DNA of 64,000 nt. Origin: Chlorobaculum tepidum TLS. GTDB taxonomy: Bacteria; Bacteroidota; Chlorobiia; Chlorobiales; Chlorobiaceae. Location: contig NC_002932.3 in assembly GCF_000006985.1 (NCBI RefSeq), positions 917,109 to 981,108 of the forward strand, written 5' to 3'. The notes beneath the pieces were generated by a model. It was not told where the DNA came from. It saw only the letters and a list, made by a program, of their open reading frames with translations, and ran no database searches. A program made the position numbers and the translations under genes. Position 1 is the first letter of the stretch. Every line of letters starts with the position of its first letter. Below, piece after piece: positions 1-64,000 of this stretch.

Positions 1-880
1 TGGGTGACGGAAGCATTGAGTTCGGGAAGATATATTTCTCGATCCACGGGTCGGTGCCTGTAACCGACTCGTTGCTGCCGATGCTCTGTACGAGCATCCG
101 TCCATCCGGTTTGAGGCAGCGTCGGGCGGTATCAAAGTAGGTCCGGTAGTTTTTATAGCCGACATGTTCGATCATGCCGATCGAGACGATCCGGTCGAAT
201 TCGCCTTCGAGCTGGCGATAGTCCATGAGCAGGATATCGACGTCGAAATCCTTGCAGAGCTCTCTGGCAAAGCTGGCCTGTTCCTTCGATACGGTGATGC
301 CAACCACCTGCACGCCATAGTGTTCAGCGGCGAACCTCGCGGCCCCGCCCCAGCCGCATCCAATATCGAGCAGTTTCATCCCCGGTTTGAGGTCGAGCTT
401 TTCGAACACCAGGCAAAGCTTGTTTTGCTGTGCTTCATCGAGGCTGTCGGCTTCGTGCCAGTAGGCGCAACTGTACATCATGAGCGGGTCGAGCATCGCC
501 CGAAAGAGGTCGTTGCCAGCGTCGTAATGGTGCTTGCCAACAGTGAAGGCGCGCGCCGGTTTTTGCAAGTTTATCAGCGCACCCTGAAGATACTCCAGCG
601 CCGAGGCAAGTGTGACGAGCTGTTGGTCGACGCCTGCCGAGAGTATCCGGTAAAACAGCTCTTCGAGGTCATCGCAATCCCACCAGCCCTCCATGTAGGA
701 CTCTCCGAAACCGAGATTTCCCTGAAGCATCGTTTTTCTGAACATCCGGCGATCATGCACCCTGATGTCCCACGGCCTGTTGCCGTTGATGGTGATGTTT
801 GCCGCAGCGAGGAGTGTCTCGAATTTTTGCTGGAAAAGGTGGTCAAGCATGGCGCAGTGCTCTGGTTTTCGAGGAAACAT
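1..880 (-). CDS. cfa: Cyclopropane-fatty-acyl-phospholipid synthase (3' end outside window)
   Basis: SAM-dependent methyltransferase that adds a methylene bridge to unsaturated acyl chains of membrane phospholipids. Translated from the minus strand, the visible ~293 residues match the family in order: an N-terminal lipid-binding part with GFGESYMEGWWDCDD, the SAM-binding motif LDIGCGWGG, then EFDRIVSIGMIEHVG and DPWIEKYIFPN. The gene runs off the window at base 1, so the C-terminal quarter is missing. Two in-frame ATGs (880 and 850) could be the start; neither has a clear ribosome binding site. The next gene on this strand, at 1632, is separated by about 130 bp and looks unrelated. Family assignment is secure from the motif series; the exact start is not. 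Confidence 0.93.
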   Translation of the reverse strand, partial: MFPRKPEHCAMLDHLFQQKFETLLAAANITINGNRPWDIRVHDRRMFRKTMLQGNLGFGESYMEGWWDCDDLEELFYRILSAGVDQQLVTLASALEYLQGALINLQKPARAFTVGKHHYDAGNDLFRAMLDPLMMYSCAYWHEADSLDEAQQNKLCLVFEKLDLKPGMKLLDIGCGWGGAARFAAEHYGVQVVGITVSKEQASFARELCKDFDVDILLMDYRQLEGEFDRIVSIGMIEHVGYKNYRTYFDTARRCLKPDGRMLVQSIGSNESVTGTDPWIEKYIFPNSMLPSP

Positions 881-1011
881 TCTGTTTCACAAAATGGAGA
901 GACCGATACTAACTGCTTTAAAAAATAGTGTATGCACGACGAAATGTCAAAAAGATGCCCGATAGGGCAAGATCATGTCAAGAGTGATGGATGGGCGCTG
1001 TTCTTTGAGTT

Positions 1012-1632
1012 TTAACTTTTCAATGGTGTTTTGCCGGCCTCGGGATTCTTTTTTGGGCGGCCTCGTTTTCTGGTGGGAGCCGTTGCGGATGGATTTTTTT
1101 TCTGGTGGGGCTTTTCGTTTTCATCAATCGCTTCAGGTTCATCAATCGCTTCAGCTTCGTCTTCGATTTCGCAGTATGCTTCGCTTTCAAAGGCCTCGTC
1201 AGGGATTTCAAGTTCGTCACCGATTTCGTCAATACTCTCATCCTGAACCGGCTGCTGCCGCGACCGGCTGCCGCGTTTACCCTTCAATGCCGGCTCGATG
1301 AGCGTCATGACTTCATTGATCGACGAGAAGATGTAGAGTTGCTTGTCGAGATTGGCCAGTTTAAGCAGGTCTTTTATCTGCTGGCAGAGCGAGACGAAAA
1401 TGGCAAGCCCGTCAGAGCTGTTGGCGAGCTGATGGGCCAGGAGCATCGAGCCTATGCCTGAAGAATCGATAGCCTTGACCTGCGAAAAATCGATAATAAT
1501 GTTTTTACTGGTACCGGTGCTGATCATGCTGTCGATAGTCGCCTTGAAACAGTCTGCGTAACGGACATCGAAAATTGGCTCTTCAAGCTTGAGGATGGTC
1601 AATTCCTTGCGGGTCGATATGGAGTGTTTCAT
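1012..1632 (-). CDS. STAS-domain anti-sigma factor antagonist with acidic linker and AT-hook-like tail
   Basis: 206 residues. Residues 1-110 form a STAS domain of the SpoIIAA/RsbV type; the DSSGIGSML loop holds the serine normally phosphorylated by the partner kinase. This fold usually releases a sigma factor by binding its anti-sigma kinase. After the domain comes a long Glu/Asp-rich stretch (about residues 130-170), then a basic end containing RKRGRPKKNP, which resembles an AT-hook DNA-binding motif. Such an extension is not part of ordinary RsbV proteins. A candidate partner kinase lies at 17731 but is not linked in an operon. STAS assignment is strong; the role of the tail is inference. 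Confidence 0.85.
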   Translation of the reverse strand: MKHSISTRKELTILKLEEPIFDVRYADCFKATIDSMISTGTSKNIIIDFSQVKAIDSSGIGSMLLAHQLANSSDGLAIFVSLCQQIKDLLKLANLDKQLYIFSSINEVMTLIEPALKGKRGSRSRQQPVQDESIDEIGDELEIPDEAFESEAYCEIEDEAEAIDEPEAIDENEKPHQKKNPSATAPTRKRGRPKKNPEAGKTPLKS

Positions 1633-1695
1633 AAAAAACTCCAGCAGAAATACGGTAACTTATTCTATCAAAGGCACTTGTGCTACCTTTTTGGC

Positions 1696-1734
1696 TCCGC
1701 ATTCATTGAAGGATGGTTGAAAGATGAATGCGGA
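1696..1734. repeat. Inverted repeat, 11-bp perfect arms
   Basis: The arms TCCGCATTCAT (1696-1706) and ATGAATGCGGA (1724-1734) are perfectly complementary around a 17-base loop. It lies between the 3' end of miaA and the start of the STAS gene, both on the minus strand. It lacks a following T-run, so it may be a stem in the STAS leader or a weak terminator for miaA. Confidence 0.5.
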
Positions 1735-1847
1735 ACGGCTCTCTTCCACTATTATCGTACAAAATTCGATTCATTCAAATCAATTTTTTTCAACGGCGTA
1801 AAATGTTTGAGGTGGGTGAGGGTGGGTTGCTCGCTGATGGGGAGTGG

Positions 1848-2837
1848 TTAAGCGTTTTGTTTTTTTGCAATAGCAATAGGAGAATGCGGAACGCTATCGT
1901 CTTGTCTGGTGGAAAAAAACTCTACAAGTGCTTCGATTTCCGCCTCGTCAAGTGGTGCTTTCACCCACTCGACATCCAGCCTGTTGCGGAAAAATGTCAG
2001 CTGACGTTTGGCGTAGTTTCTGGTGTGTTGGGCGATGAGTGAAACCGCGGTGTCGAGATCGTGCAATTCCTCGAAGTGTTCGAAGAGTTCGCGGTAGCCG
2101 ACGGTGGCGAGCGCGTTGAGGTTTTTGCTGCGCCATTCGTCACGAAACTTGTCGAAAAGATAACGGGCTTCGGCTTCAAGTCCGGCTTGTATCATTGCGC
2201 TTGTGCGCTGGTTGATGCGCTCATAGAGCAGTTCGCGGGGCAGGTCGAGACCGATGACAGTGAAGTTGATTCCAGTTGGCGGGCCGGGAGTTTTGCTTTG
2301 CAGGGCCGTGACTGTCGTTCCCGAAATTTCGATGATTTCGAGGCTTCGGATAAGGCGCTGGGTTTTGGTTGGGTCGAGCGTTTTAGCCTGTTCGGGATCA
2401 AGCGCTTCGAGTCGGCGGTAGAGCGCTTCCGCGCCGTGGCGTTCGAGTTCGCGGGTCAGCTGCGCCCGGATTTCCGGGTCGGCTGGTGGCAGTTCGGCGA
2501 AGCCTTTGAGCAGGCCTTCGAGGTAGAGCGTCGAACCGCCCGCAACGACTGGCGTGATGCCGCGTTGATGGAGTTCCCGGATTTTTTCCGCAGCCTGCTC
2601 CGCAAAATCTCCTGCGCTGAACGGTTCGCCGATCTCTTTTTTGTCGATGAAGTGGTGTTTGACCTCGTCGAGCATCCAGCGCGGCGGTTTGGCGGTGCCG
2701 ATGTCCATGCCGCGATAGATCTGGCGCGAGTCCGCCGAGATGATTTCGCCGCCGGTCTGGCGGGCGATGCGGAAGGCCAGCTCCGTTTTGCCAGAGGCGG
2801 TCGGGCCGAGGATCACGAGAACCGGTTTAGTATTCAT
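1848..2837 (-). CDS. miaA: tRNA dimethylallyltransferase
   Basis: Transfers a dimethylallyl group to N6 of A37 in tRNAs reading UNN codons, in the cytoplasm. The 329-residue product has the P-loop GPTASGKT (residues 11-18), the substrate motif [18 protein letters not shown] that follows it, and [14 protein letters not shown]-type C-terminal sequence (here [10 protein letters not shown]), all diagnostic of MiaA. Length is normal for the family. It starts 2 bp after the maf gene on the same strand, and the symporter gene overlaps maf, so the three probably form one transcript. About 20 residues at the extreme C-terminus are low complexity and probably variable. Confidence 0.96.
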
Positions 2838-2839
2838 TG

Positions 2840-3439
2840 TTACCCTTCGGCGGGAAAAAGGGGTTTGAGGGCAGCATAGACCTTCGAGACTGGCAGGCCG
2901 ACCACGTTGTAGTAGCAGCCGTCGATGCCTGTGACGAAGCAGGCGAGAAGCGGATCCTGGATGCCGTACGATCCGGCTTTGTCGAAGGGTTTCATTACTT
3001 CGATGTAGCGGGTGATCTCTCGAGGCGTCATCGGGCCGATTTCGACGATGGTGCGGGCGTAGTCTGTGATCGCCTTGCCGTTGTGCAGGATACAGAAGCC
3101 GGTCAGTACCTCGTGGCTGCGGCCTTGCAGCGTGGAGAGCATATCGAAAGCGTGGTCGAAGTCGCCGGGTTTGCCGAGCGGCTTGCCGTCGAGTACCACC
3201 GTGGTGTCCGAGCCGAGCACGACCGCGCAGGCCTCATCCGCCGAGATACTACGTAGCACGGCTTCGGCCTTTTGCTTCGAGATTTCCATGACATTTTCCT
3301 CGGCCGTCAGCACCGGATCGAAGGTCTCGTCGATCTCGACCGAGGCGGTCTCGAACGGAATTCCCGTCATGGCGAGCAATTCCCGGCGTCGCGGCGATTG
3401 CGAGGCGAGGATGAGTTTGCGGTGTGAGGTCATCGTCAA
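2840..3439 (-). CDS. maf: Maf-family nucleoside triphosphate pyrophosphatase
   Basis: Maf proteins hydrolyse dTTP/UTP and modified nucleotides to monophosphates and are thought to keep damaged or non-canonical nucleotides out of nucleic acids. The 199-residue sequence has the N-terminal signature [10 protein letters not shown] (residues 12-21), the central SDTTVV with the catalytic Asp, and GxPLGKP; length is standard. The start codon overlaps the end of the upstream symporter gene by 4 bp (ATGA-type), and miaA follows after 2 bp, indicating translational coupling in an operon. Substrate preference cannot be read from the sequence. Confidence 0.94.
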
Positions 3440-5196
3440 TCGAAGGTTTTCCAGTTTCTCTTTGACAGGTCGCGGTAGATCATCACGCCTGCCAATGCGC
3501 CGGCGGCGTAGTAGAGCGCGGCGGCCACCGGTTCGCCGAAGATCAGCTTGCCGGTGCCGAACAGTGTGGCGTAAACCAGCACGATGCCGAAAAACCAGTC
3601 GGCGAAGAGGGCGGGGAAACCGGTATCGCCCTTGACGTCGGGCATCTCGTCGGCCACCGGTTTCCAGAGCGCGCCGCCAACGCGGGTGGTGCGGTAGAAG
3701 GCGTGCAGCTTCTCGCGGTCAGTTGGTTTGGTGAGCCAGGTGACCGCAAGGGTGCAGGTAATCGTGAAGAGGACGATGATGTAAATCGATTCGGGGAAGA
3801 CGATTGTGGTGAACTGGTTGATGTAGCTGTAGGCCACGATCGGCGCGACCATCGAAGTGATCTCTGACCAGGCGTTGAGCCGCCACCAGAACCAGCGCAT
3901 GATGAGCACGAAGCCCGTGCCCGCGCCGCACTGAATGATGAACTCCCACGCGCCGGTGATGGTCTCCAGCACGTAGAACGTGATGTAAAGCGCGAAGATA
4001 GCCGTCACCGCAGTGACGATCCGCGACATCAAGACGTAGTGGTTCTGTTCAGCCTCCCGCTTGATGAAGCGCTTGTAGAGGTCGTTGATGAGGTAGCTCG
4101 TGCCCCAGTTCAGATGGGTCGAAAGGGTGGACATATAAGCTGCCATGAAGGCTGCGATGAGCAGGCCTTTCAAGCCGGCGGGTAGCACGGCATTCATGAC
4201 ATGCACGAAGCCGTCCTCTTTCTGCCCAGCGGGAAGATTGGGGAACATCACGAGGCTCGCCAGACCGACCACGATCCACGGCCACGGGCGAACGCAATAG
4301 TGCGCGATGGTGAACCAGAGCGTCGCCAACAGCGAGTTTTTTTCGTCCTTGGCGCTCATCATGCGTTGGGCGATATAGCCGCCGCCGCCCGGCTCCGCGC
4401 CCGGATACCACGACGCCCACCACTGCACGAACGCCATCGCCGCGAAGGCCGTGAAGGGCAGGGCGTAGGCTCCGGTCGCCGATGTGTTGACGGTTGAGGA
4501 GAACGAGGGGAAAAAGTCGAACATCCAGTCCGGCAGCGCCTGTTTGAGGCCGCCAGCCGCCGTGACCTGCGGCGAGTTGACCGCCAGCACGGCGAGGATG
4601 ATGCACCCAGCCATCGCGATGACGAACTGCACGGCGTCGGTGATTGAGACGCCCCAGAGGCCCGACATGCCGGAGTAGATCGCCGTGAAAATCACCAGCC
4701 CCACGATGGTGAGCTGCGGGTCGAGGCCGGGGATCATGATCTTGATGATCTTGAACATGGCGAGGTTTACCCACCCGATGATCACCGCGTTGATGAAGAG
4801 GCCAAAATAGACCGCCTTGAAGCCGCGCAGAAAGCTCGCAGCCTTGCCGCTGTAGCGCAGCTCGATGAATTCGAGGTCGGTCAGAATGTTTGCCCGCCGC
4901 CAGAGCCGGGCGAAGAAGAAGACGGTGAGCATTCCGCCCGAAACGAACGTCCACCACACCCAGTTGCCCGCGATGCCGTTCTTGGCCACAAATCCGGCGA
5001 CGGCAAGCGGCGTATCGGCAGCGAACGTCGTGGCAACCATGCCGGTGCCAGCGATCCACCACGGCAGCTTGCGGCCTGACAGGAAGAACTCGCCGACGTT
5101 TTCAGAAGCCCGTCGCGAAAAGAACAGGCCGACCAGCAGGGTCAACAGCAGGTACCCCGCAATGAATGAGATGTCCAGAGGGGTGAGTTGTGCCAT
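3436..5196 (-). CDS. Sodium:solute symporter (SSS family)
   Basis: 586-residue inner-membrane protein with about 13 hydrophobic segments spread over its length. The order of segments, the early GEFFLSGRKLPWW motif and the FAADTPLAV stretch fit the SSS family, which uses the sodium gradient to import small solutes such as sugars, proline or acetate. The substrate cannot be named from sequence. It is first in a likely operon with maf and miaA (4-bp overlap with maf). The PfkB gene lies 145 bp upstream on the same strand with an inverted repeat in between, so co-transcription with it is uncertain. Confidence 0.9.
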   Translation of the reverse strand: MAQLTPLDISFIAGYLLLTLLVGLFFSRRASENVGEFFLSGRKLPWWIAGTGMVATTFAADTPLAVAGFVAKNGIAGNWVWWTFVSGGMLTVFFFARLWRRANILTDLEFIELRYSGKAASFLRGFKAVYFGLFINAVIIGWVNLAMFKIIKIMIPGLDPQLTIVGLVIFTAIYSGMSGLWGVSITDAVQFVIAMAGCIILAVLAVNSPQVTAAGGLKQALPDWMFDFFPSFSSTVNTSATGAYALPFTAFAAMAFVQWWASWYPGAEPGGGGYIAQRMMSAKDEKNSLLATLWFTIAHYCVRPWPWIVVGLASLVMFPNLPAGQKEDGFVHVMNAVLPAGLKGLLIAAFMAAYMSTLSTHLNWGTSYLINDLYKRFIKREAEQNHYVLMSRIVTAVTAIFALYITFYVLETITGAWEFIIQCGAGTGFVLIMRWFWWRLNAWSEITSMVAPIVAYSYINQFTTIVFPESIYIIVLFTITCTLAVTWLTKPTDREKLHAFYRTTRVGGALWKPVADEMPDVKGDTGFPALFADWFFGIVLVYATLFGTGKLIFGEPVAAALYYAAGALAGVMIYRDLSKRNWKTFD

Positions 5197-5267
5197 GGGC
5201 GTGTGTTGGGTTTGGTGGCGGAGCGTCTTTTCAGCGGTTGTCCACGAAGTATAGCGTTGTTACCTGC

Positions 5268-5297
5268 AGGGGCATCGAGACTTGTCGGGATGCCCCT
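5268..5297. repeat. Inverted repeat between pfkB-like gene and symporter
   Basis: AGGGGCATC (5268-5276) and GATGCCCCT (5289-5297) form a perfect 9-bp stem with a 12-base loop. It lies 3' of the PfkB gene (minus strand). There is no T-run after it, so it may be a processing or attenuation stem or a short dispersed repeat rather than a full terminator. Confidence 0.5.
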
Positions 5298-5340
5298 ACA
5301 ACATGATAATTGGGCAGTTACTTCGAACTGTCCAACAACA

Positions 5341-6255
5341 TTAATCTTCGATGCGCGACAGTTCCAGGAAGCTCTGGTAGCGGTCGTCCACTTCGAGGAG
5401 GTCGAGATCGTTGTAGCGATAGGGGCCGAACTGCTCGACGCAGAAGCTGGCCATGGCGCTGCCGTAAAGCACCGCTTTGCGCATTTCGGCTTCGCTGGTG
5501 TTGCCGCAGCGGGCAAGGTGGCCGATGAAGCCGCCTGCGAAGGTGTCGCCCGCGCCGGTCGGGTCGTAGATCGATTCGAGCGGGAAGGCCGGAGCGGCAA
5601 AGATGCCGTTGTCGGTGAAGAGCAGCGCGCCATGCTCACCCTTCTTGATGATGAGGGTTTTCGGACCCATTTCGCGGATAATGCGTGCGGTCTTGACAAG
5701 ATTTGGATCGCCGGAGAGCAGGCGAGCTTCGCTGTCGTTGACGATGAAGACATCGACCCGTGCAAGCACCTTTTTCAGCTCTTCTGGCTTGCCCTCGATC
5801 CAGAAGTTCATCGTGTCACACACGACCAGCTTCGGATCGTCGATCTGGTCGAGCACCTTGAGCTGCAACTCGGGATCGATATTGCCGAGACAGACAAACT
5901 TGGAGTCGCGGTAGTACTGCGGTACATGGGGGTCGAACTCAGCGAAGACGTTCAACTGCGTGTCGAGCGTGTCGCGGGTGTTCATGTCATAATGATAGCG
6001 GCCAGCCCAGCGGAAGGTCTTGCCATCCTCGATGACCTGGATGCCTCTGGTGTCGATGTTCTTGGCGTGGAGCAGGTCGAAGTGCTCTTTGCCGAAATCG
6101 GAACCTACGACGCCGACCATCCTGATCGGTTCGTCGGTGAAGTAGCTCGCCGAAAGCGCGATGTAGGTCGATGAGCCGCCGAGGGTGTTGTCAGAGCGGC
6201 CAAATGGAGTTTCGATGTCGTCGAAAGCGAGGGATCCAATGACAAGAAGTGACAT
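5341..6255 (-). CDS. PfkB-family carbohydrate/nucleoside kinase
   Basis: About 304 residues from the chosen ATG at 6255 (MSLLVIGSLAFDD); longer in-frame extensions upstream lack similarity to the fold. PfkB enzymes phosphorylate sugars or nucleosides with ATP in the cytoplasm. The N-terminal glycine pair (LGGSSTYIA) and the C-terminal signature DPTGAGDTFAGGF with the catalytic Asp are both present. The substrate is not determinable; members annotated as adenosine, ribo- or fructokinases share these motifs. It lies 46 bp downstream of the GH13-like gene on the same strand, which may mean a shared transcript concerned with sugar metabolism; that link is inference. Confidence 0.9.
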   Translation of the reverse strand: MSLLVIGSLAFDDIETPFGRSDNTLGGSSTYIALSASYFTDEPIRMVGVVGSDFGKEHFDLLHAKNIDTRGIQVIEDGKTFRWAGRYHYDMNTRDTLDTQLNVFAEFDPHVPQYYRDSKFVCLGNIDPELQLKVLDQIDDPKLVVCDTMNFWIEGKPEELKKVLARVDVFIVNDSEARLLSGDPNLVKTARIIREMGPKTLIIKKGEHGALLFTDNGIFAAPAFPLESIYDPTGAGDTFAGGFIGHLARCGNTSEAEMRKAVLYGSAMASFCVEQFGPYRYNDLDLLEVDDRYQSFLELSRIED

Positions 6256-6301
6256 GATATGATGATAAGTTAAATGGTTTAGTGAAAAAAATCTGTCGGA
6301 A

Positions 6302-8227
6302 TTACTCTTCGTCCGCGCTCGGAATTTCGAACAGTACACACTGGCCTGGCGCGAAATCGAGCATCAGCTTGTGATCGGAAACCATCAGCGTTCGCCCGGA
6401 AATCAGCTCATCGAGCTCCATCTTCTTTTGCCCGAACTCCATTGTACCGGTGACTGGCTCTTCGAAGTTGCTGTTGCCAGCGAATAGCAGATTTCTGCCA
6501 CCCGATTTGCGCATGACGGTTAAAAGTGCCGGATCGGAGATGTAGGGCTGGACGATCGAGCCGATGTCGCCGCATCGGATCAGGTCGAAGTGGCGGCTTC
6601 GGATGTCGAGTACTTTGCGGATGTCGTCGCAGATCGGTTCGAGTCCGTTGGTGTTCTCCCAATCGCAGGCGGCGGGCGCGAAGAGCGGCAGTGTTTCGGC
6701 GGGGAAGCGCTGCCGGTCATCGTCGGTGAAGTTCAGGCCGAGGTTAACCGGATGCCACTCGCAAATTTCCATGCCGGAGTGGATGAACGGCATGGCCGGA
6801 AGCACCGCACCGAGTGTAAAGAGGAAGAGTGCTCGGCGGCGTCCAGCTTCACGTCCGGCAAGAGTATGGCACACACGCGGCGTATTGTGATTTTCGCCAG
6901 TAGCGAAAAACGGGATCGCCACGCCGTTGCGGTTCAGGAAATTCAGCAGCCCCTTGATGTACTGTACGTCGTGAATGACGAACGGCAGCGAGCCGAACAC
7001 GGCGTTGAACCCCTCCTCCTTCAGCTTCGGCGACGGGTCGAAGTTTTCATCCCAGAAGGCAAACTCTGGCGCATCTTTGCGAGCTTCAGCCACGATGGAT
7101 GCCTTCAGTTCCGGCGGCAGGGCATGGCCCATGTCGATCATCGCGCCGTCGATGCCGAACTCTTTGCGGTAGTGCGGAATGATGCCTGCAATCTCCCGCC
7201 AGAGCTTCATTGCGCGGAACTCGGGCTGTTCGAGCGCTTCGTCGTACATCCGTATCGTGTTGTACGCGATGTAGTTAAAGCGCGGTGAATCGTGCAGCTT
7301 CAAATAGGTGACGTCGGTCCATGGCGGCTGGCGGTCGTCCGGCGGCCAGTCCGAGAAGGCGCTCGCGATGACGCACTTGCCGCCGTCGGCTGTCGTGCCG
7401 ATGTAGCCGTTCGCGCCAAGCGTGATCTTTTCTGGCGTTGGCGCGAAGCGGCTGCGATACGCCTCGTCCGGTTCCGGCAGCTCGTGGAAGTCGTGCTTGT
7501 CCACCTGTTCATAGATTCTCGCGAGGGTGTCGTGATCGAAATGTGGTGGACCGTAGCTCGCCAGGTTGCCCTCCTTGCGGAGCCAGTAGAACCACTCCGG
7601 ATGCTCGCCGATCCAGTCACTGTCAATGGAGGCCGTGCGGAAGACAAACTCGAACACGACCCGCATCCCAAGGTGATGCGCCGCCTCGACGAGTGCTTTG
7701 AGCTGCATCTCCAGCGGCAGATCGAGCACCGGTTCGCCGAGCGTTTCGTCGAGCTCATATGGATTTTTGATCGCATACGGAGAACCGAGTTCTCCTTTCC
7801 GGTTGATTTTACCGATGCTGGTCAGCGGCAGCAGGTAGAGTGTGTTGACGCCCATTCGCTTAATATAGGGCAGCATGGCGATGGCCTTGAGCAGCGTTCC
7901 GGTCTCGCGAAATCCGCATGGAAGCGGCTCCGTGCGGATGTGCCCGTCACGATCATGATCGAAGGCCGCGTTGTACCTCACGAAGAGGTTGTACACGGTT
8001 GCCGATGCGCTCCAGTTCTGGCCGCTCATCTCCGTTGTGTCCGGCATGACCGTAGCCGATGCCTTGATCGTGCTGATCGTGTCGATGAAATAGTCGAAAG
8101 GATCGACCATCGAAACGCCAGTACCTCCTTCGCGCCAGAGGTTCGGCACAGCGTATGGTTCAGCGGGCTGGCGGCGCCTGGCCGATTCCAGCGATTCGAG
8201 GAGATTGTCGAGAGTTGGTGTGGTCAA
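6302..8227 (-). CDS. GH13 (alpha-amylase) family protein with altered catalytic motifs
   Basis: About 641 residues from a TTG start at 8227; the frame stays open to 8311 but that would leave only 18 bp to the divergent truA. A TIM-barrel glycosidase layout is visible: [33 protein letters not shown], the nucleophile region [12 protein letters not shown], the acid/base region FWDENFD, and ENHNTPR near the end of the barrel, then a beta-rich C-terminal domain. In canonical GH13 enzymes the nucleophile strand carries an Arg two residues before the Asp, and the last motif is NHD. Here these positions are Met (codon 7139-7141) and Asn (codon 6884-6886). The protein may be a transferase-like or non-hydrolytic member. 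No signal peptide is evident from the TTG start. Confidence 0.8.
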
Positions 8228-8328
8228 GCTGTCAGATATTCTGAATCGATGGAAGCGAAAAATCAGGCTAAAGATAAGTATTATCGGGAAAAGATATGCA
8301 GAACCAATCAAGGCATTTGTGACGCAGT

Positions 8329-9072
8329 ATGGCGAGATCGAAAAGAACCATCAAAATGCAGATCGAGTATGACGGCACCGGCTATTCGGGGTGGCAGCGG
8401 CAGCCGGGTGACGTAGTGACCGTGCAAGGCGAGATCGAGCGCGTGCTCGAACGCATCATGCAGGAACCGGTGAGCATCGATGGCGCAGGCCGAACCGACA
8501 GTGGAGTGCACGCGCGCAGGCAGGTAGCGAGCTTTGCGACGTGCTCGCCGATGCCGCTCGGCCGCCTGATATACTCGGCCAATTCGCTTTTGCCCTCGAC
8601 GATCCGCATCAACGCCATGCGGCAGGCACCGGAGTCGTTTCACGCCCGCTTTAGTGCCACGTCGAGGGAGTACCGCTACTTTTTGCTCGAACATCCTTCA
8701 GCTATCGACAGCCGCTTCGCCGGATGCTCGCACGGCAAGCCGGACGTCGGCGCGATGAACCGGCTCGCATTGATGCTCATCGGAACGCACGATTTCGCAG
8801 CCTTTTCGAAAGAGACCCCCGACCAGTACGGGACGCTCTGTACGGTTACGGCAGCGCGCTGGTACCGTTCCGGTCGGTTCCACGTTTTTCGCATCGAGGC
8901 GAACCGCTTTCTGCGGAGCATGGTGCGCTTTCTGGTGGCCGGGATGATCGAGGTTGGAATGGGCCGACTCGAAGAAGGGGCGTTCGCCCGGATGCTCGAA
9001 AGCGGCCATCGCCCGCCAAAGCTGAAGCCTGCCGACGCGGCGGGACTGTTCCTCTGGAAGGTCAGGTATTGA
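8329..9072 (+). CDS. truA: tRNA pseudouridine(38-40) synthase
   Basis: Converts uridines 38-40 in the anticodon arm of tRNAs to pseudouridine. The 247-residue product begins with [17 protein letters not shown] and has the catalytic motif [18 protein letters not shown] with the essential Asp, then [14 protein letters not shown], and [18 protein letters not shown] near the end, all conserved in TruA. Length matches the family. It is divergent from the GH13-like gene with roughly 100 bp for two promoters. The first nine residues are basic and could be skipped if translation starts at the second Met. Confidence 0.96.
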
Positions 9073-9312
9073 AATAAATTATGAAATTATGAGTGATGAA
9101 TGATGCATTGGTATGGGAAGGGGCTGCCGAGAGATTTTCGAGCGGGGTGATTCCGGAACTCCTTTTAATGGATGGGCGCTCATCTGTTCTTTTGTCTCTT
9201 TGCGGCGGCTCCTTGTATTAATGGTGCTCTCTGGTTATGTTTCCAAATTATACTTTACTGTCTCAAACCCGAGGGTGCCAGCGCAACCTCATCTGTTAAC
9301 CCAGCCCGGCTT

Positions 9313-10782
9313 GTGAAAAGCTTTTTACCGCTCAGGCATTTTCTTGTCTGTATATCCTTGCAGGTTGTTGCTCTGTCTTCCGTATCGTTTGGTGCGGAGG
9401 AACCCGACAGCGCCTCGAACGTGCGAGCCTCACGTGTTTCGGAAATGCTCGATAGCCTCGTTACGGCTACCTATTTTCAGGATGACCGGTTTTCTTCGGC
9501 GGATAGGAGCGGCTCCGCCGGGTATCTTCCCAAAGAGTTCATCCCCCAGTTTAGCGACTCTGTTTATGCGTCAAGAATTGCTGCGCTCGCCAGCAAAAGC
9601 CGCTTCAATCTGGTTTATAATGATCATGTAAAAGGCTTTATTCGGCTTTATGCCGTTGACAAGAGGAAAATGGTATCGAAGGTGCTTGGCCTGACGCATA
9701 TCTATTTTCCGCTCTTTGACGAAGTGTTCAGGCAGTACGATATCCCTCCTGAAATGAAGTACCTCGCCATCGTGGAGTCTGCACTGAACCCCACGGCAGT
9801 GTCCCGGGCCGGCGCCCGTGGTCTCTGGCAGTTCATGAGTGGTACGGGCCGGATGTACGGATTGCAATCCTCTTCGTTCATTGAGGATCGCTATGACCCC
9901 ACAAAAGCGACCGTGGCGGCGTGCCAGCATCTTCGTGATCTGTATGACATGTTTGGCGACTGGTTTCTCGTTCTCGCGGCCTACAATGCCGGAGCCGGCA
10001 ATGTGCAGCGGGCGATCAGAAGAGCTGGCGGCGCTCACGATTACTGGGAGATATGGCCATACCTGCCGCAGGAGACGCGGGGTTACGTTCCGGCCTTCAT
10101 CGCGGTGACGTACGTCATGAACTACTACCGCGAGCACAACATCCGTCCCGCCCAGCCGGGATACCTCTACTCAGAGACCGCCATGGTTCCGGTCAAGCAG
10201 GCGCTGACCTTCGAGCAGCTCAACGAGACGCTTGGCGTTTCAATGGACGACCTCAAATTCCTCAATCCCCAGTACAAAGCGGGCCTCATTCCTGCCCCTG
10301 CATCCAGCCCCAACATGATCCGGCTTCCGAAACAATACGTGCAGCTGTTCCTGCAAAAGGAGCAGCAGATCTATGCGTACAAGCCGGAGATGGTTGAAGA
10401 GAAGGAGCGTCTGTATGCCATGGTTCAGGAGAACGACCGGCAGGATGTGGTGTTTAGCAGTGGCCGGGGCCAAAAGACGCACGTGGTTGGCAAACGGGAG
10501 ACACTCGCAAGCGTTGCTCGTAAATATGGCTGTTCGGTCAGTCAGATTATTGACTGGAACAATCTGAAAAGTGCAAAGCTGAGGCCGGGCCAGCGGCTGG
10601 TGGTATTCAAGGTGGTCAATGAGCGATTCTCCCGAAACGCATCTGCCACGAAACTCAAGGGCAAAAAAGGCCGACTGAAATCAAAGGCGAGCAACGCTGC
10701 AGGCAAAAGCAAAGTTCTCAAGAAAAGCAAGAGCGGTAAAAAGGCCGGTAAGAAGAGCGGGACAAAGAAAAAACGCAAATAA
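9313..10782 (+). CDS. mltD: Membrane-bound lytic murein transglycosylase with LysM (MltD-like)
   Basis: Cleaves glycan strands of peptidoglycan in the periplasm, forming 1,6-anhydromuropeptides. I start it at GTG 9313, which gives a signal peptide (VKSFLPLRHFLVCISLQVV, cleavage near SFGA-EE); the frame is open from ATG 9172 but the extra 47 residues look non-conserved. The SLT domain has the catalytic Glu in KYLAIVESALNP and then GARGLWQFMSGTGRMYGL and AAYNAGAGNVQRAI. A LysM peptidoglycan-binding repeat lies around 10480-10610. The last ~50 residues are a Lys/Ser/Gly-rich tail that may bind wall or nucleic acid polymers. The gene stands alone. Confidence 0.9.
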   Translation: MKSFLPLRHFLVCISLQVVALSSVSFGAEEPDSASNVRASRVSEMLDSLVTATYFQDDRFSSADRSGSAGYLPKEFIPQFSDSVYASRIAALASKSRFNLVYNDHVKGFIRLYAVDKRKMVSKVLGLTHIYFPLFDEVFRQYDIPPEMKYLAIVESALNPTAVSRAGARGLWQFMSGTGRMYGLQSSSFIEDRYDPTKATVAACQHLRDLYDMFGDWFLVLAAYNAGAGNVQRAIRRAGGAHDYWEIWPYLPQETRGYVPAFIAVTYVMNYYREHNIRPAQPGYLYSETAMVPVKQALTFEQLNETLGVSMDDLKFLNPQYKAGLIPAPASSPNMIRLPKQYVQLFLQKEQQIYAYKPEMVEEKERLYAMVQENDRQDVVFSSGRGQKTHVVGKRETLASVARKYGCSVSQIIDWNNLKSAKLRPGQRLVVFKVVNERFSRNASATKLKGKKGRLKSKASNAAGKSKVLKKSKSGKKAGKKSGTKKKRK

Positions 10783-10829
10783 CAGATCACAGATTACAGA
10801 TGCGCTTCACGGGATTGCAGACTGTTGGC

Positions 10830-10845
10830 GATTCTGACCAGAATC
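10830..10845. promoter_or_regulatory. Short dyad upstream of the ArsA-like gene
   Basis: GATTCTG AC CAGAATC is a perfect 7-bp dyad with a 2-base centre, too tight for a hairpin and more like a protein-binding site. It lies about 150 bp before the ArsA-like start. No function can be assigned. Confidence 0.3.
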
Positions 10846-10991
10846 AGCGATGGTTTGACCAGTTGTTCTGCTTGTCATTGTAAGTTTTTTTTTATCTTAA
10901 GCATTCAATTTTCGCGCGCACCGTTTGTCCAGTCTTTTCTGGGGTACGGCCAGTTTCTTTAACCACCAACAAAGGGTACTTAACACAGCGT

Positions 10992-12179
10992 ATGCGTAAT
11001 ATCATTTTCACCGGTAAGGGAGGCGTCGGCAAGACTTCCGTTGCAGCAGCAACCGCCCTGAAAGCAGCAGATATGGGTTACAAGACCCTCATCATGTCGA
11101 CCGACCCGGCCCACAGCCTTGGTGACTCTCTCGACATAGAGCTTGGCCCTTCGCCCGTCAAGGTCGCGGAGAACCTCTGGGGACAGGAAGTGAGCGTTTT
11201 CGGCGATCTCAACCTGAACTGGGATGTGGTTCGCGAGCACTTCGCTCACCTGATGGCCTCGCGTGGCATTGAAGGTGTCTACGCCGAAGAGATGGGTGTG
11301 CTTCCCGGTATGGAGGAGCTGTTCTCGCTTTCCTACATCAAACGCTATAACGAAGAACAGAAAGATTTCGACCTTCTGGTCGTTGACTGTGCGCCGACCG
11401 GCGAAACCCTTCGCTTGCTGTCGCTGCCGGAGACCTTCGGCTGGTTCATCAAGATGATCCGCAACATCGAGAAGTACATGGTCAAGCCGGTGATTCGTCC
11501 GCTCTCCAAGAAGGTCAAGAAACTCGATGATTTCGTGGCTCCCGAAGAGGTCTATGAAAAGGTGGACAACCTCTTCTCTTCGACTGAAGGCATCATCGAC
11601 CTGCTCGCAGACGGTACCAAAACCACCATGCGCCTCGTGATGAACCCGGAGAAGATGGTCATCAAGGAGTCGATGCGTGCACTGACCTACCTGAACCTCT
11701 ACGGTATCACGGTTGACAGAATCACCATCAACCGCGTCATGCCCGACCAGAGCCCCGACCCGTATTTCCAGCAGTGGCGCAACATCCAGCAGAAGTATAT
11801 CGACCAGATCAACAGCGCCTTCGCACCGATTCCGGTTGCCGAAGTGCCGCTGTTCAACAACGAGGTGGTCGGTCTGGAGATGCTTCGCAAGGTTGGTGAG
11901 AAGGTTTACGGCGACGAGAACCCGCTCGATATCTTCTTCAGGGAGGATCCGATCAACATCACCAAAATCTCCGACGGCCACTACAAGGTTCGGGTGAAGC
12001 TGCCATTCATGGAGAGCATGGGTCTGGAGCCGAAGATCATGAAGCTCGGTGATGACCTGACCATCCGTATCGGCGACTACCAGAAGATCGTCGCGCTTCC
12101 GATCTTCCTTGCCGGCATGGAGTCAACCGGAGCATCGTTTGACAGTGGCTGGCTGAACATCGACTTTACCAAGGAGTAA
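10992..12179 (+). CDS. ArsA-family anion-transporting ATPase with C-terminal Hsp20-like domain
   Basis: 395 residues. The deviant Walker [10 protein letters not shown] (residues 8-16), [11 protein letters not shown] switch region and [14 protein letters not shown] are typical of ArsA/GET3 ATPases of the SIMIBI class. Family members drive arsenite efflux or, as Get3, deliver tail-anchored membrane proteins. Only one cysteine is visible (in VVDCAPTG) and it is not at an arsenite-binding position, so arsenite transport is doubtful. The last ~85 residues resemble the Hsp20/alpha-crystallin-like domain seen on cyanobacterial and green-sulfur ArsA proteins. No arsB, arsC or arsR lies nearby. A strong terminator follows. 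Confidence 0.88.
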
Positions 12180-12211
12180 CAGGCCCCTTTCTTTCATAGC
12201 CTATTTGGAGG

Positions 12212-12248
12212 AACAGGAGAACCTGCCGGTGTGGCAGGTTTTCCTGTT
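12212..12248 (+). terminator. Rho-independent-type terminator after the ArsA-like gene
   Basis: A long hairpin: arms AACAGGAGAACCTGCC and GGCAGGTTTTCCTGTT around a 5-base loop, with one mismatch. It begins about 30 bp after the stop codon. The T-run is short and interrupted. Confidence 0.75.
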
Positions 12249-12357
12249 TGTGGGTTTGCCTGAGTGATAAGGAATTTACACGCGCAGCTTCCCGTTATTC
12301 TGGCTGAATTGTTATCTTCCAGACATAGTTAATTGACGATTTTTCTGAGTACTACGA

Positions 12358-13419
12358 ATGCAACAACTACAGGATTTACGAGTTTCAAGAATCATTACTC
12401 TTAGCTCGCCAAAGGCACTGAAGGAAAAATTGCCCGTAACGGAGCATATTGCCGATACGGTCTACAAGGCTAGGCAGGAAGTTGAGAATATTCTGACCGG
12501 CAAGGACAGCCGTATGCTGGTCATCGTCGGCCCATGCTCCATTCACGACATCAAGGCGGCTCGTGACTATGCCTCGCGCCTTTTTGCTTTGCGCAAAGAA
12601 CTCGAATCGGAGTTCTGCATTGTCATGAGGGTTTATTTCGAGAAACCACGGACGACCATCGGCTGGAAAGGGTTCATCAACGACCCTCATCTCAACGATA
12701 CCTACGATATCGAGCATGGCCTGTTCCATGCCCGAAAGCTGTTGATTGAGCTGAATGAAATGGGCCTGCCCGCAGCCACGGAGTTTCTCGATCCGATCTC
12801 GCCGCAATATGTTGCTGACCTGATCAGCTGGGCAGCCATTGGCGCGCGTACCATCGAGTCACAGACTCACCGCCAGATGGCCAGTGGCCTGTCAATGCCG
12901 GTCGGTTTTAAAAACGCGACCGATGGGCGCCTTCAGGTGGCCATCGACGCTATTCGGTCGGCGATGCACCAGCACAGTTTTCTCGGAATCGACCAAGACG
13001 GGCACAGCAGCGTCATCACCACCAAAGGGAACCCGTTTGGCCATCTCGTGCTGCGCGGCGGCTCTAGCAAGCCGAACTACGATGCCGACAGCATCGCCCA
13101 TGCTGAAAAACAGTTGCGCAAGGCCGACCTGACTCCGCATCTGCTGGTCGATTGCAGCCATGCTAACTCCGGCAAGAAGTGTGGTAATCAGCTCAAGGTC
13201 TGGGCCGATATTCTTGCCCAGAAGGAGCAGGGCAACACCAGCATCGTAGGGGTCATGATCGAGAGCAATATCTTCTCTGGAAACCAGCCTTTCCCGGTCG
13301 ATCCGAGAGAGCTGCAATACGGCGTCTCGATTACCGACGAGTGCGTCTCTTGGGAGGAGACCGAGAGGATGCTTCGGGATGGAGCCGCATTCATGAAGCA
13401 GGTTCGCTCGAAAGCCTGA
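12358..13419 (+). CDS. aroF: 3-deoxy-7-phosphoheptulonate synthase, class I (AroG/F/H type)
   Basis: Condenses phosphoenolpyruvate and erythrose 4-phosphate in the first step of the shikimate pathway to aromatic amino acids, quinones and folate. The 353-residue product is of the AroG type: VGPCSIHD (residues 57-64), [44 protein letters not shown] and [10 protein letters not shown], which supply PEP and metal ligands. The N-terminal extension (first ~40 residues) is the region where E. coli isoenzymes bind their feedback amino acid; which one acts here is not readable. It is monocistronic by position. The symbol aroF is used loosely, as isoenzyme identity is unknown. Confidence 0.95.
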
Positions 13420-13468
13420 TGGCTCAGCCGTCGAAAATTTTTATCAACCATAACCTTTCATCATTGCC

Positions 13469-13672
13469 ATGAACATCGATAAAGCTGTCTACGCAGTTGC
13501 GGGATTTTTTGTTATCGCCAGCGTCCTGCTGTCCATCTATCATAACCAGAACTGGCTCTGGTTTACCGGATTCGTTGGATTAAACCTTTTCCAGGCAGCG
13601 TTTACCGGCTTCTGCCCGCTTGCAAAGATCCTTAAGGCTGCGGGTGTGAAACCGGGGCATGCATTTGAATGA
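13469..13672 (+). CDS. Small membrane protein, DUF2892/YgaP-transmembrane-like
   Basis: 67 residues with two hydrophobic helices (about residues 6-25 and 30-48). The motif [17 protein letters not shown] at the end matches the membrane part of YgaP-type proteins (DUF2892), which in some bacteria is fused to a rhodanese sulfurtransferase domain. Here it stands alone. The cysteine in the FCPL motif is kept. Function of the isolated domain is unknown. It precedes the GNAT-like gene on the same strand with a small gap from the preferred start there. Confidence 0.75.
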
Positions 13673-13752
13673 TCCACATTGGATGGCAGGAGTCCATTTT
13701 CGTAACGGGATTCCTGCTGTTTAATCCACGTCACTACCCTATTCAAACCATC

Positions 13753-14886
13753 ATGAGCATCGAAATCAGGCGGGTCAATACCAGCCGTGAGCGCAAACAG
13801 TTCATCAAGTTTGCGTGGAAGGTGTACAGAAAAGATCCTGAGCTGAACAGAAACTGGGTGCCACCGGTGATTTCGGACTACATGAAAACCCTCGATACCG
13901 AGCGCTATCCACTCTATGAGCATGCCGATCTGGCGATGTTCACTGCCTGGAAGGATGGTGTCATGGTTGGTACGATTGCTGCAATCCACAACCACCGGCA
14001 TAACGAGGTTCATCAGGACAAGGTTGGATTCTGGGGTTTTTTCGAGTGTGTGAACGACCAGAAAGTGGCCGATGCTTTGTTTGAAGCGGCTGCCATGTGG
14101 TTGAAAAGCAAAGGTCTTGATACGATGCGGGGGCCCGTAAGCCCGTCCATGAACGACCAGTGCGGCATGCTTACCAAAGGCTACGACAGCCCGCCGGTGT
14201 TTCTGATGCTTTACAACCCGCCTTACTACAACGACTTGTGCCTGAACAGCGGCCATAAGATCGGTCAGGAGCTTCTTGCCTGGTATATCGATCAGAAGAT
14301 GATCGACATCGGTCGCCTGAGCCGCATCGCCCAGCATGTGCTGAAGCGCGAAGGTCTGACCGTTCGCGACATGGACATGAAGAAGTATGATAGCGAAGTG
14401 GAGAAGATCAGGGAGATTTACAACAAGGCGTGGGAGAAGAACTGGGGCTTCGTGCCGATGACCGACAAGGAGTTCGAATTCATGGCCAAGAGCCTCAAGC
14501 CGCTGGCCGACCCGCACTTCATCTATTTCGTCGAGGACAAAAACGGCAAGGCCATCGGCTTTTCGCTGACGCTGCCCGACATCAACCAGGCGCTCAAACA
14601 CGTCAACGGCAATCCCTTCACGCCGTGGGGTCTGGTTAAATACCTCTGGTACAAACGTAACATTTCGATGTTCCGCACCATCACGATGGGCGTGCTGCCG
14701 GAGTATCGCAACAAGGGGATCGACAGCATCATGAATGCGCGAATTTCTGAATATGGCGGAAAGTACGGTCTGTTCGCCAGCGAGATGAGCTGGGTGCTCA
14801 AGTCCAACGAAGCGATGAGCAAGCTCGCCAAAGTGATCGGTGGTGTTCCGTACAAGGAGTACGTGATCTATGAAAAGGCGATCTGA
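13753..14886 (+). CDS. GNAT-fold acetyltransferase-like protein of unknown substrate
   Basis: 377 residues from ATG 13753; an earlier in-frame ATG at 13669 overlaps the preceding stop codon, but the added 28 residues look unrelated to the start MSIEIRRVNTSRERKQFIKFAWKVY (shown in parts only as MSIEIRRVN). The C-terminal half has the pattern of a GNAT domain: TMGVLPEYRNKGIDSIMNARI, where the acetyl-CoA pyrophosphate loop would lie, followed by EMSWVLKSNEAM. Many genomes carry this long two-lobed form annotated only as hypothetical. Substrate and pathway are unknown. A strong bidirectional terminator follows. Confidence 0.75.
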   Translation: MSIEIRRVNTSRERKQFIKFAWKVYRKDPELNRNWVPPVISDYMKTLDTERYPLYEHADLAMFTAWKDGVMVGTIAAIHNHRHNEVHQDKVGFWGFFECVNDQKVADALFEAAAMWLKSKGLDTMRGPVSPSMNDQCGMLTKGYDSPPVFLMLYNPPYYNDLCLNSGHKIGQELLAWYIDQKMIDIGRLSRIAQHVLKREGLTVRDMDMKKYDSEVEKIREIYNKAWEKNWGFVPMTDKEFEFMAKSLKPLADPHFIYFVEDKNGKAIGFSLTLPDINQALKHVNGNPFTPWGLVKYLWYKRNISMFRTITMGVLPEYRNKGIDSIMNARISEYGGKYGLFASEMSWVLKSNEAMSKLAKVIGGVPYKEYVIYEKAI

Positions 14887-14919
14887 AGTTTTTCGGAACA
14901 GAACAGCTGGTATAGCTAT

Positions 14920-14959
14920 AAACGACGAAGGGGCCCAGATGAGCCCCTTTGTCGTTTTT
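14920..14959. terminator. Bidirectional terminator between convergent genes
   Basis: The stem AAACGACGAAGGGGC / GCCCCTTTGTCGTTT has a short loop and one mismatch, with T-rich sequence on the right and A-rich on the left. It sits between the GNAT-like gene (plus) and the porin-like gene (minus), which converge here. Confidence 0.85.
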
Positions 14960-15002
14960 GTCTTTTAACCTAACCAACCTTGAAACGGGAAACACCACAC
15001 TC

Positions 15003-15695
15003 TCAGAACGAGGCCATAAAGACCAGGTAAGATTTTTCGGTATCCGGGTTGTAGATGGCGGATGCGGTGTAGCGATCCTTCGAGATCGAAATGCCGGTGT
15101 TGACCAGTGCGAGTTTCTTGCCTTCTCCATCGCCATAGTAGCCTTCGTTACCAAGACCGGCAGTTGCTTTGGCGGTGTAGCCGTTTTTGTCGTAGAACTT
15201 GTAGTTGGCCTCGCAATACCATGCGTTGTCGTAATCGTTACCGCCAACGAAAACCCCAGCCATCAAACTGGCATTTTTGTAGGTGTAGGTACCGCTGACT
15301 TCGACGGTGTTGGCGCTATCCTTGCCGAAATCAAAGGTGTTGGTTTCTCCACCCTCCACAGGCACATAGTAGTCGGTAACAGCGAAGGTGACAGGGCCGA
15401 CGGGCATACTGACGGTGAGGTCAACCTCTTTGTAACGGTAATCAGAGTTGTTTATGCGAGGGGTGTTTTTTTCGATCGCGTAGGAACCCCATAATCCGAC
15501 GTTCAAACCGTTCTTGAAGGTGTAAGAAAGGTTTGGCTGGATGGCTGGGGAATCACCGATCTCTGCGCCTCTCCAGACATAGCTGCTGACGACATCTGCA
15601 CCGATTTTGAAGCCTTCATCGGCCTTGGCGCTGGTTGAACCGAACCCTGCGAACAGTACTGCGGCGAGGGCAATCAGTTTTGCTGTCTTTTTCAT
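15003..15695 (-). CDS. TorF-like putative outer-membrane porin in the amt-PII operon
   Basis: 230 residues from ATG 15695, which follows a good ribosome binding site (AAGGAGTT). It starts with a signal peptide (MKKTAKLIALAAVLFAGFGS, cleavage near AKA-DE). The rest is alternating polar and aromatic beta-strand sequence, ending in Phe (VFMASF), the usual outer-membrane barrel signature; the SSYVWRGAEIGDSPAIQP stretch resembles the TIGR02001/TorF family. It lies downstream of amt and the PII gene on the same strand, an arrangement known for this family, so it may form an outer-membrane pore for ammonium. That role is inference. Confidence 0.82.
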   Translation of the reverse strand: MKKTAKLIALAAVLFAGFGSTSAKADEGFKIGADVVSSYVWRGAEIGDSPAIQPNLSYTFKNGLNVGLWGSYAIEKNTPRINNSDYRYKEVDLTVSMPVGPVTFAVTDYYVPVEGGETNTFDFGKDSANTVEVSGTYTYKNASLMAGVFVGGNDYDNAWYCEANYKFYDKNGYTAKATAGLGNEGYYGDGEGKKLALVNTGISISKDRYTASAIYNPDTEKSYLVFMASF

Positions 15696-15743
15696 CGAGA
15701 ATAACTCCTTTGTTGTGGTGTTATGGTTTGTGTGGTTTGGAAT

Positions 15744-15770
15744 GGCGGCCCCGCTTTTCAGGGAGCCGCC
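15744..15770 (-). terminator. Hairpin between PII gene and porin-like gene
   Basis: GGCGGCTCCC / GGGGCCGCC on the minus strand form a GC-rich stem with one mismatch. No T-run follows, so it more likely stabilises or partly terminates the upstream amt-PII message than ends it completely. Confidence 0.55.
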
Positions 15771-15791
15771 GTAAACAAACAATCGTGTAAA

Positions 15792-16133
15792 TCAGCCGAT
15801 GGCGGCGTGTCCCTTTTCCTCGGTTCTGATTCGGATGCACTCGGGGAGGTCGAAGATAAAAATTTTCCCATCTCCTATCTCGCCGGTTTTCGCGCCCTTG
15901 ATGATCGCCTTGACCGTGGCGTCAGCGAACTCCTCGTTGACGGCGATTTCAAGCTTGACCTTTTTGAGAAGGTTCACCTCGCTCGGTATGCCGCGATACA
16001 TTTCGGTGTATCCGCCCTGCGCGCCGCATCCGAGAGCATTGGTTACGGTCATCTTGCGTATCCCCGCTGCGGCAAGGCTTTTCTTGACGTCCGGCAGCTT
16101 GTGGGGCTGTATCATTGCTACGATGTATTTCAT
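15792..16133 (-). CDS. glnK: PII-family nitrogen regulator lacking the uridylylation tyrosine
   Basis: 113-residue trimeric signal protein that binds ATP/ADP and 2-oxoglutarate and gates the ammonium transporter encoded just upstream. The start [13 protein letters not shown] and the C-terminal [20 protein letters not shown] fit the family. The sequence aligns with E. coli GlnB without gaps up to the T-loop, where RGIPSEV replaces RGAEYMV: position 51 is Ser, not Tyr, and position 49 is Ile. Uridylylation by GlnD and the cyanobacterial Ser49 phosphorylation are therefore both unlikely. It lies 23 bp after amt on the same strand. Confidence 0.93.
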
Positions 16134-16156
16134 TGCTTGTGCTCCGTTTAAATGCT

Positions 16157-17482
16157 TTACTGGGTTGTGTAGATATCGAAGCCATAATAAGCTTCTTCTT
16201 CATGTTCTGAAATATCGAGGCCTTTCATCTCCTCATCCTTGTGGACGCGCAGGATACCCATAGCCTTGAGGATCAGGAACAGCACCATCATGGTGACGAA
16301 TCCCCAGAACGGCACAACCAGTGAGCCGACAAGCTGGGCAACCATCGGCTGACCGCCGAAGATCCAGGCAGCCACACCGCCCCAGATGCCGTTTAGTCCA
16401 TGCACCGGCCATGCGCCGACCGGGTCATCAATCCGGAGCTTGTCGAGCAGCATGATACCGAGCACGACAAGGATACCGCCAACAGCGCCGATGATCAGCG
16501 ATGCATTATAGGAGACCACATCGCAGTTGGCCGTGATGGCAACCAGACCGGCAAGCATACCGTTCAGCGCCATCGTGAGGTCAGGTTTCTTGAAGAGGCC
16601 CCAGGCGAAGATCATGGCGACCACGGCACCAGCGCAGGCCGCCAGAGTGGTGTTGACCGCGATCTTCATGACGGCGGCCGTGTTGTCGCCACCAACGATG
16701 GCAAGCTGGCTGCCGGGGTTGAAGCCGTACCAGCCGATCAGGAGAATGAACACGCCCAGGGTGCTGAGCGCCAGGTTGTGGCCAGGCATAGCGTTCGGGG
16801 TGCCGTCTTCATTGAACCTTCCGATACGTGGGCCGAGCACGATGGCACCAGCGAGACCGGCAAAACCACCGAGCGCGTGCACCAGAAGCGAACCGGCGAA
16901 GTCATGGAAGCCGAGCGCTTTCAGCCAGCCGCCGCCCCAGAGCCAGAAGCCGCTGATGGGATAGACAACAGCCGAGATGACCGCAGAATAGATCAGGTAG
17001 GCCCTGAACTGCATCCTTCCTGCAACGGCGCCCGAGACGATCGTGGCGGCTGTGGCGGCGAAGGCAACCTGGAACAGGAAGTCAACTGCCGGATAGAGCG
17101 TGCCTCCTGCGATTTCAGGCATGGCCGTGCTGATGCCAGGGCCGCCAAATCCGAAGAATCCTCCGCTGAAGGCTTCACCAGGATACATCAGGCCGTAGCC
17201 GACGAAATAGTAAATGATACCGCCGATCGCCATGTCCATAAGGTTCTTGAACAAGATGTTCACGGCGTTCTTGGCGGAGTTCAGTCCGGTTTCAACGAGC
17301 GCGAAGCCTGCCTGCATGAACAGCACCAGCACGGCGCAGATGAACAGGAAGAAGTTGTCGATGGCGAATGCATTGACGGCATCAGGCGTCGGAGTTGCCG
17401 CCTGGATTGGCGGACTGAAGGTTGCCGCTGCCAGCAGGAGGCCAGCGGCAATCGCTCCGGATTTCGACAGAAATGATTTCAT
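16157..17482 (-). CDS. amt: Ammonium transporter (Amt)
   Basis: 441 residues: a signal peptide (cleaved near IQA-AT) followed by 11 membrane segments, as usual for Amt proteins, which pass ammonium across the inner membrane as trimers. Recognisable parts are [38 protein letters not shown] with the pore histidine region, and [14 protein letters not shown] with the second pore histidine. It is first in an operon with the PII gene and the porin-like gene, the classic pairing in which PII plugs the transporter when ammonium is plentiful. The C-terminal tail, which contacts PII, is present. Confidence 0.96.
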
Positions 17483-17730
17483 GATCTGGAGCCGTTACGG
17501 TTGATAAAAAAAATAAAGTCAGCTGTGTTGTATGGCGTGAGTTTTTTAACTCATCGCATGTTTTAAATATAAAATTTTAATAAAAAATACAAAAAAGCAA
17601 GAATGAATTAGTTTAAATTCGTCGATATGCTAAAAAAATAAAGTCTTGTTGCGGGTTCGGAGTTTGCTCTCATCGAGGGAACGCGGTACCTTGCAATCAG
17701 GCTTTTTCATGATGTAGCGCTCTGAGTGCT
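17483..17730. promoter_or_regulatory. AT-rich divergent promoter region upstream of amt
   Basis: 248 bp without a gene between amt (minus) and the kinase gene (plus). It is strongly AT-rich from 17560 to 17640. An imperfect palindrome centred near 17546 (TGAGTT-TTTT-AACTCA, extended by ATGGCG/TCGCAT) could be an operator for nitrogen control. I saw no convincing -24/-12 sigma-54 element. Confidence 0.4.
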
Positions 17731-18153
17731 ATGAGCTATTACTGGTTGTCGCTGCCCTCGATGATCGAAGAGATTCCCAGGCTTCGTCATTTTCTGGGCG
17801 TTGTTGCGCGCATTGAGGGATACCGCGACGCATTCATCCTGGACCTCGAATTAACCGTCCATGAGGCTTTTGTTAACGCTGTCAGGCATGGTAACCATGG
17901 CAACGCCGCATTTCCGGTCACCATAACGCTTGAGGCTGGAGACATTGATGGTGAGCGGTTTCTGGAGGTTCGAGTCCAGGACTGTGGAGAAGGATTTCAC
18001 CCGGAGCGCGCCATCGCCGTGATCTGTTCAAGCCGAAACGCTACTGCTTTTGGCGGGCGAGGCTTGTTGTTTGTAGACCGGTTTGTCGAAAGCTACAGGA
18101 TCGAACAGGCGTCGGGCGGTTGTGTAGTGGTATTGCGTTATATTCCTTACTAA
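17731..18153 (+). CDS. RsbW-like anti-sigma kinase (HATPase_c_2)
   Basis: 140-residue GHKL ATPase. The N-box LELTVHEAFVNAVRHGN, the G1 box VQDCGEGFHP and the G2 box GGRGLLFVDRF are all present. Proteins of this kind bind and phosphorylate STAS-domain antagonists, and sequester a sigma factor or control another output. No sigma factor gene or STAS gene is adjacent; the STAS protein at 1012-1632 is the only candidate partner in the window. It precedes pgi by 43 bp on the same strand, but a functional link to glycolysis is not evident. Confidence 0.87.
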   Translation: MSYYWLSLPSMIEEIPRLRHFLGVVARIEGYRDAFILDLELTVHEAFVNAVRHGNHGNAAFPVTITLEAGDIDGERFLEVRVQDCGEGFHPERAIAVICSSRNATAFGGRGLLFVDRFVESYRIEQASGGCVVVLRYIPY

Positions 18154-18196
18154 TCAATAACGAATAATTGTTTAACCTTTTAACGATCTGCTGACC

Positions 18197-19876
18197 ATGT
18201 ATCTTTCCCGCAGTGCCGAATGGAGCGCCCTCGAGTCACACTATCAGGATATCAGCCACCAGGCGATGATCGATCTGTTCAGTACCGACCCGAACCGGCA
18301 TGAACGCTTTTCGCTTTCATTCAACGCCATTCATCTCGATTATTCCAAGAACAGGATTTCCGCCCGCACCATGGAGCTTCTCATGGATCTTGTTCGCCGT
18401 TCGGGTATCGAGAAGAAGCGTCGGCAGATGTTTGAAGGGGAGCAGATCAATTTTACCGAACATCGCTCGGTACTTCATACCGCTCTTCGAAGGCCGCCGG
18501 GATACACCATGACGATTGATGGGAACGATGTCGCTTCCGAGGTTTCGGATGTGCTCGACCAGATGAAAGCGTTTTGCAAAAAGGTTATTTCCGGTGAGTG
18601 GAAAGGCTATACCGGAAAGCGGATCACCGATGTGGTCAATATCGGCATCGGCGGCTCGGATCTCGGGCCTTTCATGGTTACCGAGGCCCTGAAACCCTTC
18701 GCTCACGGAAAGCTGAAGGTACACTTCGTCTCGAACGTCGATGGCTCCCATCTGGTCGAAACCCTCCGGGGGTTGAATCCCGAAACGACGCTTTTTATCA
18801 TCGCGTCCAAGACCTTCACCACACAGGAAACCCTTGCCAACGCTGTCAGCGCCAGAGCGTGGTTTCTGGTCAAGGCGGGCAATCGGGATCACGTCGCGAA
18901 GCACTTCGTCGCCGTTTCGACCAACCGCGAAAAGGTCGAGGAGTTTGGCATCGACCCCGACAACATGTTCCGTTTCTGGGACTGGGTTGGCGGGCGCTAC
19001 TCGCTCTGGTCGGCTATCGGTCTTTCCATAGCGCTCTATCTCGGTTTCGACCGCTTCCGTGAGCTGCTTGCCGGAGCGCACGCGATGGACGAGCACTTCC
19101 TGAACGCGCCGCTGGAAGAGAATATGCCGATGATTCTGGCCATGCTCGGCATCTGGTACAACAACTTTTTCGGAGCGCACTCGCAGGCGATCATTCCCTA
19201 CGATCAGTACCTGCACCGCTTTCCGGCCTATCTCCAGCAGCTCGACATGGAGAGCAACGGCAAGCGGGTTGACCGCGCGGGCCACGAAGTCGACTACGCC
19301 ACCGGGCCGGTGATCTGGGGCGAGCCGGGCACCAACGCGCAGCACGCCTTCTTCCAACTGCTGCACCAGGGCACGGAGATTGTTCCGGTCGATTTCATCG
19401 TTTCGCTCAAGAGCCAGAATCCGGTCGGCGAGCATCACGACATGTTGGTTGCCAACTGCTTCGCGCAATCCGAGGCGCTCATGAAGGGCAAGAGCGAGGC
19501 CGAAGCGCGCGCCGAACTCGAAGCTGCGGGCCTGTCGGGTGGCGATCTCGAAAAACTACTGCCGCACAAACTTTTTCCCGGAAACCGCCCGACCAACACC
19601 ATCGTGCTCGACGAGCTAAACCCGTTCAATCTGGGCAGCCTCATTGCGCTTTACGAGCACAAAGTGTTCGTGCAGGGCGTGGTTTGGAACATCAATTCGT
19701 TCGACCAGTGGGGTGTGGAACTCGGCAAGCAGCTCGCCAAGGCGATTCTGCCGGAGTTCGATGCGGTCGATCCGGTCGAAACCCATGACGCCTCGACCAA
19801 CGCGCTCATCAACCGTTACCGCCAATTCCGCAATGGCTTGAAGTTCCCCAAGAGCAATCAGCTCAAAATGTTCTGA
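18197..19876 (+). CDS. pgi: Glucose-6-phosphate isomerase
   Basis: Interconverts glucose 6-phosphate and fructose 6-phosphate in the cytoplasm; in a green sulfur bacterium it serves mainly glycogen and cell-wall sugar synthesis. The 559-residue protein is the long bacterial/eukaryotic form. It contains [24 protein letters not shown], the first family signature around [20 protein letters not shown], the catalytic-Glu region of GANGKR-type (here [15 protein letters not shown]), and the second signature [18 protein letters not shown] clear terminator follows within 10 bp of the stop. Confidence 0.97.
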
Positions 19877-19884
19877 ACGCAAAA

Positions 19885-19919
19885 AAGGCAGGCCTGGTAA
19901 AAAACCGGCCTGCCTTTTT
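19885..19919 (+). terminator. Rho-independent terminator of pgi
   Basis: AAGGCAGGCC and GGCCTGCCTT form a 10-bp stem with a small A-rich loop and end in TTTTT, right after the pgi stop codon. Confidence 0.92.
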
Positions 19920-20004
19920 CATCCTCATTTACTTCAGTCCACAGTGTCTTGCATTCAGAAGGGTTTTAACCCTTTAGACATTCTCACTCTTATAGTTATC
20001 ATTG

Positions 20005-20024
20005 CCCCGGCTTTCAAGCCGGGG
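20005..20024. repeat. Tight GC-rich palindrome in the pgi-purB gap
   Basis: CCCCGGCTT TC AAGCCGGGG is a near-perfect 20-bp palindrome between the convergent pgi and purB genes. It may act as the purB-side terminator, or be a dispersed repeat unit; no T-run is present. Confidence 0.45.
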
Positions 20025-20048
20025 GTGAAAATTTTGAGTTTCCTCAGC

Positions 20049-21353
20049 TCACAGCCCGTTGCGCTTGAAAATAATATCCACGCTGTTTTTGAGCTTGTCC
20101 TGAATTGTCTCCGGGCTGAAGAGCTGGTTGATCTCTTCTGCGCTGATGTGTTCGAGGATTTCCGGGTCGTGAATCACCAGCTCCTTGAGCTGGATTTTCT
20201 CCTCCCAGCTTTTCATGGCGTTGCGCTGCACGAGGCGGTAGGCGTCTTCACGGGTGAGTCCCTTGCCGGTGAGGGCGAGCAGCAGCGTCTGCGAGAGGGT
20301 CAGGCCGTAGGAGGTGTCGAAGTTTTGCTTCATGCGCTCCGGATAGACGAGCAAGGTCTCGATCGAATCACGGAAGGTGCGCAGCATATAAACCAGCGCG
20401 ATGGTCGAGTCGGGCATGATGACGCGCTCGACCGAGGAGTGCGAAATGTCGCGTTCGTGCCAGAGGGCGACGTTCTCCATGGCGGCGATGGAGTTGGAGC
20501 GCACCACGCGAGCCAAGCCGGTGAGGCGCTCAAAGGTGATCGGGTTGCGCTTGTGCGGCATGGCGGAGCTGCCTTTCTGGCCCTTGCTGAAAAACTCCTC
20601 GGTTTCGCGAACCTCGGTGCGTTGCAGGTGGCGCAGTTCGGTCGAGAACTTCTCGATGGACGAGGCGACGATGGCGAGCGTCGTGGCGTATTCGGCGTGT
20701 CGGTCGCGCTGGAGAATCTGCGTCGAGATCGACGAGGGCTTCAGGCCAAGCTTCTGGCAGACGGCGGCCTCGATGTCCGGTGACAGATGCTGGTAGGTGC
20801 CGACCGCGCCGGAAATTTTACCGACCGAGACGGTTTCGAGCGCGCGCTTCATGCGTTCGAGGTTGCGCTTCATCTCCTCGTACCAGAGCAACAGCTTCAG
20901 GCCGAACGTGGTCGGCTCGGCGTGAATGCCGTGCGTGCGGCCCATCTGAAGGGTGTATTTGTGTTCGACGGCCTTTTTGCCGAGCACCTCGATAAGCGAC
21001 TCGATGTCAGCCACGATGATCTTGCCCGCATCGCGCATCTGCATCGCCAGGCAGGTATCGACCACGTCCGAAGAGGTGAGACCCTCGTGGATGTAACGTG
21101 ATTCGGGGCCGACGTAGCCGGCGACGTTGGTTAGAAAGGCAATGACGTCGTGCTTCGTCTCGTTTTCAATGATAAGAATCTCTTCGACGTTGAACCTGGC
21201 TTTTTCTTTAATGGTCGCAAGGGCGTCCGCCGGAACGATGCCGGCTTCCATGCGTGCCTCGACGGCAGCGATTTCGAGTTGCAGCCAGCGTTCGAATTTG
21301 GCTTCATCGCTCCAGATTGCCGAGATGTCTTTCGGCGAGTAACGTGGTATCAC
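20049..21353 (-). CDS. purB: Adenylosuccinate lyase
   Basis: Catalyses two fumarate-releasing steps: SAICAR to AICAR and adenylosuccinate to AMP in purine synthesis. The 434-residue product starts [20 protein letters not shown]. It has the catalytic-His region [17 protein letters not shown] and the family signature [19 protein letters not shown] with the flexible catalytic serine. Length and motif order are normal for the bacterial ASL of the fumarase/aspartase superfamily. It stands alone; the gene downstream is convergent and the CCA gene ends 104 bp upstream. Confidence 0.97.
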
Positions 21354-21457
21354 TGTGGTTCGGTTTTGGTTTTAAGCTTCCGGTAGTAATGAATATAGTT
21401 CTTGGCCTTTCAAAGGCATGGAGAAGATGGCCTGCAAGGAGAAGAGCGAAAAAGCGT

Positions 21458-22954
21458 TCATGCTTCGCCTTTTTCCTGCATTTCGCGGTACACTTGCTGA
21501 ATGTAATCAAGCGCAGCCTGCCGGTCGTAGGGAATGTCGCCGTCGATGATGGCATTCTCCATACGCGATTTGATGATGCCGACCGTCCGCCCCTGCGGGA
21601 GGTTGAGCAGCTCCATGATGTCGGTGCCGCTGACCGGTGGACGCCATTTGGCGAGCAGATCCTTTTCGCCAACCTCGGCGATTTTCGCTTCGACGTTGCT
21701 GAAGTTCTTCATGATGCGCTGCACCTTGCGCGGGTTCTTGCTGGTCACGTCTGCGCGGCAGAGTGTCATCAGGTCGTCGAGGTCTGGTCCGGCGTCGAAC
21801 ATCAGGCGGCGCACCGCCGAGTCGGTGATCTCCTCCTTCGAGAGCGGAATCGGGCGATGGTGCAGCCGCACCATCTTCTGCACGTACTCCATCGGCTCCA
21901 GCGGCCACTTCATCGCGCGGAAGATGCGCGCCACGATTTTGACGCCCACAGCTTCATGGCCGTGGAAGGTCCAGCCCGAGCCAGGATGAAAGCGCTTTGT
22001 GACTGGCTTGGCGATGTCGTGGAAGAGGGCGCTGACCCGCAGCCAGAGCTTGTCGGAGTGCTCCGCGAGGTTGTCCACCACCTGAAACGTGTGGAACAGC
22101 GTATCTTTGTGCCCAAGGCCGTCCACCTGCTCGATGCCCGCCATGACGGTCAGCTCGGGGATGATCTCCTTCAACAGGCCGGTCGAGTAAAGAATTTTCA
22201 AGCCTATCGAGGGTTTTCGCGCCTCCATGATCTTGAAAAACTCGTGGCTGACGCGCTCGCGCGAGACGATCTGGATCCGGCTGCTCATGGTGCTCATCGC
22301 TGTAAGAGTCGCTTCGTCAAGCTGGAAGTCGAGCTGGCAGGCGAAGCGGGCGGCGCGCATCATGCGGAGCGGGTCGTCGGAGAACGTTTGTTCCGGATCG
22401 AGCGGCGTCTTGAGCAGTTTTTCGCGGATGTGTCGCTGCCCGTCGAACAAATCGACCACTTCGCCACGCTCTTTGCGGTTCAGTCGCAAGGCGAGGGCGT
22501 TTATCGTGAAGTCCCGGCGTGACAGGTCGTCCTCCAGCGTGCCGATGCTGGTGATCGGCTTGCGCGATTCGGGGTTGTAGCTCTCCTTGCGTGCGCCGAC
22601 GATTTCAAGTTTGAACGTTCCTGCTTTCGGGTCATCCAGTTCGAGCTGCGCGGTGCGGAATCGCTCGAAGAGCACGAAGTTCCGCCCCCCGAGCTTTTCG
22701 GCAAGGGCGTGGGCGAAGGGCACTGGCTCGCCGATGACCATAATATCGATATCGGTGCAGGGACGCTGCATGATGAGGTCGCGGACGTAGCCGCCCACGA
22801 TATAGCAGGGGAGTCCCGTCTCGTCGGCGAGGTCTCCGATTCTGTACATGATTTCAGGAATGGCTTCGTGTGTTCTTGTCAGCATTCGGTCGTCGGTATC
22901 GTATTCGTCTGGTCGGGATTCAGTCAAGGTCTGCCGTATTATTCCGGATTTCAT
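21458..22954 (-). CDS. cca: CCA tRNA nucleotidyltransferase / poly(A) polymerase family with HD domain
   Basis: Adds or repairs the 3' CCA end of tRNA. The N-terminal polymerase head has IVGGYVRDLIMQRPCTDIDIMV, with the GG-x-x-RD motif and the DxD metal ligands, then DDLSRRDFTINALAL and DDPLRMMRAARFACQL. The second half contains an HD phosphohydrolase-like domain (LFHDIAKP, GHEAVG). This two-part form is the common one in Chlorobi and Bacteroidetes. With the longest start (22954) it overlaps the upstream oxidoreductase gene by 35 bp; a start at ATG 22885 would remove the overlap and cost 23 poorly conserved residues. Confidence 0.92.
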   Translation of the reverse strand: MKSGIIRQTLTESRPDEYDTDDRMLTRTHEAIPEIMYRIGDLADETGLPCYIVGGYVRDLIMQRPCTDIDIMVIGEPVPFAHALAEKLGGRNFVLFERFRTAQLELDDPKAGTFKLEIVGARKESYNPESRKPITSIGTLEDDLSRRDFTINALALRLNRKERGEVVDLFDGQRHIREKLLKTPLDPEQTFSDDPLRMMRAARFACQLDFQLDEATLTAMSTMSSRIQIVSRERVSHEFFKIMEARKPSIGLKILYSTGLLKEIIPELTVMAGIEQVDGLGHKDTLFHTFQVVDNLAEHSDKLWLRVSALFHDIAKPVTKRFHPGSGWTFHGHEAVGVKIVARIFRAMKWPLEPMEYVQKMVRLHHRPIPLSKEEITDSAVRRLMFDAGPDLDDLMTLCRADVTSKNPRKVQRIMKNFSNVEAKIAEVGEKDLLAKWRPPVSGTDIMELLNLPQGRTVGIIKSRMENAIIDGDIPYDRQAALDYIQQVYREMQEKGEA

Positions 22955-23954
22955 CGGTGATTTTTCCGGCCACCATCAACGCGCGGCGTCCCTCTTCGGA
23001 GGTGACTTTCGCCGGCTTACCTTTGCGGATGGCATCGATGAACTGTTCGAGCTCTTCTTTCAGCGCGTTGATTTTCGGGACATCGGGGCTGACGTAATCG
23101 AGCGCCATCTCCTTCAGTGACTCCTGAATTTCCCCGAACTGTTCGAGAATTTTTTTTGTCGCGAAATTTTTGATCGGGTTTTTCGAAGAGAGCTGGTCGG
23201 GCGGAACCAGCCGAAACACCTCCGACTTGCCGCTGGTGAAGTCGAGCGAGGCATAGCTTTTCGGGTTGCGAGTGAAAAAGCGCATTTTGCGGAGTTTGCT
23301 GCGGCTCAGCCGGCTTGCCGTCACGTTGGCGATGGCCCCGTTCTCGAACTCGATGCGCGCCGTTGCCATGTCCAGCTCGTTCGAGAAGACCTTCACGCCC
23401 GAGGCCGCGATGCTGCGGATGTCGGACTTGATAAGCGAGAGCACGAGGTCGATATCGTGAATCATCAGATCGAGTACCACCGATACGTCGGTCACGCGGC
23501 GCGAAAAGCCGCTCAGGCGCTCGGCCTGGATGTACATCGGCTCGCCGATATACGGCTCGACCGCCAGCAGCGCCGGGTTGAAGCGCTCGATGTGACCTAC
23601 CTGGATGGTCAGTCCCTTCTCCTGCTCGATGCGGATCAGCTTGTCGGCTTCTTCCAGCGTCGCCGTGATCGGTTTCTCGATGAAGAGGTGCAGCCTCGCT
23701 TCGAGAAGCTGCCTTGCGATGGCGTAGTGCGAGCTGGTCGTTGTCGCGATGACGGCGGCGTCGCACGAAGCGGCCAGTTCCTCCAGCGTCGAGAAACACG
23801 CGACACCGTATTTTTTGCCGATCTCCTGCAACCGCTCGGGGTTCAGGTCGAACACGCCGGAAAACTCAACGTCCGAAGCTTCGGCTGCAATCTGCTTCAA
23901 CAGGTTGGTATGGAACTCGCCGAGCTTGCCGACGCCAGCAACGCCTATGCGCAT
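22920..23954 (-). CDS. Gfo/Idh/MocA-family NAD(P)-dependent oxidoreductase
   Basis: 344 residues. The N-terminal Rossmann fold has MRIGVAGVGKLGEFH (GxGxxG), and the family's EKP motif appears as LFIEKPITATLEEAD with the expected Lys. The IQVGHIERFNPA stretch follows. Family members oxidise or reduce sugars and similar compounds. The sequence pattern is similar in style to UDP-sugar dehydrogenases such as those making the diamino form of lipid A, but I cannot establish this. It lies between an MFS gene (27 bp upstream) and cca (overlapping), on the same strand. Confidence 0.87.
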   Translation of the reverse strand: MRIGVAGVGKLGEFHTNLLKQIAAEASDVEFSGVFDLNPERLQEIGKKYGVACFSTLEELAASCDAAVIATTTSSHYAIARQLLEARLHLFIEKPITATLEEADKLIRIEQEKGLTIQVGHIERFNPALLAVEPYIGEPMYIQAERLSGFSRRVTDVSVVLDLMIHDIDLVLSLIKSDIRSIAASGVKVFSNELDMATARIEFENGAIANVTASRLSRSKLRKMRFFTRNPKSYASLDFTSGKSEVFRLVPPDQLSSKNPIKNFATKKILEQFGEIQESLKEMALDYVSPDVPKINALKEELEQFIDAIRKGKPAKVTSEEGRRALMVAGKITDEIRNNTADLD

Positions 23955-23981
23955 AGGGTTCTCCTTTTCAATTCAGGGAGT

Positions 23982-25259
23982 TTATTCAGCCATTTCCGTA
24001 GTCGGCTCGAAAGCCTCGATTTCATACTTGAACAGGGTCATCGAAATGAACGTGCCGACCACGGTCAGCGCACCGGCCACGTAGTACGGCATGCGGTGGT
24101 CATATCCGTACAGAATGCTGCCGCTGAACGGGCCGAGGATTCGGGCCAGTGCGTTGACCGACTGCGCGAACCCCATGATCTGCCCCTGCTTCTGCTTGTA
24201 GCTGTAAAGCGAGATCATTGAAATGTTGAGCGGATTGACCAGGCTGGTGCCGATGGCGAAGAAGAGCAGGATGGCGAGGCCGACCGTGAAGAGCGAGGTG
24301 ACCGGGATGAACGGAATGAAAAACACGCCAATGAACGAGGTGATGTGACCCAAAACCATCAGCTTGTGTTCTCCATAGTTGCGGGTCATCTTCGGCAGCA
24401 TCACCCCTTGCACGATAACGGTAAAGAAACCTACGTAGGCGAACAGATAGCCGACCTGCTGCTCGGTGGCATGATAGACATCGCTCCAGAGAAGAATGGC
24501 CGAGACCTGCATGTTCACGATAGCCAGCGTATAGATGAAGTTTATAATCATCAACAGCGCGACGGGGCGCGAGCTGAAGACCTCGTGAATCTTGTCGGCG
24601 TAGGCGCTGCTTTTGTGGGCGAGCGAGGCGAACAGCGAGTTGTTGGTATGAACCACCGATTCCGGGTTTTTTCTGAAAAGCGACAGGAAGCCCTCGGTGT
24701 GAGGATTGGTTTCGTTCAGCAGGAAGAGTGCCAGGGTGAAGTTGATGAAGTTGAGTCCGGCGGCGAACAGACCGACCATCGAGATGCCGAAGTTGGTCAT
24801 CAGGACGCCGCCGACGAGCGGGCCGATGATGAAGCCGATGCCGAAGGCCGCGCCGAGCATGCCCATCGCGCCGGAACGGCTTTTCGAGTCGGTCACGTCG
24901 GTGATGGCCGCCTGCGCCGCAGCGATGTTGGCCGAGCCGATGCCGGAGAGCGAACGGGCAAGAATCAGTAGTGGAATGGTGACCGCCTTCGAGAAGAAGA
25001 CGTAAGAGACCAAGGTCAGAAAGATGCTCGACAGCATCACCGGACGCCGTCCGATCTTGTCGCTCAGCTTGCCCCAGATCGGCGAAAAGATGAACTGCAT
25101 CGTCGAGTAGATCGACGCGATCAGGCCGATCATGAAGGGCGACGCGCCAAGCTCCTTGGCGTAGGTCGGCAGCAGCGGCAGTACGATACCGAAGCCGATC
25201 AGATCGAGCAGAACTGTCAGGAACAGAATGGCCAACGGAGATTTCTTCATGAAAGGCAA
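23982..25259 (-). CDS. MFS transporter, TetA/drug-efflux-like
   Basis: 425-residue inner-membrane protein with about 12 hydrophobic segments and a central cytoplasmic loop (around residues 190-220). The MFS motif A appears as [14 protein letters not shown] (about residues 63-76) between helices 2 and 3, and the start [20 protein letters not shown] is typical of the TetA-like drug:H+ antiporter group. The exported substrate is unknown. It is the first gene of a probable minus-strand run with the oxidoreductase and cca genes. Upstream lies an AT-rich 300-bp gap leading to the foreign-looking nuclease gene. Confidence 0.9.
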
Positions 25260-25561
25260 GCCGTTAGGTGAAGCTGAAAAAATTCAAAATACAAAAAACG
25301 CCAGCCATGTTGAAACGCGGCGTCAAGATTGTGGAAGGGATAGGGGAGTCGGCCTCTTTCGCGTTCAAATACCGATTGCCGGTCGCGATCTTTGTATTTG
25401 TCGATAGCGTAACTATTTGGTATATAATGACATGCTGATGTATGTGACAGTTACTGTTCACTGTGAAGGTAAACTCTGGGAATGTTGATGAGCGATTAGG
25501 GAAAAAGAGCATGAGGATGTTACCTTTATTTGATAAATAAATGTTATAAGGAGTGTGTAAA
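25260..25561. other. AT-rich divergent intergenic region
   Basis: About 300 bp between the MFS gene (minus) and the OLD-like nuclease gene (plus). Base composition falls steadily towards the nuclease. A 109-codon minus-strand frame crosses it but shows no domain and overlaps the nuclease start, so I do not call it. The sequence AAGGAG (25548-25553), 8 bp before ATG 25562, is a clear ribosome binding site. Confidence 0.6.
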
Positions 25562-27310
25562 ATGATTACTCGATTAACACTCAGAAATTTCAAGAATGTT
25601 CAAGAACAAACCTATGAGTTTACAGAGTTTGATCTGCTGGTCGGACGAAATAATAGTGGAAAAAGTACAGTATTGCAGGCTATAGCTATCTGGCAATATT
25701 GTATAGATGAGTTTCATCGTTCAAACAGAAGCGGTACCAAAGGAATTCAGATTGTTCTGCCAAATTTTACTGCATTGCCTGTTCCAGAATTTAACTTGTT
25801 GTGGAGAAATAAGACTGATCGCGAGTATCCTTTTGAAGAGGGGAAGAAAAAACAGAAGTTTATTCTTATTCAAATTATAGTTGAGTGGAAAGTATCAGCT
25901 AACAAAAGAGAAGAGTTTGGTATAGATTTACGTTATCAGTCTCCGCAAACCATTTATGCAATTCCGGAAGGGGGTTGGGGGCGATTCAGGGAATTAGAGG
26001 ATATTTTGCCAAGAATTGCCTATGTTCCGCCATTTTCGGGATTAGACCCTATGGAGAAGTGGTTGGATATCGCGCCTATTCGACAGCAAGTAGGAAAGGG
26101 TCAGCCGGGTAGTGTTTTGAGAAATTTGCTCTATAAAGTAAAACGTGATGAAGAGCGAGGCGATGATTGGGGTGAATTGGCAAGCATTGTAAAAAAGTGG
26201 TTCTCTGTTGAAATATGCGAACCTGTTTATGATAAAGAGAGAGATGTTCATATCAAAGTTGAATATCGTCAAAATGGAAAAGAGTTTGATATAATTTCTG
26301 GGGGAAGTGGTTTTCACCAGACCTTGACTTTGCTGGCCTTTTTATATGGTTATAATCCGACAGTAATACTTCTTGATGAACCAGACGCCCATCTTCATGT
26401 CAATTTGCAGCGCGAAATTCTGGACTATTTCAAGCGAAAGTCTCAAGAAAAAAGTATCCAGTTTCTTATTGCTACTCACGCGGAAGAGTTTGCCAAAGGG
26501 GTCGATGCAAGCCAGATCATTTCTCTTATGGGTCAAGAACCTGAAAGAATAGAATCTGTCCCAAAAGTGATTCGGGCAATGGCTGAAGTTTCAAATGAAG
26601 ACATTGTGAGAACTTTGGCTTACCCCTATATTGTGTATGTAGAAGGCGAAAGCGATGAGCGAATAATAAGAGCATGGTCTTCAGCATGTGGTGCCGATGA
26701 AGTTATAGATAAAGTCTGTTTCAAGGCTATGAGTGGCGGGGACAAGCAGAAGATGAAAAAGTTTGCTGATAAGCATTTTGAGGCATTAAAGCAGATTGTC
26801 CCCAAGCTTCAGAGGATCATTCTTCTTGATTACGACGAAAGCGAGGACTATCATCCGCAGAAAGACAATGAGGTTTTGTATGAGTGGCAAAGAAAAAATA
26901 TCGAGAATTATCTTTTTGTTCCTGATGTTTGGAAGCGAGTTGCTTCAGAAAAGATCGGATTACCTGAAGGAGATTTGTTCTTGGAGCCAGTATTACGTTT
27001 AATAGACGACTATTTTGAATCTCAAAACCTTGTATTGCCAAAAAAACAAAGCTGGAAAAATGTGTCTGCCGAAGTATTCAAAATTGTTGATGGCAAGAAG
27101 CTGTTATTTGAAAGAGATGATTCTTTGTTTCATCAATTAAGTAAATTGTTTCATCAATTAAGTAAAAATAATCCATCGATACAGGTTTTGCGAGAGGAGA
27201 TTGCCTTGAATATGAAACGAGAGGAGATTGCCTTGAATATGAAAGAGGAAGAAATTCATGAAGATGTGCATGAGTTCATGAATAAATTGAAATCATTATT
27301 TAACCCTTAG
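25562..27310 (+). CDS. OLD-family ATP-dependent nuclease (AAA_15 ATPase plus TOPRIM domain)
   Basis: 582 residues. The N-terminal SMC/RecF-like ATPase has Walker A GRNNSGKST (about residue 28), a signature-like SGGSGFHQTLTLLAF, Walker B VILLDEPDAHLH and the H-loop ATHAEEF. A C-terminal TOPRIM domain follows, with YVEGESDE holding the metal Glu and LLDYDESEDY with the acidic pair. This ATPase-TOPRIM layout is that of OLD nucleases, several of which act in phage defence. No UvrD-like gajB or reverse transcriptase is adjacent, so it resembles solitary class 1 OLD proteins. The gene is much richer in A+T than its neighbours. Its tail carries two in-frame tandem duplications. Confidence 0.85.
   Translation: MITRLTLRNFKNVQEQTYEFTEFDLLVGRNNSGKSTVLQAIAIWQYCIDEFHRSNRSGTKGIQIVLPNFTALPVPEFNLLWRNKTDREYPFEEGKKKQKFILIQIIVEWKVSANKREEFGIDLRYQSPQTIYAIPEGGWGRFRELEDILPRIAYVPPFSGLDPMEKWLDIAPIRQQVGKGQPGSVLRNLLYKVKRDEERGDDWGELASIVKKWFSVEICEPVYDKERDVHIKVEYRQNGKEFDIISGGSGFHQTLTLLAFLYGYNPTVILLDEPDAHLHVNLQREILDYFKRKSQEKSIQFLIATHAEEFAKGVDASQIISLMGQEPERIESVPKVIRAMAEVSNEDIVRTLAYPYIVYVEGESDERIIRAWSSACGADEVIDKVCFKAMSGGDKQKMKKFADKHFEALKQIVPKLQRIILLDYDESEDYHPQKDNEVLYEWQRKNIENYLFVPDVWKRVASEKIGLPEGDLFLEPVLRLIDDYFESQNLVLPKKQSWKNVSAEVFKIVDGKKLLFERDDSLFHQLSKLFHQLSKNNPSIQVLREEIALNMKREEIALNMKEEEIHEDVHEFMNKLKSLFNP
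27125..27166 (+). repeat. Perfect 21-bp tandem duplication in the OLD-like gene
   Basis: Two identical 21-bp units (27125-27145 and 27146-27166) encode LFHQLSK twice without shifting the frame, after the TOPRIM domain. Confidence 0.95.
27191..27244 (+). repeat. Perfect 27-bp tandem duplication in the OLD-like gene
   Basis: Two identical 27-bp units (27191-27217 and 27218-27244) encode REEIALNMK twice, in frame, 24 bp after the first duplication. Confidence 0.95.
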
Positions 27311-27364
27311 CCGAACTGAATAATAAAGTCGTAATAGCTAAGCCGTAGAACTCCGAAAACGCAC

Positions 27365-27949
27365 ATGTCCTACCAACCCAGCCACATACGCTTTTCACTC
27401 CCCGAATGGCTGGAGAGCTATTGCGGCACTTACCAGCCGTCAGCTTCGCTCGAAGCGCGGATGCGGTTTGTCGTCGGGGCGTCGCGGAAAAGTGTCGAGG
27501 AGGTGAGCGGCGGGCCGTTTGCGGCTGCGGTGTTTGAGATCGAGTCGGGAAGGCTTGTCTCGCTTGGCGTCAATCTGGTGCTCACTCAGAACTCATCAAT
27601 CCTCCATGCTGAAATGGTCGCCATTGTGCTCGCGCAAATGAAACTCGGCGCGTACGATCTTGGCGGCTTCGGTATGCCTGCGCATGAGCTGGTGACGAGC
27701 ACCGAGCCGTGCGTGATGTGTTTCGGCGCAGTACTCTGGTCGGGCGTTCGGCACCTGGCGACCGGGGCGCTTTCCGAGGATGCTCGGGCAATTGGATTCG
27801 ACGAGGGGCCAAAACCGGAAAAATGGATAGAGGAACTCGAAGCCCGAGGCATTCGCGTTACCACCGGTGTGGAGCGGGATACGGCTCGCGATGTGTTGCA
27901 GCTCTACGCTCGCATGGGCGGACAGATTTATAACGCCCGAAAAGGCTGA
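27365..27949 (+). CDS. Nucleoside/base deaminase (CMP/dCMP deaminase family)
   Basis: 194-residue zinc-dependent deaminase. The zinc ligands and catalytic Glu are in SSILHAEMVAI, and the paired cysteines in TSTEPCVMCFGAVLWSG. That CVMC form is closest to guanine deaminase or tRNA-adenosine deaminase-like proteins. The extended C-terminus (VERDTARDVLQLYARMGG) fits the guanine-deaminase side better than TadA. GC content is back to the normal level here, a sharp change from the preceding gene. Substrate remains open. It converges on the SDR gene. Confidence 0.85.
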   Translation: MSYQPSHIRFSLPEWLESYCGTYQPSASLEARMRFVVGASRKSVEEVSGGPFAAAVFEIESGRLVSLGVNLVLTQNSSILHAEMVAIVLAQMKLGAYDLGGFGMPAHELVTSTEPCVMCFGAVLWSGVRHLATGALSEDARAIGFDEGPKPEKWIEELEARGIRVTTGVERDTARDVLQLYARMGGQIYNARKG

Positions 27950-28079
27950 CGGCGGGCGCAGTATGCCAGACAAGCGATTCCGCGGGTATTGAGCAGAAAA
28001 GCATTTTAGCAGAAGTTTGCCGGATTTGGAAGGGATATTGTCCCCGATGGGCATTGATCGGGCAGGCCTTGATTCGGTA

Positions 28080-28105
28080 TCGGGACGGTCTCAAAACCGT
28101 CCCGA
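28080..28105. terminator. Perfect hairpin between convergent genes
   Basis: TCGGGACGGT and ACCGTCCCGA form a 10-bp stem with a 6-base loop between the deaminase (plus) and SDR (minus) genes. There is no T-run; the position suggests a transcription-end structure for both. Confidence 0.6.
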
Positions 28106-28136
28106 CATAAATGAGTTATCTTTTCATTCTCAATTC

Positions 28137-29015
28137 TCAACTGCCTTTCGCGGCCATCTCCTCGAAGAACTCGCGCAGGCGGTGCGTGCCGTACTGCGGG
28201 GCCACGGTATCGTTCTTGCTGACCGTGGCGGCGAAGAGCGCTATGTCGTGGATGTCCCGGTTGATGACGCCCGTGACGGCGGCAATACCGTCGGCCAGCC
28301 ATGTCGGCAGCTCGATGTTGAATGGCTGTTTTTTGACCACGTCGGCGGCCATCATGGCTACCTGCCTGTAGGTGAAAATCTCCGGCCCGCCTGCGTCGAT
28401 CTCTTTGGCGTCACCTTCTGCAGCATCGACGCACACCTTGGCCAGATCGGCGCCGTGGATGGGGTTCGAGCGCGTCTGGCCATCGCCGAGCGAGAACATG
28501 AAGCCGTTGCGCGCCATGTTCAGAAACTGCGCCATGTCGGAGAAATAGCCCGTGGGACGCACGACCGCATACTCCAGCCCCGAGGCCCGCAATTCGTCCA
28601 CGAACTTCTCGTGCGCCTGGATGTTCTCGATCTCCATCATCTTCTGCGCATTGAACACCGAGATGTAGACGAACTTTCTCACCTTCGCCTTCATCGCCTC
28701 GCGCATGATGTTCAGGTTCGCCTTGTAATCGACATCGAAGCTCGAATGCACGAAATCGGGCCGGGTCATGCCGAGTGATGAAAACACGATTTCGATGCCG
28801 TCGCACACACCGGCGAGGTTCTCCGGTTTTGTGGCGTCAGCGGTAAAGAGTTCGTCAGCAAGGTCGGCAACGACCGGTTCGAGATGCGGGCCTGGCTTTT
28901 TGGCTTTTTCCGGATCACGCGCCAGCGCGCGTACCCAGTAGCCGCGATTCTTGAACTCCTGCACCACATGGCTCCCGATATAGCCGGTCGAACCGGCGAC
29001 AAGCACTTTTTTCAT
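28137..29015 (-). CDS. NAD(P)-binding atypical SDR (NmrA-like)
   Basis: 292 residues with the nucleotide-binding motif VAGSTGYIGSHVV at residues 6-18 and a central KVRKFVYISVF stretch. It lacks a complete YxxxK catalytic pair, as in atypical short-chain dehydrogenases of the NmrA/HSCARG kind, which act as redox sensors, reductases or assembly factors. Substrate is unknown. The start codon is well placed by the Rossmann motif, but the region where the ribosome binding site should lie is a run of twelve C residues (on the coding strand) at -8 to -19. Confidence 0.85.
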   Translation of the reverse strand: MKKVLVAGSTGYIGSHVVQEFKNRGYWVRALARDPEKAKKPGPHLEPVVADLADELFTADATKPENLAGVCDGIEIVFSSLGMTRPDFVHSSFDVDYKANLNIMREAMKAKVRKFVYISVFNAQKMMEIENIQAHEKFVDELRASGLEYAVVRPTGYFSDMAQFLNMARNGFMFSLGDGQTRSNPIHGADLAKVCVDAAEGDAKEIDAGGPEIFTYRQVAMMAADVVKKQPFNIELPTWLADGIAAVTGVINRDIHDIALFAATVSKNDTVAPQYGTHRLREFFEEMAAKGS

Positions 29016-29022
29016 GGTTCGT

Positions 29023-29034
29023 GGGGGGGGGGGG
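29023..29034. repeat. Homopolymer tract G12 (C12 on the coding strand of the SDR gene)
   Basis: Twelve consecutive G, positioned 8-19 bases before the SDR start codon. Tracts of this length commonly change length during replication. Confidence 0.97.
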
Positions 29035-29092
29035 AAAGGGTTGACAGAAACAAACTCTTAAACCTAACCAGCGATGCCATTACAACGTGCCC

Positions 29093-30058
29093 TCAAAACG
29101 CTTTCATCTTTTTGACCTCTTTTCTCCAGCAGTGAAACAAAATGTGTCCGGCGTACCCCGCATACTCGGCTCCGAGGATGGCGCGCGCCTTTTCCTGGAG
29201 GATGCGGTAGTTCTTTTCTGTCAGGCTGTGGCGGGCCTCTTCGATGCCGAACCACTCCCAGAGGTACTGTTTGACATGCGTGTCAATCGGGAAGGCGTCG
29301 AACCGTCCAAGCCCGAAAAGGGCGATGCAGTCGGCGATTTTCAGGCCGATTCCGCTGTGCACGCACAAGGTTTCGCGAAGCGTTTCGAGATCGCATTTGC
29401 CCGAATCGACGCACGCCAGAGCCAGTTTGCCTGACTCGAAAGAGCGTGCCATAGCGATGATGTTTGCCGCCCTTATCCGGTTGTTATTCGTGCATACTGC
29501 CAGTTCATTCGGGTCCGCAGACGCAAGAGCTTGCGGGGGAGGAAAGCTGTGAAACGTCAAGTTGCCTTCTGGCAACTCCAGCATAATCTTTTGGCCATAC
29601 CGTTCGGCGATCATCGAAACCTGGCGACGGATCAGGTGCATGCCTATGCCCTGGGCGCACATGAAGGTGACCATTATTTCAAAAGGGTCCTGCCGCATGA
29701 CCCGGACGGAGCGGTACGACTGAACCAGGTTCCAGACTTCGGGGAATTCCTGTTGAAACCTTGATGAGAATACGGTTTCCTCTTGAAAATCAAGAGAGAA
29801 AAGGTGTTTTAAAAATTCATTGATTGGTTTACCGGAAAGCTCTTGATCGGTGCAGAGTACTTCAATCATTTCAGAATTAATCTCACATATAAAAATAATA
29901 GAGTTGTATATTACTGAAGAGTAATAGCTCTTTAGTGTCTCGTTTAGATTCCACCTAAAGCTTTGACCACTTTGCACTGTATCTTTAAAGTTGAGTCTTG
30001 ATTTGGTGTTCAATAGTGATGAGTATATTTTTTTATGAGTAATCATAATGTCTGGCAT
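29093..30058 (-). CDS. 8-oxoguanine DNA glycosylase-like protein (OGG1/HhH-GPD)
   Basis: 321 residues. The N-terminal part has GQSFRW, typical of the OGG1 family. The helix-hairpin-helix and catalytic region reads SGIGLKIADCIALFGLGRFDAFPIDTHV, with the Schiff-base Lys and the catalytic Asp both in place (quoted here in two parts: SGIGLKIADCIALFG, then FDAFPIDTHV). It should excise 8-oxoguanine opposite C. The 3' two-thirds of the gene has the normal composition, but the 5' third (29760-30058) is as AT-rich as the intergenic sequence upstream. This may be a mosaic gene. It stands alone. Confidence 0.85.
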   Translation of the reverse strand: MPDIMITHKKIYSSLLNTKSRLNFKDTVQSGQSFRWNLNETLKSYYSSVIYNSIIFICEINSEMIEVLCTDQELSGKPINEFLKHLFSLDFQEETVFSSRFQQEFPEVWNLVQSYRSVRVMRQDPFEIMVTFMCAQGIGMHLIRRQVSMIAERYGQKIMLELPEGNLTFHSFPPPQALASADPNELAVCTNNNRIRAANIIAMARSFESGKLALACVDSGKCDLETLRETLCVHSGIGLKIADCIALFGLGRFDAFPIDTHVKQYLWEWFGIEEARHSLTEKNYRILQEKARAILGAEYAGYAGHILFHCWRKEVKKMKAF

Positions 30059-31015
30059 TAATTTGAATATTCATATAAAATTTGGTTGTTATTTGTGTTA
30101 TGATAAAGTATTTAAATTGAATAACTTAAATTATTTTATCTTATAATATATTTATTATATTTTTTAGTTTATTTTATCTTGTCTTAATTGTTTTTTATTG
30201 GTTATTATATTCAGATTTATGGTCTTTTGTATATGTATTTAATGTCTAGAATTACTTTTTTATTGGATTTTATCTATCTGATGTTTTTGTGATTGCTATT
30301 TGGTCTTTTGATTTGGTTTATATTGATGGTAAAAATATTTAAGAGTAATATTTTAAGCTGTAACTAAGTTCATAGCGCATATTTTATTTCTGTTTTGAAT
30401 GTAAGATGATTTAGTGTTTAGTTTTTTTTCTACGCTTGTGTTTTTCGGTTTTAAAACCCATCATAGAGTCTTAATGCTGTTGCAGTATTGGCTTTTTTGA
30501 TTGTGGTTTTCTGGACGATAAAGTCATTATGTGCCATGGTTGACAAGCGCTGATACGGGAAGCCTGAGCAGATAAGTTTGACGATTACCATCGGGCTGTC
30601 GCCTTTTTTTGCGATTCTAAACAGGTTCAGTCAGCATTCCTGATGGCTTGATAAATCGAGATGCGGATGAATTTTTCTGATGAATTTCCCGCCAATCTGA
30701 TGCTGTGACCTGGTACGAGAGCAGCTCGTCGCCTGCTCTTGGAAGGCAGTATCGGTCTGTTGCCGGATGCTTTGTTGAATAATGAAGAACCAGAACAGAA
30801 TACGGGTTACAACAGTTCAGCTCGATGTATTGTCAATCGTGAGGATCAGGCAGGAATCACGAGAAAAGAGACTATCGGTGCTTCGGTATGGTTTGGGCTG
30901 GTATGTGTCACAGATGAATCTGTCGCTTATAGGTATGATGGTTTGGCGGCACGATCGCTGAGGTTATGGACTACGCCTTCCTTGAAGAAGCAGCAGATCG
31001 CGAAGGCTGGAACGC
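30059..31015. other. Long AT-rich region without a convincing gene
   Basis: The first ~420 bp are extremely AT-rich. On the minus strand, 30451-30591 holds a 46-codon frame (MVIVKLICSGFPYQRL start, RLYDGF end) whose open reading extends further upstream without a start; it could be the end of a lost gene. From about 30640 composition returns to normal. A 106-codon plus-strand frame (30739-31059) overlaps the toxin gene and has no domain; I regard it as chance. The only recognisable piece is an antitoxin tail just before the toxin. Confidence 0.6.
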
Positions 31016-31018
31016 ATG
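30939..31018 (+). pseudogene. C-terminal relic of a MazE-like antitoxin
   Basis: In the frame ending with the TGA that overlaps the toxin ATG, the translation is WFGGTIAEV then MDYAFLEEAADREGWNA. This resembles the C-terminal end of small antitoxins that pair with MazF/PemK toxins, and the 4-bp ATGA overlap is the usual coupling. But the frame is closed by TGA only ~26 codons upstream, and no N-terminal DNA-binding part is visible in any frame. I infer a decayed antitoxin; a functional mini-peptide starting at 30966 cannot be excluded. Confidence 0.5.
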
Positions 31019-31339
31019 AAAAGGGGATCGGTGGTCACGATTGCCTTGCAGGGCAATGACGGGAAGCTACGGCCAGCAGTGGTTGTTCTATCCGATTATT
31101 TTCCGGAACATCCCTCCGTAACGGTGTTGCCGATAATCAGTGACTTGCGTTCGACGCCCTTTTTCCGGATCGATGTCGAGCCAGAGGCACAGAATGGCTT
31201 GCTGAAGCCGTCCCGGATCATGATTGACAAAGCTCAGGCGGTGCCGTCGGAAAAGATCGGCAAGGTTATCGGTCTTCTCGACGATACCAAAATGATGGCG
31301 GTCAACAGGGCGCTAGCGCTCTGGTTCGGTTTTGCTTGA
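31016..31339 (+). CDS. MazF/PemK-like endoribonuclease toxin
   Basis: 107 residues. The start MKRGSVVTIALQGNDGKLRPAVVVLSD shows the family pattern of a G/K-RP-V-V-V strand pair (quoted here as GKLRPAVVV), followed by VTVLPIISD, then GLLKPSRIMIDKAQAVPSEKIGKVIG, which corresponds to the PS-x-x-x-D-x-x-x-x-(I)-P-x-x-r-l-g core. Such toxins cut mRNA at short motifs when their antitoxin is lost. The gene appears intact although its antitoxin does not. It is followed by an RNB nuclease gene 30 bp downstream with a good ribosome binding site. Confidence 0.82.
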   Translation: MKRGSVVTIALQGNDGKLRPAVVVLSDYFPEHPSVTVLPIISDLRSTPFFRIDVEPEAQNGLLKPSRIMIDKAQAVPSEKIGKVIGLLDDTKMMAVNRALALWFGFA

Positions 31340-31369
31340 GAAACTTATCTATCAGTAAAGGAGAGGCGT

Positions 31370-32833
31370 ATGAGCAGGAAAAAGGGGAAAGCCGATATCG
31401 TTAAAATTGCGGTTGGCGTCATGCTGCTGAACGGTCTGGAGCCGGATTTTTCACTGGAGGCGGAGCATCAGCTGGAGTCGATTGACGGGCCGGGCAAGGA
31501 GAATGGCTCGGAAATTCTCGATCTCACGTCACTGCTCTGGTGCTCGATCGATAACGACGACTCGCGCGATCTCGACCAGCTTACCGCCTGTGAAGTGCAG
31601 GAGGATTCGTCAATCATCATCTACGTGGCCATCGCCGACGTCGATACCCTGGTGAAAAAAGGCTCGCCAATCGATAAACACGCCTGGATAAACACCACCT
31701 CGGTCTATACCTCGGCGAAAGTGTTTCCCATGCTCCCTCTGCGCCTCTCTACCGATCTCACCTCCCTCAATGCCAACGAGAACCGGCTTGCTATCGTCAC
31801 CATCATGAAGATCGGAGCGGATGGCGAACTGATCACCTCCACAGTCGAGCGTGCCTGGGTGCGCAACAAGGCGAAGCTCGCGTACGATTCCGTCGCCGCC
31901 TGGCTCGAGGGCAACGGCGAGCTGCCTCCGGCGGCCCGGGCGGTGCCGGGCATGGATCAGCAGTTGCGGCATCAGGATCAGGTAGCGCAGAAGCTGCGGC
32001 TACGCAGGCACGCAAAAGGTTCGCTGGAGTTCGAGACCTTCCAGCCGCGCGCCGTTTTCGAGGGAGATCGCGTCGTTGATATCAAGGAACAGGAGAAGAA
32101 CCGGGCGCGGCAGCTCATCGAGGAGTTCATGATCTCCACCAACACCTGCACCGCAAATTTTCTGGCAGAAAAGGGCGTCGCCTCGATTCGCCGCGTCGTC
32201 AAGTCGCCTGAACGGTGGCGGCGCATTGTCAACGTGGCGAGCGAGTACGGTTACGCCTTGCCCGGCGCACCTGACGGAAAGGCGCTTGAAAGCTTCCTCG
32301 CATTGAGGTTCAAGGAAGACCCGCTCCGTTTCCCCGATCTCTCCCTGACCATCATCAAGCTCATGGGGTCGGGAGAGTATGTCGTGGAGTTCCCGGGGCA
32401 GGAGCCGATTGGCCATTTCGGCCTTGCCGAGCGCGACTATACCCACTCGACAGCTCCGAACAGGCGCTATCCCGACCTGATCACCCTGAGAATGACCAAG
32501 GCATTTCTGACGAACAGTCCGCCGCCCTACGGCATCGACGAGCTGGAGTATCTCGCGGTACACTGCACGCGCCAGGAGGATGCGGCCCGCAAGGTGGAGC
32601 GGCGCGTGCGCAAATCCGAAGCTGCGTTACTGATGCAGAGCATGATCGGTCACCATTTTGACGCCATCGTCTCCGGCCACTCGGAAAAGGGTTCGTGGGT
32701 GCGGATATTCACGCCGCCAGTCGAGGGGCGGCTGGTGAGGAACGTCGGGAAAATCAAAGTCGGCCAGAAAATCAAGGTCAAGCTCGTGCTGGCGGACGTC
32801 GATCGCGGCTTCATCGATTTCGAAAGGGTGTGA
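31370..32833 (+). CDS. RNB-domain exoribonuclease (RNase II/R family)
   Basis: 487 residues, a short form of the family. The RNB catalytic centre appears as SIDNDDSRDLDQ, with the clustered Asp residues that bind magnesium, and the HSTAPNRRYPDLITLR motif near the end. It lacks the N-terminal cold-shock domains of full RNase R, and its C-terminal ~50 residues may form a small S1-like barrel (GSWVRIFTPPVEGRLV). It should degrade RNA 3' to 5'. Its position 30 bp after a toxin RNase gene may be chance. Confidence 0.88.
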   Translation: MSRKKGKADIVKIAVGVMLLNGLEPDFSLEAEHQLESIDGPGKENGSEILDLTSLLWCSIDNDDSRDLDQLTACEVQEDSSIIIYVAIADVDTLVKKGSPIDKHAWINTTSVYTSAKVFPMLPLRLSTDLTSLNANENRLAIVTIMKIGADGELITSTVERAWVRNKAKLAYDSVAAWLEGNGELPPAARAVPGMDQQLRHQDQVAQKLRLRRHAKGSLEFETFQPRAVFEGDRVVDIKEQEKNRARQLIEEFMISTNTCTANFLAEKGVASIRRVVKSPERWRRIVNVASEYGYALPGAPDGKALESFLALRFKEDPLRFPDLSLTIIKLMGSGEYVVEFPGQEPIGHFGLAERDYTHSTAPNRRYPDLITLRMTKAFLTNSPPPYGIDELEYLAVHCTRQEDAARKVERRVRKSEAALLMQSMIGHHFDAIVSGHSEKGSWVRIFTPPVEGRLVRNVGKIKVGQKIKVKLVLADVDRGFIDFERV

Positions 32834-32834
32834 A

Positions 32835-33080
32835 ATGCTGTGCGTGTCGCTTCAGATAGCGATCCTATTTCTTTGCTGTTTGGTTTTGCACAAAGAACTT
32901 TACAAAACAAAGTATTTGCTTGATTTAAAAAAGTATGAAGCAGCTAGCAACAGCAGGTTCATACTGAAGCTATTCCGGGAAAAAGGATGTTTCAAGGTCA
33001 GGGAAGTGCAACCGTTACAGATGATCAGAGACGGTTTGCCGGAGTCCGGCTGTTCTTGCGGAGGAGGTAAAAAGCTTTAA
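32835..33080 (+). CDS. Hypothetical 81-residue protein, uncertain
   Basis: Starts 1 bp after the RNB gene stop. It opens with a hydrophobic segment (LQIAILFLCCLVL) and ends in SGCSCGGGKKL. I recognise no domain. The base composition differs from the RNB gene (more A+T). It could be a small membrane-anchored protein, or a chance frame in decaying sequence. Confidence 0.3.
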   Translation: MLCVSLQIAILFLCCLVLHKELYKTKYLLDLKKYEAASNSRFILKLFREKGCFKVREVQPLQMIRDGLPESGCSCGGGKKL

Positions 33081-33095
33081 AAGACAATGCGTCAT

Positions 33096-33153
33096 CTGAA
33101 GGACAGAATCATCGCAATTGCACCGATGAAGGTGCCATGATCCTGTCCTTCAG
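33096..33153. repeat. Long inverted repeat (17-bp arms)
   Basis: CTGAAGGACAGAATCAT (33096-33112) pairs with ATGATCCTGTCCTTCAG (33137-33153) with one mismatch. The loop holds a second stem, GCACC/GGTGC. It lies between two convergent genes and may be a bidirectional terminator or a small mobile repeat. Confidence 0.8.
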
Positions 33154-33192
33154 GCGTTTCTGAAGTTCGGAACGAAGAAAGCGCGTCCCGTG

Positions 33193-33678
33193 TTAGGTGG
33201 TTGCGTTGTCGGTTCTGGTAGAGGTTTTTGCCGCTCGTTCGTACATGAAGATGCAGACGGGAGCGCCGAGCGCCTGGCGGCAGAGGATTTCGCCCTTTAT
33301 TTCGGGGAAAGCCAGGCGAGTGGCCGCCATATCGAGTTCGCAGATGACATGGCAGGGGATGGCGTAGCCGCACTCCTTGCATACCTCCAGCCATGGACAG
33401 ATGCGCTGGACTTCCAGCACGGCGTCGGTGCCACGGTTGGAAATATCCACCACATCCATCTCCATCCCAATCGATTTGAACTGCGGAATGGCCTGCCGGA
33501 ACGCTTCGGCAAGCGTAGGCAGTGACAGCAACGGCCCCATGCGCTGCTTCTGGATTTCCGGGAATCCTTCGAGCATGATTTCCCAAGCCTTCGCTTCGCC
33601 GTGCTTTTCACTCAGCTCTCTGAAGCGCGAGAACTTCTTTCGTGCGGCCTCGATCAGTTCTGCGTGTGCGTTTGACAT
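33193..33678 (-). CDS. Cysteine-rich protein resembling L-2-amino-thiazoline-4-carboxylate hydrolase family
   Basis: 161 residues from ATG 33678, which follows GGGAG; an upstream in-frame Met adds ten residues. The second half has regularly spaced cysteines: RICPWLEVCKECGYAIPC, then CELDMAA, then LCRQALGAPVCIFMYER. This C-W-x-E-x-G ... C-D ... C-x-F-x-Y style pattern recalls the ATC-hydrolase family (PF14196); V4R-type domains are an alternative. No related pathway gene is nearby. The product is predicted cytoplasmic, with no signal peptide. Confidence 0.5.
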   Translation of the reverse strand: MSNAHAELIEAARKKFSRFRELSEKHGEAKAWEIMLEGFPEIQKQRMGPLLSLPTLAEAFRQAIPQFKSIGMEMDVVDISNRGTDAVLEVQRICPWLEVCKECGYAIPCHVICELDMAATRLAFPEIKGEILCRQALGAPVCIFMYERAAKTSTRTDNATT

Positions 33679-33882
33679 CGTTTCGTCTCCCGATAATATG
33701 ATCGGCATTTTTTAGGATGGGAATCAATTAGAACAAGATACACGGCGATCACCGGATGTTCAAAGAGTCCATGAGCTGCCGTTGCGTGTTTTTGTAAAAC
33801 GAGAATTCAGGGAAGCTGGCGGGAAATCGTTATACTGTCGCCATAATTTCTTGCTTGACTGAATTTTAGAACGAGTACTCTT

Positions 33883-34221
33883 ATGAGCGATCTGCCGAAC
33901 TGCCCGAAATGCAATTCAGAATACACCTATGAAAATGGACTGCTGCTCGTTTGCCCCGAGTGTGCCTATGAATGGAGCCATCTGGAGGCGGGCGATGCCG
34001 AGCAGGTTCGTGTCTGGAAAGACGCTAATGGTAATATCCTGCAGGATGGCGACACCGTGACGGTGATCAAGGATCTCAAGGTCAGAGGGGCTTCCGGGGT
34101 GATCAAGGGGGGCACGAAGGTAAAGAATATCCGTCTCGTCGAGGGCGATCACGACATCGACTGCAAAATCGATGGCTTCGGCACGATGCAACTCAAATCG
34201 AAATTTGTCCGGAAGGGGTAA
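33883..34221 (+). CDS. PhnA/YjdM-family zinc-ribbon protein
   Basis: 112 residues. The N-terminal zinc ribbon has two Cys pairs ([11 protein letters not shown] and [10 protein letters not shown]), followed by the beta domain [23 protein letters not shown] and [18 protein letters not shown]. This matches YjdM, once called PhnA but not itself needed for phosphonate use. Its role is unclear. Three bases after its stop begins a frameshifted gene on the same strand. Confidence 0.92.
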
Positions 34222-34224
34222 ACC

Positions 34225-34598
34225 ATGCAATCAGTTGATTCAAAGGAGCTCGCGATCTGTTTGAGGAGTACACGGAGTGGTATTTCAGCGTCGCCGAAGA
34301 GGATGGCGTGTTGCCGCGCTCGATTTCGGGGATTTCTGCCGATGGCAAACAGTTCATCGACCTCATCGATGGATTGACGCTGCCGCCGCTGGTGCGCAAC
34401 AAATATCTGCGTTATATCCTCGATGAGCACCACTCGGCAGTCTATGCCTATGGCGTTCTGGCGCTGCGGGGCGACAGTGACATGGGCGAGATCGAGGAGG
34501 TGCTCGATGTGGTGGCCGCCAATGCAGAGCACTACATCATGGGCCACGGGAAGGTGATCCGCGGCGAGAATGGCAACGTGAGCGGCCCGAAGCCATGA
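34225..34598 (+). pseudogene. Hypothetical gene with a single-base frameshift
   Basis: ATG 34225 reads MQSVDSKELA; the following frame (+2) reads DLFEEYTEWYFSVAEEDGV, then continues open for 96 more residues to GNVSGPKP. Adding one base in the GCTCGCGATCTG stretch near 34250-34256 restores one reading frame of about 125 residues. The composition is even across the join. It is either a recent pseudogene or a sequencing error. I do not recognise the family; the protein is acidic and probably helical (RYILDEHHSAVYAYGVLAL). Confidence 0.6.
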
Positions 34599-34609
34599 GC
34601 GACGCCTTG

Positions 34610-35029
34610 ATTGAATTCGGCCTCCTTGACAAACTTGACCAGTTTCAGAGGCTGGAATATCCGCAGCACCCGGAAAAAGCTGATGACCAGCAGGTACTGG
34701 GTTCCCGGAACAAAGATGCTGAAATAGGTTGGCAGAATGGCCAGAAGGTCGATAACCCCGTAAAAACTGACCGCATAACGTCTCCGCTATTCCGTTGCGC
34801 AGAGCCGGATGAGATATTCGATGGTGAAGAGGATGGTGAAGAACCATTCAAGCCCGTAGAGCAGTGGTCTCCAGGCGTCGTGAATCGACCTGACCGTGTC
34901 GAGCATCACCACGGTGACGCTCATGAAGATCGCTGCGATTAGCACGAGCTCGAAGGCTTTGGCCGGGATCGTATCGTAATCAAAAATGATATGGTGCAGC
35001 TGCTGCCGCAGGCTCTTTCGTGAAGTCAT
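34610..35029 (-). pseudogene. Voltage-gated-type ion channel, interrupted by TAG and truncated
   Basis: The first 80 codons (MTSRKSLRQQLHHIIFDYD to IRLCATE) look like helices S1 and S2 of a Kv/NaChBac-type channel subunit (KAFELVLIAAIFMSVTVVML; GLEWFFTILFTIEYLIRL). An in-frame TAG at 34787-34789 then interrupts. Reading through gives RRRYAVSFYGVIDLLAILPTYF (S3), then LLVISFFRVLRIFQPLKLVK (S4-like) and KEAEF, after which similarity stops near 34610, at the end of the neighbouring gene. The pore (S5-S6) is missing, so the product cannot be a channel. Confidence 0.75.
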
Positions 35030-35223
35030 GTTCTGGCCGGGGTTTCATGTTTCGGGAAAAACGGGTTGTCGCCGGATGGCGGGCGTGAGCGTCAGTGAAA
35101 AATACACAACGGCCTTTTTCGGTTATGAAACGGGATATTTGCGGTCGGGTGCGGTGTTCCAAAGAGGGGGCGCATCTGGCGGCCCAGCGTTTTGCCGGGG
35201 CGTCACGTTATTGAAATAATGGC

Positions 35224-35237
35224 CTCGTCATGACGAG
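35224..35237. promoter_or_regulatory. Perfect 14-bp palindrome upstream of the DsrE-like gene
   Basis: CTCGTCATGACGAG is a perfect palindrome 75 bp before the start at 35312. A plausible -10 element (TAGTATATT, near 35261) lies between them. It may be an operator; the regulator is unknown. Confidence 0.4.
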
Positions 35238-35311
35238 CTTGCGTGGGAGCTGATGTTTTTGTAGTATATTAAGACCGTTAATTCACTTAAACATGAAAAG
35301 GCGAGCAACTT

Positions 35312-35788
35312 ATGTTACTGTTCAGAAAATCGTTCACCATTCTTGCATTTGCGTTGACCGCCATCTTTTCGTTTGGCGCGACGCTCAATGCCGCTTCTCC
35401 GGAACCTCAGGCCGCAGCCGTTCAGCCCGCCACCAAAGGCTTGTTCGTGGTGGTCACCTCCGATGACCCCATGACGCAGATGATGGCGATGGTGCTTTCG
35501 ACCCAGACGCTCACCCAGGGCCGTTCCGTCCGCGTACTGGTTTGCGGCAAGGCTGGTGAGCTTGTGCTGAAAGGCAGCAAGGAGAAGCTTTTCAAGCCGC
35601 TCGACAAGTCACCCCAGATGATGCTCAAAGGGCTGATCGCCAAGGGCGTTACGGTCGAAATTTGCCCGCTTTACCTGCCTGATGCAGGCAAGCAGCCTTC
35701 GGCTCTCATCGCGGGCGTCACGATCGCCAAGCCGCCGGTCGTCGCCGCCGCAATGGCTGAAGATGGCATCAAGCTGCTGACGTTCTGA
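35312..35788 (+). CDS. Exported DsrE/DsrF-like protein
   Basis: 158 residues with a signal peptide (SFTILAFALTAIFSFGATLNA, cut near LNA-AS; 21 residues named here in two pieces: SFTILAFALTA and IFSFGATLNA). The mature part, GLFVVVTSDDPMTQMMAMVLSTQTL, then VRVLVCGKAGELVL and VTVEICPLYLPDAGK, follows the DsrE fold, whose cysteines carry sulfane sulfur in relatives. Two cysteines are kept (VCGKAG and EICPLY). A periplasmic sulfur-carrier role would suit this organism, but the sox cluster is 5 kb away. A terminator follows directly. Confidence 0.72.
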   Translation: MLLFRKSFTILAFALTAIFSFGATLNAASPEPQAAAVQPATKGLFVVVTSDDPMTQMMAMVLSTQTLTQGRSVRVLVCGKAGELVLKGSKEKLFKPLDKSPQMMLKGLIAKGVTVEICPLYLPDAGKQPSALIAGVTIAKPPVVAAAMAEDGIKLLTF

Positions 35789-35810
35789 TCCGTCCGAATC
35801 TGTTTTGCAG

Positions 35811-35855
35811 AGCGCTGCCGCCGATCCGGTTTCCGGTAATTGGCGGCAGCGCTTT
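35811..35855 (+). terminator. Terminator of the DsrE-like gene
   Basis: AGCGCTGCCGCC pairs perfectly with GGCGGCAGCGCT over 12 bp, followed by TTTCT. Confidence 0.85.
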
Positions 35856-35856
35856 C

Positions 35857-36015
35857 TCATTTTCTGGCGAACAGTTCCGGCAGCGCCCTGCTTGCTGGTT
35901 CGCCGATGACCAGGTCGTGGCCGATCGCGCCCGACGGCTCCGGGTTGATTTCGATGCAGCAGGCTCCGGTGAAGAAAACGATGCGCTGGTTCGATGAAAG
36001 GTCGATCTGTTTCAT
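35857..36015 (-). pseudogene. Sirtuin (CobB-like) deletion relic, 52 codons
   Basis: The short frame reads MKQIDLSSNQRIVFFTGA, as in the N-terminus of Sir2 deacetylases (normally followed by GISxxSGIPxFRG). It then joins CCIEINPEPSGAIGHDLVIG and EPASRALPELFARK, which is the usual C-terminal end of the same family. Roughly 170 central residues are absent: the NAD site, the catalytic His and the zinc cysteines. The join is in frame. This is a relic of an internal deletion; a retained function is unlikely. Confidence 0.7.
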
Positions 36016-36151
36016 GAGCTTTCGAGGAGTGCGCGAGCCGGTTTGCTTGCGGACATTTCTTGCCAGGAGTGCTGCAAAGATGCGTATGGGTCATTATATT
36101 GAACCTTATTTTTTGTACAGAAGATCGTCATTGTGAATCAACGGAGTTGTC

Positions 36152-36388
36152 ATGTTAAAAGAAGCTGCTGCTGTTATGGGAGGTGCGCTCCTTCTGCCTC
36201 CGCTTGGAGTATCGATGGTTGCCTGCGGCATACCGGGTCTTCTTGTCGCGGGTGCCGGATTCTTTGCTTTCGACGCCATGATGCAGGAGCGCAGGGCATC
36301 GGCACAGCAGTCCTCTTCCGATCCTGCAAATGGGGGTGATGAGAGCTGGCAAACCATGCCGCCTGAGGAGACGGAACGTTACCGGTAA
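36152..36388 (+). CDS. Small hydrophobic protein of unknown function
   Basis: 78 residues. Residues 5-42 are hydrophobic and glycine-rich (AAAVMGGALLLPPLGV, GIPGLLVAGAGFFAF), enough for one or two membrane helices. The rest is polar and acidic (QQSSSDPANGGDESWQ). A weak GGAG lies 9 bp before the ATG. No family recognised. Its codon use is like its neighbours, which favours a real gene. Confidence 0.5.
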   Translation: MLKEAAAVMGGALLLPPLGVSMVACGIPGLLVAGAGFFAFDAMMQERRASAQQSSSDPANGGDESWQTMPPEETERYR

Positions 36389-36502
36389 AAACATTTAAGC
36401 TATCGCCGTGCCGCCTTTGATCGCAACGGTTTTGGTGTGTGTCACAGCCTTTCTGGATGGTGACCGTTAAGGCTGCGATTGATCTCTTCTGATGTTCCTG
36501 AT

Positions 36503-36544
36503 GCCGGGTGACGCGAACTGAAATCGCGGAGCCCCCTCACCGGC
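36503..36544 (+). promoter_or_regulatory. Structured leader before mntH
   Basis: Two nested stems: outer GCCGGGTGA/TCACCGGC with one bulge, and inner CGCGA/TCGCG with a 7-base loop. The structure ends 24 bp before the mntH start. It does not match the manganese yybP-ykoY riboswitch as I know it. It could be a regulatory leader or the remains of a terminator. Confidence 0.35.
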
Positions 36545-36568
36545 AAGGGATTTCCTCAATCCTCGATT

Positions 36569-37828
36569 ATGGCAGTTTCATTTTCGAAATTGATACAATC
36601 CCGCTGGCTTCCTCTCAAAAAGCTTCTGGGATTTCTCGGACCGGGATTTCTGGTGACGGTTGGATTCATCGACCCTGGCAACTGGGCCACCAATATCGAA
36701 GGGGGTGCGCGGTTCGGTTACGAACTGCTCTGGGTGATCACGCTCAGCACGCTGATTCTGATCGTTATCCAGCACATGGCCGCGCGGCTTGGCATCGCCA
36801 CGGGCAAGTCGCTGGCGGTTAACATTCGAGACCATTTTCCCGCGCCGGTTTCATCGCTTCTTGGCTTTACGATTGTTGCCGCCTGCGTTGCCACCGACGT
36901 GGCCGAGCTGGTTGGCGGTGGCATCGGCTTCAGTCTCCTTTTTGGGATGCCGCTCTGGGCCGGGGCGCTTCTGACCGTGGTGCTCGAAGTGTTCCTCGTG
37001 GTCAGCCAGCGCTACCATCGCATCGAGACCATTATCGTCGGCTTTCTCGGCATCATCGCGCTCTGCTATCTCGCTGAACTCTGGATCGTCCGACCGGCCT
37101 GGCACGAAGTGCTGCCCGCCACGGTCACGCCGGTGCTGGGCCGTGAGAGCATCTACGTCGCCATTGCCATTCTTGGTGCAGTGGTCATGCCGCACAACGT
37201 GTATCTGCACTCCAACGTCATTCACAGCCGGAAATGGGGGATGACCGATGATGAGAAAAAAGAGCTGCTTCGCTACGAAAAAGCCGATACTCTTTTTGCC
37301 ATGACGCTTGGCTGGGTGGTCAATTCAGCGATGATCGTTGTCGCCGCCGCCGTGTTTCACCAGCATGGCGTGCGGGTCGAGAGCATCGAGCAGGCATCCG
37401 CGACGCTCAGACCGCTGGCCGGGCCGCTGGCGGGGTTGCTCTTCGCCGTGGCGCTTGTGTTCGCGGGAGTCGGTTCATCGATCACCTCCTCGATGGCCGA
37501 GGCCAACGTCATCACCGGCTTTCTCGGCAAGCCCGAAGACCCGGAGAGCCTGCTCTGGCGCGTGTCGGTGTTCCTGACCGCCATCCCTTCCTTTATCATC
37601 ATTCTGTTCAAGGTCGATACCTACAAAATCCTGATTTTCAGCCAGGTGGTGCTGAGCCTTCAACTGCCCTTCACGCTTTTGCCGCTCTTGGTGCTCTGCC
37701 GGAGCGAAAAGGTGATGGGGGTCTTCCGGAGCCGGGGCGTCGAATTCGTTGCGGCGGTGCTGATTACCATGGTGGTCGTTGCGCTCAATCTCTATCTGCT
37801 CTCTACCACAGTGACCGGAGACTCATGA
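36569..37828 (+). CDS. mntH: Nramp-family divalent metal transporter (MntH-like)
   Basis: 419-residue inner-membrane protein with about 11 helices. The metal-binding motif DPGNWATN in helix 1 and MPHNVYLHSNV in helix 6 are intact, so it should import Mn2+ or Fe2+ with protons. The family's transport signature is also seen around helices 8-9 (LFAVALVFAGVGSSITSSMAEA). The universal stress gene begins 1 bp after its stop, so the two are probably co-transcribed. An Fur or MntR site was not recognised upstream, only a stem structure. Confidence 0.92.
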   Translation: MAVSFSKLIQSRWLPLKKLLGFLGPGFLVTVGFIDPGNWATNIEGGARFGYELLWVITLSTLILIVIQHMAARLGIATGKSLAVNIRDHFPAPVSSLLGFTIVAACVATDVAELVGGGIGFSLLFGMPLWAGALLTVVLEVFLVVSQRYHRIETIIVGFLGIIALCYLAELWIVRPAWHEVLPATVTPVLGRESIYVAIAILGAVVMPHNVYLHSNVIHSRKWGMTDDEKKELLRYEKADTLFAMTLGWVVNSAMIVVAAAVFHQHGVRVESIEQASATLRPLAGPLAGLLFAVALVFAGVGSSITSSMAEANVITGFLGKPEDPESLLWRVSVFLTAIPSFIIILFKVDTYKILIFSQVVLSLQLPFTLLPLLVLCRSEKVMGVFRSRGVEFVAAVLITMVVVALNLYLLSTTVTGDS

Positions 37829-37829
37829 T

Positions 37830-38243
37830 ATGAAGGCATACCAAAACATACTGGTGGCTATCGATGGTTCCGGGGCCGACGACGCGCTGATCGAACAGGT
37901 CTCGGCTCTTGCCGCGCCGCTGGGATCGCGCGTGCATCTGTTGCATGTGGTGCACTCTCACACCATCGATCAGGAACGCGCGCTTCGGGAGCAGGCAGGG
38001 GAGTTTCTCGAGCGTTATCGGGCCGCGATGCAACAACAGGGTATCGAGGCCGAAGTGCTCATCCGGAGCGGGGAACCCGACCGGGAGATTCTGAAGGAGA
38101 TCGAAGAGCGCCGTTACGACCTGCTCGCGATGGCGGCACACGGTCACCGCCTGTTTAGTCGCCTGCTTTTCGGCAGCGTTTCCCGCGCCTTGCGTAACAA
38201 AATCGACATCCCGCTCCTCTTGGTCAGGGGAGAGGCTCGCTGA
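37830..38243 (+). CDS. Universal stress protein (UspA family)
   Basis: 137 residues of the Usp alpha/beta fold. The start YQNILVAIDGSGADDALIEQ (in parts NILVAIDGS) and the end LLAMAAHGHRLFSRLLFGSVS, then IPLLLVRG, are characteristic; the AHGHR...FGSVS segment corresponds to the ATP-binding loop. Usp proteins respond to starvation and stress, often bound to a membrane transporter gene, as here with mntH. The partner relation is inferred from the 1-bp spacing. Confidence 0.92.
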   Translation: MKAYQNILVAIDGSGADDALIEQVSALAAPLGSRVHLLHVVHSHTIDQERALREQAGEFLERYRAAMQQQGIEAEVLIRSGEPDREILKEIEERRYDLLAMAAHGHRLFSRLLFGSVSRALRNKIDIPLLLVRGEAR

Positions 38244-38351
38244 GAGTTTGTCAAGTCCGGAGCATGATCGCCGCAAGCCGTGGCGGAGTCCGGCATCTGT
38301 AAAAATTTTTCTGGGATCGGTTTCATCAATCAAAAGATCGGAGGATCGAGT

Positions 38352-39791
38352 ATGAGTCTGTTCAAGAAAGCGGTAGGGGTCGCTGCCCTCTATTGCCTGC
38401 TGGCGATGGGAGGCGAGGTGCGGGCTGCCGATTCGGGTGCGCCGTACACCGTGAAAGCGGCCTACGAGTCGTTATCACTGCCGGCGGGCGAGTCGATGGG
38501 AATGCTGGGACTGGGCGTGGAGCGTCAATTCAACGAGAATTTCAGCGGTGGCGTCGGAACCTGGACGGCGGTGCGCGGCGAACGGGGCGGTTTCATCACG
38601 ATCGGCTTTCAGGGCACGGCTCGCGTGCCGCTGTCGGAAACGTTCGGACTCGAAGCGGGGGCTTTCGTTGGCGCGGGTGGAGGCAGGGGCGGCGCTACCT
38701 TGAGCGGCGGCGGCCTGATGCTGCGCGGATACACGGGCCTGACGGCTGATCTGGGTGAGCTGGGCCGGATTGGAGCGGGGGTGAGCTATGTCGATTTCCC
38801 GAATGGCGGCGCGATCGATTCAACGCAGCCGACGGTGTTCTACTCCATTCCGTTCGGTTCCTCCTCCCGGCAGTTCGACGGACTCGCTTACGAGCGGAAC
38901 TCGCTTGCCGTCGTTTCAAAGCTCGTGCGGGTTCGCTCCGGCGCGCGCGATCTTTCGGGCAAGGTGCAGGATGACTTCACCCTGCTCGGCGTCGAGTGGA
39001 GAAGTTATTTCGATAACGAGATGTTCGTTCGCTTTGAAGCGGCAGGCGCGGCTGGCGGCAGCAGCACCGGTTACATGCAGGTGCTGGTGGGGGCGGGCTT
39101 GCAGATTCCGTTGTCGGACAATTTCTGGATCGACGGCTCCCTCGGCCTTGGCGGCGGTGGCGGCGGAGATGTCGATACCGGTGGCGGTTTTCTGGTCGAT
39201 GCGGGGGCCGACCTGCGGTGCGCACTTGATGACGACCTCTTTGCCGCGGCGGGCGTTTCATACCTGAGAGCGCCCAATGGCAGCCTGAGCGCTTTCTGCC
39301 CCTCGCTCGAAGTCGGCGGCACCTTTGGCAAGGAGTCACAGAAGCACGACAAGCTTCCGGTCAGGGTTAGGATGGTGAGCCAGCGCTATTTCAACGGCTC
39401 TGATGGCTGGCGTACTCACGACGCCGACAAGGATGTTGACAACCTCGGCGTGCAGTTCGACTACTTCGCGAAGCCGTGGGCATACGTGACAGGCCAGGCG
39501 CTGGCCGCCTATGACGGTCAGGCGGGCGCGTACATGATTGGCCTGGTTGGCGGCGGCTTGCACCAGACGATTGCCGGGCCGCTGTTTGTCGAGGCGGAAG
39601 GCTTGATCGGTGCGGCGGGCGGCGGCGGACTGGCGATGGGTTCCGGACTGGCGTGGCAGGTCAATGGCGGCGTGGGCGTGCAGGTGAGCAAGGATGTGGC
39701 GCTGATGGCCACCCTTGGGCGACTCGATGCTTTCAATGGCCCGTTCAAGGCCGATGTCGTCGGGCTTTCCCTCGCCTTTGGCGGTCGGTAA
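38352..39791 (+). CDS. Exported glycine-rich protein, probable outer-membrane beta-barrel
   Basis: 479 residues from ATG 38352, which follows GGAGGATCGAGT. A signal peptide (KKAVGVAALYCLLAMGG) is cleaved near VRA-AD. The mature protein has long glycine runs (GAGGGRGGATLSGGG, GLGGGGGGDV, GAAGGGGLAMGSG) between amphipathic strands, and ends with VVGLSLAFGGR. Two halves show similar strand-glycine patterns, suggesting internal duplication. No named family is recognised. It could be an outer-membrane or surface protein. It follows the Usp gene after ~110 bp and is closed by a terminator. Confidence 0.6.
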   Translation: MSLFKKAVGVAALYCLLAMGGEVRAADSGAPYTVKAAYESLSLPAGESMGMLGLGVERQFNENFSGGVGTWTAVRGERGGFITIGFQGTARVPLSETFGLEAGAFVGAGGGRGGATLSGGGLMLRGYTGLTADLGELGRIGAGVSYVDFPNGGAIDSTQPTVFYSIPFGSSSRQFDGLAYERNSLAVVSKLVRVRSGARDLSGKVQDDFTLLGVEWRSYFDNEMFVRFEAAGAAGGSSTGYMQVLVGAGLQIPLSDNFWIDGSLGLGGGGGGDVDTGGGFLVDAGADLRCALDDDLFAAAGVSYLRAPNGSLSAFCPSLEVGGTFGKESQKHDKLPVRVRMVSQRYFNGSDGWRTHDADKDVDNLGVQFDYFAKPWAYVTGQALAAYDGQAGAYMIGLVGGGLHQTIAGPLFVEAEGLIGAAGGGGLAMGSGLAWQVNGGVGVQVSKDVALMATLGRLDAFNGPFKADVVGLSLAFGGR

Positions 39792-39819
39792 AGCCAGAAG
39801 ATTTCGTCCATACCAAAAG

Positions 39820-39847
39820 GAAATAGCCTCTCGACGGAGGCTGTTTC
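39820..39847 (+). terminator. Hairpin after the glycine-rich protein gene
   Basis: GAAATAGCCTC and GAGGCTGTTTC form an 11-bp stem with one mismatch and a 6-base loop. Confidence 0.65.
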
Positions 39848-39933
39848 TCGTTCTATGCGGGGTTACTCGAACGGTTTTGGTTCAGGCGTTTTGTCGGATG
39901 ACGGCGGCAAAATCGGCACAAAAAAAAGCTGGG

Positions 39934-40110
39934 CTAGTCGCCGGTCAGGGTTTTCAGGAAGGCGACGATCTTTGCATTCTCTTTGGGCGTGAACTTCTTG
40001 CCGAGCTGGATCTGGCCCATCGTTTCGACCGCCTGGGCGAGCGTCTGGGCCGCGCCGTCGTGGAAGTAGGGGTAGGTCAGCTTGACGTTTATGAGCGTTG
40101 GCACCTTGAA
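39934..40110 (-). pseudogene. C-terminal relic of a di-haem cytochrome c peroxidase
   Basis: The last 58 codons of a longer frame read FKVPTLINVKLTYPYFHDGA, then AQTLAQAVETMGQIQLGKKF and IVAFLKTLTGD. This is the conserved C-terminal end of MauG/CcpA-type peroxidases. Upstream sequence in the same and in other frames (to about 40430) does not match the family, and neither CxxCH haem site is present. It is therefore a fragment. Confidence 0.75.
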
Positions 40111-40730
40111 GTTGAAAGAGCGCCAAGCCCTGTGCCTGCGGATCGATGCCGAGCAGATACAGCCTGTCCTTGAAGGCGATTTCGAGGATATGGAACTGTG
40201 CGGCTTGCTGCTCGGCCCGATGGAGAGGTGCCCGAAGCTTCCGGTTGAGCGGCAGGGAAGCCGACAGGGTTCTGATGACGCTTGCCGGCGTTCTCCAATA
40301 CCGGTTTTGTATTTGCTGTACCGGGACCAGATGTCGTCTTCATCCATCGTCAGTGAATGGGCACACTGGATTCCCGCTTTGATCATGGAAGCTCTGGAGG
40401 CGAGCTGGTTCCGAAGAGCGTCAACCATAATGACTTGTTAAGTATAGCGAATGATCCGGTATCTCTTGATGCTCCCTTCCTTATTCAGGATTGCAGTAGT
40501 CGCTTACTTTTCTCCTGATTTTTTGTCTTTGATTTGCATTTATGTGAGCGTAAAAAAGCGGTCTGGTCTTGCATAAGTGCTCAGGTTTTCTTATATAACC
40601 ATATAAGCATATAGCGCCTCTTACTTTTTGATGCTTTGCCATTCATCTGCTCAATAGTTTTCGATTAGTTCTGGCGGATAATGCTTTTTCCCGATTTCTG
40701 TATTCAACGGTAAATCTCTATTTGAAACTT
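40111..40730. other. Region before soxF without an intact gene
   Basis: The part to about 40430 carries overlapping open frames on the minus strand, one of which (HILEIAFKDRLYLLGIDPQ) looks protein-like but has no start or domain; I treat it as degraded sequence. From 40440 the DNA is AT-rich and probably holds the sox promoter. Confidence 0.5.
40593..40613. promoter_or_regulatory. Period-8 ATATAA repeat upstream of soxF
   Basis: ATATAACC, ATATAAGC and ATATA follow each other at 8-bp spacing (40593, 40601, 40609), about 120 bp before soxF. It may be a regulator site or an UP-like promoter element. Confidence 0.4.
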
Positions 40731-42023
40731 ATGGGAAATACGATTTCTCGCAGGACTTTCAACAGGTTGCTGATTTCCGGTCTTGCCGGTTCATCATTGC
40801 TGATGTCCGGGGGGCCTCTGATGGCATCTGCTCCGAAGGCTCACGTCGTGGTGATCGGTGGTGGTTTTGGCGGGGCTACGGTTGCGCGCTATCTCAGGCA
40901 GCTTGATCCATCGATTTCGGTGACCCTTGTCGAGCCCAAAAAGGTTTTTCATACCTGCCCGATGAGCAACTGGGTGATCGGGGGTCTTTTTTCGATGCAG
41001 AATACCGCCCATACTTACCATGCTTTACGGAGCCGTTATGGCGTGGAAGTCGTGCAGGAGATGGCAACAGGTATCGATCCGGTGAAGAAAACCGTGAAGC
41101 TGAAGGGCGGACGCATGCTTTCGTACGACCGTCTGGTGGTTTCGCCGGGTGTCGATTTTATCTGGGATGCCATCGAAGGCTATAGCCGGGATGTAGCCGA
41201 ATCGAGCATGCCTTATGCCTGGGAGGCTGGTCCACAGACGCTTCTGTTGCGCAGGCAGCTTCTCGGCATGAAAGATGGTGAAAACGTGATCATCTGCGCT
41301 CCGAAAAACCCCTTCCGCTGCCCGGCTGCGCCCTACGAGCGGGCAAGCCTCATTGCGTACTATCTGAAAAAGAGCAAGCCGAAATCGAAAGTCATCATTC
41401 TCGACGACAAGGAGGTTTTTACCAAGCAGGATCTGTTCATGCTTGGCTGGGATCGGCTCTATCGCGGAAAGATCGAGTGGCGGTCGGCCTCCGCAGGAGG
41501 AAAGGTTGAGCGTCTCGATCCAGCGAAGATGACTGTTGCGACCGAGTTCGGTGATGAAAAGGGTGGCGTGATCAACGTTATTCCTCCCCAGAAGGCGGGT
41601 CGCATTGCTGTTGAAACCGGACTCGCCGACACTTCCGGATGGTGCCCGGTCAATCCTGCGAATTTCGAATCGCTTCAGCATCCTGGTATTCATGTCATCG
41701 GGGATGCGGCACTGGTTGGAACGATGCCCAAATCGGGAACGGCGGCCAATACCCAGGCCAAGGCGCTTGCCGCGTGGCTGGTTGCTTCGTTCGGTGGCGG
41801 CAATGCCGGTGAGCATGATCTGGCCAGTCTCTGCTACAGCCTGCTCGCTCCCGGTTACGCGATCTCTGTCGCAGGCGGCTACATCCAGAGCCCCGAGGGG
41901 ATCAAGGACAATCCCGATACCGTCCACCTGACCTCAATGGAGGCGACAACCGCCCAGCTTGCCGGAGAGGCAGAGCAGGCGCTCCAGTGGTATCACAATA
42001 TTTCACAGGACACCTGGGGTTGA
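40731..42023 (+). CDS. soxF: Flavocytochrome c sulfide dehydrogenase flavoprotein subunit (SoxF/FccB)
   Basis: 430-residue periplasmic FAD protein that oxidises sulfide. The Tat signal is SRRTFNRLLISG. The FAD-binding HVVVIGGGFGGATVARYL and the covalent-FAD cysteine region VFHTCPMSNWVIGGLF are as in FccB. A second cysteine in SGWCPVNPANFES and the paired FRCPAAPYE are the redox-active pair of the family. ATG 40731 is preferred; the frame opens a little earlier with TTG. No small haem subunit (FccA) is next to it; in sox clusters SoxF lies first, as here. It starts the cluster. Confidence 0.92.
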   Translation: MGNTISRRTFNRLLISGLAGSSLLMSGGPLMASAPKAHVVVIGGGFGGATVARYLRQLDPSISVTLVEPKKVFHTCPMSNWVIGGLFSMQNTAHTYHALRSRYGVEVVQEMATGIDPVKKTVKLKGGRMLSYDRLVVSPGVDFIWDAIEGYSRDVAESSMPYAWEAGPQTLLLRRQLLGMKDGENVIICAPKNPFRCPAAPYERASLIAYYLKKSKPKSKVIILDDKEVFTKQDLFMLGWDRLYRGKIEWRSASAGGKVERLDPAKMTVATEFGDEKGGVINVIPPQKAGRIAVETGLADTSGWCPVNPANFESLQHPGIHVIGDAALVGTMPKSGTAANTQAKALAAWLVASFGGGNAGEHDLASLCYSLLAPGYAISVAGGYIQSPEGIKDNPDTVHLTSMEATTAQLAGEAEQALQWYHNISQDTWG

Positions 42024-42113
42024 GTATTTCAGGAAGTGGCGCGTGGTTTTGCCGCGGGTGATCACGGATTTTCGTTAAAACAGGTATTCAACTCACTAAA
42101 CAAGAGAGGACAT

Positions 42114-42470
42114 ATGAAGTCTTCAGGCATTATTGCGGCAGCGGCCGTTCTGCTGCTGCCATCTCTCGGCAAAGCGGCGGCTCCGGCAGCGGTCGACTCT
42201 TCTGTCGAGAAGGGCAAGGCGCTCGCGCTCGACACAAACAAAGGGAATTGCATCGCCTGCCACATGATGGGCGACGGAGAGTTTCCCGGGAATTACGGCC
42301 CGCCCCTCAGCCAGATGAAAGAGCGTTATCCCGACAGGGCTGTTCTGCGCAAGCAGGTCTGGGATGCGTCGGCCATCAACCCGAAAAGTATTATGCCTCC
42401 GTTTGGCAAAAACGGTATTCTGAATGATTCCGAAATCGACAACATTGTCGATTATCTCTACACGCTCTGA
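42114..42470 (+). CDS. soxX: Sulfur-oxidising cytochrome c subunit SoxX
   Basis: 118 residues. A signal peptide ends near GKA-AA. One haem site CIACH lies at residues 46-50, and the distal Met ligand in the MPPFGKNG motif near residue 100. SoxX pairs with SoxA to attach thiosulfate oxidatively to the cysteine of SoxY. The start follows GAGGACAT; a longer frame from 42036 is not supported. It lies 90 bp after soxF and about 70 bp before soxY. Confidence 0.93.
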   Translation: MKSSGIIAAAAVLLLPSLGKAAAPAAVDSSVEKGKALALDTNKGNCIACHMMGDGEFPGNYGPPLSQMKERYPDRAVLRKQVWDASAINPKSIMPPFGKNGILNDSEIDNIVDYLYTL

Positions 42471-42541
42471 GGTCACCATTTTTCAATCAATGCCCCGTGC
42501 GCGGGGTCAAACCACTAACACTCTTTTTAGAGGAGGATCAT

Positions 42542-43003
42542 ATGGGTATTTCCCGCAGAGATTTTTGCAGAACGATAGCGGGCTCGGCAGCATCTTTTGC
42601 CGTTCTCGCCGTCATGCCGGGCAGGCTTCTTGCCAGCTGGAACGAGAAGGCGTTTTCTGCCAGCAAGCTCGATGAGGCCATCGCAGCGAAGTTCGGTTCG
42701 CTGCCGATAGAGGATTCAACGGCAATCCAGATCAAAGCTCCTGAAATCGCAGAGAATGGTGCTTTCGTGCCGGTTTCGGTATCGACAACCATTCCGGGTG
42801 CAACCAACATCAGCATCTTCACGCCGGCCAACTTCAGCCCGATGATCGCTTCGTTCGATGTGCTGCCGCGCATGATTCCCGATGTCTCGCTTCGCATGAG
42901 AATGGCCAAAACCTCCAATCTGGTTGTGATCGTCCAGGCTGGCGGCAAGCTCTACCGCGCGACCCGTGAGGTCAAGGTGACCATTGGCGGCTGTGGCGGA
43001 TAA
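42542..43003 (+). CDS. soxY: Thiosulfate carrier protein SoxY
   Basis: 153 residues. Start ATG 42542 follows AGGAGG. A Tat signal (SRRDFCRTIAGSAASF) exports it folded, probably with SoxZ. The C-terminus ends in GGCGG, the mobile carrier arm; its cysteine covalently holds the sulfur intermediate during oxidation. The middle domain is an Ig-like beta sandwich (VPVSVSTTIPGATNISIF). Confidence 0.95.
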   Translation: MGISRRDFCRTIAGSAASFAVLAVMPGRLLASWNEKAFSASKLDEAIAAKFGSLPIEDSTAIQIKAPEIAENGAFVPVSVSTTIPGATNISIFTPANFSPMIASFDVLPRMIPDVSLRMRMAKTSNLVVIVQAGGKLYRATREVKVTIGGCGG

Positions 43004-43039
43004 TCGAAAACCATTCAAAACCATTTCAGGAGTGAAACC

Positions 43040-43345
43040 ATGAAAATCAAAGCAGTAGTCCAGAATAATATCGTCTCGGTCAAGGTACTGATTCCGCATC
43101 CGATGGATACCGGACGCGTGAAAGATCAGGCAGGAGCGCTCATTCCGGCTCATTTCATCACCGAGGTAACAGCAACCATTGGCGGGGATACCGTTTTCCA
43201 CGCTGAACTTGGCTCTGGCGTCTCGAAGGACCCCTATCTTTCGTTCCAGTTCAAGGGCGCCAAAGCAGGTGACATGCTCAAGGTCTCCTGGGTTGACAAT
43301 AAAGGCGCTTCGGAAACTGCGGAGGCTGCCATTACGGCGATGTAA
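43040..43345 (+). CDS. soxZ: Thiosulfate oxidation carrier partner SoxZ
   Basis: 101 residues, no signal peptide of its own; it is expected to be carried out with SoxY. The sequence VLIPHPMDTGRVKDQAG, then IPAHFITEVTA and SWVDNKGASETAEAAI is the usual SoxZ pattern of an Ig-like fold. It lies 36 bp after soxY with an AGGAG site. Confidence 0.95.
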   Translation: MKIKAVVQNNIVSVKVLIPHPMDTGRVKDQAGALIPAHFITEVTATIGGDTVFHAELGSGVSKDPYLSFQFKGAKAGDMLKVSWVDNKGASETAEAAITAM

Positions 43346-43370
43346 TCCCCAATCACAGGAGAACCCATCC

Positions 43371-44231
43371 ATGAAAAAAACAATTCAGCGGGGGCTGTTT
43401 ACCGGTGCACTCGTTCTGATGACGGCCATGACGGCGAAGCCGGCTAACGCGGAGGTCAATTACCAGGCACTGGTCGATGCGGATGTCAAGGCGTTCCAGG
43501 GCTTTTTCCGCAAGGAGTTTCCCGATGTGAAGCTTGAAGATTTCGGAAACGGCGTCTATGCGCTTGACGAAGATGCCCGCAAGCAGTGGAAGGAGATGGA
43601 GGAGTTTCCTCCCTATGAACTCGATGTCGAGGCGGGCAAGGCGCTCTTCAACAAACCCTTCGCCAATGGCAAATCGCTGGCGAGTTGTTTTCCGAACGGG
43701 GGAGCCGTGCGCGGCATGTATCCCTACTTCGACGAGAAGCGCAAAGAGGTGGTAACGCTCGAAATGGCGATCAACGAATGCCGGGTCGCTAATGGCGAGA
43801 AGCCTTATGCGTGGGAAAAAGGGGACATTGCAAGGGTTTCCGCCTACATCGCTTCGATAAGCCGCGGTCAGAAGGTTGACGTCAAGGTCAAGAGCAAGGC
43901 GGCTTACGATGCCTACATGAAGGGCAAGAAGTTTTTCTACGCCAAGCGCGGTCAGCTCAACATGTCGTGCTCGGGCTGCCACATGGAGTATGCCGGGCGC
44001 CATCTGAGGGCGGAAATCATCAGCCCGGCACTTGGACACACCACCCACTTCCCGGTGTTCCGCTCCAAGTGGGGCGAAATCGGCACGCTGCACAGACGCT
44101 ATGCCGGCTGCAGCAACAACATTGGCGCCAAGCCGTTTGCTCCCCAGAGCGAAGAGTATCGCGATCTGGAATTTTTCCAGACAGTCATGTCAAACGGCCT
44201 GAAGTACAATGGCCCGGCATCAAGAAAATAA
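43371..44231 (+). CDS. soxA: L-cysteine S-thiosulfotransferase subunit SoxA, mono-haem form
   Basis: 286 residues with a signal peptide cut near ANA-EV. Only one haem site is present, CSGCH at residues 200-204. At the position of the first haem of di-haem SoxA the sequence is ASCFPNGG, so that haem is lost. C106 and C137 could form the disulfide known in mono-haem forms. The catalytic cysteine, which takes up sulfur and ligates the haem, is C247 in RRYAGCSNN. The start at 43371 follows AGGAGAA; an earlier ORF start lies inside soxZ and is not used. Confidence 0.93.
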   Translation: MKKTIQRGLFTGALVLMTAMTAKPANAEVNYQALVDADVKAFQGFFRKEFPDVKLEDFGNGVYALDEDARKQWKEMEEFPPYELDVEAGKALFNKPFANGKSLASCFPNGGAVRGMYPYFDEKRKEVVTLEMAINECRVANGEKPYAWEKGDIARVSAYIASISRGQKVDVKVKSKAAYDAYMKGKKFFYAKRGQLNMSCSGCHMEYAGRHLRAEIISPALGHTTHFPVFRSKWGEIGTLHRRYAGCSNNIGAKPFAPQSEEYRDLEFFQTVMSNGLKYNGPASRK

Positions 44232-44243
44232 GAAGGAGAAACC

Positions 44244-44570
44244 ATGAAAAAAGTGTTATCGCTCTTGAGTATGCTGGTGCTCACGCCTTCTGCTTCGCTG
44301 CTGCTGGCTGAGCCAGCGCCTGCAGCCCCGGCGGCGTCATCTTCGCCGCTGATCGAACAGGCCGAGGCGGCTCGCAAGGAGGCCGACGCCCTCGGTTACG
44401 AGTGGCGTGATACGGCCAAGATTCTCGATTCAGCCCGAGAGGCTCTCCAGAGAGGCGATCAGGCGGAGTCCGACAAGCTCGCCTCAAAAGCTCTTTTCCA
44501 GGCTCGAGCGGCCAAAGCGCAGGCGCAGTTCATGGACAAGAACTGGCAAATGATGATTCCTAAAAACTGA
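44244..44570 (+). CDS. soxK: SoxAX-binding protein SoxK (SAXB)
   Basis: 108 residues with a signal peptide (cut near LLA-EP). The mature part is alpha-helical and rich in Ala, Glu and Lys (LIEQAEAARKEADALGYEWR, DKLASKALFQARAAKAQAQF). This fits the small protein that stabilises and activates SoxAX in green sulfur bacteria. Its place between soxA and soxB supports the name. It starts 12 bp after the soxA stop. Confidence 0.85.
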   Translation: MKKVLSLLSMLVLTPSASLLLAEPAPAAPAASSSPLIEQAEAARKEADALGYEWRDTAKILDSAREALQRGDQAESDKLASKALFQARAAKAQAQFMDKNWQMMIPKN

Positions 44571-44793
44571 CCATCATCGTGGCGCCGGTTCGAGACTGGC
44601 GTCACCCTTTTGATTTTTTTACGGGCGCTTCTCACGCATTGTCGCGAAAATTCCGGCAACAGCCAGAAGGGGAGGGCAGAGAGGCTGGAGTTCCGGAATG
44701 TTTCGGGACGAGCCTTTCGAGGCCGACTCTCGCCGCGTCAAGGTAACAAGAGGCTTCACAAACGTTTACGGCAACTCTAACCGCCATTTATTT

Positions 44794-46548
44794 ATGAACC
44801 TGTCACGACGTGAGTTTCTCCGCATTCTCGGATTCGCCGGGGCCGCAGGTATGCTGCCGAACCTGGCATCTGCAACCAAAGCTTCATCCGACCTTTACGA
44901 TTTCGGACGTTTCGGCGATATCCGCCTGATGCATATCACCGATACCCATGCGCAGCTGATGCCGATCTACTACCGCGAGCCGAGCATGAATCTCGGTCTC
45001 GGCTCGGCCTTCGGACGTCCGCCCCATCTGGTGACGGAGGCGTTCCTGAAGTATTACGGCATCACGCCCGGCACGCCGCTGGCTCACGCGTTTACGGCGA
45101 TCAATTACACCGAGGCGGCGCAGCGGTTCGGAAAGGTTGGCGGTTTCGCGCATCTGAAAACGCTTGTTGACAGGATGCGCGGTGATTTCGGGGCTGACAA
45201 GACACTCCTGCTCGATGGCGGCGACACCTGGCAGGGTTCCGGAACGGCTTTTTGGAGCCGCGGCATGGACATGGTCGAGGCCTGCAATCTGCTCGGCGTG
45301 GATGTTATGACCGGGCACTGGGAGTTCACCTATCTCGAAGATGAGGTGCTCAAGAACCTCGCGGCCTTCAAAGGGGACTTCGTGGCGCAGAATATCAAGG
45401 TCAAGGAGGAGGCGCTCTTCAGCGGCGCGAAGGCGTTCGACGAGAACACCGGGCATGCCTTCCGTCCCTACGTCGTCAAAACGCTGGGCAAGCATCGCGT
45501 GGCTGTTATCGGACAGGCGTTTCCCTACACGCCGATCGCCAATCCGGCAAGATTCATACCCGACTGGACTTTTGGTATCAATGCGAGAGACATGCAGGAG
45601 CTTGTCGATTCCGTTCGGGCCAAAGAGAAGCCGGATGCGGTTGTACTGATCTCGCACAACGGCATGGATGTCGATATCAAGCTCGCCGAAGTGGTCAGTG
45701 GCATCGATGTGATTTTCGGTGGTCACACGCATGACGGCGTGCCGCAGCCCTTCATCGTCAAGAACGCCAGGGGGCGTACTCTCGTGACCAACGCCGGATC
45801 AAACGGCAAGTTTCTCGGCGTCATCGATTTGAAGCTCGGTGATGGCGGCGTCAAGGAGTTCAAGTACAAGTTGCTTCCCGTGTTCGCCAACGAGCTTCCG
45901 GCGCATCAGGGAATGCAGTCACTGATCGATAAAATCCGCGCGCCGTATCTCGACAAGCTCCGGGAGCCGCTGGCCACCGCCGGATCGCTGCTCTACCGGC
46001 GCGGCAACTTCGACGGCCCCTTTGACCAGATCATCTGCGACGCGCTTCGCCAGCGCAACGACGCGCAGATTTCGCTTTCGCCCGGTTTCCGCTGGGGTAC
46101 GACCATCCTGCCTGGCCAGACCATCACGATGGAGCACGTACTCGACCAGACCTGCATGACCTATCCCGAAACGTACGTGCGCGACATGACCGGCCAGCAG
46201 ATCAAGGACATTCTCGAAGATGTTGCCGACAACCTCTTTAACCGCGATCCCTTCTACCAGCAGGGCGGCGACATGGTGCGCACTGGCGGCCTCGACTACC
46301 GGATCGACCCGACGGCTACAATGGGCAAGCGCATCGACAACATGCGGCTTGAAAACGGCACGCCGGTTGAGGCCTCGAAAAACTATCGTGTCGCGGGCTG
46401 GGCGACCGTTGGAGCAAAATCTCCCGGCGAGCCGGTCTGGGATACCGTGGTCGCGTATCTGAAAGACAAGAAAGTGGTCGAGGTTACAAAGCTTCATACG
46501 CCAGAACTGAAAAACGTTGGCAGCAACCCCGGCATCGATCGGTCTTGA
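44794..46548 (+). CDS. soxB: Thiosulfohydrolase SoxB
   Basis: 584 residues from ATG 44794, directly before the Tat motif SRREFLRILGFAGAAG. It belongs to the metallophosphoesterase/5'-nucleotidase superfamily with a di-manganese site: HITDTHAQ, LDGGDTWQGSG, GHWEFTY and GGHTHDG. It hydrolyses sulfate from the SoxY cysteine. The C-terminal part holds the substrate domain (GGDMVRTGGLDYRIDP). A preceding ~220-bp gap with weak secondary structure separates it from soxK. An earlier in-frame start at 44698 lacks support. Confidence 0.94.
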   Translation: MNLSRREFLRILGFAGAAGMLPNLASATKASSDLYDFGRFGDIRLMHITDTHAQLMPIYYREPSMNLGLGSAFGRPPHLVTEAFLKYYGITPGTPLAHAFTAINYTEAAQRFGKVGGFAHLKTLVDRMRGDFGADKTLLLDGGDTWQGSGTAFWSRGMDMVEACNLLGVDVMTGHWEFTYLEDEVLKNLAAFKGDFVAQNIKVKEEALFSGAKAFDENTGHAFRPYVVKTLGKHRVAVIGQAFPYTPIANPARFIPDWTFGINARDMQELVDSVRAKEKPDAVVLISHNGMDVDIKLAEVVSGIDVIFGGHTHDGVPQPFIVKNARGRTLVTNAGSNGKFLGVIDLKLGDGGVKEFKYKLLPVFANELPAHQGMQSLIDKIRAPYLDKLREPLATAGSLLYRRGNFDGPFDQIICDALRQRNDAQISLSPGFRWGTTILPGQTITMEHVLDQTCMTYPETYVRDMTGQQIKDILEDVADNLFNRDPFYQQGGDMVRTGGLDYRIDPTATMGKRIDNMRLENGTPVEASKNYRVAGWATVGAKSPGEPVWDTVVAYLKDKKVVEVTKLHTPELKNVGSNPGIDRS

Positions 46549-46744
46549 GGCGAGTATCGTCAGTGGACGAGGCTGTTGCAGAAACGAAATCGCGACTGAT
46601 GCTCGTTTTTGTTCTGAACGGAGGGCTGGAATGCCTATCCTCTGGCAAGCAACAGATTTTTGCTGTTGAGTACCTTGTTTTCTTTCTGAAAGAGCCTGTT
46701 GGCGGACTTCTTTTGTTTTGAAAAGCTCAATCCATGAATGGTTT

Positions 46745-47302
46745 ATGAAATCCATAAAGACATTTTTCGCCACATCTTTCATGGCGCTTTCGATGCTTGG
46801 CGCGGTTCCTGTTGCAAGGACCTTTGCAGCGGGACCTTCCGCAAGTCCCGCGGTCGCGGGCAAAATGGCACCGGCGTTCACACTCAAGACGCTCGAAGGC
46901 AAAGAGCTGAACAGCTCGCAGCTTGCCGGGAGGCCCTATATAGTCAATTTTTTCGCCTCGTGGTGCCCACCCTGCCGTGAGGAGCTGCCCGGCATGGTGG
47001 CATTGCAGAAAAAGTATGCCAAGCAGGGCTTTACCTTTGTTGGCATCGCTTTTCGGGATCGTCCGGCGACCTTGCCTGATTTTCTCTGGGAGATGGGCGT
47101 CGAGTATCCGGTTGGCCTGACCACTCCCGAACTCGAAGCAGCATTCGGCAAGTTTATGCCTGGCGGCAAAATCCGGGTGATTCCGGCAACCTTTGTCGTC
47201 GGTCGCGATGGCAAGCTGATCAATGCTGTCAGTGGAGGTCTCGTCAAAGAGGATTTCGAGTCGCTCATCCTCAAAGCGATCGGCAGCAGACCTTCAAAAT
47301 AA
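46745..47302 (+). CDS. soxW: Periplasmic thioredoxin-like protein SoxW
   Basis: 185 residues with a signal peptide (SIKTFFATSFMALSMLGAV). The TlpA-type thioredoxin fold has the active site ASWCPPCREELPG and the cis-Pro region GGKIRVIPATFVVGRDGK. SoxW keeps Sox cysteines reduced or repairs them in other bacteria. ATG 46745 is chosen over an upstream TTG. It ends the plus-strand sox series; the stop is followed by 530 bp before sqr. Confidence 0.9.
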   Translation: MKSIKTFFATSFMALSMLGAVPVARTFAAGPSASPAVAGKMAPAFTLKTLEGKELNSSQLAGRPYIVNFFASWCPPCREELPGMVALQKKYAKQGFTFVGIAFRDRPATLPDFLWEMGVEYPVGLTTPELEAAFGKFMPGGKIRVIPATFVVGRDGKLINAVSGGLVKEDFESLILKAIGSRPSK

Positions 47303-47831
47303 TTTTTGAGACGGCTCTTTGCTGATTTGTCCCTCCGAAAACCGCCCCAATGCCTTTTTTACTTTCTGGACCGGCACCCCGCTGACCGGTTCAGAGAATC
47401 TCGCCTCAACTGAATTTCCGCGTTTCATCGCCAGCTATCATAGTGCCTCGTTCCGGACTGGCTGAAAAGTTTATGAATTGTTTCTGACTTGCCTTTCTGG
47501 TTTGTGTTTGATATATTTATTTTTTCAATAAGTAATGCAGTTATATAGTTGATTCATTTGGCCGCCGGTGATGACGGGTGTCTGCAAAAGATGCCTTTGT
47601 TCGTCGTGTCGCACCGGGATTGCAAATGAGCTTGAAAACAGGCATTTGTGTTGGCCAGCACTCTCCTTCCGGAACCAAGTCGATCATTCTGGAGGGATTT
47701 TTGCGCAGATTATGTTTAACGATTGTTATAGAGCGACCTGTTGAAATGACGCATCGTTATGATGCCTTGGGCCGTGTCTCTGTTGCTTTTCCCATTTCAA
47801 CTCAAAACAACAAGCGCTGGAGGCTGCGAGT
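47303..47831. other. Intergenic region between soxW and sqr
   Basis: About 530 bp. The middle (47500-47560) is AT-rich and could hold a promoter for sqr. A 105-codon frame at 47578-47895 overlaps the sqr start and shows no domain; I do not call it. Nothing else seen. Confidence 0.5.
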
Positions 47832-49058
47832 ATGTCTAAAAAAATCGTCGTATTGGGAGCGGGTACCGCCGGAACGATTGTCTCGAACAATCTGAGGCGT
47901 CACCTCCCGGCAGACTGGGAAATCACGGTTATCGATCGTGATGACGACCACATTTATCAGCCGGGTCTTCTGTTCGTGCCGTTCGGAGTTCAGAAATCGA
48001 GCACTCTGGTCAAATCGAGGAAGAAGTACATTACTGCGGGTATCAATTTCGTCATGGATGAAATCACCCATATCGATCCGGAAAAGAAAGAGGTCAAGAC
48101 CAAAAACCACACGTTTACCTACGACTTTCTCGTTATCAGTACCGGTTGCCGTATCGCTCCGGAAGAGAATGAGGGTTTGATGGAGGCCTGGGGCAAGAAT
48201 GCCTTCACCTTCTACTACAAGGAGGCGGCTGATCAGCTCAGGCTGCGCCTGAAAGAGTTCGATGGTGGAAAGCTGGTCATGAACATCGCCGAGCTGCCGT
48301 TCAAATGCCCGGTGGCGCCGATCGAGTTTGTCTTTATGGCGGACTGGTTCCTGAAAAAGAAGGGGGTCAGGAACAAATCGGAAATCGAGCTGGTCACGCC
48401 GTTGCCGATGGCCTTCACCAAGCCCAAGGCAGCTGCGGTATTCACCGAGTCGGCGAGGGAGAAAAACATCAAGATCACCACGAGCTTCGAGCTCAACCGT
48501 GTCGATGGCAAGGAGAAATTCATCGAGTCAGTACAGGGCGACAAGGTGAAGTATGATACCCTGGTTATTGTGCCGACCACGATCGGTGATCCGGTAATCA
48601 GCAACTCCGGTATCGACGACGGTATCGGTTACGTGCCAACGCACCACAATACGCTCAAGGCGCTCAAGCACGATGGTGTCTATGTGATCGGCGACGCCAC
48701 CAACGTACCGACCTCAAAGGCCGGTTCGGTTGCACACTACGAGGCGGACGTCGTGGTCTTCAACATCATGGCCGAAATCTATGGCGCCAAGCCGGAGGAG
48801 ATTTTCGATGGCCACTCGACCTGCTTCATCGTCTATTCGAAAGGCACCGCCTCGCTGATCGACTTCAATTACAAAATCGAGCCGTTGCCGGGCAAGTTCC
48901 CGATGCCAAAGCTTGGGCCATTCTCACTGTTGAAGGAGACCAAGATGAACTGGTATGGCAAGCTCGCCTTCGAGCCGCTCTACTGGAACGTCCTGCTCGA
49001 TGGCAAACACCTTGGTATGCCTCCTACCCTTGTTATGGCCGGTAAAGAGGTCGGATAA
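47832..49058 (+). CDS. sqr: Sulfide:quinone oxidoreductase
   Basis: 408-residue membrane-associated FAD enzyme that passes electrons from sulfide to quinone. It has VVLGAGTAGTIVSNNL (FAD fold), HIYQPGLLFVPFG, the cysteine in ISTGCRIAPEE, the redox cysteine of FKCPVAPIE, the FAD-binding VYVIGDATNVPTSKAGSVAHYEA (parts: VYVIGDATNVP), and a third cysteine in HSTCFIVYSKG. No signal peptide; typically it sits on the periplasmic side by an unknown route. The exact Sqr subtype cannot be decided here. It has its own terminator. Confidence 0.92.
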   Translation: MSKKIVVLGAGTAGTIVSNNLRRHLPADWEITVIDRDDDHIYQPGLLFVPFGVQKSSTLVKSRKKYITAGINFVMDEITHIDPEKKEVKTKNHTFTYDFLVISTGCRIAPEENEGLMEAWGKNAFTFYYKEAADQLRLRLKEFDGGKLVMNIAELPFKCPVAPIEFVFMADWFLKKKGVRNKSEIELVTPLPMAFTKPKAAAVFTESAREKNIKITTSFELNRVDGKEKFIESVQGDKVKYDTLVIVPTTIGDPVISNSGIDDGIGYVPTHHNTLKALKHDGVYVIGDATNVPTSKAGSVAHYEADVVVFNIMAEIYGAKPEEIFDGHSTCFIVYSKGTASLIDFNYKIEPLPGKFPMPKLGPFSLLKETKMNWYGKLAFEPLYWNVLLDGKHLGMPPTLVMAGKEVG

Positions 49059-49087
49059 GGTTTTTTTGCTGCCGCAGCCGGATTTTC

Positions 49088-49129
49088 CAGCCGGGGGTTT
49101 GTTGAAAAGCAGACTCCCGGCTGTTTTTT
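49088..49129 (+). terminator. Rho-independent terminator of sqr
   Basis: CAGCCGGGGGTTTG pairs with CAGACTCCCGGCTG (two mismatches) and is followed by TTTTTT. Confidence 0.85.
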
Positions 49130-49317
49130 GTTGTCAACGCCAATCTTTTGGAACGTTTGGGAAACAATGTTTCCAAACGCTATCAAATTTCTCTGGAGGT
49201 GGCCGATGGTTGCCGGGTACACGCTGTTGTCATTCCGGTGGGGGAGGATAATATCACAAATGTGACGAAGGATGGAGGTGGTGTTTCATATGCAGTGTGG
49301 TCCGCCTTCAGCAACAT

Positions 49318-49701
49318 CTAACCGGCAGAATTTTCTTTCAACCAGGCCTCTGCATCTTGAAGGTTCATGAACGGCATCATCGTGAACGGAAGCTTTTTGT
49401 ACTCAGCTTCTTCACAAAAAAACTTGATAAGTGTGTACCGGAAGCTGTTTGAGGCGAAAAAAGCGGATTTCTGTTTTGTCGCCTCATGATGCCAAAAATT
49501 TTTTATCCTTTCGATCGTTGCAGAGAGATCGATCTCTGAAAATCCGCAGATACAGCCATCCTTAATAACCCACAGCGCATTTTTGTGATGGTATTTGGGG
49601 TGCTGCATGAGCGCATCTTGGGCATCGAACAGGTCATTTCGATCGACATGACCGTCAAGTTCTACTCTCAAAAAATGAAAATCATCGTGTACTGTGAACA
49701 T
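49318..49701 (-). CDS. Hypothetical protein, SpoIIAA/STAS-like style
   Basis: 127 residues from ATG 49701 (MFTVHDDFHFLRVELDGHVD); the frame can be extended to a TTG at 49761. The pattern of a strand followed by LDGHVDRNDLFDAQDAL, then KNALWVIKDG, resembles SpoIIAA-like or SEC14/STAS folds, but I cannot confirm it. It is more AT-rich than the flanking sox and atp genes and lies beside an insertion-sequence remnant. Function unknown. Confidence 0.5.
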   Translation of the reverse strand: MFTVHDDFHFLRVELDGHVDRNDLFDAQDALMQHPKYHHKNALWVIKDGCICGFSEIDLSATIERIKNFWHHEATKQKSAFFASNSFRYTLIKFFCEEAEYKKLPFTMMPFMNLQDAEAWLKENSAG

Positions 49702-49844
49702 TGGGCGGGAGTTCAGTAGAATCGAGGTTATGTAAAGGGTATTGCTCTGAGGTACTGCCAAGGATACTACCTTCTACATTATATGAAATCTTTGTAAAAA
49801 GTGATAGCAGGTTCAGTAAAAAAATTAACTCGATCCAGGTTTCG

Positions 49845-50548
49845 GCTCTTCGCAGAATATCGTGGAAAGCTGTGGCTGTAATGGGTAACTTGGCGTAGTC
49901 GTGCAATTCAAGCAAGCTAACCACATTGATCAGCCCATGCAGAGCCTGTCGAGCCATTACCACCAACTGTTAGGTCTTCCCTCAAACTGGGAAGTCGAGA
50001 ACGTCAACTTGTCGATGAGTAGCCGGCAAGTGGAGATCAGACTGGCCTTTACCGGCAAGCAGGGCGAGTGTCCAATCTGCGGCCAATCATGCCTCATCTA
50101 TGACCATGCCGCTGAGCAGCGGTGGCTTCATCTTGATACCATGCAGTTCGAGACGATCCTGGTGGCCCGTTTGCCTCGTTGCCAATGCAAGGAGCATGGA
50201 GTCAAAACCGTTCAGGCGCCATGGGCGGCACGGCATTCTCGTTTCACGTTGCTGTTCGAGAGCTTTGCCGTCGAGCTGTTGTTGCACTGTGCCAATATCA
50301 AGGCGGCGTCGCGCCTGTTACGCTTGAACTGGCACACCGTCAATCAAATCATGCGACGCGCCGTTCAGCGAGGATTGGTTCGCCGGAAAGCCGAAACCGT
50401 CGAGTATCTGGGTATCGATGAAAAAAGCTTCAAGGCGGGCCAGCATTACGTCACAACGCTGACTGATCTCGGCGAAAGGCGCGTGCTTGAGGTGGTCGAG
50501 CATCGCACGACCGAGGCGACCAAAGAGCTGCTTGCATCGCTGAACGAC
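49845..50548 (+). mobile_element. ISL3-family insertion sequence, right part deleted
   Basis: The left end is probably GGCTCTTCGCAGAATATCGTGG (given as start at 49845), of the type found at ISL3 termini, about 90 bp before the transposase start. No right end is present, because the element stops inside the transposase where N-ATPase sequence begins. Confidence 0.7.
49937..50548 (+). pseudogene. ISL3-family transposase, C-terminally truncated
   Basis: About 204 codons remain. It has the N-terminal zinc finger ECPICGQSCLIYDHAAEQRW and the paired CQCKEHG, a helix-turn-helix (AASRLLRLNWHTVNQIM) and the first catalytic block LGIDEKSFKAGQHYVT with the first Asp of the DDE site. After LLASLND the reading frame enters antisense atpE sequence and runs on to 50680 by chance. 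The second half with the remaining catalytic residues is missing, so it cannot transpose by itself. Confidence 0.88.
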
Positions 50549-50598
50549 AGGCCCGCAGTGGCGATGGAGACAATCGCGATGATGGTGAGCGTATCCAT
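50548..50598 (-). pseudogene. atpE: atpE (N-ATPase subunit c), first 17 codons only
   Basis: The frame MDTLTIIAIVSIATAGL is the first helix start of the N-type ATPase c subunit. It stops matching at the transposase junction near 50548; the rest of the ion-binding hairpin is lost. It lies 32 bp after atpB, in the expected place. Confidence 0.8.
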
Positions 50599-50630
50599 GA
50601 TAGTTTCTCGTTTGGTTAACTTGTTGATTT

Positions 50631-51296
50631 TTAGCGCGTTCTGGTCGCCGCCGCGATATAGACCGTGGCCAGGATGCTGAAAATGTAGGCCTGCACCATG
50701 CCAGTCAACAGGCCGAGGATGTTCATCAGCACCGGAAAGACGAGCGGCGAAATCGTCAGCAAAATGACGAGAATCATATCGCCGCTCATCATGTTGCCGA
50801 ACAGACGCACGGCGAGCGCCATCGTACGGGTGAGTTCGCCGACGATATTGAAGGGAAGCATGATGGGCGTCGGTTCGGCGTAGGTTTTCAGGTAGCCCAC
50901 AAGGCTGCTCTCCGCGATGCCGAAAAGCGGCACGGCGATGAAGACCGAGAGGGCGAGGGCCGCCGTGGTGGAGAGCGAGCCGGTCGGCGGTTCGTAGCCA
51001 GGAATGACCGTGCAGAGGTTCGCCGTGGCGATGAACAGAAAGAGCGCGGCAATGAAGGGCAGATACTTTTCGGGCTTCTGCAGGCCCACCTCGCTGATCT
51101 GCCGGTGGGCCATTGTAACAATGATCTCCAGCATGCTCTGCCAGCGCGAAATCGTGATGCCGGTCGAGAGCCGCCGCGTAATGAGCGCCGAGCCGCCTGC
51201 GAGCAGTAGCATCAGGGCCCACGTGGTGACGATGGTCAGGTTGAGCTTCAGAAAGCCCGACTGCCACAGAATGACCTCGTCGCTGCTCAGATGCAT
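50631..51296 (-). CDS. atpB: N-type F-ATPase subunit a
   Basis: 221-residue membrane protein with about five helices. It contains the conserved Arg region ELTRTMALAVRLFGNMMSGD, through which ions pass to the c ring, and YIFSILATVYIAAA near the end. Within the N-ATPase order D-C-Q-R-B-E it sits as expected, overlapping atpR by 10 bp. Without a c ring from this operon it probably has no working partner. Confidence 0.9.
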   Translation of the reverse strand: MHLSSDEVILWQSGFLKLNLTIVTTWALMLLLAGGSALITRRLSTGITISRWQSMLEIIVTMAHRQISEVGLQKPEKYLPFIAALFLFIATANLCTVIPGYEPPTGSLSTTAALALSVFIAVPLFGIAESSLVGYLKTYAEPTPIMLPFNIVGELTRTMALAVRLFGNMMSGDMILVILLTISPLVFPVLMNILGLLTGMVQAYIFSILATVYIAAATRTR

Positions 51297-51589
51297 GGCG
51301 TCTCCTCTTTGTCGCGATGCTCCGGTGCACTGTTGCGGCGTCCGAACGCGATGCTCGCCACTTTTGCCGCCACGAAACCGCCGACGGCAAAGAGCAGCCG
51401 CACCGGATCGCCAGACGAAATGAGGAGGAATCCGCCGATGACGCTCGCCGTGCGCAGAAGCGTGCTTGTCAGAAACAGCAGCGCCGGGTGCGGCGAGAAG
51501 AGTCCCTTTCGCACGGTCAGCCAGAGTCCGCCGAAATAAAACAGCCCCAGCGCAAAGCCGCCGAGTATTGCCAGAAAATTCGTTGTCAT
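51287..51589 (-). CDS. atpR: N-ATPase accessory membrane protein AtpR
   Basis: 100 residues with three hydrophobic segments (FLAILGGFALGLFYFGGLWL, LLRTASVIGGFLLI, LLFAVGGFVAAKVASI). Size, topology and position between atpQ and atpB mark it as AtpR, a protein specific to N-type ATPase operons. It starts 1 bp after atpQ ends and overlaps atpB. Confidence 0.85.
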   Translation of the reverse strand: MTTNFLAILGGFALGLFYFGGLWLTVRKGLFSPHPALLFLTSTLLRTASVIGGFLLISSGDPVRLLFAVGGFVAAKVASIAFGRRNSAPEHRDKEETPCI

Positions 51590-51590
51590 G

Positions 51591-51914
51591 TCACTCCTCC
51601 TTGTCGATGTTCCGGTTTTCCTCCGAGACCCAGTGCCAGGCGTTCAGGCAGCCGATCACCACCCCAACGACGATCATGGTTAGCGTCCAGGAGTGGGGCG
51701 AAGGGTAGTGCCGGTCGAGCCAGATGCCGACCGCCACGCCGATGAGTGTCGGAATCGCTACCGCCCAGCCGATGATGCCGAACATGGCGAATCCTTCCCA
51801 AATGCTTCGGGTCGCGTTCTTTCGCGCCCTGATCTTGCGCAGTTCACTGTCGCCGACACGCTTTTCGAGCGGCTTGTCCTTCGCCGACAATTTTTCCGGT
51901 TCGCGCTCATTCAT
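51591..51914 (-). CDS. atpQ: N-ATPase AtpQ (AtpI/AtpZ-like) membrane protein
   Basis: 107 residues: a charged N-terminal third (EREPEKLSAKDKPLEKRVGD), then two helices (MFGIIGWAVAIPTLIGVAVG and LTMIVVGVVIGCLNAWHWV). This is the AtpI/AtpZ pattern; in N-ATPase operons the gene is called atpQ and may help c-ring assembly or Mg2+ uptake. It overlaps atpC by 8 bp. Confidence 0.85.
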   Translation of the reverse strand: MNEREPEKLSAKDKPLEKRVGDSELRKIRARKNATRSIWEGFAMFGIIGWAVAIPTLIGVAVGIWLDRHYPSPHSWTLTMIVVGVVIGCLNAWHWVSEENRNIDKEE

Positions 51915-52311
51915 GTTTCAGCTCCATGTAGCGCCGGATGAAACTGCTCTCCAGCTTGGCCATCGTGCTGCGAACGCTGCGCTCGCGCTCGTCGAGATCG
52001 AGAAACTGCTGCTTGACTGCCGATTCGAGCTGGCCGAGATCGACCCCGCCAATGGCGTGACGCACGGACACCACCACCTCAGGCCCGGTTTTGACGAGAA
52101 TACCCTGATCGACCGCGACGAAAGTTTCGCCCTCATCGTGAGTCTTGTACATCAGGATGCCTGGCACGAGCGGTGCGATGCAGTCAAGCCGGTTGGGCAG
52201 GAAACCGTAGGAGCCCAGCTCCGTTTCGGCGACGATGTTCAGCACCCGCTCTTTGATGGCGAACACTCTGTAGGGCAGGAGAATTTTCAGGCGCATCGAG
52301 TCGGCAAGCAT
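51907..52311 (-). CDS. atpC: N-ATPase epsilon subunit
   Basis: 134 residues. The beta-sandwich part (MRLKILLPYRVFAI, LPNRLDCIAPLVPGILMYK, AVDQGILVKTGPEVVVSVRHAI) and the helical C-terminal (LDERERSVRSTMAKLESSFIR) are those of F-ATPase epsilon. The first five residues may not be translated, as a second Met lies at residue 6. It follows atpD by 1 bp. The order beta-epsilon first is particular to N-type operons. Confidence 0.9.
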   Translation of the reverse strand: MLADSMRLKILLPYRVFAIKERVLNIVAETELGSYGFLPNRLDCIAPLVPGILMYKTHDEGETFVAVDQGILVKTGPEVVVSVRHAIGGVDLGQLESAVKQQFLDLDERERSVRSTMAKLESSFIRRYMELKHE

Positions 52312-52312
52312 C

Positions 52313-53797
<1,485 letters not shown>

Positions 53798-53905
53798 TCA
53801 GTGGTGCGGATGCCTCTCCAGCTCGGTCAGGCATCAGAATAATAGTAGCGATTCCAGCGGCATAAATCAAAAGCCACTGCTCAGAGGGAATTTCTTATAC
53901 GGTTT

Positions 53906-55150
53906 TCATTTCCGTTTCCAGTGAGAGTTGCCGGGGTGGGTTCCAGAAGGTTTTTTCTGATGGGGGACCTTTCTTGCCGGTTGCTTTGATGCTGCAGCAT
54001 TTTCCGGAATCGTGTTCACCATCGGAAAGGGATGATCTTCGATGACCGGGATTTTTCGGGCGATCAGTTTTTCGATGTCGCGGAGATAGGCTTTTTCTTC
54101 GGCGTTGCAGAAGGAGTATGCGGCTCCACGGTTTCCGGCCCGGCCAGTTCGGCCAATGCGGTGCACGTAGGTTTCCGGGATGTTGGGCAAATCGATGTTG
54201 ATGACATATTCGAGTTCATCGATGTCGATTCCCCTCGCAGCGATGTCGGTGGCGACCAGCACTCTCGTTTGCCTCGTCTTGAAGTTGCCGAGCGCGCGCT
54301 GGCGGGCGTTTTGCGATTTGTTGCCGTGAATCGCCTCGGCGGTGATGTCGTGGTGCGCCAGAAAACGGGCCACCTTGTCCGCGCCGTGCTTGGTTCGCGT
54401 GAAGACCAGCGCGCTTTCGATGTTTCGTTCCTTGAGCAGGTGCGCGAGCAGGCTGTTCTTGTTTTCGCGATCAACGAACAGAATCTGCTGGTTGATGATC
54501 TCGACGGTCGATGAAACCGGCGTGACCATGACCTCTTTCGGGTTGTGCAGAATCGCAGCGGAGAGCTTGATGATTTCGGGTGGCATGGTGGCCGAAAAGA
54601 AGAGTGACTGCCGTTTTTTCGGTAGAACCGCCAGTACTCGTCTGATGTCGTGGATGAAGCCCATGTCGAGCATCCGGTCAGCTTCGTCGAGCACGAAATA
54701 TTCGATGTCGCGCAGGTGCAGGTGGCCCTGGCCGATCAGATCGAGCAGGCGGCCCGGCGTGGCGACCAGAATATCGACGCCTCGCACGAGCCGCGCGGTC
54801 TGCGGGTTCTGGTTGACGCCGCCAAAAATCACGGTGTTTATGAGGCCGGTATGACGGCCATAGGCAGTGAAGCTTTCGCCGATCTGGATTGCGAGCTCTC
54901 TGGTCGGGGTGAGCACGAGGCAGCGGATTTTACGCTTTTCGCCATGCATCCGGCTCTGGTGCAGCCGTTGCAGCACGGGCAGCGCGAACGCGGCGGTTTT
55001 GCCGGTGCCGGTCTGGGCGCAAGCGAGCAGGTCGTTACCTTCGAGAATGACCGGGATAGCTTCTTTCTGTATCGGGGTGGGGGAGTTGTAGCCCTCTTCG
55101 GCGAGAGCTTTGCGCAGATGATCGATGATGCCGAGAGCGGAAAAAGGCAT
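53906..55150 (-). CDS. rhlE: DEAD-box RNA helicase, RhlE type
   Basis: 414 residues from ATG 55150 ([16 protein letters not shown]). All helicase motifs are seen: [16 protein letters not shown] (I), [12 protein letters not shown] (Ia), TPGRLLDLI (Ib), [13 protein letters not shown] (II), FFSATMPPE (III), [13 protein letters not shown] (V) and [10 protein letters not shown] (VI). The tail is Lys/Pro-rich, as in RhlE and related helicases which remodel ribosome precursors and mRNA, often in the cold. It is transcribed away from the neighbouring membrane-protein gene. Confidence 0.95.
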
Positions 55151-55439
55151 GGTATGCAATAAGGTTGATCAAAATTTAGGACACGCAATGTAGCATGTTT
55201 CCCTCGAAACCCCGCCGGTTATCTTTATGAAATGGTACATGAAATGCGAATACCGTGAAGGTGGACGCTGGTGATGAGTGCCTAGTTGACAGGATGGGAC
55301 ATGCCGAGAACTTGGGGCTATTGCAAGGGATTTTCTTATCTTGGCTATCTGATTGGCGCTGCCGGCCGGAAATGATTCTGGCCGTGATGTGTTTGGCGCC
55401 GTAAAGCGGAACATTTCGTGACGATAAAACTACTGAGGA
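55151..55439. other. Intergenic region upstream of the rhlE and membrane-protein genes
   Basis: About 290 bp between divergent genes. Short minus-strand frames here lack any domain. A stem GGCCGGAA/TTCTGGCC (near 55358-55377) is present. A GAGGA lies close before ATG 55440. Nothing else seen. Confidence 0.5.
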
Positions 55440-56099
55440 ATGAAACAATCCTGGCTTTGGGTATTGCTGCCGTTGGGCATCGTGCTGGCGGTTCTCGCTC
55501 TCTTTTTTGCGCTGTTTTTCGGAAATCTCATCAATGGCGAATTGCAGTTCGCCCCGATTGCTCTTTTTACCCTGTCACTTTCGGCAGGTTCATATGCTCT
55601 CGTTAGGGGATTCCGTCTGGGCTGGAACCTTTCAACCATCATAAGCGCAGTGATTGCGCTGTTTGCGTTTCTTGCCTCCATCGCTGGTCTGACTCTGGAG
55701 CTCCAGGGAATGAGAATCGGGGGGATTATTGCTGGCTTGCTGAGTGTCACCTGCCTGGCCGTTCTTTTTGTGTCAAATGGCATGGATGAAATCTCGGTCG
55801 GCAAAAGAAAAAAGACGGAAATCGCAGCCGGTCCTGCTGAATGGGCTGACCGTATCGAAGCTATTGGGCGTCGCTGCACGAAGCCCGATGTGAGAACCAA
55901 AGTGCTTCGGCTTGGCGGAGAAACCAGATTTCTGACCCCCGGTACAGGCCAGGCGGACCTCATGGTCAACCAGACCATCGGTCGCGCCATCGACGAGCTT
56001 GCGGAAGCGGTCAAGCTGGGCAACGATTCGGCCGCTCTCTCGATGCTGCCAGGTATCAGAAGCCTGTTCGCGCAGAGGGAAAACCAGCTGAAGCCGTAA
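55440..56099 (+). CDS. Four-helix membrane protein of unknown function
   Basis: 219 residues. The first ~115 contain four hydrophobic segments (VLLPLGIVLAVLALFFALFF, FAPIALFTLSLSAGSYALV, STIISAVIALFAFLASIAGL, GGIIAGLLSVTCLAVLFV). A soluble C-terminal part (about 100 residues) is mixed-charge and helical (IGRAIDELAEAVKLGNDSAA). I recognise no family. The gene is flanked by a possible terminator and has normal composition, so it is very likely real. Confidence 0.7.
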   Translation: MKQSWLWVLLPLGIVLAVLALFFALFFGNLINGELQFAPIALFTLSLSAGSYALVRGFRLGWNLSTIISAVIALFAFLASIAGLTLELQGMRIGGIIAGLLSVTCLAVLFVSNGMDEISVGKRKKTEIAAGPAEWADRIEAIGRRCTKPDVRTKVLRLGGETRFLTPGTGQADLMVNQTIGRAIDELAEAVKLGNDSAALSMLPGIRSLFAQRENQLKP

Positions 56100-56155
56100 G
56101 TCTATCATTGGGTAACGAGTGGCGGAAATTTCTGCTGGCGTAGAATAACGTTTTC

Positions 56156-56197
56156 AAAAGGGGCTGTTCCGGAAATAAAATCGGGCCAGCCTCTTTT
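56156..56197 (+). terminator. Probable terminator of the membrane-protein gene
   Basis: AAAAGGGGCTG pairs with CAGCCTCTTTT (one mismatch) around a ~20-base loop. Confidence 0.6.
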
Positions 56198-56308
56198 CAT
56201 TCGGGCTACCATCCTTCTTGCTGCCCGTCGCTTGGGTCAACGTGATTAAGTGTTGAATTTATTATATTAAAAGTCAAAATTTTTGACGAATCAACCTCTG
56301 CTACAGGC

Positions 56309-57352
56309 ATGACTTACCGGAAATATTCATCATTCTTTTTCAGGCTTTCGTCTATTCTGACGATGTTCATGCTGCTTCTTACTGGATGCGCGGGGAAAAA
56401 AAAGGTCTCGGAAAGCAATCCAAACGCTTACAAAGTCGGCCTGGTGTTCGATGTCGGTGGTCGTGGAGACAAGTCGTTCAACGATTTGGCTTATAACGGC
56501 CTTGAACAGGCCAAGAAGAAGCTCGGGATACAGTTCGATTACATCGAGCCATCAGGCGAGGGTGCCGACCGCGAGGCGGCGCTAAGGCAAATGGCCGCCG
56601 ATCCCGATGTCAAGCTGATCATCGGCGTCGGTCTGCTTTTTACCGATGACATTACGGCTATCGCCAAAGAATTCCCCGACAAGAAGTTCGCCTGTATCGA
56701 CTACAATCCACAGCCCGGTGCAGAGATTCCGTCGAACCTCTCCGGCATCGTGTTCGAGGAGAAAAAGGGGTCGTTCCTTGCCGGAGCGATTGCGGCGCTC
56801 GAATCGAAAACCGGCATTATCGGCTTCATCGGCGGCATGGATTCCAACATCATCAGAAAATTCGAGTCCGGCTATATCGAGGGGGCCAAGTATGTCAGGC
56901 CGGACATCAAGCTCATCACCAACTTTATTGGCATGACCGGTAGCGCCTTCAACGATCCGGCCAAAGGCAAGGAAATTGCGCTTGGCCAGTACAGCCAGGG
57001 AGCGGATATTATCTACCAGGCGGCAGGAGCGAGCGGCATGGGCGTCATCGAGGCAGCGCGCGAATCGAAAAAACTCGTGATCTGCACCGATATGGGCCTG
57101 GAGTGGCCTGCTCCGGAGAACATGCTGACCAGCATCAACAAGGCGATCAACAAGGCTGTTCTGACCACAATCGACGAGGCGATGCATGGTAAGTTCGAGG
57201 GCGGAAAGCAGCGAGTGTTCGGTCTCGATAACCGTTATACCGATTACGTCTGGAACAGCGATACCGAAAAATTGATCGATCAGTCCGTGCACGAGCGTAT
57301 CGAGTCGATCCGCAAGGATATTCTGGACGGGAAAATCAAGGTTCAGGAGTAA
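56309..57352 (+). CDS. BMP-family (PnrA/Med) substrate-binding lipoprotein
   Basis: 347 residues. The lipobox LLLTGCAGKK places Cys about residue 27, so the protein is anchored to a membrane after export. The BMP domain, a two-lobed periplasmic-binding fold, has VGLVFDVGGRGDKSFNDLAYNGL (in part GRGDKSFND), GVGLLFTDDI, KKFACIDY and GVIEAARESKKLVI. Such proteins deliver purine nucleosides to ABC importers. No permease or ATPase gene follows; downstream is an unrelated epimerase. Substrate is inferred from the family only. Confidence 0.9.
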   Translation: MTYRKYSSFFFRLSSILTMFMLLLTGCAGKKKVSESNPNAYKVGLVFDVGGRGDKSFNDLAYNGLEQAKKKLGIQFDYIEPSGEGADREAALRQMAADPDVKLIIGVGLLFTDDITAIAKEFPDKKFACIDYNPQPGAEIPSNLSGIVFEEKKGSFLAGAIAALESKTGIIGFIGGMDSNIIRKFESGYIEGAKYVRPDIKLITNFIGMTGSAFNDPAKGKEIALGQYSQGADIIYQAAGASGMGVIEAARESKKLVICTDMGLEWPAPENMLTSINKAINKAVLTTIDEAMHGKFEGGKQRVFGLDNRYTDYVWNSDTEKLIDQSVHERIESIRKDILDGKIKVQE

Positions 57353-57441
57353 AAAGTCATCATAAGACGGATATTGTTCCGGAGATCGAATCCGGGGCGT
57401 CATTCGTCAAAGTACCAGCTCTTCAATACCATAGTGCATTT

Positions 57442-58437
57442 GTGAGAAAGAAAATAGTCGTAACCGGAGGCACCGGGTTCATCGGGTCCCGTCTTGTCCA
57501 CAGGCTGGCTGCGTCTGGCGAAGATGTTTACGTGCTGGTCAGGGCTAGCTCCGATTTAGCCTCTCTCAAGGAGTGCCTTGACCGGATTACTCTCGTTTAC
57601 GGCGATGTGACGGATATCGCTTCGCTTTCCGGAGCGTTTGAGGGAGCTGAAGAGGTCTATCATTGCGCAGGTATCACCTATATGGGCGACCGTAAAAATC
57701 CCCTGTTGCAGAGAATCAATGTCGAAGGCACACAGAACGTGCTCGATGCCTGTCGCCGGGCAAAGGTCAAAAGGGTGGTGCATGTGAGTTCCATCACGGC
57801 GGTGGGAATCAGCGGTCCGAACCGCAAGTTCAACGAGGAGAGCTGCTGGAATTTCGACACTATCGATCTGGAGTATGCCAGGACCAAACATGCTGCGGAA
57901 AAGATCGTCGCCGCAGCGGTGAAAAAAGGTATGGACTGTGTCATCGTGGTGCCGGCATTTGTCTTCGGTGCGGGTGATATCAATTTTAACGCCGGGCGCA
58001 TCATCAAGGATGTCTACAAGCGCAAGATGCCGTTTTATCCATTGGGAGGAATATGCGTAGTGGATGTGGAGATCGTGGTTGACTGTCTCATTGCAGCCAT
58101 GAAGAAAGGGCGCACGGGCGAGCGCTATATTGTCGGCGGCGACAATGTTTCGTTCAAAGAATTGGCCCAGACGATCATGGATGTCACCGGCGTGCACCAG
58201 CGTTCCTTTCCGCTGCCGATCTGGGCAGCTCATGCGGTCAGTTTTCTCCTTAAGTTCAGTCCGGAAAGGAAAAAGATTTCGAAGCTGTTCAACATGACCA
58301 TGTTCACCGTGGCCTCGAAATTTTTGTATTTCGATTCGTCGAAAGCCCAGCGGGAATTGGGTATGCGCTATGAACCGTTTGCAGAGAGCATCCGGCGGAC
58401 GTTTGAATGGTATCGTGAACGCCGTATGCTGAACTGA
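57442..58437 (+). CDS. NAD-dependent epimerase/dehydratase (extended SDR)
   Basis: 331 residues with a GTG start at 57442. The Rossmann motif VTGGTGFIGSRLVHRL lies at residues 6-21, SSITAV supplies the catalytic Ser region, and YARTKHAAEKIV the YxxxK pair. The sequence is close in style to dihydroflavonol-4-reductase-like and HpnA-like (hopanoid-associated) proteins. The substrate is probably a sugar nucleotide or a small ketone; it cannot be settled. It follows the lipoprotein gene by ~90 bp. Confidence 0.88.
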   Translation: MRKKIVVTGGTGFIGSRLVHRLAASGEDVYVLVRASSDLASLKECLDRITLVYGDVTDIASLSGAFEGAEEVYHCAGITYMGDRKNPLLQRINVEGTQNVLDACRRAKVKRVVHVSSITAVGISGPNRKFNEESCWNFDTIDLEYARTKHAAEKIVAAAVKKGMDCVIVVPAFVFGAGDINFNAGRIIKDVYKRKMPFYPLGGICVVDVEIVVDCLIAAMKKGRTGERYIVGGDNVSFKELAQTIMDVTGVHQRSFPLPIWAAHAVSFLLKFSPERKKISKLFNMTMFTVASKFLYFDSSKAQRELGMRYEPFAESIRRTFEWYRERRMLN

Positions 58438-58538
58438 CGCCGCGTCTCATCTGGGAGCAAGTATTGTTTTATGCTGGTGCCTGCCTGTAGCCGGTCAAAA
58501 GCCTTCAACACCTCAGTCATCGAGAGGAGGATTGTCCC

Positions 58539-60500
58539 ATGCAAACAACCACTCCGTCGAATATCATCGTCGAAAGGGTAGCCGCCGATCTGGGCAAATA
58601 TCCGCCGTTCGATCGTCTCAGTCTCGACAAAAACCGGAAAATCGCCGCTTCGCTTGCCGTGGAGTATCATGAAGAGGGGGAAACGCTTTTCAGGAAAGGA
58701 GATGAACTCGGCAGGTTTTCCTACATGGTCATGAAGGGTGCCGTGCGCCTGTTCGATTTGATTGATGGCGAAGAGGTGCTCGTCGATCTGTGCGATGAAG
58801 GCGACCTGTTCGGTGTGCGCGCCATATTCGGCACCAGCACTTACCTGCTCTCGGCGCAGGTGGTCGAGGAGAGTCTGCTGTTTGCCATTCCGGTCGAAAC
58901 CATCAAGGAGCTGGTTCAGTCGGAGCCATCGGTCGCGGCATACTTCACCGGCGCGATCGCCCGCAGCGTGCAGCATATCGAGCACTCCCTCTCCGAGGCC
59001 ATCGACACGCGAAGGAGCCTGATGGAGACCGGGGGCGGCAGCCTGCTCGCCAACGAGACGCTGGTGGTCGACCAGGTGCGCAACGTCATCACCTGCGCCC
59101 CCGGTATCCCGATCCGTGAAGCGGCCAAAATTATGTCCGAAAACAACATCGGCTCGATTATCGTCGTTGCGGAAAACCGCCATCCGCTCGGCATCATTAC
59201 CGATACCGATCTGCGCAAGAAGGTGGTGGCGATCGCCGGACAGGTCAACGAGCGTCCTGTCAGCGAAATCATGACAAGCCCGGTCTATACTATCACCGCC
59301 GGAAAGACGGTGGCTGATATGATGATGCTCATGGTCAGGACCAAGCTTCGTCACTTCTGCATCACCGAAGACGGCACGGCAGACACACCAGTCATCGGCA
59401 TCATCTCCGAGCACGACATCGTCACCTCCGAAGGGATCAACCCCGCCGTGATCATGAAGGCAATCATGCAGTCCGAGAGCGTCGAGCAGCTCTCGCAAGA
59501 GCGGGAGAAAGCTGAAAAGCTGCTGAAGATGTACATTGCTCAGGACGTGGCCATCCATTTCATCTCGAATATTTTTACCGAACTGAACGATGCGCTGATC
59601 GTCAAGGCGATCGAGTTTTCGGTTGCCGACATGAAGCGAGAGGGAATCGACCTGCCCGACATCGAGTTCTGCTGGCTTTCGCTCGGCAGCGAGGGGCGCA
59701 AGGAGCAACTGCTCAGAACCGATCTGGATAATGCCATTCTTTTCCGCGATCCCGAAAATGAGGCTTCGCGCGAGACCGTGCAGCGAGTATTTCTCGAACT
59801 CGGCAAACGGGTCACCGCCATTCTGGTTGCCTGCGGTTTCAAACCATGCCCGGCGGAAATCATGGCGAGCAATCCTGAATGGTGCCAGCCGCTGAGCGGA
59901 TGGATGAACTATTTCCGCAAATGGATCGGCACACCCGAGCCGAAGGCTTTGATGAACTCGACCATCTTTTTCGATTTCAGACCGGTCTATGGGAGTACGG
60001 CCCTTGCTCTTGAAATGAAGCGTGAAATCAATACGGAGATCGCGCGTGGTCGTGGTTTTTTACAATTCTTTGCGAAGAATGCCTTGCAGAATCCGCCACC
60101 ACTGGGCTTTTTCCGGAACTTCCTGGTCGAAAAGAGCCGTGAACATGCTCACGAGTTCGATATCAAGGCGCGCGCCTTGATGCCGCTTTCGGATGCTGCC
60201 AGGGTGTTGGCATGTGAATTCGGAGTGACCGATTTTCTTGGCACGGTCGAACGTTTCCGGCGTATCGGTCAGTTGCTGCCATCGTTTCAGGAGCTTGCCG
60301 AAGAGGCTGCTCAAGGCTACGAGTTCCTTATGCGCCTGCGTACCGAGCACGGCCTGGCCGAAAAGTCTTCTGGGCGATACATCGATCCGAAACACCTTAA
60401 CAAAATGCAGCGCCAGAAGCTGAGAGATCTTTTTACAACCATTGGCAAGGTTCAAAGCATGTTGAACCTCCGTTACCAGCTCGACTACATTCGTGCTTGA
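58539..60500 (+). CDS. cNMP-binding / CBS-pair / DUF294 nucleotidyltransferase-like regulator
   Basis: 653 residues with four parts: a Crp-like cyclic-nucleotide-binding domain (about 15-135; VMKGAVRLFDLIDGEEVLVDL), a tandem CBS pair (about 170-305; SEIMTSPVYTITAGKTVADM), a DUF294 nucleotidyltransferase domain (about 335-480; CWLSLGSEGRKEQLLRTDLDNAI with the G-S...R..Q....D.D pattern), and a helical substrate-binding domain. Proteins of this build are found next to acetate-type symporters and exonucleases, and probably sense nucleotides; the output is unknown. ATG follows GAGAGGAGG. Its stop overlaps the exonuclease start by 8 bp. Confidence 0.9.
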   Translation: MQTTTPSNIIVERVAADLGKYPPFDRLSLDKNRKIAASLAVEYHEEGETLFRKGDELGRFSYMVMKGAVRLFDLIDGEEVLVDLCDEGDLFGVRAIFGTSTYLLSAQVVEESLLFAIPVETIKELVQSEPSVAAYFTGAIARSVQHIEHSLSEAIDTRRSLMETGGGSLLANETLVVDQVRNVITCAPGIPIREAAKIMSENNIGSIIVVAENRHPLGIITDTDLRKKVVAIAGQVNERPVSEIMTSPVYTITAGKTVADMMMLMVRTKLRHFCITEDGTADTPVIGIISEHDIVTSEGINPAVIMKAIMQSESVEQLSQEREKAEKLLKMYIAQDVAIHFISNIFTELNDALIVKAIEFSVADMKREGIDLPDIEFCWLSLGSEGRKEQLLRTDLDNAILFRDPENEASRETVQRVFLELGKRVTAILVACGFKPCPAEIMASNPEWCQPLSGWMNYFRKWIGTPEPKALMNSTIFFDFRPVYGSTALALEMKREINTEIARGRGFLQFFAKNALQNPPPLGFFRNFLVEKSREHAHEFDIKARALMPLSDAARVLACEFGVTDFLGTVERFRRIGQLLPSFQELAEEAAQGYEFLMRLRTEHGLAEKSSGRYIDPKHLNKMQRQKLRDLFTTIGKVQSMLNLRYQLDYIRA

Positions 60501-61191
60501 GCTTGCCCGCAAAATCCAGGCGTCGAGGCGCTGCCGCAAAGGTTTGCTGCCGGAAAACATTTGCCGGTACGTCAGCCTGTTCGACCACCCGTTACAGCGC
60601 AATACACCGCTTGACGAGCTGCGTTTCGTCATTTTCGATACAGAAACCAGCGGTTTCGATCTCGTCAAAGACCGAATACTTTCAATTGGCGCAGTGTCCA
60701 TGAAGGGCTCGACCATCGACATCGCCGATTCGTTCGAGGTGCTGCTTCGCCAGGAAGCTATTGGCGGCAAGGATGCGGTCAGCGTACATGGAATCCTGAA
60801 GCGGGATCTTACCCAGGGGATGGAGGAGGGCGAGGCGGTATGCCGTTTTCTCGATTATCTCGGCAACGGAGTGATTGTGGCGCATCACGCTGATTTTGAT
60901 ATCGCCATGGTTAACCGTGTGCTCTCGCAGCGGTACGGCATCAAGCTGTTGAACGAGGCGCTCGATACGGCCAGTTTTGCCAAGCGGCTCGAAAAAGGGC
61001 CATATTATAATCTTGCTCACAAAAGCGGAGAGTATCGTCTCGACAATCTCTGTGCCCGCTATGGCATCTGTCTCTACGATCGCCACACCTCAGCCGGCGA
61101 CGCCTACCTCACCGCCCAGCTCTTCCAGCGCCTCCTCGCCGTCGGGCGAAAAGCAGGCATTGACACGCTTGGGAAGTTATTGCTGAAGTGA
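60493..61191 (+). CDS. DnaQ-like 3'-5' exonuclease (DEDDh)
   Basis: 232 residues with a GTG start overlapping the preceding gene by 8 bp. The exonuclease motifs are IFDTETSGFD (Exo I), IVAHHADFDIAM (Exo II) and HTSAGDA (Exo IIIh). It lacks the polymerase-binding tail known for the replicative epsilon subunit, and is paired with the cNMP/CBS/DUF294 gene, so a regulatory or RNA/nucleotide-related role is more likely than proofreading. The first ~50 residues form a helical lead-in typical for this paired type. Confidence 0.88.
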   Translation: MLELARKIQASRRCRKGLLPENICRYVSLFDHPLQRNTPLDELRFVIFDTETSGFDLVKDRILSIGAVSMKGSTIDIADSFEVLLRQEAIGGKDAVSVHGILKRDLTQGMEEGEAVCRFLDYLGNGVIVAHHADFDIAMVNRVLSQRYGIKLLNEALDTASFAKRLEKGPYYNLAHKSGEYRLDNLCARYGICLYDRHTSAGDAYLTAQLFQRLLAVGRKAGIDTLGKLLLK

Positions 61192-61295
61192 GAACTTTCT
61201 GATAATCGAAATCGGTTTGGTCGCCTTCATCGAACGGTCGTGATAAATCAGGTTCCGATAGCGGTTTGGATAGAGAGGAATGAAATAGCTGTTGG

Positions 61296-62096
61296 TCAGG
61301 ATCGGGATACCAACAGGCGAGCAAGCAACATCATGCGCGGGGAGGTTGCTTCGTCAAACGGGCTGCCCTCATAGTCGCCGACTACTCGTTCAACAGCAAA
61401 GCCGCCCGATTCGAGCAGCGAGAAGGCCTCAGCCGGGCTGTATATCCGGACCGACTCGGTAAAAGAGTGCTTCCTGCCGTTGGCCTCATGCAGGGTGATC
61501 TTTTTGGTGACATGGCGTTCGGAAAGCGTGCGCTCTTCGATAATCGACAGTGATTCGGAGTTTCGTTCAGTGCGCGGGGTAAACTGGCTTTTCAGTTGCA
61601 CGGGATTGATCAGGTCGAGCACGTACCAGCCGCCGGGGTTGAGCAGGGAAGCTATATTGGCGATCACATCACGATCTTCCTGATCGGTTTCGAAGTAGCC
61701 GAAACTTGAAAACAGTTGAGCGATAAGGTCAAACCGGCGTTCGAAGCGGATCGTTCTCATATCCTGCCGGCTGAACTCCATGTTGATTCCCTCTGCCTTG
61801 GCCTGCTTTCGGGCTTGGTCGAGCAGGTAAGGGGAGAGGTCGTTGGCCGTTACACGCAGACCTGTCCGGGCGAAGGAAAGCGCATGGCGTCCCGCGCCAC
61901 AGGCGATGTCGAGAACGGAGTGCGGGGGCTGCCATGCCGGATCAATGCCGGTCAGGTCGAGAATGGTACGCACACAGCGCTCCGCCTCTTCGGCGTCTCG
62001 GTGATGATAAACCTTGAGATAGAGGGGATGGTCGAACCACTCTTCGAACCATTCCCGGGCGTTTTTTCCCCGGGAATGAGATTGGTGATCGCTCAT
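61296..62096 (-). CDS. Class I SAM-dependent methyltransferase
   Basis: 266 residues from ATG 62096 (MSDHQSHSRGKNAREWFEEW), chosen because a longer frame to 62228 would overlap the small basic gene. Motif I is SVLDIACGAGRHALSFA, motif II-like NDLSPYLLDQARKQA, and AQLFSSFGYF and NPGGWYVLDLINP follow. The substrate is unknown; proteins like this are annotated as SAM methyltransferases without role. It ends 105 bp after the convergent exonuclease gene. Confidence 0.88.
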   Translation of the reverse strand: MSDHQSHSRGKNAREWFEEWFDHPLYLKVYHHRDAEEAERCVRTILDLTGIDPAWQPPHSVLDIACGAGRHALSFARTGLRVTANDLSPYLLDQARKQAKAEGINMEFSRQDMRTIRFERRFDLIAQLFSSFGYFETDQEDRDVIANIASLLNPGGWYVLDLINPVQLKSQFTPRTERNSESLSIIEERTLSERHVTKKITLHEANGRKHSFTESVRIYSPAEAFSLLESGGFAVERVVGDYEGSPFDEATSPRMMLLARLLVSRS

Positions 62097-62137
62097 GAGA
62101 TGAGACCAGGCAAAAAAGCAGGGCGGTTTTGCCGGGA

Positions 62138-62329
62138 TTACTTGCCCTGGCCAGCCATCGCTTTTTTCAGGACGTCGAGTTCGTTCTCGCCATTGGGAAT
62201 GCGGACGCTCTTCTCGACGAATTTCCATGCATTGGTTTTTTCGGACTTCACCGAATAGACCAGCTTCGCCATTTTGAAATCAACAGTGCCTTTTTTCTGC
62301 TTGTCACCGAACGTTTGTTTCTTGGCCAT
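62138..62329 (-). CDS. Small basic protein of unknown function
   Basis: 63 residues, Lys-rich: MAKKQTFGDKQKKGTVDF, then KMAKLVYSVKSEKTNAWKF, then VRIPNGENELDVLKKAMAG. The pattern MAKK...K....V..V.S.KT.A..F resembles small ribosome-linked or DUF4295-like proteins of the Bacteroidetes/Chlorobi group, but I cannot confirm. It precedes the methyltransferase by 41 bp on the same strand. Confidence 0.65.
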   Translation of the reverse strand: MAKKQTFGDKQKKGTVDFKMAKLVYSVKSEKTNAWKFVEKSVRIPNGENELDVLKKAMAGQGK

Positions 62330-62451
62330 AGGTCGTGTATATAAAATGCTTTGGGTTGATGCTGTACAACAAATTCAACTAAAAAGATAGTGAAAGTAAG
62401 AAAAATAGTGTAAAGAAAAAAGATAAAACACTTTGTTTCCATTTGGCACGT

Positions 62452-63771
62452 TCAGCGCATGATGAGCTTGCTGTTATGGTAGATACCCAGTGCTCTGCCT
62501 TTGAGCTTGCGTCCCATGAAGGGAGTGTTTCTCGACTTCGAGCCGAAATCCGATTCGCTGACTATCCACTCGCAGTCGGGATCGATGATGGTGAGGTTGG
62601 CTTTGCGACCCGCCCGGAAAAGGATGGTTTCGAGGCCCATGATGCGTCTCGGATTGGTTGAAAGCAGCTCGATGGCTTGCGACAGGGTGATGACTCCTTT
62701 GTCCACCAGTTCGGTGATGGTCAGGCCGAGTGAGGTTTCAAGGCCGATGATGCCGAACGCCGCCTGATCGGGCGGACACTCCTTTTCGTGCTTGGCATGA
62801 GGGGCATGATCGGTGGCGATAGCATCGATGGTGCCGTCCCGCAGTCCTTCGATGAGGGCGTCGCGGTTTTCCACCGAAGCGAGCGGGGGCTTCATGATGA
62901 AGTTGCCTTTTTCGATGCTGCTCGACAGATCGTGCTCGGTCAGGGTGAAGTGGTGTGGCGTTACTTCGCAGGTGACCTTCAGCCCCGCGGCTTTTGCCTT
63001 GCGCACCAGAGCGACCGATTCTGCGGTGCTGATGTGCGCCACGTGGTAGCGCGGTTCCGCTACGGCTCCGTTCAGTTTGTGCTTTTTCAGCCAGGCGATG
63101 AGTTGCAGGTCGCGGGCGATCATGATCGGTTCGGCCACTTCGGGAATCCCTTTCAGCCCGAGCATCGCCGAGACTGCGCCATCGTTCATGATGCCGCCAG
63201 CGGTGAGGTGCTTGTCTTCAGCGTGCTGGATCAGGAGCAGGTCGAAGTTGGCGGCATATTCGATGGCGAGGCGCATGATCTGTGAGCTCTGGATGGCCGT
63301 GCCGTCATCCGAAACGGCCTTGACGCTGTACGAAGCGTATTTGCCATACGGCGCGAGCGCTTCGCCCCGGCTTTCGACAGTCATGGCGCCAATCACCTCG
63401 AGGTCGATCGGCAGTCCGGCGCTGTGATGGCGGATGTAGGCTACGCCGAGCGGGCTGTCGATGACCGGCCTGGTGTTCGGCATGAGCGCTACACCGGTGA
63501 ACCCGCCGGCAACAGCAGCGGCGGAGCCGGTTTCAAGCGTCTCCTTGTATTCCTGTCCAGGTTCCCTGAAGTGGCAGTGCATATCGAAAAGGCCTGGAGC
63601 GAGCACCTTGCCTGCGAGATCGATGACGTTGTCTTCCGCCTTCGCCGGGATTGATTCGCCTCCAGTCGCGACCGCCTCGATGAGGCCGTCGTCGCCTATC
63701 TTTATCGAACCGACGGTATCGAGATTTTCAGCGGGATTCAGCAGTCTTGCGTTCAGAAACAGAGTGCTCAT
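62452..63771 (-). CDS. pyrC: Dihydroorotase (type I)
   Basis: Closes carbamoyl aspartate to dihydroorotate in pyrimidine synthesis. The 439-residue protein of the amidohydrolase superfamily has the zinc motif LFDMHCHFREPGQEYKET, further ligands in HHFTLTEHDL and HISTAESV, and the C-terminal ATDHAPHAKHEKECPPDQA with the catalytic Asp. Length and motif order are typical for class I (PyrC of the long type). It is followed at 19 bp by the end of a FAH-family gene upstream on the same strand. Confidence 0.95.
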   Translation of the reverse strand: MSTLFLNARLLNPAENLDTVGSIKIGDDGLIEAVATGGESIPAKAEDNVIDLAGKVLAPGLFDMHCHFREPGQEYKETLETGSAAAVAGGFTGVALMPNTRPVIDSPLGVAYIRHHSAGLPIDLEVIGAMTVESRGEALAPYGKYASYSVKAVSDDGTAIQSSQIMRLAIEYAANFDLLLIQHAEDKHLTAGGIMNDGAVSAMLGLKGIPEVAEPIMIARDLQLIAWLKKHKLNGAVAEPRYHVAHISTAESVALVRKAKAAGLKVTCEVTPHHFTLTEHDLSSSIEKGNFIMKPPLASVENRDALIEGLRDGTIDAIATDHAPHAKHEKECPPDQAAFGIIGLETSLGLTITELVDKGVITLSQAIELLSTNPRRIMGLETILFRAGRKANLTIIDPDCEWIVSESDFGSKSRNTPFMGRKLKGRALGIYHNSKLIMR

Positions 63772-63789
63772 GGTCGGGGAATGAATAGT

Positions 63790-64000
63790 TCAGGAAACAG
63801 TCGCCTGGAGCGATACCAGTATTTTTGCCTGCGAATGGTCGTCGGCAGTTTCAAGCGAAACGTCGAGACGATCGCCCGGCAGCACGCTTCCGACGCCCGC
63901 AGGAGTGCCGGTAAAGACAAGGTCTCCGGCTCGCAGCCCGTAAATATACGATAAATAATGCACCAGATAGGCCGGTGAAAAAGTCATTTTCGAGACCTTC
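63790..64000 (-). CDS. Fumarylacetoacetate hydrolase family protein (5' part outside window)
   Basis: The visible ~70 C-terminal residues read KVSKMTFSPAYLVHYLSYIYG, then DLVFTGTPAGVGSVLPGD and RLDVSLETADDHS. The TGTPAGVG motif near the end of the fold is characteristic of the FAH superfamily, which includes oxaloacetate decarboxylases, acylpyruvases and related hydrolases. The metal-binding part lies beyond base 64000, so the reaction cannot be judged. It is transcribed toward pyrC and may share its message. Confidence 0.88.
   Translation of the reverse strand, partial: KVSKMTFSPAYLVHYLSYIYGLRAGDLVFTGTPAGVGSVLPGDRLDVSLETADDHSQAKILVSLQATVS

Follow-up and report, generated by a model that had tools for sequence, protein, structure and literature searches.

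The Old protein of P2 kills recBC- cells, for which both of its activities are needed (PMC7049728; this and the other papers are cited from extracts of their text). Gabija GajA is a characterised OLD relative (PMC10568477), and AriB is a TOPRIM nuclease that cuts tRNA (PMC12409363). The E. coli protein YbjD is a solitary OLD protein; its induced expression is anti-phage and its TOPRIM domain is dispensable, according to the extract (PMC13261556). Furthermore, at least 11 uncharacterised OLD clades (U1-U11), five of which are mainly bacterial, have been described alongside a non-defence OLD class, the archaeal Cran1, which is reported to have a role in cell maintenance (PMC12796447).

Here, we analysed an OLD-type gene at positions 25562-27310 (forward strand) of the window, which is the whole analysed stretch of 64 kb; the host genome is a single contig of 2,154,946 bp. 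The gene starts with the ATG at 25562, ends with the stop codon at 27308-27310 and encodes 582 amino acids in an intact frame. Its neighbours, as named by Pfam, are an MFS transporter gene on the opposite strand and a cytidine-deaminase-family gene (deaminase gene below) on the same strand. We consider it probable that this is a solitary OLD-family ATPase-nuclease, most likely anti-phage, with two tolerated microduplications. Judging from characterised relatives, its ABC ATPase head would respond to a state of the cell linked to infection and would license a two-metal TOPRIM nuclease to cut nucleic acid; the target would be DNA if the protein acts like Ts OLD and GajA, or tRNA if it acts like AriB. 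Horizontal transfer would have brought the gene into the intergenic space that separates a membrane-protein-like gene from the deaminase gene. Two C-terminal helical segments (7 and 9 aa) would each have been duplicated once in frame, and the 16 added residues would lengthen a linker of already variable length, downstream of the TOPRIM acids.

Motifs, composition and family assignment

The window protein exceeds the Pfam cut-offs for AAA_15 (72.1 bits) and AAA_21 (70.2 bits). The features of the gene are given below; residue counts are taken from alignment A2 (15 sequences) and use the rows that reach each position.

25548..25553, + strand: AAGGAG, ribosome-binding-like site read from the sequence, 8 nt before the ATG; also present before the OLD gene in L029
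25643..25666, + strand: Walker A GRNNSGKS (residues 28-35); G33 and K34 in 14/14 rows
26297..26320, + strand: ABC-signature-like SGGSGFHQ (residues 246-253), which, judged by eye, keeps part of the signature; G248, G250 and Q253 invariant in 15 rows
26363..26392, + strand: Walker B and D-loop VILLDEPDAH (residues 268-277); D272, E273, D275 and H277 in 15/15 rows
26477..26479, + strand: H-loop His306; 15/15 rows
26642..26656, + strand: TOPRIM motif ExxxD (E361, D365); 14/14 rows
26828..26836, + strand: TOPRIM motif DxD (D423, D425); D423 in 13/13 rows, D425 in 11/13 (L in L062 and L063)
26891..26911, + strand: RKNIENY of the TOPRIM region (residues 444-450, with E448); E448 in 12/13 rows (D in L064)
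27092..27097, + strand: GK (G511-K512) in the C-terminal helical part; most rows, but not L062, L063 and L068 (AK)
27125..27166, + strand: 21-bp unit in two perfect copies (LFHQLSK twice, residues 522-535); 2.0 copies, 100% match
27191..27244, + strand: 27-bp unit in two perfect copies (REEIALNMK twice, residues 544-561); 2.0 copies, 100% match

The TOPRIM acids were recognised by motif and spacing. The metal ligands of Ts OLD are E377, D381, D431, D433 and S478/E480; the acids E361, D365, D423, D425 and E448 of the window protein resemble this pattern, and the spacing of E361 and D365 equals that of E377 and D381 (extract of PMC7049728). No TOPRIM-type model of Pfam matched at its cut-off: for the window protein, the best was DUF4435 with 15.3 bits (E 0.017, cut-off 27), which was also the best sub-threshold match of the relative at L026. 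Below the cut-offs were likewise the matches of L024 to OLD-like_TOPRIM (15.9 bits, cut-off 23.2) and of L066 to DUF3226 (25.5 bits, cut-off 27). DUF4435 is the domain carried by AriB. A catalytic role for the K512-type GK, by likeness to K562 of Bp OLD, is only a guess.

When compared to the PADLOC models, the window protein had many matches that are ATPase-based and alike in strength: NsnB (92.2 bits), mad3 (80.6), AriAB (71.5), PtuA (62.3), GajA (57.6) and Old (51.1). The top match, NsnB, was set aside as a name for the gene; its best stretch (residues 180-316) lies inside the ATPase. In a Foldseek search of the PDB with the predicted model, retron and Septu PtuA structures ranked first, and Ts OLD (6p74) and GajA (8sm3) were found at ranks 29 and 33 with 586 and 670 columns (gaps included) and TM-scores of only ~0.3. 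VIA-align gave ATPase matches with Z up to 22 to the heads of SMC and PtuA; these span residues 1-361 at most and are silent on the C-terminal part. The ATPase part of the protein is well supported. The models above cut-off, the invariant ATPase motifs and the conserved TOPRIM acids bear out the complete ATPase core and, by motif, the TOPRIM domain that an earlier note on this DNA had described. By motif and architecture, the window protein is a putative OLD-type ATPase-nuclease with a divergent TOPRIM part.

The same note had the composition of the gene differ sharply from both neighbours. This proved correct: GC is 0.384 (38%) for the gene versus 0.548 (55%) for the window, and GC3 is 0.35 for the gene, whereas the MFS gene upstream of it has 0.81 and the deaminase gene downstream has 0.67. 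A GC3 of 0.30-0.38 is common to all four Chlorobaculum OLD copies, so the low value is a property of the gene and not a mark of very recent arrival. Elsewhere in the window, the stretch 29750-30500, which adjoins a DNA-glycosylase-like gene (named by reading the sequence), is very AT-rich (GC 0.23-0.26) and holds weak TTATA-type repeats at 30126-30208.

Relatives, insertion site and selection

Homologues of the window gene are about 50-84% identical to it. In the phylum sample, 9 of 394 genomes match at E<=1e-60, the own genome included, and the family search found 16 of 86 genomes at E <= 1e-25, namely eight close copies, the fragment in G008 and seven distant ones (25-30% identity). A relative from another phylum can be closer than one from the same phylum: L024 from Hydrogenedentes is 61-62% identical, versus 50-54% for G059. 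Among 72,556 plasmid records, 17 match, all of them under 30% identity, and among 50,697 phage records there was no tblastn match at E<=1e-5. The viral scan gave no relative with the single protein as query and 25 loci on IMG/VR contigs, more or less distant relatives, with alignment A1.

Some of these viral loci deserve description. L064-L069 and L073 encode OLD-like proteins of 597-604 aa that are 24-26% identical to the window protein. One of them, L066, matches PHROG 9802, a phage family of unknown function, over residues 1-462 (6.5e-110), and this family is therefore probably OLD-type. L060 and L061 (5001-7219; L060 with a tape-measure gene) encode a 343-aa ATPase half that is 63% identical over residues 1-337 and ends ahead of the TOPRIM part; the stop codon of this gene overlaps the beginning of a gene for a 396-aa AAA_21 ATPase. 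The two ATPases are possibly a pair that arose from an OLD gene, as a decoy or a split system.

Next to the OLD gene, the same neighbours were found in several congeners. In G016, the gene lies between the membrane-protein-like gene and the deaminase gene, and in G002 and G020 these two genes are 41 bp apart and the site is empty. OLD lies at the same place in the window, in G008 (L029, OLD after the membrane-protein-like gene) and in G010 (OLD before the deaminase gene), as far as the one readable side tells in each of these three. The OLD fragment of L029 matches the window gene at 91%. Six more congeners have the deaminase gene (L045, L047 and L050-L053); in the short stretch available for them, neither OLD nor the two upstream genes were seen.

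In G016 and L029, an M48-type peptidase gene and the membrane-protein-like gene (which has no Pfam match and reads as a membrane protein) are located between the MFS gene and OLD. The window is without these two genes at this position; its own genome has a 26% match to the first and, in a search that ran without a positive control, none to the second. Both were rejected as partners of OLD because G002 and G020 have them without OLD beside the deaminase gene. The window stretches 25260-25560 and 27950-28137 are without the genes that flank OLD in G016, including those of 594 aa and 372 aa on the other side.

We also compared synonymous divergence (Nei-Gojobori). Between the window and G016, dS of OLD is 1.33, a value near saturation as are all above 1, versus 0.33, 0.38, 0.24, 0.67, 0.39 and 0.45 for six flanking genes. 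Between G016 and G010, it is 0.20 for OLD versus 0.56 for the deaminase gene, and the comparison of the window with L029, limited to a fragment of 58 codons, gives no excess (OLD 0.57 versus MFS 0.60). Simple vertical descent from one insertion is not supported by the first two comparisons, whereas the L029 fragment lacks such an excess. A recent arrival in this strain was rejected as well, since the AT-rich copy adjoins the same neighbours in G016, G008/L029 and G010. We read these data as one favoured site at which the OLD allele may have been exchanged between lineages with its protein-level constraint kept, and the gene looks mobile. The transfer of the gene that had been proposed from its composition is upheld by that composition together with the empty site in two congeners, the synonymous divergence from G016 and the relatives in other phyla.

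The neighbourhoods of the relatives were searched for a shared partner gene. Open reading frames within 5 kb (contig permitting) were collected at 11 further loci (L024-L028 and L036-L041), and 24 neighbour proteins were scanned, 10 against PADLOC and 16 against Pfam, with two in both. No partner gene was shared among these proteins or with the two neighbours of the window copy. Just upstream of OLD, L037 harbours PtuA/PtuB-like genes (2.7e-87 and 5.3e-30) and L026 a type IIG restriction-methyltransferase gene (E = 0), with a RhuM/Fic gene downstream; at L039, a PDC-S09 protein is encoded near OLD. The other matches were to MnmE, a histone-deacetylase fold, an alpha/beta hydrolase, phosphoesterases, an FMN oxidoreductase, radical SAM and similar proteins, and several proteins gave no match. 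Neither direct neighbour of the window copy is a defence gene. This supports OLD as a solitary gene that sometimes lies among defence genes, and the check for partners in relatives bears out the earlier description as solitary: the neighbours differ, with no conserved partner among those scanned.

Several copies of the gene are broken. In G016, a single-contig genome, the frame is lost in an A-rich stretch of the tail (L035 10640-10690), next to the site of the first duplication in the window. This may point to relaxed constraint there, or to a spot that is prone to mutation. G259 has an internal TAG, and in G362 the first 58 codons are out of frame with the remainder. The main copy of G288 is shortened by roughly 50 residues at its beginning. 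Pieces of a second, degraded copy lie nearby (L039 9235-12688), and a PDC-S09-like gene is located between these pieces and the shortened first copy. The broken copies fit repeated gain and loss of the gene.

These breaks bring in the reading that the window gene itself is on its way to loss, with the duplications as early damage under relaxed selection in a protein that works poorly or not at all. A dN/dS of 0.165 between the OLD genes of G016 and G010 (0.137 in a slightly different cut) agrees with it, being above that of the pairs with the window. However, the assemblies of G259, G288 and G362 are drafts (94, 88 and 87% complete), so some of the breaks may be assembly faults, and the window gene has a complete frame and all motifs. 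Its dN/dS is 0.064 versus G016 and 0.064-0.067 versus G016 and G010, averages that do not span the time since the duplications. Its amino-acid sequence thus appears on the whole to be kept by selection, and we regard a gene in decay as unlikely.

A role in cell maintenance rather than defence, as for the archaeal Cran1, would also suit a solitary gene with a low dN/dS in the window pairs, and a non-defence OLD class does exist (PMC12796447). On the other hand, the gene is patchy in the phylum sample, several copies are broken, its relatives cross phyla and two of them have defence neighbours. The clade of Cran1 differs in that it tracks the species tree, according to the extract of the same paper. 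We therefore judge a maintenance role to be quite unlikely for this gene, and retain the anti-phage ATPase-nuclease with tolerated duplications as the preferred reading.

Two private duplications in the C-terminal tail

The perfect in-frame tandem repeats of 21 and 27 bp in the tail, noted earlier from the sequence, were confirmed exactly. Both lie inside the final 190 bp of the gene, within one stretch of 120 bp and 24 bp apart, and they score highest among the 38 tandem-repeat rows of the window. In a scan for perfect tandem duplications with units of 15-300 bp, these two were the only ones in the 64 kb. The same scan of 20 other stretches of the own genome (400 kb) gave two places, one with a 117-bp unit and one with a cluster of three overlapping rows, and none was found in 20 stretches (400 kb) of the congener G016. 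Chance identity is not plausible as the source of the repeats. Both arrays have exactly 2.00 copies and thus no extra shared base at the junctions, so slippage between pre-existing direct repeats is not favoured.

When the tails of the relatives were read, each unit was present once in 12/12 close relatives whose tail is readable (G016, G010, G259, G383, G263, G288, G362, G059 and L024-L027, close meaning an identity of about 50% or higher), and no third state was seen. Outside this count are G008/L029, with only the first 58 residues present, L028, which is cut by the end of its contig, and L060/L061, whose gene stops before the TOPRIM part. Moreover, among 24 OLD genes, the window gene and 10 of the 25 viral-contig loci (L060, L062-L069 and L073) included and the other 15 left out, no perfect tandem duplication of 12-200 bp was found besides the two in the window. 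Among the papers listed by our literature searches, none dealt with tandem duplications in OLD genes. None of the close relatives open to a check has the duplications, which look private to this genome. A tail of variable repeat number, as suggested earlier, is not supported by these relatives of other species: copy number is 2 in the window and 1 in all 12 of them, whereas the case named earlier as speaking against variability was two copies in all homologues.

In the relatives, the tail is made up of single units: first an SLFHxLRK-like helix, then a linker, and then a conserved end of the type RExVAxxMxxDEIHxDVxxFxxKL. The length from SL to the next R-E, counted by eye, is 16 residues in G010 and L024, 15 in L025, L026 and G059, and ~9 in viral-contig relatives such as L064, and thus varies without duplications. 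The window protein has 23 residues up to the first copy of REEIALNMK and 32 up to the second one. Beyond residue 441, the predicted model of the window protein (mean pLDDT 83.6) shows nine helices over 141 residues, and no strand. In this model, both 7-residue copies form one lengthened helix (522-536), the block 541-550, which contains most of the first 9-residue copy, drops to pLDDT 55, and the second 9-residue copy (553-561) takes the position of the conserved helix with pLDDT about 89. The model of the single-copy relative L024 has helices at 542-548 and 557-562 and no extra element. The extra copies are thus predicted to lie downstream of the TOPRIM acids, in the linker that joins two conserved helices of the C-terminal part and whose length is uneven in the family anyway. 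As to whether the repeated residues are buried in the core fold, the prediction puts the extra copies in this linker, where they lengthen one helix and fill a low-confidence stretch. To go by YbjD, the TOPRIM end, and hence the tail, may be of little importance to some phenotypes (extract of PMC13261556).

Taken together, the duplications are probably tolerated rather than selected. An adaptive origin, in which a longer regulatory linker alters the activation threshold or the oligomer geometry and the copy number can revert by slippage, seems very unlikely to us. Both units are perfect, multiples of three and within the same 120-bp stretch, the 7-aa unit is about two helical turns long and the model shows one longer helix; however, the state is seen in one genome at one copy number, and the multiple-of-three lengths are partly survivorship, because frame-breaking duplications in a kept gene go unseen. 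An odd clustering remains: two rare duplications lie 24 bp apart, beside the place where G016 loses its frame, which suggests more clustering than independent neutral events would give. In type I restriction systems, repeats in the spacer of the specificity subunit alter its function. Similarly, the stretch between the last two conserved helices could be a duplication-prone, length-tunable linker that sets how easily the nuclease switches on, its set point here shifted by 7 + 9 residues, an idea we hold to be a long shot. That the repeats are an assembly or sequencing artefact is hardly credible: the species is represented here by one assembly, but two units of unequal length are each doubled exactly once with the frame kept in a single-contig genome, which has two other such places in 400 kb.

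If the preferred reading of a solitary anti-phage nuclease with tolerated duplications is right, what had been suspected to be a variable defence nuclease becomes a mobile solitary OLD gene with two private microduplications. Solitary OLD-type genes are also documented as a group, which extends from Chlorobiaceae to other phyla and may help to sort the uncharacterised OLD clades. In addition, the natural two-copy and one-copy versions offer a cheap test of the role of the C-terminal linker.

Comparison with the numbered OLD classes

Like the members of class 1 (P2 Old, Ts OLD 6p74 and E. coli YbjD), the window gene is solitary and encodes an ABC ATPase followed by a TOPRIM part with the acids E...D, DxD and E. 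In contrast to Ts OLD, a protein of 528 residues with 48 residues after E480, the window protein has 134 residues after E448, which are helix or coil in the model, and it keeps the Walker B Asp (LLDEPD) where Ts OLD has E276; Ts OLD is said in the extract to lack a C-terminal helical domain (PMC7049728). Class 1 is further marked by a degenerate ABC signature, of which SGGSGFHQ in the window protein keeps a part, and by a location away from other candidate defence genes, which the two neighbours of the window gene fit but the surroundings of L037 and L026 do not.

Gabija GajA (class 2) shares the order of ATPase, TOPRIM and C-terminal helices with the window protein, is found by Foldseek (8sm3) and has a best PADLOC match of 2.5e-16. 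Different from GajA, no helicase is encoded by the two neighbours of the window gene or by the scanned neighbours of its relatives. The same neighbours also lack the reverse transcriptase that would be expected next to a gene of the retron-associated class 3. For PARIS AriA/AriB (class 4), the match to the fused AriAB model has its best stretch only at residues 228-456, across ATPase and TOPRIM, and this score is far from a family assignment; the window protein is one chain, with no ariA/ariB pair.

No numbered class is given to the gene, because it is solitary like class 1 yet has a long helical tail and the Walker B Asp, has no partner of class 2 or 3 as either neighbour and is one chain unlike class 4. 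The window family may belong to one of the clades U1-U11, and we call its gene a solitary OLD-family nuclease gene that fits no numbered OLD class cleanly.
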